Positions 1 to 38,718 of a stretch of DNA of 38,718 bases are shown piece after piece. The notes under the pieces were generated by a model. That model ran no database searches. It was not told the DNA's origin and saw only the letters and a list, made by a program, of their open reading frames with translations. The stretch covers positions 1-38,718 of the forward strand of contig CAIOKP010000213.1 in NCBI GenBank assembly GCA_903858875.1. The letters run 5' to 3'. This DNA comes from an uncultured Sphingomonadales bacterium. Its GTDB lineage: Bacteria > Pseudomonadota > Alphaproteobacteria > Sphingomonadales > Sphingomonadaceae. Every line of letters starts with the position of its first letter. Position 1 is the stretch's first letter. The translations under genes were made by a program, and so were the position numbers.

Positions 1-2
1 CC

Positions 3-287
3 GCCGACGCCTTGATCGCGGCCTTGCGGGTGACGGCGGCGGGATCTTGGGGGCTGTTTGGCCATACGCTCGACCGTGTGGCGCGGACCAAGGCGGCGCC
101 GGTGATCGAGAACCTGACCGAGTTGGGCGAGACGATCGACGGGGTGCGGCAACAGTTGGGCATGGAGCCATTTGCGCTCTATGGCGAATTTCTCGCCTCC
201 CGCGGGCCGGTGCCGTCGAGCGCGGTGGGGGAGCCGAAGCAGGCGCTGGCCTGGCTGAAAAGGCTTGGCGTCGAGGCCGCGGGTTAA
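3..287 (+). CDS. C-terminal fragment of a protein truncated by the window edge; family not recognised
   Basis: Open frame continues upstream to the window edge (ADALIAALRV...), stops at 287 and is followed by a terminator-like hairpin. Confidence 0.5.
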   Translation, partial: ADALIAALRVTAAGSWGLFGHTLDRVARTKAAPVIENLTELGETIDGVRQQLGMEPFALYGEFLASRGPVPSSAVGEPKQALAWLKRLGVEAAG

Positions 288-290
288 GGT

Positions 291-318
291 AAAACGGGGG
301 CTTGGCGGCCCCCGTTTT
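291..318. terminator. Bidirectional Rho-independent terminator
   Basis: AAAACGGGGGCTTGGCGGCCCCCGTTTT: GC-rich hairpin flanked by A-run/T-run between convergent genes. Confidence 0.8.
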
Positions 319-327
319 CTTGTGGGA

Positions 328-1125
328 TCAGCCCCAGCGGTTGATTTCCGGGCCGGGCGCCCATGCCGCCTCGGGCCGACCCGTGGCAGAGCGGGCGAGC
401 GCGGATTGGACGCTGGGCCGGGCGCGAACCCGGGCCAGCCATGCCGCGGTATGCGGGCGGTCGGCAAAGGCCTCGGGCAGGATTGCGACCATGCCCATCA
501 GCCAGCCATAGGTTTCGAAATCGGCAATCGACAAGGGCCCCATTAGCCAGTCGCGGCCATCGACCAATTGCGCCTCGACCATGTCCACCGCGCCGGCCAC
601 TTTGGCGCGGCTGTCGGTATCGGCGGCGTCGGGAAAGGCGCCGGTGCGGGTATCATGCCAGCGCTGTTTGAGGTCCTCCGATACGATGGGGGCGACCAGC
701 GTGGCGAAATCATCATCGCTCATCGCCGCCAATCGGTCCGCGCCTTGCGCCCTCAGCCCGAGAAACGCCGCCGCAGGGGCGCAACGTTCGGTAATCCGGC
801 GGCACCACATCAACATTTGCCAATGGGCATAGGCGTCGCGGGGCTGCAACGCGCCGCCTGCCACTTCGTCGAGATATTGCGCGACGAACACCGATTCGGT
901 CATCGCCTCGCCATCGATCACCAACACCGGCCCTTCGCCCTCGACCGCAAAGTCGAGCGCCAGCGTTTCTGTCAGGCCCGCGATCCGGTGACGGTCGCCC
1001 GCCAACAGGTCGATGGCGCGGCATGCGATGGCATTCGGGCCCGTATCCAGCCCGCTTTCCGCCAAGGCGGCCAGCACCGCCAGCGAGGGACCATTGGGCT
1101 CACCATGATAGAGAATGGTCGCCAT
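328..1125 (-). CDS. Glutathione S-transferase family protein, divergent; partner of adjacent GST
   Basis: N-terminal thioredoxin-like LYHGEPNGPSLAVLAAL, ...DGEAMTESVFVAQYLDE and an all-alpha C-terminal region. Start ATG at 1125 overlaps the stop of the upstream GST by 1 nt. Confidence 0.75.
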   Translation of the reverse strand: MATILYHGEPNGPSLAVLAALAESGLDTGPNAIACRAIDLLAGDRHRIAGLTETLALDFAVEGEGPVLVIDGEAMTESVFVAQYLDEVAGGALQPRDAYAHWQMLMWCRRITERCAPAAAFLGLRAQGADRLAAMSDDDFATLVAPIVSEDLKQRWHDTRTGAFPDAADTDSRAKVAGAVDMVEAQLVDGRDWLMGPLSIADFETYGWLMGMVAILPEAFADRPHTAAWLARVRARPSVQSALARSATGRPEAAWAPGPEINRWG

Positions 1126-1892
1126 CAATCGATTCCTTCCATGATCAGGCTGTAACGGTGGGCGAGATCGGTGCGACCCATCGCCCAGGTCTTGGCAACG
1201 GCCTCGCGCTGGTACACGCGTTTCAGCCAGCGCATGATGTTCGGCGTCTTGTCCCGCCCGGCAAGGTCGGGTTGCGACAGCGGCAGGGAATAGGTGCTGT
1301 TGAAAATGTTGATGTCGGCCAGGCTATAGCTGTCCGAACCAACATAATCGCGCTTGCCCAATTCCGCCTCCAGCAGCGCGATGCCCAAAGCCACGCGGCG
1401 GCGGCTTTCGGCCAGTTCGGCCTCGCCAAAGCTGCCGTTGATCGCCTTGCGCCACGCGATGCGGCGTTCGGGCAGCGGGATGCGGTCGATCGCGGCGGCC
1501 AGTTCTTCGGGGTCGCGCTTGCGGACCATCGGGCCGACGAACACGCTCCACCCGATCATCGAGAAGCTGGGGCCGAGCCACTGGTCCATGAATTTCATCC
1601 ACCAGCGCACGCGCCAGCGGTCTTGCGCATCGCCCGGCATCAGATCCGGCCCGGCAAAGGCGTCGTTGACATATTCCATGATCGCCGTGCTTTCGACCAA
1701 CACGCGGTCGCCATGGGTCATCGCCGGGATGGTGCCCTGCGGATTGACGGCGAGATAGTCCGGCTTGTGTTGGTCAAACGCCAGCATGTCGATGTAATGG
1801 CTGGTAAAGGGCACGCCCTTTTCCATCAAGGCCAGCATCGGTTTGCCCGAATTGGCGTTGGGTTCCCAGTGATAGAGGGTGATGTCGCTCAT
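1125..1892 (-). CDS. Glutathione S-transferase family protein, LigF/beta-etherase-like
   Basis: MSDITLYHWEPNANSGKPMLALMEKGVPF...NPQGTIPAMTHGDRVLVESTAIMEYV...WMKFMDQWL...SMIGW...IPLPERRIAWRKAINGSF. The overall pattern resembles LigF-type beta-aryl-etherases. Confidence 0.8.
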   Translation of the reverse strand: MSDITLYHWEPNANSGKPMLALMEKGVPFTSHYIDMLAFDQHKPDYLAVNPQGTIPAMTHGDRVLVESTAIMEYVNDAFAGPDLMPGDAQDRWRVRWWMKFMDQWLGPSFSMIGWSVFVGPMVRKRDPEELAAAIDRIPLPERRIAWRKAINGSFGEAELAESRRRVALGIALLEAELGKRDYVGSDSYSLADINIFNSTYSLPLSQPDLAGRDKTPNIMRWLKRVYQREAVAKTWAMGRTDLAHRYSLIMEGID

Positions 1893-2044
1893 CGTGGCGC
1901 CTGCTCCCAATTGCGGCGGAATGGTCGGGCGCCTTTGTGGCGCTTTTGTATGTAGTACACACTAAGTGCCGCATTCCCGCCCCGGTCGCAAGCGGCAAAT
2001 GCTGCCAAGGCCGGGGACGGAGCGGGCGCTTTGGCAGCGCGGGG

Positions 2045-2449
2045 TCAGCGCGGGCGCATCGCCCAGCGGAACAGATGATCACGGCCTGACATCGGCGCGG
2101 GACTTTGGCGTTCATCGGCCAGGCGCAGGCCCTGTTCCTCAAAGGCGCCGCGCAAGGCGACCCAGTCGCTCCACCGGGTCAGGCCTTCGACCGCGCCCGC
2201 GGCGGGGGCCCCCGCGCGCACGTTGGCCCAGTCGCCAGCGGTGGCGAGGTCGATCCGCTGTTGCGCGCTATGTTGCGCAGCAAAGTGGGCCGATTCCGGG
2301 ATGCGGCTGTCATAGACGAGCCATGTCGCCCCGGCGCTGCCCAAGCCATGACCCATCGTTGCGGCGGCGGCCGGCGTCGCCGCCAGCGCGCCGGCCAGCC
2401 CGACGCCTTTCAACATCGTGCGGCGATCGGTGGTTACAGGGGCGCCCAT
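2045..2449 (-). CDS. Small Tat-signal-bearing protein of unknown function (134 aa), third gene of the flavocytochrome operon
   Basis: MGAPVTTDRRTMLKGVGLAGALAATPAAA twin-arginine signal. Start overlaps the stop of the cytochrome gene (ATGA). Confidence 0.75.
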   Translation of the reverse strand: MGAPVTTDRRTMLKGVGLAGALAATPAAAATMGHGLGSAGATWLVYDSRIPESAHFAAQHSAQQRIDLATAGDWANVRAGAPAAGAVEGLTRWSDWVALRGAFEEQGLRLADERQSPAPMSGRDHLFRWAMRPR

Positions 2450-2889
2450 CACTTCTTGCCCTTTGCCAGATAGGCCGCGACCGAATTCAGCTCCGCATCG
2501 GTGATATCGACGCGGGTTTGCGCCGGCATCGCGCCCTTGCCATTGCGGACGACCGCCTTGACATAGGCCGGGAACAGGTCGGTGCGGTTGGACAACAGGC
2601 CGTCGGATGGCGGGCGATGCATCATCATCATCTGCTTGGTCAGCAGGTTGGACGCCATGCCGCCGGCCAGATGGCAATAGCCGCAGACATGCTCAAACAC
2701 CGCCTTGCCATCGCGGCCGGTGGCCAGACGGTCCCCCGCCGGCATTTGCGCGCGCACCTGATAGGGTGGCAATTCGGGCACGCCGCCCGGCCCCGCCGGT
2801 GGCCCGGCAGGCGGCGCGGCGGATACGGCCACGGCGGCGGTTGCGGCGGCAAACAGGGCGAGCGCCCCAAAACGGACTGCGCGGGTCAT
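2449..2889 (-). CDS. c-type cytochrome, likely electron-accepting subunit of a flavocytochrome
   Basis: Sec signal (RAVRFGALALFAAATAAVAVSA) and a CGYCH heme motif. ATGA overlap with the upstream flavoprotein gene. Confidence 0.85.
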   Translation of the reverse strand: MTRAVRFGALALFAAATAAVAVSAAPPAGPPAGPGGVPELPPYQVRAQMPAGDRLATGRDGKAVFEHVCGYCHLAGGMASNLLTKQMMMMHRPPSDGLLSNRTDLFPAYVKAVVRNGKGAMPAQTRVDITDAELNSVAAYLAKGKK

Positions 2890-4463
2890 TGTGCGCCCTC
2901 CTTCTTTTGGCCGCGATAGGCGGCAGGCCACACGCCCTGCTTGCCCGGCGCGATGATGCCGTTGGGGTCGAGCGCGTCCTTGATCCGTTCGTCAAAGCGG
3001 CGCAGCGCGTTATCGTTATAGTTGAACGTGTCCATCACCCGGTCCATCCAGCCCAGATGCGTGCGATATTCGCCATAGCCAGCCTTGGCCGTGTCATCGA
3101 TCAACGCGTTGAACAGGTGCTTGATATTGTCGACTTGGGTCGCATTGTCGCGGTCATACATCAACATGTTGACGTTGTTGGCGAACCGCCCGCCAATCGT
3201 GAAGCTGGCGTAAAAGTCGACATCGTGGTCGCCGATGATCTTGCGGCTGCGTTTCAGCTGGCCCATTACATGTTCTGATGTCGCCGGCACGACGGGCGAA
3301 AAGCCCATATGCGCGCCGCGCCCGCCGACCCAATCCGACATCTGCAACGGCACCGCCGTCGGCGTGCCCATCGCCAGATCCATCGGCGGTTTGGGATCGC
3401 CCTGACGCCACCAGCTTTCGAACGGCGCCGCGTCGAGGTGGCGCTTGAACGCCGATTTGATCACTTCGGCCTTGGCCTTGTTGACCGCTTCGTCGCCATA
3501 CAGCCGGATTTCGACTCGCCAATAGCCAAGCTTATGCTCTTTGAGCAGTTCCTTGACGCGCCATTCGGGCATGGCCGACGGCTTGTCCCAGAAATCCTTG
3601 CGCTGACCCAGCACGACGATTTTGCCCAGCCAGCTGGGGATGAACACATTTTGATCGATCAGCCCGGCGATTTTCAGCGGGGCGACAGTGTCGATGACCC
3701 AGGCAATGTCCTCCTCATTGGGGATATCCCAAGTGAGCGACAGCGAGGTTTCGGGCGCCGGTTGCAGCCACACGCCCGCCTTGGTGACGATGCCAAGGTT
3801 CGATTGGCTGAACGCCAGATCCCACGTCGGGCCGTAATTCATCGGGAACAAGTGCCACGCCGGGTTATTGGCCATCGCGCCCATGCCGGTGCGCAACAGG
3901 TCGCCTTCGGGCAACACGACTTCCAACCCGCACAGGTTGCGCGCGTGGAGACCATAAGGCGTGTACCCAATGCCGTGTTCGAGCGCATTGCCTAGCACGC
4001 TGCCCCAGCCATTGCCCGGCACCGACATCCATAGCGCCGCGTTTTGGCGGGCAATTTCGTCATGCAGGTCGAAAAAGCCGACGCCCGGTTCGACCACCGT
4101 ATAGGCCAGTTTTGGGTCCAGTTCGAGGATCTTGTTCATGCGGCCGAGGTCGAGCACCACGCTGCCCGCCATGCGCGGGGCAGCGGCGCCATAGCCAAGG
4201 TTCTTGCCGCGGGCGACTGGCCATAGCGGCGTCTTGTGTTCATTGGCGAGGCGCACGATGGCGCGCACTTCGTCGACATTGGCCGGGGCGACAGCGGCGG
4301 CGGCCGGCCATTGGTCGGTCGATCCCGGCGCGTAAACGTCCGAATAGGCGTCGCGATCGGCGTCAGAGGACATCACCCAATCCTTGCCAACGACGCTGGC
4401 AAAGCTTTGGAGCGCACTATCGAATTGTTGCGGACTGATCCGCGGTGGCAGGGTCAGTTTCAC
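2886..4463 (-). CDS. FAD-binding oxidoreductase, VAO/4-cresol dehydrogenase (hydroxylating) flavoprotein family
   Basis: VARGKNLGYGAAAPRMAGSVVLDLGRMNKILELDPKLAYTVVEPGVGFFDLHDEIA... is the PCMH/VAO-type FAD domain. GTG start at 4463 with purine-rich RBS. Confidence 0.88.
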   Translation of the reverse strand: MKLTLPPRISPQQFDSALQSFASVVGKDWVMSSDADRDAYSDVYAPGSTDQWPAAAAVAPANVDEVRAIVRLANEHKTPLWPVARGKNLGYGAAAPRMAGSVVLDLGRMNKILELDPKLAYTVVEPGVGFFDLHDEIARQNAALWMSVPGNGWGSVLGNALEHGIGYTPYGLHARNLCGLEVVLPEGDLLRTGMGAMANNPAWHLFPMNYGPTWDLAFSQSNLGIVTKAGVWLQPAPETSLSLTWDIPNEEDIAWVIDTVAPLKIAGLIDQNVFIPSWLGKIVVLGQRKDFWDKPSAMPEWRVKELLKEHKLGYWRVEIRLYGDEAVNKAKAEVIKSAFKRHLDAAPFESWWRQGDPKPPMDLAMGTPTAVPLQMSDWVGGRGAHMGFSPVVPATSEHVMGQLKRSRKIIGDHDVDFYASFTIGGRFANNVNMLMYDRDNATQVDNIKHLFNALIDDTAKAGYGEYRTHLGWMDRVMDTFNYNDNALRRFDERIKDALDPNGIIAPGKQGVWPAAYRGQKKEGAQ

Positions 4464-4488
4464 GGACCTCTTCCTCTCCCATAATTTT

Positions 4489-4502
4489 ATAACAATTGTT
4501 AT
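4489..4502. promoter_or_regulatory. Candidate operator: perfect 14-bp palindrome ATAACAATTGTTAT upstream of the flavoprotein operon
   Basis: Self-complementary 14-mer, 25 nt upstream of the GTG start. Near-copies occur at other island promoters. Confidence 0.6.
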
Positions 4503-4584
4503 GGATAATGCGGGCGCGGCGCGGGTCTGTCAACGGCCAATTGGCCGGGTCGCTATCATGGCGCGCATTTGCCGATGTTGCGCA

Positions 4585-4618
4585 ACAAAAAGGGGCGACC
4601 GTTGCCGGTCGCCCCCAA
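4585..4618 (-). terminator. Rho-independent terminator of TonB-dependent receptor gene
   Basis: GGGGCGACC GTTGCC GGTCGCCCC hairpin, followed on the minus strand by a TTTTT run. Confidence 0.75.
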
Positions 4619-4646
4619 AGTATTGATCCAATCCGGTGTGCCGGGA

Positions 4647-7082
4647 TTAGAAAGTCTTCTTCACACGAACCGCCCATTCGCGTGGCTTGCCGACTTGGCT
4701 GTAGATCGTGCCAGCGGTGCCCCACAGCGATTCAAACTTGGCGGGCAGATAGTATTGGTCGAACAGGTTCTGCACCTCGAGCGAGATGGACAGATCTTCC
4801 TTCGGGTTCTTCCAGGTCAGGCGGGCGTTGGCCAGCGTGACAGCCGGGCTGTATTCAACAGCGCTGCCGGTCAGGATGTGTCCGATGTCCGCCTTGCTGG
4901 TATAGCTGGCGTCGATACGTGGCGTCAGCGAGCCATTCTTGCCGAGATCGGCCTTGTACTGCATGCCGATGCTGCCCTTCCAATTGGGCGTCACGATCGG
5001 ATCGGTAATCAACACCGAGGTGCCAACGGCGGGCGAGATATAGGTCCACTTACCGTCGATATAGCTGAGCGAGGCATCGATATCGAGGCCCGGGATCGGC
5101 GATGCAGTGACTTCGCCTTCGAAACCATATTCGTGGCCGCTGCCGGCATTCGCCACCGCGCCGCACGGGTTGGCATCGGTGCCAGCCGCCACGCCATCGA
5201 GCGACGAGCAATCGCCCAGCGGCAATTGGATATTGTCGCGCAGCATATAGAAGGCGGTCAAGTTGACGCGCAGACGACGGTCGAACAGATCGGTCTTGGT
5301 GCCGATTTCGTAGGAGGTTACGGTTTCGGGGTTGAACGCGCCGTTGGTCGCCTGTGCCGGGGTGAACGGACGCGCCGAGGTGCCGCCGCCCTTGAACCCG
5401 GTGCTGGCGTTGGCATAGACCATCACCTCTGGCGAGAAGCGGTATTCCGCCGCCAGACGCCAGTCGAGCTTGTTGCCGTTATAGGTCGAAACCACACCAT
5501 CAAGCGGGCCGAGCACGCCCGAGGTAAATCCGGTCAGCGGGCTGCCATCCCAGTTGCGGCGAGCAAAGGTATAATCCTTGTGCTCCTTGGTATAACGCAA
5601 CCCGCCGATCAGCGTCAGCGCCGAAGTCGGGCGGTAGAACACCGAACCGAAGGCCGCCAAGCTGTGCGCGTTGATCGGGTCATTACCCTGGAATTGCAGG
5701 TAGTAAGGCGAACCCGGTGCCCATGGCGCGCCGCCGGGGCCAAAGATCGCCGAATACAGCGGGTTCAGGTAACGGATGTCCTGACGGGTGAAGTACACCG
5801 ACTGTTGATCGGAATAGAAGCCGCCGACGGTGAAGTCGATATCGCTGCCGATCTTGCCGTTCAGGCGGGCTTCTTCGCTGAAGAAGTGGAAGCGGATGTC
5901 GTCATAGCCCTGACCGACGTCGGTTTGCGATGGCGTGAAGTCATCGTCCGTGCCCCAGTTTTCATGGTACTTGCGATAGGCGGTGATCGACTGAAGGTTC
6001 AGCGAATCGCTGATGTTATACTTCAGGTTGCTCGACACGCCCCAACCGGTGAACATCGTGGTGTTGGGGTTGCTGTATGCGGCGCCCGCCTGGCCACCGG
6101 CCGGCGCGGTAAAGCTGGCATAGGTGCAGAAACGGCCGCAGATGTAGCTGGTCGGTACAGCGGCGCCAAACAGCTGGCTGCCGACATTGGTCAACACTTC
6201 GGCAGCGTTCGGACGGTTTTCATAGCTGTAGTCAGCGATGACCGTCCAATCGAGCTTGTCATTGGGATTATACCGCAGCGAACCGCGCAGACCCGAATAG
6301 TTCACGCCGCCCAGTTGCGACAGGACGCAATTGGCAGGTGCCGCCGGATTGGCCGCGATACCTTGGGCGTTATGCGGATTGGCGCAACCGTAATCGACCT
6401 GATTTACATAACCGTCCTGACGCTTGAACACGCCGGCGACATGGGCATACAGGCCGTCGGTCAGCACGAAGTTGGCGCTGGCACGCAGATCGACGCGGTT
6501 ACGGCTGCCATAGGCCATTTCGACCATGCCGGTGTTGTCATCGGTCGGCTGCTTCGAGAACATCTTGATCGCGCCGCCGATCGAGTTACGCCCGGTCAGC
6601 GTACCTTGCGGGCCGCGCGCCACTTCGACGCGGTCGAGGTCGAGCAGGTCGAACACCGAGCCCGTCAGGGTCGCGTAATACACATCGTCGATATAGAGGC
6701 CGACGCCCGGCTCGTAAGCGGGGTCAAAGTCAGCCTGGCCGATGCCGCGAATGAACGCCGACATCGACGAACCAAACGCGCCGCCCATCGGGGTCAGCGA
6801 AACGTTCGGGGCCTGAGCCGCGATCTGGGAAATGTCGGTTTGGTTGCGCGATTCCAGCAACTTGGCGTTGATCGCCGTGATCGCCAGTGGCGTGTCCTGC
6901 AACTTCTGCGAACGGAACTGCGCGGTGACGACGATTTCCTGGCTCGCGGCGGAATCGGTGGGCTTCGACTGGGCATCCGCATCTTCGGCCAAGGCCGGCG
7001 CGGCGATCGACATCGCCAGTGCGCCCGCACCTGCGGCGATTGCCAGGCGCGTACGGATAGTCGTGCCAAAAAGCTTGGCCAT
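4647..7082 (-). CDS. TonB-dependent outer-membrane receptor
   Basis: Signal peptide; EIVVTAQFRSQKLQDTPLAITAINA; plug-domain RVEVARGPQGTLTGRNSIGGAIKMFSKQP; C-terminal beta-barrel ending ...VRVKKTF. Confidence 0.95.
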   Translation of the reverse strand: MAKLFGTTIRTRLAIAAGAGALAMSIAAPALAEDADAQSKPTDSAASQEIVVTAQFRSQKLQDTPLAITAINAKLLESRNQTDISQIAAQAPNVSLTPMGGAFGSSMSAFIRGIGQADFDPAYEPGVGLYIDDVYYATLTGSVFDLLDLDRVEVARGPQGTLTGRNSIGGAIKMFSKQPTDDNTGMVEMAYGSRNRVDLRASANFVLTDGLYAHVAGVFKRQDGYVNQVDYGCANPHNAQGIAANPAAPANCVLSQLGGVNYSGLRGSLRYNPNDKLDWTVIADYSYENRPNAAEVLTNVGSQLFGAAVPTSYICGRFCTYASFTAPAGGQAGAAYSNPNTTMFTGWGVSSNLKYNISDSLNLQSITAYRKYHENWGTDDDFTPSQTDVGQGYDDIRFHFFSEEARLNGKIGSDIDFTVGGFYSDQQSVYFTRQDIRYLNPLYSAIFGPGGAPWAPGSPYYLQFQGNDPINAHSLAAFGSVFYRPTSALTLIGGLRYTKEHKDYTFARRNWDGSPLTGFTSGVLGPLDGVVSTYNGNKLDWRLAAEYRFSPEVMVYANASTGFKGGGTSARPFTPAQATNGAFNPETVTSYEIGTKTDLFDRRLRVNLTAFYMLRDNIQLPLGDCSSLDGVAAGTDANPCGAVANAGSGHEYGFEGEVTASPIPGLDIDASLSYIDGKWTYISPAVGTSVLITDPIVTPNWKGSIGMQYKADLGKNGSLTPRIDASYTSKADIGHILTGSAVEYSPAVTLANARLTWKNPKEDLSISLEVQNLFDQYYLPAKFESLWGTAGTIYSQVGKPREWAVRVKKTF

Positions 7083-7191
7083 AATATTCCTCTCCTATTT
7101 ATACAGGCTCTGCGGCCCTCTTAAGCTTTGTGAGTAATGCATACGAAATCAGCCATTGCAAGCATCGTCGTCAGATTTTCCAAATGCTGCG

Positions 7192-7213
7192 CAATGTGAT
7201 GCAAAATGTGATG
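7192..7213. repeat. Direct repeat AATGTGATGC x2 in divergent TBDR/marR promoter region
   Basis: AATGTGATGC at 7192-7201 and 7204-7213. Confidence 0.6.
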
Positions 7214-7219
7214 CGAAAA

Positions 7220-7233
7220 GGTCACAATCGTTA
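7220..7233. promoter_or_regulatory. Candidate operator (minus strand TTAACGATTGTGAC) between TBDR and marR
   Basis: 11/14 identity to GTAACGATTGTTAT at 19852-19865. Confidence 0.4.
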
Positions 7234-7277
7234 ATTTGCTTGCGCAATATGCCGCGCCTGTGATTAGCCGTTGTCCT

Positions 7278-7793
7278 ATGAGTGTGAACACCCCTCCCGC
7301 CTTGTCGCCCCTGCCGTTCGGCGGCGAATCTGATAGTCCGGCTACCCCCTTGCTGGTCCAGTTGCTCAAGCTGTGCAGCTTGATCAACGAGCCGATGAAG
7401 GAGGGTGTTTGCGACCCTGCCGGCGCATCGACCAACGAGGTGAAAGTCGTCATGGCGCTCGCCGGCGAAGGGCCGATGGCGGGGCATGATCTGGTCCACA
7501 TTTTGGGCACGACACCGATGAATGTCAGCCGTGCCATTGCCGGGCTAAAAGCGCGTAACTGGGTCGAGGATTTTACCGATCCCGATAATCGCCGCCGCCG
7601 CCCGGTCCGCCTGACCGGCGATGGCGAGGTCGCCTATCGCCAGATGCAGCCGTTGCTCGACACGGTGGCCGGCGCTCTGCTGAACAAATTGACGGTGCGG
7701 CAACATCGCGAATTGTCCCACCTGACCGGCCTCGTGCTGGGGCGGATCGCGGACTGGGAAAAGGCCCGGTCCGCGATCACTTCCGACGATTGA
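7278..7793 (+). CDS. MarR family transcriptional regulator
   Basis: wHTH pattern STNEVKVVMALAGEGPMAGHDLVHILGTTPMNVSRAIAGLKARNWVEDFTDPDNRRRRPVRLTGDGEVAY. Only regulator seen in the island. Confidence 0.88.
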   Translation: MSVNTPPALSPLPFGGESDSPATPLLVQLLKLCSLINEPMKEGVCDPAGASTNEVKVVMALAGEGPMAGHDLVHILGTTPMNVSRAIAGLKARNWVEDFTDPDNRRRRPVRLTGDGEVAYRQMQPLLDTVAGALLNKLTVRQHRELSHLTGLVLGRIADWEKARSAITSDD

Positions 7794-7794
7794 T

Positions 7795-8496
7795 CTATTC
7801 GGACCTGGGCGCCTGATCGGCCAGCATCTTGCCAAACCGCGGGTGGGCGAAATGCATCGGCACATCGTGGCGGTGTGGCCAAGTCTGGCGCAATTCCTCG
7901 GTGCGGATGCTGTCCGGGCCCCATGGGTTGGCCGGATAGCATTCGGCCAGCGGTTGCAGATGCGCGGTGGTCTTTGACCAGCCGGCCTCGTAATCGCCCT
8001 GCCACTGCATCATGTAATCCAGCCGCTTGATCTTCCAGACGCCGTCTTCCTTGACGTAGTCGTTCTCGTAAATTCCCGCTTCCATGAATTGCAGCGGCAG
8101 GCCCTGCGGCTTGAATTCGCGCGTTTCGTGGCTGCCGCCAAACAGCATCCCGCGAAACCGGCCCTTGGCGGTCTGGCCATCGGGGGCGACGGTGATGATG
8201 TCCTGCATCTGGAAATGGTCGAGCAGAAAGCCATAGGCCGGGCCTTCTTCGCCGGGGGCCAGAAACAGCGATTTGAACCATGTGCCATAGAGGCGATAGG
8301 CGCCCTCGCGGCCCTTATAAATGCCCGACAGAAAGATCACCTCGCCATCTTCGGCAAACAGGTTGGCGACGTCGCGGGCGCGGTTGAAATCGATGTAATA
8401 GCCATAGGCCCAATGCAGGCGGCGGATGGCATTGATGTCCTCCATCTCCTGCACACGGTGTTCCAGCGCCGCAATGCGGCTTTCGTCGTCGGCCAT
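7795..8496 (-). CDS. SnoaL/NTF2-like fold protein (nuclear transport factor 2 family)
   Basis: ALEHRVQEMEDINAIRRLHWAYGYYIDFNRARDVANLFAEDGEVIFLSGIYKGREGAYRLYG pattern typical of SnoaL-like proteins. Alternative start at 8529. Confidence 0.78.
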   Translation of the reverse strand: MADDESRIAALEHRVQEMEDINAIRRLHWAYGYYIDFNRARDVANLFAEDGEVIFLSGIYKGREGAYRLYGTWFKSLFLAPGEEGPAYGFLLDHFQMQDIITVAPDGQTAKGRFRGMLFGGSHETREFKPQGLPLQFMEAGIYENDYVKEDGVWKIKRLDYMMQWQGDYEAGWSKTTAHLQPLAECYPANPWGPDSIRTEELRQTWPHRHDVPMHFAHPRFGKMLADQAPRSE

Positions 8497-8540
8497 GGGG
8501 ATCCTCTCTCGATTGTTGCCCAGACTCACTGGACTTATTT

Positions 8541-8551
8541 GTATGCCATAC
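8541..8551. promoter_or_regulatory. Inverted repeat GTATG-C-CATAC in divergent promoter region, followed by a TAACAAT half-site
   Basis: TTTGTATGCCATACTAACAAT between the divergent SnoaL and SDR genes. Confidence 0.4.
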
Positions 8552-8587
8552 TAACAATCACGCAGCGTTTGGCGAGAGGAAAAACAC

Positions 8588-9517
8588 ATGGGCGAACACA
8601 GCATGGATTGGACCGGCCGGGTGGCCTTTATCAGCGGCGGCGTGTCGGGGCTGGGCTTTGGCATTGCCCGGGCCTTTTCCGACGCGGGGATGCGCCTCGC
8701 GCTATCCTACCGCAATGAGGCCTATCGCAGCAAGGCCGCAGCATGGTTTGCAGCAAATGGCCGCGAAGAACCGCTGTGGGTCAAGCTGGACGTGACCGAT
8801 CGCGCGCGATTCGGCGCAGTGGCGGACGAGGTCGTGGCCCATTTTGGCGCGGTCCACGTCGTGGTCAACAATGCCGGCGTCAGTGTGTTCGGCAATACCG
8901 CCGAGGCGGCCCACGCCGATTACGACTGGATCATGGGCGTCAATTTTGGCGGCGTGGTCAATGGCGTCGTCGCCTTCCTGCCCAAATTGCAGGCCGCGAG
9001 TGGCCGCCGCCACATCGTCAACATCGCCAGCATGGCCGCCTACCTCTCCGGCCCGCAGGCCGGGATCTATACCGCGAGCAAGTTTGCCGTGCGGGGCCTT
9101 ACCGAATCCTTGCGCTATAATCTGGTGCCGCTGGGGATCGGCTGTTCGCTGGTCTGCCCGGCGCTGGTGGCGACCAACGCGTGGGATTCGGCTTTTCGCC
9201 GCCCGGCCGCATTCGCTGACAGCGGGTTTGGCGCGGTGGACAAGGGGGAACTCGAAACATTCGGCAAGGCGTTCGAGGCCGGGATGGACCCGCAGGAGGC
9301 CGGGCGCCGCATTCTGGCCGGGATGAGCGAGGATCGTGGGTTGATCTTTACCCACCCCGAATTCGCCGAGGATTTCAAGGCGATCTATGAGGAGAGCCTC
9401 GCCGCCTTGCCGCAGGATGTGGCGCCGCCGGAACGGTTGGAGGTCGAACGGATGCGCCGGGCGGCCAATAAGGCGGCATTGGCGGGGCAGGTGATTTCAA
9501 TTAATGATTTGACGTGA
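8588..9517 (+). CDS. Short-chain dehydrogenase/reductase (SDR)
   Basis: GRVAFISGGVSGLGFGIARAFSDAG; VVNNAGVSVFG; YTASKFAVRGLTESLRYNL. Confidence 0.92.
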   Translation: MGEHSMDWTGRVAFISGGVSGLGFGIARAFSDAGMRLALSYRNEAYRSKAAAWFAANGREEPLWVKLDVTDRARFGAVADEVVAHFGAVHVVVNNAGVSVFGNTAEAAHADYDWIMGVNFGGVVNGVVAFLPKLQAASGRRHIVNIASMAAYLSGPQAGIYTASKFAVRGLTESLRYNLVPLGIGCSLVCPALVATNAWDSAFRRPAAFADSGFGAVDKGELETFGKAFEAGMDPQEAGRRILAGMSEDRGLIFTHPEFAEDFKAIYEESLAALPQDVAPPERLEVERMRRAANKAALAGQVISINDLT

Positions 9518-9525
9518 AGGGGCAG

Positions 9526-9549
9526 GCGCGAGGGCCTTCGCCCTCGCGC
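9526..9549. repeat. Dispersed hairpin element copy A (GCGCGAGGGC-CTTC-GCCCTCGCGC), possibly also a terminator
   Basis: Perfect 10-bp arms, followed by T-run CCCATTTTTT, at a convergent junction. Confidence 0.7.
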
Positions 9550-9581
9550 TCCCATTTTTTGGGCCTCCTGCGTCTATCCCT

Positions 9582-10373
9582 TCACGCCCACCAATAGGCC
9601 GTCGCTCGCATTTCGATACTCGACCGCGGCGGCGCGCCCACAGCGGTCGGGTCGTTGAACGCGACATGCGGCACATGATGCGCGGCGGCGGGATCGCTGT
9701 CCTTGGTTTTGAAGATGATCGCCTCGTCGCGGGTCATGTCGGGGTAGTAGTACCATTTGTGCTGGGGCCCGTGCGCGACGAGCAGCGCTTCAAAGCCCCA
9801 TTCCTTGCCGTCGGGTTCGTCAAAGATCGCGTCGGCGACGATCAGGTCCTGCGGTGCGAGGCTGCGCGCGTCGCACAGCGCCAGCGGCACATCCTGCGGC
9901 GCGGGCGACAGCGCGCGCCAGACGTTGATCGAGACAAAGCGTTGGAACGGGCGGCCGTTGGCGCCGGATTTGGCCATCGCCGCCGCGCTGCCATCGGCGA
10001 CGTCGATATGGGCAAAGCGCGCAGGGTGCGAATTGTTCGACGATCCCGCCAAGCCGGACGCCTCGGAAAAGCGCAGGATGCCGCGTGGGGAGACCCGCAC
10101 TTCGTCGGCGCCTGTGGCGGCCTGCACCAGCGCGGCGATTTCGGGGACATAGGTCGCGGCGATTTGCGCTTCATCGGCAAAGTCGGTGACGGCGCTGGGG
10201 TGGGCGGCGAGGATGAACCCTTCGCGGTCGAGTTCGCTCGCCATGCCGCGCGCGCTGTCCACGGGCATGGGAAAGGTCACGATGTCGATCTCATCGCGAT
10301 CATGCGCGTTGGCGTAATAGCGCGGTCGGGCGATGCTGCGCCCGGCATAGGCGATGTCGGCTGTGATGGTCAT
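9582..10373 (-). CDS. CmcJ/NvfI-like (GA4-desaturase-like) putative oxygenase
   Basis: FAHID...RFVSINVWRALSPAPQDVPLALCDARSL...HKWYYYPDMTRDEAIIFKTKDS...HHVPHVAFNDP...PPRSSIEMRATAYW matches the recalled family signature. Confidence 0.75.
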   Translation of the reverse strand: MTITADIAYAGRSIARPRYYANAHDRDEIDIVTFPMPVDSARGMASELDREGFILAAHPSAVTDFADEAQIAATYVPEIAALVQAATGADEVRVSPRGILRFSEASGLAGSSNNSHPARFAHIDVADGSAAAMAKSGANGRPFQRFVSINVWRALSPAPQDVPLALCDARSLAPQDLIVADAIFDEPDGKEWGFEALLVAHGPQHKWYYYPDMTRDEAIIFKTKDSDPAAAHHVPHVAFNDPTAVGAPPRSSIEMRATAYWWA

Positions 10374-10396
10374 GCTCTCGTCCTTTGCTGGGGGGG

Positions 10397-10909
10397 TCAG
10401 GTCAGTGCGTAATAGCGCACATAATTGCCGTCGGGTTTGCGCTCGCCAATGCCGATGAAGATGTGGCGGGTCAGCCAGTCGTACTTGCCGACGCTGGTTT
10501 CGAAGGTCGGTTGGGCGCGCAGGTAATAGTCGGCATGGGGGACAGCGGCGCCGCCCGCGAACGCCCATTGGCGCAGGCGATCCATCACGCCGGGTTCGCG
10601 ACCCCACAAAAAGCCCTTGTTTTGCATATAGATCAGCGTGCCGTCATCGACCTCCAGCATATAGCGGGCGTCGAAACAGGCGGTGTCATCGGGGCGGAAC
10701 AGCGCATAATCGCCGCCCGAATTGGGCACGGCCTTGCCCTTGAGGCGTGGCCCTTCGAACTCGCCGCTGTCGACATAGACGGCGCTGCGCATGCCGCCCG
10801 ACGGCACATCGGGCACCATCTGGACCCGCGTAAAGCGCAGGCGGCAGGCGAAGGCGAATTCGAGATGCGGCGCGTCCATCGTCGACAGGGTGGGGAACGG
10901 GTCTTGCAT
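10397..10909 (-). CDS. DUF3237 family protein
   Basis: LEFAFACRLRF...GGMRSAVYVDSGEFEGPRLKGKAVPNSGGDYALFRPDDTACFDARYMLEVDDGTLIYMQNKG. Confidence 0.8.
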   Translation of the reverse strand: MQDPFPTLSTMDAPHLEFAFACRLRFTRVQMVPDVPSGGMRSAVYVDSGEFEGPRLKGKAVPNSGGDYALFRPDDTACFDARYMLEVDDGTLIYMQNKGFLWGREPGVMDRLRQWAFAGGAAVPHADYYLRAQPTFETSVGKYDWLTRHIFIGIGERKPDGNYVRYYALT

Positions 10910-10919
10910 CGGCGGCGTC

Positions 10920-13121
10920 CTAAAAGCTGGAGAGAATGGCGAGGCTGGGCGCGTCGAGGGGCAGGTGGCGGCGGATCTTTTCCTGCTCAACCGTGCGCGT
11001 CTTGCCCTGTGCATCGATCAGATAGGCGTGGATCGCGGCGACATCCTTGGGCGTCAGCACATCGTCCCAACGCGGCATTCCGGCGGGCAGGTACAGGCCT
11101 TTTAACAGGATATCGTTGAACGCGGCATGCGTCGCAGGCTGCATCCGGCGCAGATCGGGGGTGATCGACCGGTGCTGGTTTGAATGGCATATCGCGCAAT
11201 TGGCGAAAAACAGCCCGCGCCCCGCCGCGATGACCTCTGGCGTGGTGCCGGGGGCCTGTGCCGGTGGCGGCGGCGCGATATCCAGCGCGGCCTGTTCCGG
11301 CGGCGGGGCAATCGCGCCCCCATCCAGCTTGAACACCAGCAAGCGCCCGGCGTTGATCCGCTTATACGCCGCCGAATAGCGCGGCACATAGGCATAGCCG
11401 CCGCCGCCCCACGCCGCCATCACCGCGATATATTGCACGCCCCCCACCTTATAGGTCATCGGCGCGGCAAGGATCGAGCTGCCGGTCTCGATGGTTTTCA
11501 GGATGCGCCCGTCGCGGGACGACCGGACGATCAATTGCCCGGCAATCGTGCCATGGATTGTCAACCCGCTGGCGGTGGTCAGCACCCCGCCGCGATCCTG
11601 CCAGCCGCCGGTGGGTTGATGCCACACCGTCTTGCCGGTGAGGGGATCGATGCCGCGCATTTCGGCAAAGCCGGGATTGGCGACGGCGTCCTTATAGGCG
11701 GGCAATGCCTTGACCGCCGCGGCCACTGGCGGTGGCAGGGTGGGCATTGCATCGGCCAGATTGGTGGTGAAAATCAGCGCCGCGCCGGTGTTCAGCCCCT
11801 TTGGCCGATAGGGCTTTGGCCCCGGCGTCACGAACATCAGATTGCCCATGTCGAGCACCGAGCCGATATACAGGCCCGTCGTTGGATCATAGGAGGCGGG
11901 GAACCAGTTGCGCGCGCCCGGTGTGCCGGGGAAGATGATCTGTGGCCCCGAAGACAGGTCGCTGGTCGCCGGCGTCAGGATCGGCTTGCCGGTTTTGCGG
12001 TCAACGCCCTTGGCCCAGTTCATCCGCACCAGCGGATTGGCGCGCAGCAATTGGCCGGTCTTGCGGTCAAGCACATAGAGGAAGCCGTTCTTTGGCGCAT
12101 GCAGGATGACGCCGCGATCGGCACCATCGACCTTCAGGTGGGTCAGCACCATCGGCGCGGTGGCGTCATAGTCCCACTGATCGCCAGGCGATTCCTGATA
12201 GTGCCATTTGACGCGGCCGGTTTTGGGGTCCAGCGCGACGATCGACGACAGGTAGAGGTTGTCGCCCCGATGCGGGCTGCGCGCGGTGTGCGAATAGGGC
12301 TCGCCATTGCCGGTGCCGACCAGGACGAGGCCGGTTTCCGCATCATAGGTCAGCCCATCCCACGGCGCGCCGCCGCCGCCAATGTCCCACCGGCTGTTCG
12401 GGTCCCAGGTCTTGAGCGCGGCGTCCATATCGGGATTGTCTTGCGGGCCGAGGCGCGGGTCGTGCGGCACAACATGAAACCGCCAGCGCAGCGCGCCCGT
12501 CCGGATGTCATAAGCCGAAACATAGCCACGCACATCGTCATCCGCGCCGCCATTGCCGATCATCACCACATCGCCGGCGATTTCGGGCGCGCCGGTGGAA
12601 TTGATGCCGCGCGTCTTGTCTTCCTTGGTGTCGGCTTGCCAAACGACCTTGCCGGTTTTGGCATCCAGCGCGTACATCACGGCGTCGAGCGCGGTGACGA
12701 ACACCTTGCCATCGGCCACCGCGACGCCGCGATTGACCATGTCGCAACATACGGTACGGGTGACCTGCATATCGACCTGCGGCTCAAACGCCCAGAGCGG
12801 CTTGCCCGTGGCAGCGTCGAACGCATAGGCGCGACCCGCGACGCCCGAGGTATACAGCACGCCGCCAACCTCGACCGGCGTTGCCTCGAGCCCGCGGTTG
12901 GTGCCCAATTCGGCCATCCACGCCAGGCCAAGCCGCCCGACAGTGCCGGGGTTGATATCGCCCAGCGTCGAATGCCGCGTCTTGCCCGCGTCGCCGCCGG
13001 GGTTGGTCCAATGGTCGGCGGCGGGCTGTTGATCGGCGGCTGAATGCGTGCAGGCCGCCAGCGTCAGCAGGGCGGCGGCCAGAACGGGGTGTTTGATACG
13101 CTGGGTCACAGATGGTCCCAT
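10920..13121 (-). CDS. PQQ-dependent quinohemoprotein alcohol dehydrogenase with C-terminal cytochrome c domain; predicted lipoprotein
   Basis: W-motif beta-propeller repeats (AFDAATGKPLWAFEP, ALDAKTGKVVWQ, ALDPKTGRVKWHYQ), TRTVCCD vicinal Cys, CAICH heme motif, LLTLAAC lipobox. Confidence 0.93.
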   Translation of the reverse strand: MGPSVTQRIKHPVLAAALLTLAACTHSAADQQPAADHWTNPGGDAGKTRHSTLGDINPGTVGRLGLAWMAELGTNRGLEATPVEVGGVLYTSGVAGRAYAFDAATGKPLWAFEPQVDMQVTRTVCCDMVNRGVAVADGKVFVTALDAVMYALDAKTGKVVWQADTKEDKTRGINSTGAPEIAGDVVMIGNGGADDDVRGYVSAYDIRTGALRWRFHVVPHDPRLGPQDNPDMDAALKTWDPNSRWDIGGGGAPWDGLTYDAETGLVLVGTGNGEPYSHTARSPHRGDNLYLSSIVALDPKTGRVKWHYQESPGDQWDYDATAPMVLTHLKVDGADRGVILHAPKNGFLYVLDRKTGQLLRANPLVRMNWAKGVDRKTGKPILTPATSDLSSGPQIIFPGTPGARNWFPASYDPTTGLYIGSVLDMGNLMFVTPGPKPYRPKGLNTGAALIFTTNLADAMPTLPPPVAAAVKALPAYKDAVANPGFAEMRGIDPLTGKTVWHQPTGGWQDRGGVLTTASGLTIHGTIAGQLIVRSSRDGRILKTIETGSSILAAPMTYKVGGVQYIAVMAAWGGGGYAYVPRYSAAYKRINAGRLLVFKLDGGAIAPPPEQAALDIAPPPPAQAPGTTPEVIAAGRGLFFANCAICHSNQHRSITPDLRRMQPATHAAFNDILLKGLYLPAGMPRWDDVLTPKDVAAIHAYLIDAQGKTRTVEQEKIRRHLPLDAPSLAILSSF

Positions 13122-13963
13122 GGCGACGGCATGCGATAGGGCACGGTGATGAAATTGGCCTCGATCTGGCACAGCATCCCGTGGTCGATCTTGAACAGTT
13201 CCGAGATGTAGAAGCTGTGCGGGCGGCGCACCGGGCTTTTCACCGTGCGGCCATCGGTCAGCTGATATTCGGCCAACCGCCCCGAATGGTCGATAAAGCC
13301 AAATGCCAGCACCAGCCCGCGTTCCTCGTCCACCAGCGGAAAGCGGCGCGCGCGCAATGCATCGTCATAGCGATAATTGCCCATGCGGAACTGTTCCTCG
13401 CACCCCAGCGCGGAGACGGGGACGATCTTGGCGAAATCGGGGTTGCGGGTGGTTTGCACGCCGTTTTCGACGCGGTTGCAATCGGGGTGAAACTTTGTGT
13501 GGATCGTGCCATCGTTCAATTGCAGCGTGTCGAAATAGCCATTCGACAGGGCGACCATTTCCGCGCGGGACACCGGCGCCGTGGCGACGGCCTCCAGAAT
13601 CGGCTTGGTCCAATAGCGCGGGTTTTCGAATTTGATGCCGCTGTCGGATTGGCGCACGATGCACATTTCCGCCTCGGCCACCTCGCCGCGATCATTGAGC
13701 GCCAGCCGCAGGGTAAAGCCCGATTCCTCGATATGTTCGTGGATCGCGCCGAAATAGCCGACCTGCCGCGTCTTGGGATCGGCAAAGCGCAGCTGGTATT
13801 CGCCCAGCCGTTCAATCGTGCCCCACACGCCATCGCCGATCGGCAACATGACGTTGTTTTCCGAGGTTTTCGCCCCCGGCGCCCACGCCACCCGTTCAGG
13901 ATTGCGCGCGGCCAGCGCCGCCAAAAAGCCGTCAAGAACGCTATACAGCGCGGACCTGTTCAT
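13106..13963 (-). CDS. Conserved hypothetical protein, first gene of the PQQ-dehydrogenase operon
   Basis: Long ORF with RBS-proximal ATG. Stop overlaps the start region of the PQQ gene. Family not recognised. Confidence 0.65.
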   Translation of the reverse strand: MNRSALYSVLDGFLAALAARNPERVAWAPGAKTSENNVMLPIGDGVWGTIERLGEYQLRFADPKTRQVGYFGAIHEHIEESGFTLRLALNDRGEVAEAEMCIVRQSDSGIKFENPRYWTKPILEAVATAPVSRAEMVALSNGYFDTLQLNDGTIHTKFHPDCNRVENGVQTTRNPDFAKIVPVSALGCEEQFRMGNYRYDDALRARRFPLVDEERGLVLAFGFIDHSGRLAEYQLTDGRTVKSPVRRPHSFYISELFKIDHGMLCQIEANFITVPYRMPSPWDHL

Positions 13964-14136
13964 ATCCTCATCCCCATTATGTCGGGCGCCGGCGATATGG
14001 GGTTTGCCGGACGCACCTTGCTTGGTCATAGTTCTTGCATATGCTATCAAATGTTACAATAGAGATTGGTGGGACCATGGGGCCATATTGCGCAACAGAC
14101 GCGATAGGCCGCCACGGCATTTGGGGAGAGAGCGAT

Positions 14137-14526
14137 ATGGCACATGACGCGCAGGAAGCGGCCAATCTGGCCTTGGTCACGCAAATGTACCACGAGGTGT
14201 TGATCGCGATGGATTCATCGGCGGTCGACCGCTTTATTGCGCCGCATTATGTGCAGCATAGCTCGCTGGCCGAACCCGGTGTTGCGGCGTTGAAGGCGTT
14301 TCTTGATATGGTCCGGGAGCAATCGCCCGATGCGCGACAGACCATTCACCGCACCTTGGCCGATGGCGATATGGTGGCGGTGCATGTCCATGTGGAACGG
14401 TTTCCGGGCGATCCAGGGTTGGCGGTGGTCGACATGTTCCGTTGCCAAAACGGCATGATTGTCGAACATTGGGACGTGTTGCAGGACGTGCCGGCCCGTC
14501 CGGTCAATCCCCATTCGATGTTCTGA
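14137..14526 (+). CDS. SnoaL-like polyketide cyclase family protein, cytoplasmic
   Basis: HYVQHSSLAEPGVAALKAFL...GDPGLAVVDMFRCQNGMIVEHWDVLQDVP. Confidence 0.85.
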   Translation: MAHDAQEAANLALVTQMYHEVLIAMDSSAVDRFIAPHYVQHSSLAEPGVAALKAFLDMVREQSPDARQTIHRTLADGDMVAVHVHVERFPGDPGLAVVDMFRCQNGMIVEHWDVLQDVPARPVNPHSMF

Positions 14527-14554
14527 AACCTTGACGCCTTGGAGGAGAACCGCC

Positions 14555-15004
14555 TTGCGAAAGCTGTTGATCGGCGCTGTGTTGGTGTTGGCGATGGGGC
14601 CTGCCGTTTCGGCCAAGCCTGCCGCGACCTGTCGCCTGACGCCCAAACAGGTTGTGACCCGGTTCATGACCGAATTCTATGTTGAAAAGCACGTGCGCCA
14701 TGCCTTTGAAACATGGGTGGCGCCGGGGTATATTCAGCATAATCCTTATGCCGGCACGGGCCGCGATGCGGCTATCGCCTTTCTCGAACCGTTTTTGCAA
14801 AGCCCCGATGTACGCTATGACATCAAGCGGATCATCGGCGATGGCCCATTGGTCGCGGTCCATTCCCATGGCTGGATGAAGGCGGGCGATCCGGGGGTGG
14901 CGGTGATCGACATCCTGCGCGTCGAACAGTGCAAAGTGGTTGAACATTGGGATGTGGTGCAACCGGTGCCGGCAACATCCGCCAATACCAATACGATGTT
15001 TTAA
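14555..15004 (+). CDS. SnoaL-like protein with Sec signal peptide, predicted periplasmic
   Basis: TTG start after GGAGGAGAA RBS; (M)RKLLIGAVLVLAMGPAVSA; YIQHNPYAGTGRDAAIAFL...GDPGVAVIDILRVEQCKVVEHWDVVQPVPA. Confidence 0.82.
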   Translation: MRKLLIGAVLVLAMGPAVSAKPAATCRLTPKQVVTRFMTEFYVEKHVRHAFETWVAPGYIQHNPYAGTGRDAAIAFLEPFLQSPDVRYDIKRIIGDGPLVAVHSHGWMKAGDPGVAVIDILRVEQCKVVEHWDVVQPVPATSANTNTMF

Positions 15005-15015
15005 AGGGGCCTGAC

Positions 15016-15768
15016 ATGGTGGCTATTTCGGGACGTTTCGTTGATCGTTGCGTGGTGATTTTGGGCGGCACCGCGGGGATCGGCCGCGCCGCGGCGCACC
15101 TGTTTGCGGCCGAGGGCGCGAAAGTGGCCGTGACCGGGCGCGATGCTGCCGCCTTGCGCGCGGTAGCAGAGGATCTCGACGCGCTGGCGATCCGCAGCGA
15201 CATGGGCGACACGGCACAGACCGCCGCCGCCATGGGCGAGATCGAGGAAGCGCTGGGCGGGATCGACGTATTGTTCGTCAATGCGGGCGTCGGCGGCTTT
15301 GCGATGGTGCCAGAGGTGACCGAGGCGTTTTGGGACGGCATCCATTCGGTCAACCTGCGCGGCGCGTTCTTTGCCATTCAGGCCGCTTTGCCCCTGATGC
15401 GCGATGGCGGCAGCATCGTGATCACCGGTTCCATCGGGTCGGTCGCGGCCGTGCCGGGCAACGTGGTCTATGCCGCCGCCAAGGCGGGCCTGCGCGCGAT
15501 GGCCCGCATCGTGGGCAAGGAATTGCTGCCCCGCCGCATCCGCGTCAACATGGTGTCACCCGGGCCGACCGATACCGAAATATTCAAGCGTGACGCCAGC
15601 GCAGAGGAAATTCAGGGTATCAAGGACATGATGGCCGGCGTCGTGCCGATGGGCCGTATGGGCACTTCCGAAGAGATCGCGCGCGCGGTACTGTTCCTTG
15701 CCAGCGCGGATGCAAGCTTTATTAATGGCGTCGATCTCTACGTCGATGGGGGCTGCGTCGAGCTTTAA
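15016..15768 (+). CDS. Short-chain dehydrogenase/reductase (SDR)
   Basis: VVILGGTAGIGRAAAHLFAAEG; FVNAGVGG; VYAAAKAGLRAMAR; SPGPTDTE. Confidence 0.93.
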   Translation: MVAISGRFVDRCVVILGGTAGIGRAAAHLFAAEGAKVAVTGRDAAALRAVAEDLDALAIRSDMGDTAQTAAAMGEIEEALGGIDVLFVNAGVGGFAMVPEVTEAFWDGIHSVNLRGAFFAIQAALPLMRDGGSIVITGSIGSVAAVPGNVVYAAAKAGLRAMARIVGKELLPRRIRVNMVSPGPTDTEIFKRDASAEEIQGIKDMMAGVVPMGRMGTSEEIARAVLFLASADASFINGVDLYVDGGCVEL

Positions 15769-15792
15769 GGTTTAAAGAGCTGTGAGAGGGGG

Positions 15793-15828
15793 AGAGGGCG
15801 TCGCCGGTTTTGCCGGAGGGCGCCCTCT
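15793..15828 (+). terminator. Rho-independent terminator-like hairpin
   Basis: AGAGGGCG...CGCCCTCT arms followed by TTTCGGTTT. Confidence 0.6.
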
Positions 15829-15846
15829 TTCGGTTTGAAGGTCAAG

Positions 15847-15879
15847 GCGCGAGGAGGATGGCCCTCGCACCTACCCCTT
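15847..15879. repeat. Dispersed hairpin element copy B (GCGCGAGG...CCTCGCACCTACCCCTT)
   Basis: GCGAGG/CCTCGC core. The right half matches copy C at 17/18 positions. Confidence 0.65.
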
Positions 15880-15880
15880 G

Positions 15881-17344
15881 TCACAACACCGATGGCATTC
15901 CATCGATCAGGATCGTCTTCAATTCGGTATAACCAAGCAGCCCTTCAAGCCCGCCCTCACGCCCGAGGCCCGATTGTTTGAACCCGCCGAACGGCAGGCC
16001 GAAATCCATCCGCAAGCCATTTTGTCCGACCGCACCTGTGCGCAACTGGCGCGCGATGCGATAGGCGGCATCGGCGTCGCCGGTCAGCACCGACCCGTTG
16101 AGGCCGAAGTTGGAATCGTTGGCGATGCGGATGGCGTCCTCCTCATCGTCGTAGGGGATCAGTGCCAGCACCGGGCCAAAGATTTCCTCCTGCGCGATGC
16201 GGCTGGCATTATCGACATTGGCGAACAGGGTCGGCTCGATGAAATAACCCTTGGGCAGATGGGCCGGACGCTTGCCGCCGCACACGAGGGTCGCGGTTTT
16301 TTGCCCTTCGGCGATATACATCTCGATCCGCTCCAACTGCCGCTTCATCGCGACGGGGCCGAGCTGGGTTGCGGGATCGTCGCTGTGGCCGATCACGGTC
16401 TTGGCCATTTCGGCGGCGATGGCGGCGGCCAGTTCGTCATGCCGCGCGCGCGATACCAACACGCGCGACAGCATGGCGCAGACCTGCCCGCTCATCAGCG
16501 TGATGGTCCCGGCGAACAGTTTGGCGGCGGCCTCGATCGGGAAATCGTCCAAGACGATTGCCGCCGATTTGCCGCCCAGTTCCAGCGTGCAGCGGGCGAT
16601 ACGTTCGCCGCACACGCTGGCGATGCGTTTGCCGGCGACGGTTGATCCGGTGAACGACACTTTGTCGATGCCGGGGTTGCAGACGAGGTGATCCGACGCC
16701 TCGCGGTGGCCGGTGACGAGGTTGACGATGCCGGCTGGCACGCCTGCCGCCTCGGCCGCCTCGGCGATGATATAGGCCTCGAGCGGGGTTTCGGGGCTGG
16801 GCTTCATGATGACGGCGCAACCGGCGGCCAGCGCATAGGCGACCTTGTTGAGCATGATGCCATAGGGCCCGTTCCACGGCGCGATGGCGGCGACCACGCC
16901 AACGGGTTCATAGGCGACGAGGCCGACGGCGGCGCCCACGGTCGGGCGCTGTTCGACAAAGGCAAAGCCCTCCGCCATGGTGATGATATTGTCGAAGGTC
17001 ATGTTCGACCCGGCCTGCATCATGCCGGCAAAGCTGGCGAGGCCGCCCATTTGCAGCGTCCATGCGCGGGCGACTTCACCGACGCGGGCGTGCAGGATCG
17101 CGGACATCCGGCGCATGACGGCGACGCGGTCGGCTGGCGCCATGCGCGGCCATGGGCCATGGTCGAACGCGGTGCGGGCGGCGGCGACGGCGGCGTCCAT
17201 GTCGGCCTCATCGGCCTCGGCGACGGCGGCGAACACTTCTTCGGTGTTGGGATTGACCTGGTCGATCATCCGGCCGCTGTGGGCCGGGACCCAGGCGCCG
17301 CCGATGAACAGGCGGTCGGGGTGGCGGATTTGTGGGTCGGTCAT
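15881..17344 (-). CDS. Aldehyde dehydrogenase family protein (NAD(P)+)
   Basis: AIAPWNGPYGIMLNKVAYALAAGCAVIMKPSPETP; SFTGSTVAGKRI; LELGGKSAAIVLDD; Cys in MSGQVCAMLSR. Confidence 0.95.
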   Translation of the reverse strand: MTDPQIRHPDRLFIGGAWVPAHSGRMIDQVNPNTEEVFAAVAEADEADMDAAVAAARTAFDHGPWPRMAPADRVAVMRRMSAILHARVGEVARAWTLQMGGLASFAGMMQAGSNMTFDNIITMAEGFAFVEQRPTVGAAVGLVAYEPVGVVAAIAPWNGPYGIMLNKVAYALAAGCAVIMKPSPETPLEAYIIAEAAEAAGVPAGIVNLVTGHREASDHLVCNPGIDKVSFTGSTVAGKRIASVCGERIARCTLELGGKSAAIVLDDFPIEAAAKLFAGTITLMSGQVCAMLSRVLVSRARHDELAAAIAAEMAKTVIGHSDDPATQLGPVAMKRQLERIEMYIAEGQKTATLVCGGKRPAHLPKGYFIEPTLFANVDNASRIAQEEIFGPVLALIPYDDEEDAIRIANDSNFGLNGSVLTGDADAAYRIARQLRTGAVGQNGLRMDFGLPFGGFKQSGLGREGGLEGLLGYTELKTILIDGMPSVL

Positions 17345-17364
17345 GGGCATCCTCTCAATATTTT

Positions 17365-18300
17365 TCAGGCGCCAGCGGGCTGGGCAGCGGCGCGCAAGCT
17401 GTCGGCGTGGTTTTCGATCATCTGGCGGACGGAGCGCGCGGGATGGCCGGTCAGCCGGGCGACATCGTCCGACTGGATGGCGAGGAACCCTTCGCGGATG
17501 GCTTGGCCAAAGGTGACCATGTCGTCGCTGTTCCATGGAATGCCGCCGATGGCCTGATCATCGACCGGGCGGCGCGGAATGCCCATCGCGTCGAAAATCG
17601 CATATTGCGCGGCGTCATCGACCGCGACATGGGGGATGGCAACGCCCGTCACCTCGGACAGGATCGCGGCGACTTGGGTGAAACTCTGTAATTCGGGGCC
17701 GGTGATGTCGTAGGTCCGCCCCTCGTGCCCGGTGCCGGTCAGCACGGCGCAGGCGCTGTCGATGCAATCGTCGCGCCAGACCATCGCTTCGCGCCCATCG
17801 CCGCTGTTCGACACCCATTGCCGCCCGGCCATCATGCCGGGGCCGGCCATCACGATCATGGCATCGGCGTAATGCGCATCGCGCAACATCGTCCACGCAC
17901 AGCCCGACGCCTTGATCAGCCGTTCCGTCTCGATATGGTCGTGGCGGACTTCGGCGGGGTTGGCGGGATCGTCGATGCCGATGAAGCTGGTATAGACGAT
18001 GTGGCGGACCCCGGCGCCGGCGGCGGCGTCGATCGCGGCCTTGTGCTGTGCGATGCGGGCGCCGACGCGGGTGCCGGAAATCAACATCATCTGATCCGCG
18101 CCCGCGACCGCCGCCGCCAGTGTTTCGGGCAGATCAAAATCACCATAGCGCACGGTGCAACCTTGCGCTTCGCGTGCGGCCAGCTTGGCGGGCGAGCGGG
18201 TGATCAGGATGAGATCCGCCGCCCGACCGGCGGCGATCAGCCGGTCGGTCAGCCCGCGGCCATAATTGCCGCTGGCCCCGGTGATGACGATTTTGCCCAT
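17365..18300 (-). CDS. NmrA-like NAD(P)-binding protein
   Basis: MGKIVITGASGNYGRGLTDRLIAAG; VRHIVYTSFIGIDDP; WTMLRDAHYADAM. Confidence 0.88.
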   Translation of the reverse strand: MGKIVITGASGNYGRGLTDRLIAAGRAADLILITRSPAKLAAREAQGCTVRYGDFDLPETLAAAVAGADQMMLISGTRVGARIAQHKAAIDAAAGAGVRHIVYTSFIGIDDPANPAEVRHDHIETERLIKASGCAWTMLRDAHYADAMIVMAGPGMMAGRQWVSNSGDGREAMVWRDDCIDSACAVLTGTGHEGRTYDITGPELQSFTQVAAILSEVTGVAIPHVAVDDAAQYAIFDAMGIPRRPVDDQAIGGIPWNSDDMVTFGQAIREGFLAIQSDDVARLTGHPARSVRQMIENHADSLRAAAQPAGA

Positions 18301-18304
18301 CGGA

Positions 18305-19822
18305 TCAGGCCACCGCCGCGTCGAGTTGCGCCTGTGGCACCCACCAGCCATGCACTTGCGGGCGCAGGCGGGTCGGGATGGCAACCTTGGCGACCGGCCC
18401 TGCGGCCAGATCGCCCGCGTTCAGCACCCATGCGGCGTGTTCATAGGTATTGTCGCCGGTCTGATGATCGACAATCGCCACGATCCAGCCGAGGTGGCCC
18501 GGCGTTGCCGATGGCACATGCACCGGCTCGTTAAACGACCAGCCAACCGGCAGCGGCAGCGCATCGACGACATGCCCGGCCTGCGGGCGACCATGCACAA
18601 AGTCCAGCCGCAGCAGGCAATTGAACATCGCATAGACCGGCCCGCCCATCAGCGGCGGCCCCTTCATCTGCGGGTCCATCGACAGCATCCAGCCATAGGG
18701 ATTGGGCCGCCCCTGCATCGCCGCCGGGATCAGCGGGAAATCGCCCGGCGGGCCGATGATCGTCTCGGTCACCTCGTCGCTCTCGCCCTTGAAATCGACG
18801 GTCCAGCGGGTCAGCGCGCCTTGCACTTCGTGTGGCGCCATGTGGATGCCCGACGCTTCGCGGATGAATGGAAAGGCGTTCACATTCGACAGGCATTGGT
18901 CGAAATGAATGCGGCCATCGGCATCCTCGAACGCGTTCATCATGTGATAGCACGAGACACCCTTTGGCCCCCGGAACCAGCGCATTTCGGACACATCGCC
19001 ATAGCGCGGCATCACGCCCAGCCAGCTGTCGAGCGCCATGTCATGCACCCAGTGATCGCCACCGCTACGCAGCCGCTCGATATCGGCGGTGGTCGGATAG
19101 ATCGGGAACAGGGCGTAATGTTCGGTGATCGTGAAGTCGTGCATCATCGCGCAATAGGGCGCGTCAAACCATTGTTCGCGCACCAGTTTGCCGGTGGGGT
19201 CGACCACCGCATAGGCGATTTTGGTGCTGGCGAGGCCGTCGGCCTCATAGCCGTAAAGAAACAATTCGCCGGTTTGGGCGTCAATGCGGACATGTGCCGT
19301 CATCGTTTCGGATTTCAGCGCGCCGTCGAAATCATAGCTGCCGAGCGTGTCGAGCGTGATCGGATCAACGCGATAGGGGCGGCCATCTTCCTTGGCCATC
19401 AACAGGCGGCCGGCGTGCCAGACCGGGGTTGTATTGGCGACGGTGCGATCGACGCCCGCCATGTCGGCATCATCGGTAAAGGCGTTGCGATACCGGCCAA
19501 AGCGCGCGCGCCCCGCTTCGTTTTCCGCCAGCCAGCGCGCGGTGCGGACATAGCGCATGGTGAAATCGGCGGTGCCATCGGCGTTGAACGACAGGCGGCT
19601 GACCATGCCGTCGCCCGACAGCACATTGTCGTCGGCGAATTTGGGCGGGAAATGCGGATCGGGAATCGCGCGGTAAAAGCTGCCGCGCACTTCGGCTGGC
19701 AAAGTGCCTTCGACGGGCAGGGCGCTCAGCGCGACTTCCTGACCGACCGGCTGATTTAGCCCGATAAAATGCGGCGTCTGCGGAAAAGTCGCGTCACTGT
19801 TCGAGGCTGTCATGGCCATCAT
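18305..19822 (-). CDS. Carotenoid-cleavage-oxygenase family dioxygenase (possibly lignostilbene-dioxygenase-like)
   Basis: GSFYRAIPDPHFPP...GDGMVSRLSFNADG; Fe-ligand candidates SETMTAH, CAMMHDF, CYHMMNAF, PQVHGWWV. Confidence 0.9.
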   Translation of the reverse strand: MMAMTASNSDATFPQTPHFIGLNQPVGQEVALSALPVEGTLPAEVRGSFYRAIPDPHFPPKFADDNVLSGDGMVSRLSFNADGTADFTMRYVRTARWLAENEAGRARFGRYRNAFTDDADMAGVDRTVANTTPVWHAGRLLMAKEDGRPYRVDPITLDTLGSYDFDGALKSETMTAHVRIDAQTGELFLYGYEADGLASTKIAYAVVDPTGKLVREQWFDAPYCAMMHDFTITEHYALFPIYPTTADIERLRSGGDHWVHDMALDSWLGVMPRYGDVSEMRWFRGPKGVSCYHMMNAFEDADGRIHFDQCLSNVNAFPFIREASGIHMAPHEVQGALTRWTVDFKGESDEVTETIIGPPGDFPLIPAAMQGRPNPYGWMLSMDPQMKGPPLMGGPVYAMFNCLLRLDFVHGRPQAGHVVDALPLPVGWSFNEPVHVPSATPGHLGWIVAIVDHQTGDNTYEHAAWVLNAGDLAAGPVAKVAIPTRLRPQVHGWWVPQAQLDAAVA

Positions 19823-19851
19823 CCCTACCCATGTTTCTGTTTTGTGTAAAA

Positions 19852-19865
19852 GTAACGATTGTTAT
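19852..19865. promoter_or_regulatory. Candidate operator GTAACGATTGTTAT in divergent dioxygenase/DLH promoter region
   Basis: 12/14 match to the palindrome at 4489-4502, at an equivalent distance upstream of the start codon. Confidence 0.5.
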
Positions 19866-20058
19866 GATCTTACCCGCTTTGCCACCGCTTTCAAGCCCCC
19901 AGCCGGCGCGGGCGCAGATTTTCATTTGCTGCGCAGCGATGCCCCTGTGTCGCGGATAAAATGTGTCGCGGTTGTGTTCCGGGGCCATCTGCGTCAGTTT
20001 GCGCGCGGATGGCGCGCTGCGGCCATACCGCGTGGCGACACGAAGGAGGACGAGCAAG

Positions 20059-20934
20059 ATGTGCGATGATTTCACCCTGACCGACGATGACGCCAAGGCG
20101 GCAGCGCGTGGGCTGTCCCGCCGCGATTTTTCCGCGATGACGGCGATCACCGCCGCCACCGCGATGGCCAGCGCCAATGCGGCGATTGCCGCGGGGCCGG
20201 CGCTGGTCGAGCGTGACGTGACGGTCACGACGCCCGATGGCGCCTGCGATGCGGTGCTGTTCCACCCGGCCAAGGGGCGGCACCCTGGCGTGATCATGTG
20301 GCCCGACATTGCCGGCCTTCGCCCCGCGTATCGGGTGATGGCGCGGCGCTTGGCGGCGGATGGCTATGCGGTGTTGCTGGTCAACCATTACTATCGCAAC
20401 GCCCATGCGCCGATCATGGCCACGATGGCCGAATGGCGCACGCCCGAGGGGCAGGAAAAGCTCAAACCGATGATCGCGGCGATCACGCCTGCGGGCATTG
20501 CGCGCGATGCCAAGGCGTTCGTGGCGTTTCTCGACAAGCAGCCCGCCGTCGATACCAAGCGCGGTATTGGCAGCTGCGGCTATTGCATGACGGGCCCGTA
20601 TACTGTGCGCACCGCGGCGGCGGTGCCGGGGCGGGTTACCGCTGCGGCCTCGTTCCATGGCGCCGGATTGGTGGGGGAAGAGGCCGATAGCCCCAACCGA
20701 TTGATCGCGGCGACGCGGGCCAGCTTCCTGTTTGCCATTGCCCAGAACGACGACGTTCGCGCGCCTGGCGACAAGGACGCGTTGCGTGCCGCCGCCAGCG
20801 CGGCGCATCGCCCCGCCGAGGTCGAGGTGTATCACGCCGACCACGGTTGGTGCACGCTGGACGCGCCGTCGTATAACAAGGGGGAGGCGGAACGGGCCTG
20901 GGCGCGGATGTTGGTGTTGTTCGGGAAATTGTAA
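20059..20934 (+). CDS. Dienelactone hydrolase family protein with Tat signal
   Basis: LSRRDFSAMTAITAATAMASANAAIAAG; GSCGYCMTG nucleophile elbow; VYHADHGWC His. Confidence 0.88.
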   Translation: MCDDFTLTDDDAKAAARGLSRRDFSAMTAITAATAMASANAAIAAGPALVERDVTVTTPDGACDAVLFHPAKGRHPGVIMWPDIAGLRPAYRVMARRLAADGYAVLLVNHYYRNAHAPIMATMAEWRTPEGQEKLKPMIAAITPAGIARDAKAFVAFLDKQPAVDTKRGIGSCGYCMTGPYTVRTAAAVPGRVTAAASFHGAGLVGEEADSPNRLIAATRASFLFAIAQNDDVRAPGDKDALRAAASAAHRPAEVEVYHADHGWCTLDAPSYNKGEAERAWARMLVLFGKL

Positions 20935-20935
20935 A

Positions 20936-20970
20936 AAGAGAAGGGCAGGGGGCGATTGCTCCCTGCCCTT
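20936..20970 (-). terminator. Hairpin terminator downstream of second TBDR (minus strand)
   Basis: AAGGGCAGGG...CCCTGCCCTT hairpin followed on the minus strand by CTCTTTTT. Confidence 0.6.
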
Positions 20971-21027
20971 GCGATCGTCATCTGATCTGTCCGCCGTGTC
21001 GTAAGATCTTGGGCGGTGGGACCGGGT

Positions 21028-21061
21028 GTGCGAGGGGCCAACCCCCTCGCACCTATCCCTT
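21028..21061. repeat. Dispersed hairpin element copy C (GTGCGAGGGG-ccaac-CCCCTCGCACCTATCCCTT)
   Basis: Perfect 10-bp arms at a convergent junction. Confidence 0.7.
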
Positions 21062-21070
21062 ATCCCGCGA

Positions 21071-23587
21071 TCAGAACTCCTTCTTCAGCGTCACAGCCCA
21101 GGTCCGCGGCAGCGCCGGAGCGCCCGACACGGTGCCGGGGCTGGCGTACTGTTCGTACAGCGAGGTCATGTAGTACTTGTTGAACAAGTTCTGCACTTCG
21201 AGCGCGACCGACAGCGGTGCGGTCTTGGTCTGCTTCCAGCTCAGGCGGGCATTGCCGACGAAATAGCCATCGATCTTGTTCGAGGCGTAATAGGTCGACA
21301 TCGGGCCGGAAACCGCGGCGACGGCGACGTTGTCGACGTTGATGGCTTCGGTATAGACATGGCTCTGGAACGACCCGTCGAAGCGGGCGGTAATCCGGCC
21401 ACCGGCGACGTCTTCGATGTCATATTGCGCGCCTGCGCTCCACTTCCACTTTGGCGTATACGGCGTGACCATGTTGGTGGTCAGGCCGCCCAGCGAAGCG
21501 GCATCGATCGAGAAGCCGGTATATTTGAAATCGAGGTAGGACAGCGCGCCGTCCAGCGTCAGACCGGGCAGCGGGTGCGCGGTCGTTTCGATTTCAAAGC
21601 CCTTCACATGAGCGGCACCGACGTTGGCAGGCATCAGGCATGGGCTGATCGGGCAGGCCGACAGCGTCAGGATGATGTTCTTGTAGTCGTTGTAGAACGC
21701 CGACAGGTTGACGCGCAATTTGCGGTCAAACAGATCGGTCTTCACGCCGACTTCATAGGCGGTCAGCGTTTCGGGGTTGAACGTCTTGATCTGGTTGAAC
21801 GGGCTGGTCGGACCAAAGAAAGGCCGCGGGTTCACACCACCGCCGCGATAGCCGGTCGACGCTTCGGCATAGGCCATAACCGCCGAGTTGAAGCGATAGT
21901 CGGCAGCGATGCGCCAGTCGAACTTGGTCGAACGGAAATGCGCCTCGGAACCGTTCAGGCCTTGCAACAAGCAGTTGGGCGAGTTGCCAATGCCGGTCGG
22001 ACCGGCCGTCGGTGCGCCCAGGAAGAAGGCGCAAACGCCTGGAACCGAACCGTCCGGGTTATGACGGTTGAAGTAGTAATCCTTGCTGTCCCAGCTTTCA
22101 CGACCGCCCGCCGTAATATTGAAGGCGTCGGTGATGTGATAGGTGCCGTTGGCGAACAGGGCCTTGTTATTGGCAGGCGTCGAATCGGGGCCATGCAGGA
22201 AGTCGATACCCGCATAGTTGAGGTCGATCCGGCCCGACAATGTGCCGGTGCGGGTGAAGTAGAAGCCACCCAGCGTGTAGTCCAGCTTGCCGCCAAAGGC
22301 TTTGCCATTGACGCGCAGTTCTTCGCTCCACTGGTTGTTGATCAGCACCTGCGCGAGCTGTTGATCGGCCAGCGGGGTGTTGTCGACGTCATCCGACCAG
22401 TCGGACTTGAAGTGCCGCCATGCGGTGATCGAGGTCAGCTTCAGGTTCGCCGCCAGATCCCAATCGACGTTGGCCGATACGCCATAGCTGTCGAGCCATT
22501 GGTGCGGATTGGTGATGGTGAACGGCTTGGCTGGCGACTGGCTGGTGGCCGGCGTGTTGTCGCTAAAGGTGGCATAGCTGACATAGCGGCGGTCATAGCC
22601 CGACAGCGTGTCGCAGCTGTTGACGCCATTGGGCACGAAGGCGCAGTTGAGCGCCACAGCACCGCCCGACACCGTGTTGGTCTGCCACGGCGTACCGTTG
22701 GCGTTGACCGCGCGGTTATTGCCATACAGCAGCACCGAAGCGCCCGCTTCCGAACGGTCGCGGGTGTAGTCGGCGGCGACATTCACCTCGACATTGCTGG
22801 CCGGCATCCAGCGCGCCGAAACCTTGCCGGCGGCATAGCTCTGGCCACCCAGCGTACCGTTGACAGGGCTGACGCCGTTGACGTTGGCGGGCACGCCCGA
22901 ACCCGGGTGCGTCGCGCCATAGTCGATCAACTGGACATAACCGTCGCGGTTTTTCGACACGCCAGCGACGCGCACGAACAGATTGTCGGTCGCCTTCAGG
23001 TCGACCGAGCCGCGCATGTCGATGCGGTTGTACGAGCCATAGGTGGCCTGGAACGAGCCGCTGTCATCGCCCTTGGGCTTGGCGGAAAACAGCTTGATCG
23101 CGCCGCCGATGGCGTTGCGGCCCGACAGCGTACCTTGCGGCCCGCGCAACACTTCGACGCGGTCGAGGTCCATCAGGTCGAGCAGCGACCCGGTGAGCGA
23201 CGGCATATAAACGTCGTCGACATAGATCGCGACGCCCGGTTCCACAGCGAAGTTAAAGTCGGTCTGGCCGACGCCGCGAATGAATGCGATCATGCCCGAA
23301 CCGTTCTGCTGGCCCTGCGGGGTCAGCGTGACGTTCGGTGCCTGGGCGGCCACATCGGCAACGCTGGTCTGGCCGCGTGCGGACAGCATGGCGGCGTTGA
23401 CCGCCGTGATCGCCAACGGCGTATCCTGCAGCTTTTGGCTGCGGAACTGCGCGGTGACGACGATTTCGGGTGTGCCGGCGTCCTTTTTGACGTTCTCCGG
23501 CGCGGTCTGTGCCATTGCGGGGCTGGCGGCCAAAGCCATCAGCGCCAAGCAGGCTCCAGACAAGAGTTCCCCCCTGAATACAGACAT
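21071..23587 (-). CDS. TonB-dependent outer-membrane receptor, paralog of 4647..7082
   Basis: EIVVTAQFRSQKLQDTPLAITAVNA; DRVEVLRGPQGTLSGRNAIGGAIKLFSAKP; C-terminal ...VTLKKEF. Confidence 0.95.
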   Translation of the reverse strand: MSVFRGELLSGACLALMALAASPAMAQTAPENVKKDAGTPEIVVTAQFRSQKLQDTPLAITAVNAAMLSARGQTSVADVAAQAPNVTLTPQGQQNGSGMIAFIRGVGQTDFNFAVEPGVAIYVDDVYMPSLTGSLLDLMDLDRVEVLRGPQGTLSGRNAIGGAIKLFSAKPKGDDSGSFQATYGSYNRIDMRGSVDLKATDNLFVRVAGVSKNRDGYVQLIDYGATHPGSGVPANVNGVSPVNGTLGGQSYAAGKVSARWMPASNVEVNVAADYTRDRSEAGASVLLYGNNRAVNANGTPWQTNTVSGGAVALNCAFVPNGVNSCDTLSGYDRRYVSYATFSDNTPATSQSPAKPFTITNPHQWLDSYGVSANVDWDLAANLKLTSITAWRHFKSDWSDDVDNTPLADQQLAQVLINNQWSEELRVNGKAFGGKLDYTLGGFYFTRTGTLSGRIDLNYAGIDFLHGPDSTPANNKALFANGTYHITDAFNITAGGRESWDSKDYYFNRHNPDGSVPGVCAFFLGAPTAGPTGIGNSPNCLLQGLNGSEAHFRSTKFDWRIAADYRFNSAVMAYAEASTGYRGGGVNPRPFFGPTSPFNQIKTFNPETLTAYEVGVKTDLFDRKLRVNLSAFYNDYKNIILTLSACPISPCLMPANVGAAHVKGFEIETTAHPLPGLTLDGALSYLDFKYTGFSIDAASLGGLTTNMVTPYTPKWKWSAGAQYDIEDVAGGRITARFDGSFQSHVYTEAINVDNVAVAAVSGPMSTYYASNKIDGYFVGNARLSWKQTKTAPLSVALEVQNLFNKYYMTSLYEQYASPGTVSGAPALPRTWAVTLKKEF

Positions 23588-23765
23588 TTTTTATCCTCTT
23601 CCAAAGCGCGCGGCACTCTGCCGAGCCGCGTCTGTATGTTTGTTATCACGAATACGAAAATTTCGGCAATGTGATCATTAGGCCATGTCATGATTTTTTA
23701 TAAACCGCGACATTCTTGCCGCACTGGACCAAAGTCCTCATATATCCTGATGAAGGAGACCCGCC

Positions 23766-24176
23766 ATGACCGACCCTGCCCATGAAAAATTGACAATGAC
23801 CGAGGCGGAATGGCGCGAACGCCTGACCCCTGCGCAATATCACGTGCTGCGCGAGGCGGGGACCGAACGGGCCTTTACCGGCGCGTATGAGGGCAACAAG
23901 GCGGCGGGCGAATATGTCTGTGCGGGCTGTGGCGCGCCGTTGTTTTCGTCGGAGACCAAATATGATTCGGGGTCCGGCTGGCCGAGTTTTTACGCGCCCG
24001 AAACCGCCGCCGCGGTCGAGGAGCATCGCGATATTGCCCATGGCATGATACGGACAGAAGTCCGCTGTGCGCGGTGTGCGGGGCACCTTGGCCATGTCTT
24101 TCCCGACGGTCCGGCGCCCACAGGCCTGCGGTTTTGCATCAATAGCGCCAGCCTCGATTTTCTGCCCAAGGCTTAG
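23766..24176 (+). CDS. msrB: Peptide-methionine (R)-S-oxide reductase
   Basis: [51 protein letters not shown]. Confidence 0.95.
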
Positions 24177-24360
24177 GCGCTGTGGGCGCCTATCGCCAGC
24201 GCCGGCTATCCGGCTGTCGTTTTCAGCAATTTGCGGTTAACCATCGGGCCGTTAAGGCCTAGGAGGATCGCGACCCGTGCAAACGGGCGGCGGACGCGGC
24301 GTGTGCGTTGGCGTGGGCGGGGGCAAGGCCCTCGGCGTCGCAAAAGGGGTTTGGTTTTCG

Positions 24361-26475
24361 ATGGCAAGACGGGATGTGCGGCGCCGAGGGTCTGCGGGTG
24401 ACGGTGGCGCGGCGACGGGGTCCTGGTTCGGTCGGGCGGTGAAGCGGCTGGCGATCTGGACCTTTGCGCTCGGGCTGCTGGCGGCGATCTTCATCGGCGC
24501 GGCGGTGTGGTTCGAGGCGCAGGATCTGCCCAATTTCGACGCGATGAAGTCGAGCCAGAACGGCCAGACCATTCTCGTGCGTGCCCGCGACGGCACCGAA
24601 TTGTTCGCGATGGGCCCCAGCTATGGCAAATGGCTATCCTACGAAGACATCCCCGATTCGATGAAATCGGCGATTATCGCGACCGAAGACCGCCGGTTCC
24701 GCGACCATATCGGCATTGATCCGATCGGCGTGCTGCGCTCGTTCTCGGTCCGCGCAAAGACCGGCCATTGGCGGCAGGGCGGATCGACGCTGACGCAGCA
24801 ATTGGCGCGCACGATCTTCCTCAACAACGACCGCACGTGGAAACGCAAAACGCGCGAGGCGTTGATTGCCATGGCGCTCGAATGGCGGTTTTCGAAGAAT
24901 CAGATTCTCGAACTCTATTTGAACAAGGTCTATTTCGGCGGGGGCGCCTATGGCGTGGATGCCGCCTCGCGCAAGTTTTTTGGCCATGATGGGCGGCATA
25001 TGAGCCTGGCCGAGGCGGCGATTGTCGCTGGCCTCGTCAAGGCGCCAAGCCATTATTCACCGACCGCCGATCAAAAGGCCGCCGTCGATCGCGCCAATGT
25101 CGTGTTGGAAGTGATGCAGGATGCCGGCGCCATTACCGCTGACGAGGCCGCGAATGCGGACCTCAAATCAGTCAAAATGACCTCCGAAGGGTCGCAAAGC
25201 GCGGTGCGCTATTTCACCGATTGGGCGTTGCCGCAGCTTGACGTGCTGTTGCCCGAGAGCCGCGATCCGAACAGTCATGAAAACCTAGAGGTGTGGACGA
25301 CGCTCGACCCCAAGATGCAGGGCGCCGCGACGCAGGCGATGCAGGCCAATGCCCCCAAGGGCGCGCAAGGCGCGATGGTCAGCCTCGATCGTGATGGCGC
25401 GGTGCTGGCGATGGTGGGCGGGCTGGATTACGTCTCGTCCAACTATAATCGCGCGACCAATGCCATGCGGCAACCGGGGTCGGCGTGGAAGCTGTTCGTC
25501 TATCTCGCCGCGTTGGAGGCGGGCATCAAGCCGGATGATCCGGTGGTCGATCAACCCGTCACGATCAATGGCTGGAGCCCGCGCAATTCCGGCGGTTCCT
25601 ATGCCGGACAGATCGATGTGCGAACTGCGTTCGCCTATTCGAAAAACACCGTAGCGGCGCAATTGGGCCAGCAAGTGACCTTTGATGCGGTGGCCGCCAT
25701 GGCGCGGCGGTTTGGCATTACCACGCCGATTTCGACCAATCCGTCGATGGTGCTGGGGTCGAATGATGTGCGGGTGATCGAGATGGTGCGCGCCTTTGCC
25801 GCGGTGTCGGCGCGCGGCACTTCGGTCGAACCCTATGGCATTACCAAGGTGCAGACGGTCGATGGCCGCGTGTTGTATCAACATCCCCAGGCGCAGGGCC
25901 AGACGCTGGTCGCGCCCTATGTCGCGGCCGGGATTACCGACCTGTTGCAGACGGCGGTCAACATCGGCACGGGCCGCGCGGCGCAGATCGGTCGGCCCGT
26001 GGCGGGCAAGACCGGCACGACGTCCAGCAACAAGGATGGCTGGTTCCTCGGCTTTTCGTCCGGGATCACCACCGGCGTTTGGATGGGCCGCGATGATGCA
26101 AAGCCGGTGGCCGGCTTGCAGGGCGGTACCGCGCCGGCGCGCGCCTTTGCGCAATATATGAAGGTCGCGGTGACCGGGCGTCCGGCGGAAACCTTCGATA
26201 CCCAGCTGACCTTGCCCGAATGGCAGTTGGAGCCGGATGACATCGGCAACATGGCCGGGCCGAACGCCTATGCGCCGACCGTCGACGAGGCGGGAAATCC
26301 GGTGCCGGCGCGCGATCCCAATGCCGTTGATCCGGCGGATAATGCACCGGGCAATGCCCCGCCAAAGCCGGCGGCCAATCAGGATTTCCTCGATTCGGCC
26401 ACGGGCAACCGGCCTGGCGACAACGGCCCGCAACGGCCCCGCCGCGCGCAGGGGCAGCCGAACGTCGGTATCTGA
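24361..26475 (+). CDS. Penicillin-binding protein 1A family (transglycosylase/transpeptidase)
   Basis: EDRRFRDHIGIDP; RQGGSTLTQQLARTIFL; SAWK, SKN and KTGTT transpeptidase motifs. Alternative start at 24277. Confidence 0.93.
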   Translation: MARRDVRRRGSAGDGGAATGSWFGRAVKRLAIWTFALGLLAAIFIGAAVWFEAQDLPNFDAMKSSQNGQTILVRARDGTELFAMGPSYGKWLSYEDIPDSMKSAIIATEDRRFRDHIGIDPIGVLRSFSVRAKTGHWRQGGSTLTQQLARTIFLNNDRTWKRKTREALIAMALEWRFSKNQILELYLNKVYFGGGAYGVDAASRKFFGHDGRHMSLAEAAIVAGLVKAPSHYSPTADQKAAVDRANVVLEVMQDAGAITADEAANADLKSVKMTSEGSQSAVRYFTDWALPQLDVLLPESRDPNSHENLEVWTTLDPKMQGAATQAMQANAPKGAQGAMVSLDRDGAVLAMVGGLDYVSSNYNRATNAMRQPGSAWKLFVYLAALEAGIKPDDPVVDQPVTINGWSPRNSGGSYAGQIDVRTAFAYSKNTVAAQLGQQVTFDAVAAMARRFGITTPISTNPSMVLGSNDVRVIEMVRAFAAVSARGTSVEPYGITKVQTVDGRVLYQHPQAQGQTLVAPYVAAGITDLLQTAVNIGTGRAAQIGRPVAGKTGTTSSNKDGWFLGFSSGITTGVWMGRDDAKPVAGLQGGTAPARAFAQYMKVAVTGRPAETFDTQLTLPEWQLEPDDIGNMAGPNAYAPTVDEAGNPVPARDPNAVDPADNAPGNAPPKPAANQDFLDSATGNRPGDNGPQRPRRAQGQPNVGI

Positions 26476-26495
26476 GCCCAGCCGATTGGGCACAT

Positions 26496-26534
26496 AAAAA
26501 GGCCCCCGTCACGCTGGGTGTGACGGGGGCCTTT
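26496..26534. terminator. Bidirectional Rho-independent terminator
   Basis: AAAAAGGCCCCCGTCACGCTGGGTGTGACGGGGGCCTTTT. Confidence 0.9.
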
Positions 26535-26562
26535 TCGTGTTTGGCCAGATCGTTTCAGGCGA

Positions 26563-28095
26563 TCAGCGCAGGCGCAGGCCCACGTAAATCGGCGGCTGGC
26601 CGGGGCGTTGCAACTGGACGCCGACGGCGGTCCGGCCGGCCGCTTGCGCGGCGCGGATGCCGACTTCCAATTCGCCGATGTTGGTGATCGGGCGGCCACC
26701 GATCGACAGGATGATGTCGCCGGGCTGGACATCCTTGGCGGCGGCATCCGACGACGGATCGACGCCATTCACCACCACGCCACGCAGGGTTTCGACCATC
26801 CCCAACTGGCGTGCGATTTGCGGGGTCACCGACAGGAGCGACAGGCCCAGCGATTTTTCGGCCAGCCCGGTGCCCTTGGCCTGGTTCGGATCGAACTTCT
26901 GCCCGGCCGTCGGCTTGCGGTTGAGCGTCTGCTCAGCCAGTTCCTCATCGCTCGGGCGTTTGCCAACGGTGACGGTGAGCGACACATGCTGTCCATCGCG
27001 CAACACATCGAGCGGGATTTTGGTACCCGGCGGCGTATTGGCGACGAGGAACGACAGCGTCTGTTCGCGCGTCACATCCTTGCCATTGACCTTGAGCACG
27101 ACATCGCCCGCCTTGACCCCGCCGGCGTCCGCACCCTTGCCGGGTTCGGTGGATTGCACGATCTCGCCGTGATTATGCGGCAGGCCGAGCGCGTCGGCGT
27201 AATCCTCGGTCAACGGCTGGATGCGGACACCCAGATAGCCGCGATCGATCGTTTGCCCCTTCATCAGCCGCTCGACAATCGGCGAGGCGATTTCGGCCGG
27301 GATGGCAAAGCCGATGCCGACGCTGCCGCCAGATGGCGAAAAGATCGCGCGGTTGATGCCGATCACCTGGCCCTGCATGTCGAACATCGGGCCGCCGGAA
27401 TTGCCCTGATTGATCGCGGCGTCGGTTTGCAGATAGCGGTCATACGCGCCGCCCGACCCGATGTTGCGATAGACCGCCGAGACGATCCCTGCCGTCACCG
27501 TGCCGCCCAGCCCGAATGGATTGCCAATGGCGATCACCCAATCGCCGACGCGGGCCTTGGCGCTGTCGCCGAACTTGACGAAAGGCAGCGGCTTGCCAGC
27601 GGTGATTTTCAGCACCGCGAGGTCCGATTGCGCGTCCTTGCCGACCAGATGCGCGGGGTATTCGCCGCCGTCGGGCAGGATGACGGTGATCGATTCGACC
27701 TGGCCTTGCCCATCAGCGGTGATCACGTGGTTATTGGTCACCACATAGCCATCGGCCGACACGATAAAGCCCGAGCCGAGCGATTGCGCCTCCCGCGTTT
27801 GCGGTCCGCCCTGATCGGGCGCGCCGAACATCCCTTCGAGCGGGGTGCCGGCAAACGGGTTGCCCGCGCCGGCCGCCACACGCACCTTTTGCCGGGTGGA
27901 GATGTTGACCACCGCGGGCTGCAACTGGTGAGTCAAATCGGCAAAGCTGGCCGGCGCGCCGGCCCGCGGCACAATCGCCTGCATTTGCTGGGCATCATTT
28001 TGCGCTACTTGCGCGCCGGCGGGCAGGCCGGTGAGGAGCGACAGGGTCGCACCTCCCAAAAGCAGAGCGCTGGTCACTCCATAAGCATATCGCAC
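26563..28095 (-). CDS. degP: Do/HtrA family periplasmic serine endopeptidase
   Basis: Signal peptide; catalytic NNHVITAD, SDLAVLKI, NQGNSGGPMFD; two PDZ regions. Confidence 0.93.
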   Translation of the reverse strand: MRYAYGVTSALLLGGATLSLLTGLPAGAQVAQNDAQQMQAIVPRAGAPASFADLTHQLQPAVVNISTRQKVRVAAGAGNPFAGTPLEGMFGAPDQGGPQTREAQSLGSGFIVSADGYVVTNNHVITADGQGQVESITVILPDGGEYPAHLVGKDAQSDLAVLKITAGKPLPFVKFGDSAKARVGDWVIAIGNPFGLGGTVTAGIVSAVYRNIGSGGAYDRYLQTDAAINQGNSGGPMFDMQGQVIGINRAIFSPSGGSVGIGFAIPAEIASPIVERLMKGQTIDRGYLGVRIQPLTEDYADALGLPHNHGEIVQSTEPGKGADAGGVKAGDVVLKVNGKDVTREQTLSFLVANTPPGTKIPLDVLRDGQHVSLTVTVGKRPSDEELAEQTLNRKPTAGQKFDPNQAKGTGLAEKSLGLSLLSVTPQIARQLGMVETLRGVVVNGVDPSSDAAAKDVQPGDIILSIGGRPITNIGELEVGIRAAQAAGRTAVGVQLQRPGQPPIYVGLRLR

Positions 28096-28251
28096 GGGGC
28101 TGTCGTCCTTATACGTTTCCCGACCGGGCGAGGGAGCCGGTGGCCGGGGGCCGGTATTACCCGACCTCTGTGGTCTGTTTTACGCGCCTTGGGCCTGAAC
28201 GCAGTTTGAACGGCGCATCGGGCCTGAATGTTGGGGCGATCGGGGCTTTCG

Positions 28252-29142
28252 TCAATTCCCCTTTGGCCCCCGAAATTGCCGCAGGTAATCATTGTCCGGC
28301 GTCAGCACGATCGTCGTCGCCCCCTTGTTGGCGGGGTTGGCAAAGGTCGTGCGATAGCTTTCCATCGCGCGATAGAAATCGTAGAAGCTCGGGTCCTTGC
28401 CATAGGCCTCGGCATAGACCTTGGCGGCGCGGGCTTCGGCGTCGGCCTGAATGATCTGGGCCTGTTTTTGGCCCTGGGCGCGGATGGTGGTCGCCTCCTG
28501 CTCGCGCGCGGCCTCCATCTGGGCAAAGGCGCGATCAAGCGCGCTGCCTTCGGGCAGGTCGGCGCGCTTTATCCGCACGTCGATGATCTGCGCGCCATAT
28601 TCGCGCGCCTCGCCATCCAGCGTGGCGCGGATCTGGGCCATGCTGGCGCCGCGTTCGGGGGTCAGCAGCGACTGGAACGTATGGCTGGCCAAGCCCTGTC
28701 GCAACGCCGAGATCAGGATGGGTTGCAGCTGTTCCTGCACCTTTTCCGTCGTGCCGGCGGTGCGCACCATCTTCACCGGATCGATGATCCGGAACCGCGC
28801 ATAGGCGTCAACCTCGAGCAATTGCTGATCGGAGGAAATCACCTGCTGCTTTTCCATCTCGACCGACAACACGCGGCGATCGACCCGCACCACCGTTTCG
28901 AAAAACGGAATGCGCAAGGACAGCCCGGCGCCGGTATCGCCATAGGCAATGCCGGGGCGATAGCGGTTGATGACCCGCGCGGGGTCGCCCATCCGCATCA
29001 CGACGGCCTGTTGCGTCTCGGGCACTTCGACCACGGCGGTCATCGCCAACAGCGCGAGGCCAATCAGCCCGGCGGCGCCGAATTTCTGCCGCGGGCTCAA
29101 CGTGGCGGGGATCCAGTTCATGGGGGTCATTGCGGGGGTCAT
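28252..29142 (-). CDS. hflC: Protease modulator HflC
   Basis: SPFH/band-7 protein; ETQQAVVMRMGDPARVINRYRPGIAYGDTGAGLSLRIPFFETVVRVDRR. ATGA overlap with hflK. Confidence 0.95.
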   Translation of the reverse strand: MTPAMTPMNWIPATLSPRQKFGAAGLIGLALLAMTAVVEVPETQQAVVMRMGDPARVINRYRPGIAYGDTGAGLSLRIPFFETVVRVDRRVLSVEMEKQQVISSDQQLLEVDAYARFRIIDPVKMVRTAGTTEKVQEQLQPILISALRQGLASHTFQSLLTPERGASMAQIRATLDGEAREYGAQIIDVRIKRADLPEGSALDRAFAQMEAAREQEATTIRAQGQKQAQIIQADAEARAAKVYAEAYGKDPSFYDFYRAMESYRTTFANPANKGATTIVLTPDNDYLRQFRGPKGN

Positions 29143-30350
29143 TGGCCGCCTCCCTGCGGGGTTTCGGCCAACGCGGCGGGCTTTTTGCGGATTTCGGGCA
29201 GCGGCAGATAGCTGGTCATGCCGCCATTGGGTGCAATCACCTTGTCATTGCCCGACAGCACGCGTTCCATCGTCGAATAATACATGCGGCGGCGCGTGAC
29301 CTCCGGGGCCAGCTTGTACTGGGCATAGACCTTGTCAAAGGCGGCGGCATCGCCTTCGGCGCGCGCGGTGACCTGTTCGGCAAAGGCGCGGGCGTTCGAC
29401 AGGTCGCGGTTATAGTCCTGTTGTGCGGCCTGCACCTTTTGGAAGGCCTGATTGACCTTGGCTGGCGGATCGGCTTTCTTGATGTCGACGCCCTGAACCA
29501 ACACGCCCGAATGATAGGCGTCCAACACCGCTTGCATCCGTTGGCGGACATGGGCCTCGATTTCGGCGCGGCGTTGGCCGAACATTACATCGTTCAACCG
29601 TACTTCGGCGACGCTGGCGCGCATGGCGGCCTCGGCCACTTCGCGGATCGTGCCCTTGGGGTCCTTCATCTGATAGGAAAATTGCTTCAGATCCTTGATG
29701 TTCCAGCGCACGATATACGACAGGTTCACCAGGCTCTGATCGCTGGTCAGCATCAGCTGTTCCGCCTCGCCCTCGGGCACGCTGTCGCGCCGGATCGAGG
29801 TGACATCCTCAATCCGCACATTCTGCACCGGCCAAGGCAGCGTGACATTCATCCCCGGCCCAATGGTCGAGCTATATTTGCCAAAGGTGGTAACGAGGCC
29901 TTCCTCGTTGGACGACAGCTGATGCGCGGTGCTGAACAGCAGCCAGAGCGCCGCGCCACTCGCCAGCAGCAGCGGCAGCACGCTGTGGCCACCGGGCAGG
30001 GTGGGCAGGCGGAACAGGCCGGGGGGCAGGCCACCCGAGGGGCGACCGGGCCCGCCACCACCAGTGCCGCCGCCGCCATTGCCACCGCCGCCGTCTTTGC
30101 GCGGGCGAAAGATGTCCTCGATGCTGGCAGAGCGGCGCGGACCGGGCGGCGTGTGGCCCGGCGTCGACCAAGGGTTGCGCGGGCCGGTGCCGGGGGCTGT
30201 GTCCTCCCCCTTGGGCGGGGCGGTTTCCCCCTTCGGCGCGTCGCCACCCGGCGTGTCTTCGCCTTCCGACTGGGCTAGTGGCGGGGCGTCCTGCCCCTGT
30301 GCCCATGGGTTGCGATCTGTGGCCAAGGCCATTTGCGGGCCCGGCGACAT
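29139..30350 (-). CDS. hflK: Protease modulator HflK
   Basis: Gly/Pro-rich N-terminus; TM helix; EEGLVTTFGKYSSTIGPGMNVTLPWPVQNVRIEDVTSIRR. Confidence 0.94.
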   Translation of the reverse strand: MSPGPQMALATDRNPWAQGQDAPPLAQSEGEDTPGGDAPKGETAPPKGEDTAPGTGPRNPWSTPGHTPPGPRRSASIEDIFRPRKDGGGGNGGGGTGGGGPGRPSGGLPPGLFRLPTLPGGHSVLPLLLASGAALWLLFSTAHQLSSNEEGLVTTFGKYSSTIGPGMNVTLPWPVQNVRIEDVTSIRRDSVPEGEAEQLMLTSDQSLVNLSYIVRWNIKDLKQFSYQMKDPKGTIREVAEAAMRASVAEVRLNDVMFGQRRAEIEAHVRQRMQAVLDAYHSGVLVQGVDIKKADPPAKVNQAFQKVQAAQQDYNRDLSNARAFAEQVTARAEGDAAAFDKVYAQYKLAPEVTRRRMYYSTMERVLSGNDKVIAPNGGMTSYLPLPEIRKKPAALAETPQGGGQ

Positions 30351-30545
30351 TGCACACTCCCCTCGCGACATCCGATCGGCTTTTTCATTCATACAGCCAA
30401 CTATAGGACCGCTGCGGCGAATTAACAGGGGCAGGGCCCTTACAGCCGCATTTTTCATTGCCCATATTTCGCCTCGAAACCAACCGTGCTTCCCTGCTAG
30501 GGGGTATGCAACATAGTGTGATCATCGATTGGGAGTGGCGGAAAC

Positions 30546-31562
30546 ATGGGCAGCATCGATAGCGACGGGCTGAAGGCGCTGTTGCCGCAGGACGTGGGCG
30601 TGCGGGTGCAATCCTTGCGGTTGGTCGCCGGGCCGGGCGGCGGCGTGGTGACCGCGGTGCTGGATGGCAGCGGGCTGAACGCCGCCGCGCGCGATGCGCT
30701 GGAGGCAGAGGTCAAGGCCGTGTTCGCACGCGCGCCGGACATTGCCGAAGTGCGCGTCGGCATCGTTGCCGACCGCGCGGCAGAGGCGCAGGCCGCACCA
30801 GTGGTTGCCAAGGGGCCGCTGATCCTCGCGGTTGGGTCGGGCAAGGGCGGGGTTGGCAAATCGACGCTGTCGGCCAATCTGGCGGTGGCGCTGGCGCGGC
30901 TGGGGATCAAGGTCGGGCTGGTGGATGCCGATATCTATGGCCCGTCGCAACCGCGCCTGTTCGCCAACGAAGGCGTCAAGCCCGAGGCCAAGGACAGCAA
31001 GATGTTCCCCGTGCCCAGCAAATATGGCGTCGGCGTATTGTCGATGGGGCATTTGATCGAGCCGGGCCGGGCGATTGCGTGGCGTGGGCCGATGGCCTCG
31101 GGCGCGCTGGGGCAATTGGTCGATGCGTGGTGGGGCGATACCGAGGTATTGGTGATCGACTTGCCGCCCGGCACTGGCGATGTGCAATTGACGATGATCC
31201 AAAAGCACAAGCCCGCCGGCGCGGTAATCGTCTCGACGCCGCAGGATCTGGCGCTGATGGATGCCAACCGGGCGATGAACCTGTTTGACGGGGCCGGCGT
31301 GCCGGTGATCGGACTGGTCGAAAATATGGCGGGCTATGTTTGCCCGCATTGCGGCAACGTGTCCGACCCGTTCGGCAGCGGCGGGGTGGAACAGGCGGCG
31401 CAGGATCTTTGCCTGCCCTTCCTTGGCCGGGTGCCGCTCGATCTGGCGATCCGCGTCGGGTCGGATGCGGGCGAACCGCCGGCGGCGGGCGAAGGGCCAC
31501 AGGCCGAGGCGTTCATACGCATCGCGCGCCGCGTCGCGACTTGGCTGGAGGGGCAACGCTAG
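30546..31562 (+). CDS. mrp: Mrp/ApbC family Fe-S cluster carrier ATPase
   Basis: ILAVGSGKGGVGKSTLSANLAVALARLG; VDADIYGPSQPR; LPPGTGDVQLTM; CPHCG. Confidence 0.94.
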   Translation: MGSIDSDGLKALLPQDVGVRVQSLRLVAGPGGGVVTAVLDGSGLNAAARDALEAEVKAVFARAPDIAEVRVGIVADRAAEAQAAPVVAKGPLILAVGSGKGGVGKSTLSANLAVALARLGIKVGLVDADIYGPSQPRLFANEGVKPEAKDSKMFPVPSKYGVGVLSMGHLIEPGRAIAWRGPMASGALGQLVDAWWGDTEVLVIDLPPGTGDVQLTMIQKHKPAGAVIVSTPQDLALMDANRAMNLFDGAGVPVIGLVENMAGYVCPHCGNVSDPFGSGGVEQAAQDLCLPFLGRVPLDLAIRVGSDAGEPPAAGEGPQAEAFIRIARRVATWLEGQR

Positions 31563-31563
31563 G

Positions 31564-33846
31564 ATGGCGCTGACCCGGCGGCAGGTGGTGGCGGGGGCGG
31601 CGGTCGGTGGCGGCCTGCTGGTGGCGCTGGCCGTCGTGCCGCGCCATTTCCCCCTGCCGACCGAGCCAGGGCCGGGCGAGGTGACGTTTGACGCCTGGCT
31701 GCGCATCGGGCGCGACGGGACGATCACGCTGTCGGTGCCGCAATTGGAAATGGGGCAGGGCGTGTTGACCGTGCTGGCCCAGATCGCGGCGGTCGAACTG
31801 GGGGCCGATTGGCGGCAGATCGCGGTCGAAATGGCCCCCGTCAGCGAAATTTGGGCCAATATTCCGCTGGCGGCGCGCTGGGTGCCGCTTTGGGCGCCAT
31901 TGGGGGCGCCATTGGGAGCGCCATGGCTGGCGAGGGCTTTGGGCGATTGGCCGATCCACCGTTGGGCGCAGGACCATCGGTTTATGGACACCGCCGATGG
32001 CATGTCGGTGCCGGCCTATGAAGGCGCGGTGCGGGCCGCGGCGGCCGGCGCGCGGGCGATGTTGGCGATGGCGGCGGCGCGGCGCTGGGGCGTGGCTTGG
32101 GAACAGTGCGAGGTGGCTGGCGGGCGCGTGCTTCACACCGGGCGCAGCCTGCCGTTTGGCCCGCTGGCAGAGGCGGCGGCGCGGCTGACCCCGCCCAATC
32201 CGCCGGTGTTGCGCCCGTTGCCCGCCGCCGAGAGCCCCGCAGCCTTTCCGGCAGGTGCCCAACCGGCGTTCCCGCGCCTCGACTTGCCCGCCAAGGTCGA
32301 TGGCACTTGGCCGTTTGCCGCCGATATCCGCCTGCCCGGCATGGTCTTTGCCGCGATCCGCCATGCGCCGCATGGGGCAGAGGCCAGCCTTGCCACGCAT
32401 GACGCGGCGCGGGCCAAGGGCATCGCCGGGTTTGAACGCCTGGTGGTCGGCCCGCACTGGCTGGCGGCGGTGGCGAGCCATTGGTGGGCGGCAGAGCGCG
32501 CCTTGTCCGCCATCGCGCCGCATTTCGCGGTGCATCGCCCGGTCGACAGCGGGCGGATCGATGCCGCGCTGGATACGGCAGTCAAGCGTGGCGATGCCCA
32601 CCGTGTCGCGGGCGCTGGCGATGCCGCGGGCGTGCTGGGGGATCATCCGCAGTTTTCGGCGCGCTATGACATGGCCCCCGCGCTGCACGCGACGCTGGAA
32701 ACGGCCAGCGCCACCGCCCGGTTGCGCGACGGGCGGGTCGAGATCTGGATCGCGACGCAATCGCCGGAACATACACGGATGGCCGTGGCCGAGGCGCTGG
32801 GCGTGGCGCATCGTGATGTCCTCCTCTATCCGTTGGCGGCGGGGGGCAGTTTTGACGCGCGGCTCGATACGCGCCATGCTGCGCAGGTCGCCCTGATCGC
32901 GCAGGCGGTCGGCAAGCCGGTGCAATTGACATGGAGCCGGTGGCAGGAACATGTCGCCGGCCTGCCGCGGGCGCCGATGGCCGCGGTGGTGTCGGCGCGG
33001 GCCGATACGTCGGGCGGCATTGCGGCGTGGCGGCTGCGGGCGGCGATGCCCGCCACCACGCGCGAATTTGCCCGCCGCCACTTCGATGGCGCCAGCGCGC
33101 GCAAGGCCACGGCCGCACAGGATCTGGCCGATCCGATGGCCTTGGATGGCGCCGTGCCGCCCTATGGCATCGCCCATGTCGCGATTGACCATGTGCCGGT
33201 GGCGATCACCCTGCCAACCGGGCGGATGCGCGGGCAGGGCCACGCGATGGCGGCGTTCATCACCGAATGTTTCGTCGATGAGATCGCCACCGCGTTGCAC
33301 CGCGAGCCGCTATCGTTCCGCATGGCGATGCTGGAGGCGGACCCGCGCCTTGCGCAATGTTTACAGCGGGTGTCGGCCCTGGCCGGGTGGAATGGCGGGC
33401 AGGATGGCAGCGGGGCTGGGCTGGCGTGTCACCGGATGGGCGGGGTTGCGGCGGGCGGCTGTATCGCCGCGATCGCCACCGCGCGCCGGTCGGAACAGGG
33501 GGTGCGGGTGGACCGCATCACCGCTGTCGCCGACATTGGCCGCATCATCAACGCCGACATTGCGCGCCAACAGATCGAGGGCGGGCTGATCTATGGCATT
33601 GGCCTGGCGATCGGGGCCAGTACCGGTTTTGTCCAAGGCCTTCCCACCAATGGCCGGTTGGGGCAATTGAACCTGCCGGTGCTGGGCGATTGTCCCGAAG
33701 TCGAGGTTGAATTGATCGCCAGCAGCGCCGATCCGTTCGACCCCGGCGAATTGGGCGTGGCGGTGGCCGCGCCCGCGATTGCCAATGCGCTGTTTTCTGC
33801 CACTGGGTTGCGGTTTCGCCGCTTGCCACTGTCCTCCGACGAATGA
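31564..33846 (+). CDS. Xanthine-dehydrogenase-family molybdopterin-binding subunit, IorB-like, with Tat-like signal
   Basis: LTRRQVVAGAAVGGG; VPQLEMGQGVLTVLAQIAAVELGADW; DLPAKVDGTWPFAADIRLPGMVFAAIRHAP; MRGQGHAMAAFITECFVDEIA. Confidence 0.9.
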   Translation: MALTRRQVVAGAAVGGGLLVALAVVPRHFPLPTEPGPGEVTFDAWLRIGRDGTITLSVPQLEMGQGVLTVLAQIAAVELGADWRQIAVEMAPVSEIWANIPLAARWVPLWAPLGAPLGAPWLARALGDWPIHRWAQDHRFMDTADGMSVPAYEGAVRAAAAGARAMLAMAAARRWGVAWEQCEVAGGRVLHTGRSLPFGPLAEAAARLTPPNPPVLRPLPAAESPAAFPAGAQPAFPRLDLPAKVDGTWPFAADIRLPGMVFAAIRHAPHGAEASLATHDAARAKGIAGFERLVVGPHWLAAVASHWWAAERALSAIAPHFAVHRPVDSGRIDAALDTAVKRGDAHRVAGAGDAAGVLGDHPQFSARYDMAPALHATLETASATARLRDGRVEIWIATQSPEHTRMAVAEALGVAHRDVLLYPLAAGGSFDARLDTRHAAQVALIAQAVGKPVQLTWSRWQEHVAGLPRAPMAAVVSARADTSGGIAAWRLRAAMPATTREFARRHFDGASARKATAAQDLADPMALDGAVPPYGIAHVAIDHVPVAITLPTGRMRGQGHAMAAFITECFVDEIATALHREPLSFRMAMLEADPRLAQCLQRVSALAGWNGGQDGSGAGLACHRMGGVAAGGCIAAIATARRSEQGVRVDRITAVADIGRIINADIARQQIEGGLIYGIGLAIGASTGFVQGLPTNGRLGQLNLPVLGDCPEVEVELIASSADPFDPGELGVAVAAPAIANALFSATGLRFRRLPLSSDE
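31893..31926 (+). repeat. ~2.8 copies of 12-bp in-frame tandem repeat GGCGCCATTGGG
   Basis: Copies at 31893-31904 and 31905-31916, then a partial copy; encodes WAPLGAPLGAPW. Confidence 0.8.
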
Positions 33847-33857
33847 AGGGTTCCCCA

Positions 33858-34880
33858 ATGACCGAGGCCACGCGCCCCACCAGCCACCCCGCCGTAAAGA
33901 TCGGCCGCGTCGGCGTGTTGCTGGTCAACCTTGGCACGCCCCAGGCCGCGACGCCCGAGGCGGTCCGCACCTATCTGGCGGAGTTTCTGTGGGACCGGCG
34001 GGTGGTGGAAATCCCGCGCGCGGTGTGGTGGCTGATCCTGCACGGGATTATCCTGCGCACCCGGCCCCGGAAATCCGCCCATGCCTATGCGCAGGTGTGG
34101 ACGCCCGACGGATCGCCGCTGGCCGCCTTTACCAAGGCGCAATCAGGCGCGTTGCAAGCGCGGCTGGGCGATGTGGCGATCGTCGATTGGGGGATGCGTT
34201 ATGGCCAGCCTGCCGTTGGCGATGTGCTGGCCCGGATGCAGGCCGCCGGGTGCGACCGCATCCTGATCGCGCCGTTATACCCGCAATATTGTGGCGCCAC
34301 GACCGCCAGCGTGATGGACGCGGTCAGCGCGGCGCTGGGTAATATGCGCTGGCAGCCGGCGATCCGCACCTTGCCGCCCTATTACGACGATGCCGGGCAT
34401 ATTGCGGCCTTGCGCGCCGATACCGCGCGGCAACTGATGGCGCTGCCGTTTGTGCCAGAGGTGTTGCTGCTATCGTTCCATGGGATGCCCGACCGCACGC
34501 TGCATCTGGGCGACCCCTATCACTGCCATTGTCGCAAGACGGCGCGCCTGTTGACCGAGGCCTTGGCCGGCGAATACCCGGCGTTGAAGATCGAGGTCGC
34601 GTTCCAATCGCGGTTTGGCCGCGCCAAATGGCTCGAACCGTCGACCGAAACCGTGCTGGCCGAACAGGCGGCCAAGGGCGTCACCCGCCTTGCCGTCGCG
34701 GCGCCGGGGTTTTCCAGCGATTGCGTCGAAACGCTGGAAGAGCTGGCGATTCGCGGGCGTGAGGTGTTCGAGGCGGCGGGCGGCAAAGATTATGCCGTGC
34801 TCGAATGCCTCAATGCGGGCGACACGGGGATGGCGATGATCGAGGCGCTGGTCCGGCGTGAATTGGGGGGGTGGATTTAA
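33858..34880 (+). CDS. hemH: Ferrochelatase
   Basis: GVLLVNLGTP; PLYPQYCGATTASVMDAV; LLSFHGMPDRTLHLGDPYHCHCRKTA; FQSRFGRAKWLEPSTE. Confidence 0.95.
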   Translation: MTEATRPTSHPAVKIGRVGVLLVNLGTPQAATPEAVRTYLAEFLWDRRVVEIPRAVWWLILHGIILRTRPRKSAHAYAQVWTPDGSPLAAFTKAQSGALQARLGDVAIVDWGMRYGQPAVGDVLARMQAAGCDRILIAPLYPQYCGATTASVMDAVSAALGNMRWQPAIRTLPPYYDDAGHIAALRADTARQLMALPFVPEVLLLSFHGMPDRTLHLGDPYHCHCRKTARLLTEALAGEYPALKIEVAFQSRFGRAKWLEPSTETVLAEQAAKGVTRLAVAAPGFSSDCVETLEELAIRGREVFEAAGGKDYAVLECLNAGDTGMAMIEALVRRELGGWI

Positions 34881-34919
34881 CGGGGCTGGGCGATGGCCTT
34901 CGGGTCCCAGGTCTTCCCC

Positions 34920-35099
34920 TCAAAAATCCCAGGCAATCCCCTTGCGGGTAAAATCGCCATACCGCGTTGGCGACAGGCCTTCGGGGTCCGGTTCGTCGCG
35001 CGCAGGCGCAGGCGCGGGCATGGGCTCGTTCGTCCAATGCGCCGGCTTGGTAAAGTTGGCGGGGCGGGTGGTCATGCGCGGGATGGGGCGGTCGGTCAT
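34920..35099 (-). CDS. DUF1674 / succinate dehydrogenase assembly factor 4 family
   Basis: 59 aa with diagnostic C-terminus DPEGLSPTRYGDFTRKGIAWDF. Confidence 0.85.
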   Translation of the reverse strand: MTDRPIPRMTTRPANFTKPAHWTNEPMPAPAPARDEPDPEGLSPTRYGDFTRKGIAWDF

Positions 35100-35214
35100 G
35101 CGCCTCAAATGCGCCCGGTGGCATTGGAATGCAATATCGACAAATATCGCTGTCGCATCGCCGATACGAAAAACCGGTTCCCACTTTTTCGCGCGATGCT
35201 TTAAGGGCCAAACC

Positions 35215-36477
35215 ATGACCGATCGCACCCCCACCGAAGAAATCCCCGGATTGCCCGCCCGCCGCGCTGCCTTGCGCATGATGGATGCCGTGTTGCGCCG
35301 GGGCGAGACATTGGACAACGCCGCCAATGGCGCGTGTCAGGGCGTAAGGGCGCCGGCTGACCGGGCGCTGGCCCGCGCGCTGGCGGGGGAGGCATTTCGG
35401 TGGTTGGTCGACCTTGATGCGTTGATTGATGCGGCGACTCGCCTGCCCTTGGCCGAGGATGCCAAGGCGCGGGCGGTGTTGCGGCTGATGCTGGCCGGAT
35501 GGCTGCGGCTGGATACGCCGCCGCATGCGGTGATCGCGACCGGGCTGGAATTGCTGTCGGGTGGGCCGCGACGGTTGGCGCATGGGGTGTTTTCCTCGCT
35601 CGCCAAACAGGGTGTGACGTTGCCCGATACGCCGACCTTGCCGGATGCGGTGATCGCGCGCTGGTCTGTGGCATGGGGGGGCGAGCGGGCTGGCCCGATT
35701 GCCGCGGGGCTGGCCGTGCCGCCGCCGCTCGACCTGTCGGTCAAGCCCGATGGCATGGCGCCCGAAGGCGTGTCGCTGGCCCCCGGCCATGTCCGGTTGG
35801 CGCGCGGCGATGCGGTCGAGGGATTGGCCGGTTTTGCCGACGGCGCGTGGTGGGTGCAGGATCTGGCCGCCGCGATCCCGGCGCGCTTGCTGGGCGTGGG
35901 TGAGGGCCGCAATGTCCTGGACGTTTGCGCCGCGCCGGGCGGCAAGACGATGCAACTGGCCGCCGCTGGCTGGGCCGTCACCGCGCTGGATAGCAGCGCC
36001 AAGCGACTGTCACGGGTTGAGGAAAACCTCACCCGCACCGGCCTTGCCGCGCAGATCGTGGTGGGTGACGCGCTCACCTGGGCGCCTGAGGCATTGTTCG
36101 ACGCGATCCTGCTCGACGCGCCCTGCACTGCGACCGGCACCTGCCGCCGCCATCCCGATGTGCTGCACCGCATTGGTCCGCGTCATATTGCCGAAATGGC
36201 CGAATTGCAGGCCGCGCTGCTGACCCGCGCCGCCGCTTGGCTGAAGCCTGGCGGGCGGTTGGTCTATGCGGTGTGCTCGTTGGAGCCCGCAGAGGGCGAG
36301 GCGCAGGCCGCTTGGGCCGGTGCGGCGCTCGGCCTGACCCCCGATCCGATCCGTGCCGACGAACTGCCCAAGGGGCTGTTGCCGACGCCAGAGGGCTGGT
36401 TGCGGACCGATCCGGGGATGTTGATTGATGTTGGCGGGTTGGACGGATTCTTTGTGGCGCGGTGGGTGAAAGGGTAG
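35215..36477 (+). CDS. rsmB: RsmB/NOP family 16S rRNA (cytosine-C5) methyltransferase
   Basis: NusB-like N-terminus; VLDVCAAPGGKTMQLAAAG; LDAPCTATGTCRRHPD; YAVCSLEPAEGE. Confidence 0.92.
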   Translation: MTDRTPTEEIPGLPARRAALRMMDAVLRRGETLDNAANGACQGVRAPADRALARALAGEAFRWLVDLDALIDAATRLPLAEDAKARAVLRLMLAGWLRLDTPPHAVIATGLELLSGGPRRLAHGVFSSLAKQGVTLPDTPTLPDAVIARWSVAWGGERAGPIAAGLAVPPPLDLSVKPDGMAPEGVSLAPGHVRLARGDAVEGLAGFADGAWWVQDLAAAIPARLLGVGEGRNVLDVCAAPGGKTMQLAAAGWAVTALDSSAKRLSRVEENLTRTGLAAQIVVGDALTWAPEALFDAILLDAPCTATGTCRRHPDVLHRIGPRHIAEMAELQAALLTRAAAWLKPGGRLVYAVCSLEPAEGEAQAAWAGAALGLTPDPIRADELPKGLLPTPEGWLRTDPGMLIDVGGLDGFFVARWVKG

Positions 36478-36483
36478 GGTGAA

Positions 36484-36509
36484 GGCGCGAGGGGGATACG
36501 CCTCGCGCC
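36484..36509. repeat. Dispersed hairpin element copy D (GGCGCGAGG-gggatacg-CCTCGCGCC)
   Basis: Perfect 9-bp arms at the rsmB/msrA convergent junction. Confidence 0.65.
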
Positions 36510-36556
36510 TTACGGTTCGCGCCGTGTTTGGCCTTTGAGGCTCACCGCGCTTAAAT

Positions 36557-37099
36557 CTACCCCTTCACCTTCCCCCCAAACCCCTTGTGCAATTTGGCCA
36601 GCTTTGGCGGGATCACCGCGAGGCAATAGGGATTGCGCTGGCCTTCGCCGTCCCAATAGTCCTGATGATAGTCCTCGGCGGGGAACCATTCGGCGGGGCC
36701 TTCGACGCTGGTGACGATCGGCGCGCTGCGTTCGGCCTGCGCGCGGGCGATGGCGGCGGCGGCTTCGGCGCGCTGGGCGTCGTCGAGGGGGAAGATCGCG
36801 CTGCGGTATTGGGTGCCGATATCGTTGCCCTGGCGGTTCAATTGCGTCGGGTCATGCGTCGCCATGAAGATGTCGAGCAGGTCGCCATAGCTGAGTGCGC
36901 TGGGGTCGTAGGTGATGCGGATGGCTTCGGCATGACCGGTGTCGCCGGCGCAGACCTGTTTGTAGGTCGGATGGGGCACGGTGCCGCCGATATAGCCGCT
37001 TTCGACCTCTGTGACGCCGACGCATTGGCGGAACACCGCCTCTGTGCACCAAAAGCAGCCACCAGCGATGATGGCCTGTGCGCTGGGTGTATCGGCCAT
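36557..37099 (-). CDS. msrA: Peptide-methionine (S)-S-oxide reductase
   Basis: GGCFWCTEAVFRQ; GYIGG...PTYKQVCAGDTGHAEAI; YHQDYW. Confidence 0.96.
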   Translation of the reverse strand: MADTPSAQAIIAGGCFWCTEAVFRQCVGVTEVESGYIGGTVPHPTYKQVCAGDTGHAEAIRITYDPSALSYGDLLDIFMATHDPTQLNRQGNDIGTQYRSAIFPLDDAQRAEAAAAIARAQAERSAPIVTSVEGPAEWFPAEDYHQDYWDGEGQRNPYCLAVIPPKLAKLHKGFGGKVKG

Positions 37100-37196
37100 A
37101 TCGTCTTTCTCCAAAACTGTGATGGCGCCCTAGATAGGGCGTGGGGCGGCAACCGCAATGGTGGACTTTGGGGCGCTGTCGCCATAGTAAACGCGG

Positions 37197-38069
37197 ATGA
37201 CTGACGCTTTGCCTGCCCGCCGCACCCTGACTGTCGCCGCTTTGCAATTGCCGCTGGGCGATGCGGACGAGGCGACCAATATTGCCGCCGTCGTGGCCTT
37301 GGTCGAGGCCGCCGCCGCCCAAGGCGCACAGGTGATACTGCCGCCGGAATTGTTTTCCGGCCCCTATTTCTGCACCGTCGAGGACGAGGCGCTGTTCGCG
37401 CTGGCCCGCCCGACGGCGGAACATCCCAGCGTTATCGCGATGCAGGCCCTGGCGGCCCGGTTGAAGGTCGCCATCCCCACCAGCTTTTTTGAGCGCGACG
37501 GGCACCATTATTACAACACGCTGGCGATGATCGGGCCGGACGGCGCGATCATGGGCACCTATCGCAAGAGCCACATTCCCGATGGGCCGGGCTATGAGGA
37601 AAAATATTATTTCCGCCCCGGCAATACCGGCTTCAAGGTGTGGGATGTGTTCGGCGCGCGGATCGGCGTCGGCGTGTGTTGGGACCAGTGGTATCCCGAA
37701 TGCGCGCGGGCGATGGCCTTGCTGGGCGCCGAGGTGCTGTTCTATCCCACCGCCATCGGGTCGGAGCCCTATGATAATGATCTGGATACCAGCCGGATGT
37801 GGCGCCGGGCGATGATCGGCCATGCGGTATCCAATTGTATGCCGGTGATCGCCGCCAACCGCATCGGCACCGAGGGCGCCCAAACCTTCTACGGCCACAG
37901 CTTCATTTCCGACGAGTGGGGCGACCTGACGGGCGATTTTGGCGCGGGCGAAACGGGGGTGCTGGTGACGGTGCTCGACCTTGATCGCGCCGCGACGCAC
38001 CGCGCCGGCATGGGCTTTTTCCGCGATCGCCGGCCCAATCTGTATGGCCGCCTTGCCGAGGATATCTGA
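37197..38069 (+). CDS. aguB: N-carbamoylputrescine amidohydrolase (nitrilase superfamily)
   Basis: PPELFSGPYFC; YRKSHIPDGPGYEEKYYFRPGNTGF; GVGVCWDQWYPECARAMALLGAEVLFYPTAIGSEP. Confidence 0.94.
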   Translation: MTDALPARRTLTVAALQLPLGDADEATNIAAVVALVEAAAAQGAQVILPPELFSGPYFCTVEDEALFALARPTAEHPSVIAMQALAARLKVAIPTSFFERDGHHYYNTLAMIGPDGAIMGTYRKSHIPDGPGYEEKYYFRPGNTGFKVWDVFGARIGVGVCWDQWYPECARAMALLGAEVLFYPTAIGSEPYDNDLDTSRMWRRAMIGHAVSNCMPVIAANRIGTEGAQTFYGHSFISDEWGDLTGDFGAGETGVLVTVLDLDRAATHRAGMGFFRDRRPNLYGRLAEDI

Positions 38070-38589
38070 GCCGCCGCCGGGGGGCTGGCGCTATCTGATC
38101 GCGCTGGGGTCCAATATGCGGCACCCGCAGTTCGGGGCGCCAGAGCGGGTGCTGGGCGCCGCGGTGGCGACACTGGCGGCGCAGGGCGTGGTGATCGAGC
38201 GCGTCGCCCCGGTGATGCGCAGCGCGCCGGTCGGGCCATCGTGGCGCCGCTATGCCAATGGCGCGGCCGTGGTGCGCAGCGATCTGGCCCCGCCCGACTT
38301 GCTGGCAATGTTAAAGCATATCGAGCAGGTGTTCGGGCGGCGGCGTGGTCGGCGCTGGGGATCGCGGGTGATCGACCTTGATATTGTGCTGTGGGATGGC
38401 GGCATATGGCGGTCGCACAAGCTTTGTGTACCGCATATCGCCTACCGATCCCGCGACTTTGTGTTGCGTCCGGCCTTAGCCGTCGCGGCTGATTGGCGCG
38501 ACCCGATCACACAATGTACCATCAGGCACCATCACAGCCGCTTGACCCGGCGGCGCCCCGCCCCTAGGGGGACCCGACCAAGCGCGTAA
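38044..38589 (+). CDS. folK: 2-amino-4-hydroxy-6-hydroxymethyldihydropteridine pyrophosphokinase (HPPK)
   Basis: YLIALGSNMRH; FGRRRGRRWGSRVIDLDIVLWDG; VPHIAYRSRDFVLRPAL. Overlaps the end of aguB; start uncertain. Confidence 0.82.
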   Translation: MAALPRISEPPPGGWRYLIALGSNMRHPQFGAPERVLGAAVATLAAQGVVIERVAPVMRSAPVGPSWRRYANGAAVVRSDLAPPDLLAMLKHIEQVFGRRRGRRWGSRVIDLDIVLWDGGIWRSHKLCVPHIAYRSRDFVLRPALAVAADWRDPITQCTIRHHHSRLTRRRPAPRGTRPSA

Positions 38590-38600
38590 CACGCGGCGAG

Positions 38601-38676
38601 GGGCCCTTAGCTCAGTCGGTAGAGCAACTGACTTTTAATCAGTAGGTCGCTGGTTCGAACCCAGCAGGGCTCACCA
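38601..38676 (+). tRNA. tRNA-Lys(TTT)
   Basis: GGGCCCT/AGGGCTC acceptor stem, CTTTTAA anticodon loop (TTT at 38634-38636), GGTTCGAACCC T-arm region, encoded CCA. Confidence 0.97.
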
Positions 38677-38718
38677 ATTTTTCGCTAGAAATGGGTAGAT
38701 GGAGAGTGCGTCAAAGCC

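Follow-up and report, generated by a model that had tools for sequence, protein, structure and literature searches.

How does a flavoprotein that carries no export signal reach the periplasm? The question is raised by a three-gene operon in the analysed stretch of DNA (the window, 38,718 nucleotides from an uncultured Sphingomonadales bacterium), which encodes a flavoprotein of the VAO/PCMH family, a monohaem cytochrome c and a small protein with a twin-arginine (Tat) signal (Table 1). FAD proteins are loaded with their cofactor and folded in the cytoplasm and hence need the Tat system, whereas c-type cytochromes pass through Sec unfolded and have their haem attached outside; with routes this different, the signal of the cytochrome can hardly serve both subunits. 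Work from 1985 is said to have placed PCMH in the periplasm. The original prediction for this locus was that the small Tat protein carries the flavoprotein out as a hitchhiker.

Layout and surroundings of the operon

The three genes have the position, strand and order originally predicted. An ATGA overlap at 2886-2889 joins the stop of the flavoprotein gene to the start of the cytochrome gene, and all three genes are translationally coupled. Such an overlap had been predicted for all three genes; however, the cytochrome stop and the ATG of the small gene share one base only (TGATG at 2447-2451), and a four-base overlap at this junction needs a GTG start at 2452. The weak promoter match and the hairpin upstream of the flavoprotein gene are consistent with a three-gene unit.

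Table 1. Features of the flavocytochrome operon in the window.
Feature	Position	Strand	Basis
Flavoprotein subunit, VAO/PCMH (4-phenol oxidising) family, 525 aa, GTG start	2886..4463	-	FAD_binding_4 2.9e-29 and FAD-oxidase_C (Pfam), PDB relatives
Cytochrome c subunit, monohaem, 146 aa, Sec-type leader	2449..2889	-	Cytochrome_CBB3 1.6e-14 (Pfam)
Haem-binding CGYCH motif of cytochrome (residues 69-73)	2671..2685	-	Translation
Small protein of 134 aa with Tat signal, putative escort for export (hitchhiker subunit)	2045..2449	-	Conserved third gene
Twin-arginine codons R9 and R10 of the Tat signal of the small protein	2420..2425	-	Invariant in 23 orthologues
Mature alpha/beta domain of small protein, residues 40-134, VEGLTRWSDW motif	2045..2332	-	AlphaFold2
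His385 codon of flavoprotein (GAHMGFSP), at the place of the His that binds FAD covalently in VAD/EUGO	3309..3311	-	Alignment
Sigma-70-like promoter match TTGACA-17-CATTAT, upstream of operon	4505..4533	-	Weak: 1 found against 0.7 expected in shuffles
Terminator-like hairpin in the gap between TonB receptor gene and operon	4591..4616	-	11-pair stem and T tail; number not above shuffles

The FAD_binding_4 fold and close homology to VAO, EUGO and PCMH place the flavoprotein in the VAO/PCMH family, its nearest relatives in the PDB being VAD (8s7t, 3e-132), EUGO, VAO and PCMH (1dii, 4e-96). At the position where a His or Tyr binds FAD covalently in this family it has His385, which aligns with H387, the covalent-FAD histidine of VAD (PMC7617285), and a covalent bond is thus predicted. 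The adjoining c-type cytochrome gene marks the enzyme as being of the dehydrogenase type. The N-terminus read from the GTG start (VKLTLPPRISPQQ...) has no hydrophobic segment, no in-frame signal was seen upstream of it and the orthologues share the same start position, bearing out the earlier claim that this subunit lacks a signal peptide. A signal hidden behind a missed upstream start was rejected as the orthologues show none. The Sec signal foreseen for the cytochrome is also apparent in its translation, with a Sec-like leader (MTRAVRFGALALFAAATAAVAVSAA) and a single CGYCH motif.

Two glutathione S-transferase (GST) genes lie beside the operon (328-1910, minus strand), and that at 1125-1910 (minus strand) has as its closest PDB relative the beta-etherase LigF (4xt0, E-value 2.8e-43). 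Further along the window are a fused gene with a PQQ dehydrogenase domain and a C-terminal cytochrome c domain (10920-13172, minus strand), likely to encode another periplasmic dehydrogenase close to the operon, and a gene of the RPE65/carotenoid-oxygenase family (18305-19822, minus strand), possibly lignostilbene-dioxygenase-like. Genes for an aldehyde dehydrogenase and TonB receptors are also present in the neighbourhood. The LigF-like GST, the RPE65-family oxygenase, the aldehyde dehydrogenase and the TonB receptors suggest a lignin-dimer catabolic region, and for this reason the substrate of the flavoprotein is probably a lignin-derived phenol.

Sequence, fold and spread of the small Tat protein

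The small protein begins with TDRRTMLKG, followed by a hydrophobic stretch and AxA, while its match to the Pfam TAT_signal model is sub-threshold. As originally described, it combines a twin-arginine signal, both arginines being invariant across the 23 orthologues, with the lack of a recognised domain; in searches of Pfam, NCBIfam and the PDB, Tat signals gave the only convincing hits, and the mature part, alone or as a family, had no convincing match. Among 110 members of the wider family, 108 have RR and two have KR. In an alignment of 58 members R10 is invariant and R9 is conserved in at least 90%, with a mean column identity of 17%. Selection has kept the Tat signal of the family. Two early-branching orthologues (L216 and L217) have KR in place of RR in their Tat signal.

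AlphaFold2 predicts a disordered signal followed by an alpha/beta mature domain (E-H-E-H-E-H-E-E) with pLDDT values mostly of 90 or above and one dip to 76. A fold search of the PDB with this model returned no match at an E-value of 0.001 or below. Fragments resembling methyltransferases were rejected as homologs, the best having an E-value of 0.007 and TM-scores reaching about 0.41 at most.

The spread of the gene was assessed from the surroundings of 169 distinct VAO/PCMH genes, drawn from Sphingomonadaceae, Burkholderiaceae and other groups. Absence of the small protein from most homologous operons had been named beforehand as a result that would refute the hitchhiker reading. Among flavoprotein orthologues (roughly 70-86% identical) the three genes are present in the same order at 23 of 24 loci, the remaining contig ending after the flavoprotein gene. 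The small gene is thus found in every orthologous operon that can be read past the flavoprotein, and the hitchhiker reading came through this test. A pattern scan of named genomes, partly repeating genomes of the orthologue set, gave 36 loci, of which 35 clearly belong to the family; most come from Novosphingobium and other Sphingomonadales. Diverged small Tat genes also sit beside distant flavoproteins, in four arrangements (FAD-cytochrome-small, small-FAD-cytochrome, cytochrome-small-FAD and small-cytochrome-FAD), with the order cytochrome-small-FAD, complete with Tat signal, occurring in several genera. Conservation of the small protein goes far beyond chance.

A search for homologs beside flavoprotein genes had also been proposed. 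A profile of the mature domain, with the signal removed, gave 54 matches in 201 Sphingomonadaceae genomes, some of them being training data of the profile, and 51 of the 54 have a flavoprotein gene no more than 1.5 kb away, for which reason a role as a general Tat protein was rejected. None of the 201 genomes has the small gene without a flavoprotein. In a second family (151 genomes, one of which is in the profile) there were three matches, two of them new, all adjoining a flavoprotein gene; two further flavoprotein loci of that family, missed by the profile, also have a neighbouring Tat gene.

Plasmids contributed nine operons. They come from eight organisms, among them Sulfuricurvum (Campylobacterota), Roseomonas, Massilia, Rhizobium daejeonense and N. 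aromaticivorans, and in each the neighbouring small gene encodes a protein with a Tat signal at its N-terminus. The mature-domain profile gives three of the nine products a weak score or none; as this domain diverges fast, their homology rests on position and signal. Three actinobacterial plasmid relatives have neither the cytochrome nor the small gene. On plasmid pNL1 of N. aromaticivorans the annotated start of SARO_RS17175 (L319:1426-1992) is too late and cuts off the twin arginines (DVSRRTVMSGG...), and late starts may hide Tat signals of the family in further genomes. On pNL2 of N. aromaticivorans DSM 12444 the small gene is SARO_RS18260, which adjoins SARO_RS18265/18270. On pBN3 of P. 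aromaticivorans (L296) an IS5 transposase precedes an N-terminally shortened flavoprotein gene and the small gene is gone. At another set of loci (L096-L099) two flavoprotein genes accompany a single small gene and a single cytochrome gene, an arrangement suggestive of shared subunits.

Own signals, cytochrome-free loci and the probable route of export

If export of the flavoprotein depends on the small protein, the small gene should be superfluous wherever the flavoprotein brings a Tat signal of its own. Among cytochrome-linked flavoprotein genes, 104 have the small gene only, 16 have their own Tat signal only, none has both and 14 have neither (Fisher 7e-13, which takes no account of ancestry). 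Three changes of the own-signal state are seen on the tree, and each of the three independent pairs shows the small gene moving the opposite way, as predicted, for instance L103 (own signal) and its sister L110 (small gene), although three pairs cannot reach significance alone. With only three swaps, the raw counts are inflated by shared ancestry. Flavoproteins lacking a cytochrome gene mostly have neither small gene nor signal (23), as expected for cytoplasmic oxidases.

Five Burkholderiaceae loci have a flavoprotein gene and a small gene with no cytochrome gene nearby, their small proteins being homologous to that of the window (hhalign E-value 6e-10). Since these pairs occur without a cytochrome gene, it is the flavoprotein to which the small protein belongs. 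Evolutionary distances of the small protein give a partial correlation of 0.30 with those of the flavoprotein and 0.21 with those of the cytochrome, the former being higher in 85% of resamplings, a difference that does not clearly mark the flavoprotein as the partner.

Apparent exceptions were looked at individually, and most of them were resolved. The small genes of L216 and L217 have KR signals. Two flavoproteins (L102, L103) have their own signals, overlooked by the first detector, two loci (L044, L252) have a divergent small-family member adjoining the flavoprotein gene and two (L085, L255) lie at contig ends. Three cytochrome-linked flavoproteins (L087, L220, L229) lack both a local small gene and a signal. 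In the genome of L220 and L229 (G977), an unlinked family member sits beside a gene which, from reading the neighbouring sequence, we take to be rpsA, and such a member might possibly act as an escort in trans. Unlinked members of the KR type beside rpsA were seen in two genomes of one genus (L298:3768-4135 and L299, near 2899-3297), a genus in which some flavoprotein operons have no local small gene.

The reading of the operon as a periplasmic flavocytochrome of the PCMH/eugenol-hydroxylase type together with its Tat export escort is the best supported and, in our judgement, quite probably right. FAD would bind the flavoprotein as it folds in the cytoplasm, probably covalently through His385, where the 134-aa protein would bind the folded flavoprotein and its twin-arginine signal would direct both proteins through the Tat translocase. 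Crossing separately by Sec, unfolded, the cytochrome would gain its haem outside and meet the flavoprotein in the periplasm, with electrons presumably passing from a 4-alkylphenol-type substrate through flavoprotein and cytochrome to the respiratory chain. The operon has the attributes of a Tat-escort system, namely coupled genes and a Tat signal that the escort has and its partner lacks, and TatC is encoded in the same genome (E-value 3e-71). What was put forward as a hitchhiker arrangement thus gains support, at the level of gene content and sequence, from the conservation of the small gene, its swaps with own signals, the cytochrome-free loci and the lasting twin arginines. Such an escort would resolve the conflict between the routes of flavoprotein and cytochrome.

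Three other explanations were weighed. The small protein could be an assembly factor, or a third subunit that stays with the enzyme in the periplasm, serving stability, cytochrome docking or membrane contact; it would pass through Tat unaccompanied while the flavoprotein exits otherwise or stays inside. This would fit a mature domain that is well folded in the AlphaFold2 model and conserved within orthologues, and distances that correlate with the cytochrome too; however, it leaves unexplained both why the small gene is lacking in precisely those cases in which the flavoprotein brings its own Tat signal and why the twin arginines outlast the mature sequence, and we regard it as improbable. Less credible still, and very unlikely, is a small protein acting mainly as a cytoplasmic chaperone for folding or flavinylation, or as a proofreading factor, with export as a by-product: BpfA (PMC12724174) and VAD (PMC7617285) were produced in E. 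coli without it, and a purely cytoplasmic chaperone has no need of a near-invariant Tat signal. As the Tat escort BcGDH gamma has also been reported as a folding aid (PMC6719666), chaperone activity may be an extra role of the small protein rather than a rival to export. The proposal made for BpfAB (PMC12724174), that the signal peptide of the cytochrome, whose gene is usually near, pulls the flavoprotein out and the small protein is unrelated to export, is likewise very unlikely, as Sec takes unfolded chains to which haem is added outside while FAD is loaded inside on folded protein, some flavoproteins have their own Tat signal despite a neighbouring cytochrome gene, and the small gene also occurs without one.

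Relation to known systems and significance

PchCF, eugenol hydroxylase, BpfAB and PinWV resemble the enzyme of the window in flavoprotein family, monohaem cytochrome and signal-less flavoprotein, while some relatives of the PchCF/BpfAB type differ from it in gene order. The 2025 study of BpfAB found a signal on the cytochrome and none on the flavoprotein, as in PchCF and PcmIG, and describes PchCF as periplasmic with the signal of the cytochrome held to guide the complex (PMC12724174). While orf5018 (cytochrome) and orf5016 (hydrolase) are named in it, orf5017, between bpfB and bpfD, goes unmentioned. S. yanoikuyae SJTF8 has a flavoprotein 100% identical to the BpfA of that study (PMC12724174), and the gene after its cytochrome, in the place of orf5017, encodes MSAIEVTRRVALGAGALG..., a Tat signal. 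Neither export nor the third gene is addressed in the 2025 paper on PinWV, and no proposal of a Tat escort for VAO/PCMH flavoproteins was found in the open-access literature searched. The collections searched yielded no pch operon of P. putida, and the suggested likeness of the small protein to its pchX is supported only indirectly, by the cytochrome-small-FAD order with a Tat signal in several genera.

The Tat subunit of the E. coli PaoABC system is itself a redox iron-sulphur protein, unlike the small protein, in which no recognisable cofactor motif was found. PaoABC is a ternary hitchhiker in which signal-less cofactor subunits are co-exported by one subunit with a Tat signal, as proposed here (PMC4273604). 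The FAD-dependent glucose/gluconate dehydrogenase complexes (with BcGDH gamma, or gluconate 2-dehydrogenase subunit 3, PF13618, as the small subunit) have a GMC-type catalytic subunit rather than one of the VAO/PCMH family and a cytochrome with three haems rather than one, and BcGDH gamma is made up of five alpha helices (PMC6719666) in contrast to the predicted alpha/beta fold. Identity of the small protein with this hitchhiker of gluconate/glucose dehydrogenases was rejected on account of the different fold and the lack of a PF13618 match in all 58 family members searched.

We hold, with somewhat more confidence than doubt, that across Pseudomonadota and Campylobacterota this unnamed and widespread family, with a fold unlike that of BcGDH gamma, serves VAO/PCMH flavoproteins as a general export adaptor, also in the case of PchCF of P. 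putida (as PchX), and that it evolves fast save for its twin arginines, is dispensable once the flavoprotein gains a Tat signal of its own and may at times act unlinked. Hitchhiker export by Tat is known; what is new here is an undescribed small-protein family and a different class of flavoprotein, and Tat export of flavoproteins would gain a second escort fold, apparently independent of the first. The gene is usually annotated as a hypothetical protein, and a family without a Pfam or NCBIfam model would gain a function. The small protein is also a component left out of studies of PCMH-class enzymes in heterologous hosts. Tat escort would answer how signal-less flavoproteins of the PCMH class reach the periplasm, and it is testable, with a clear prediction for mutants.
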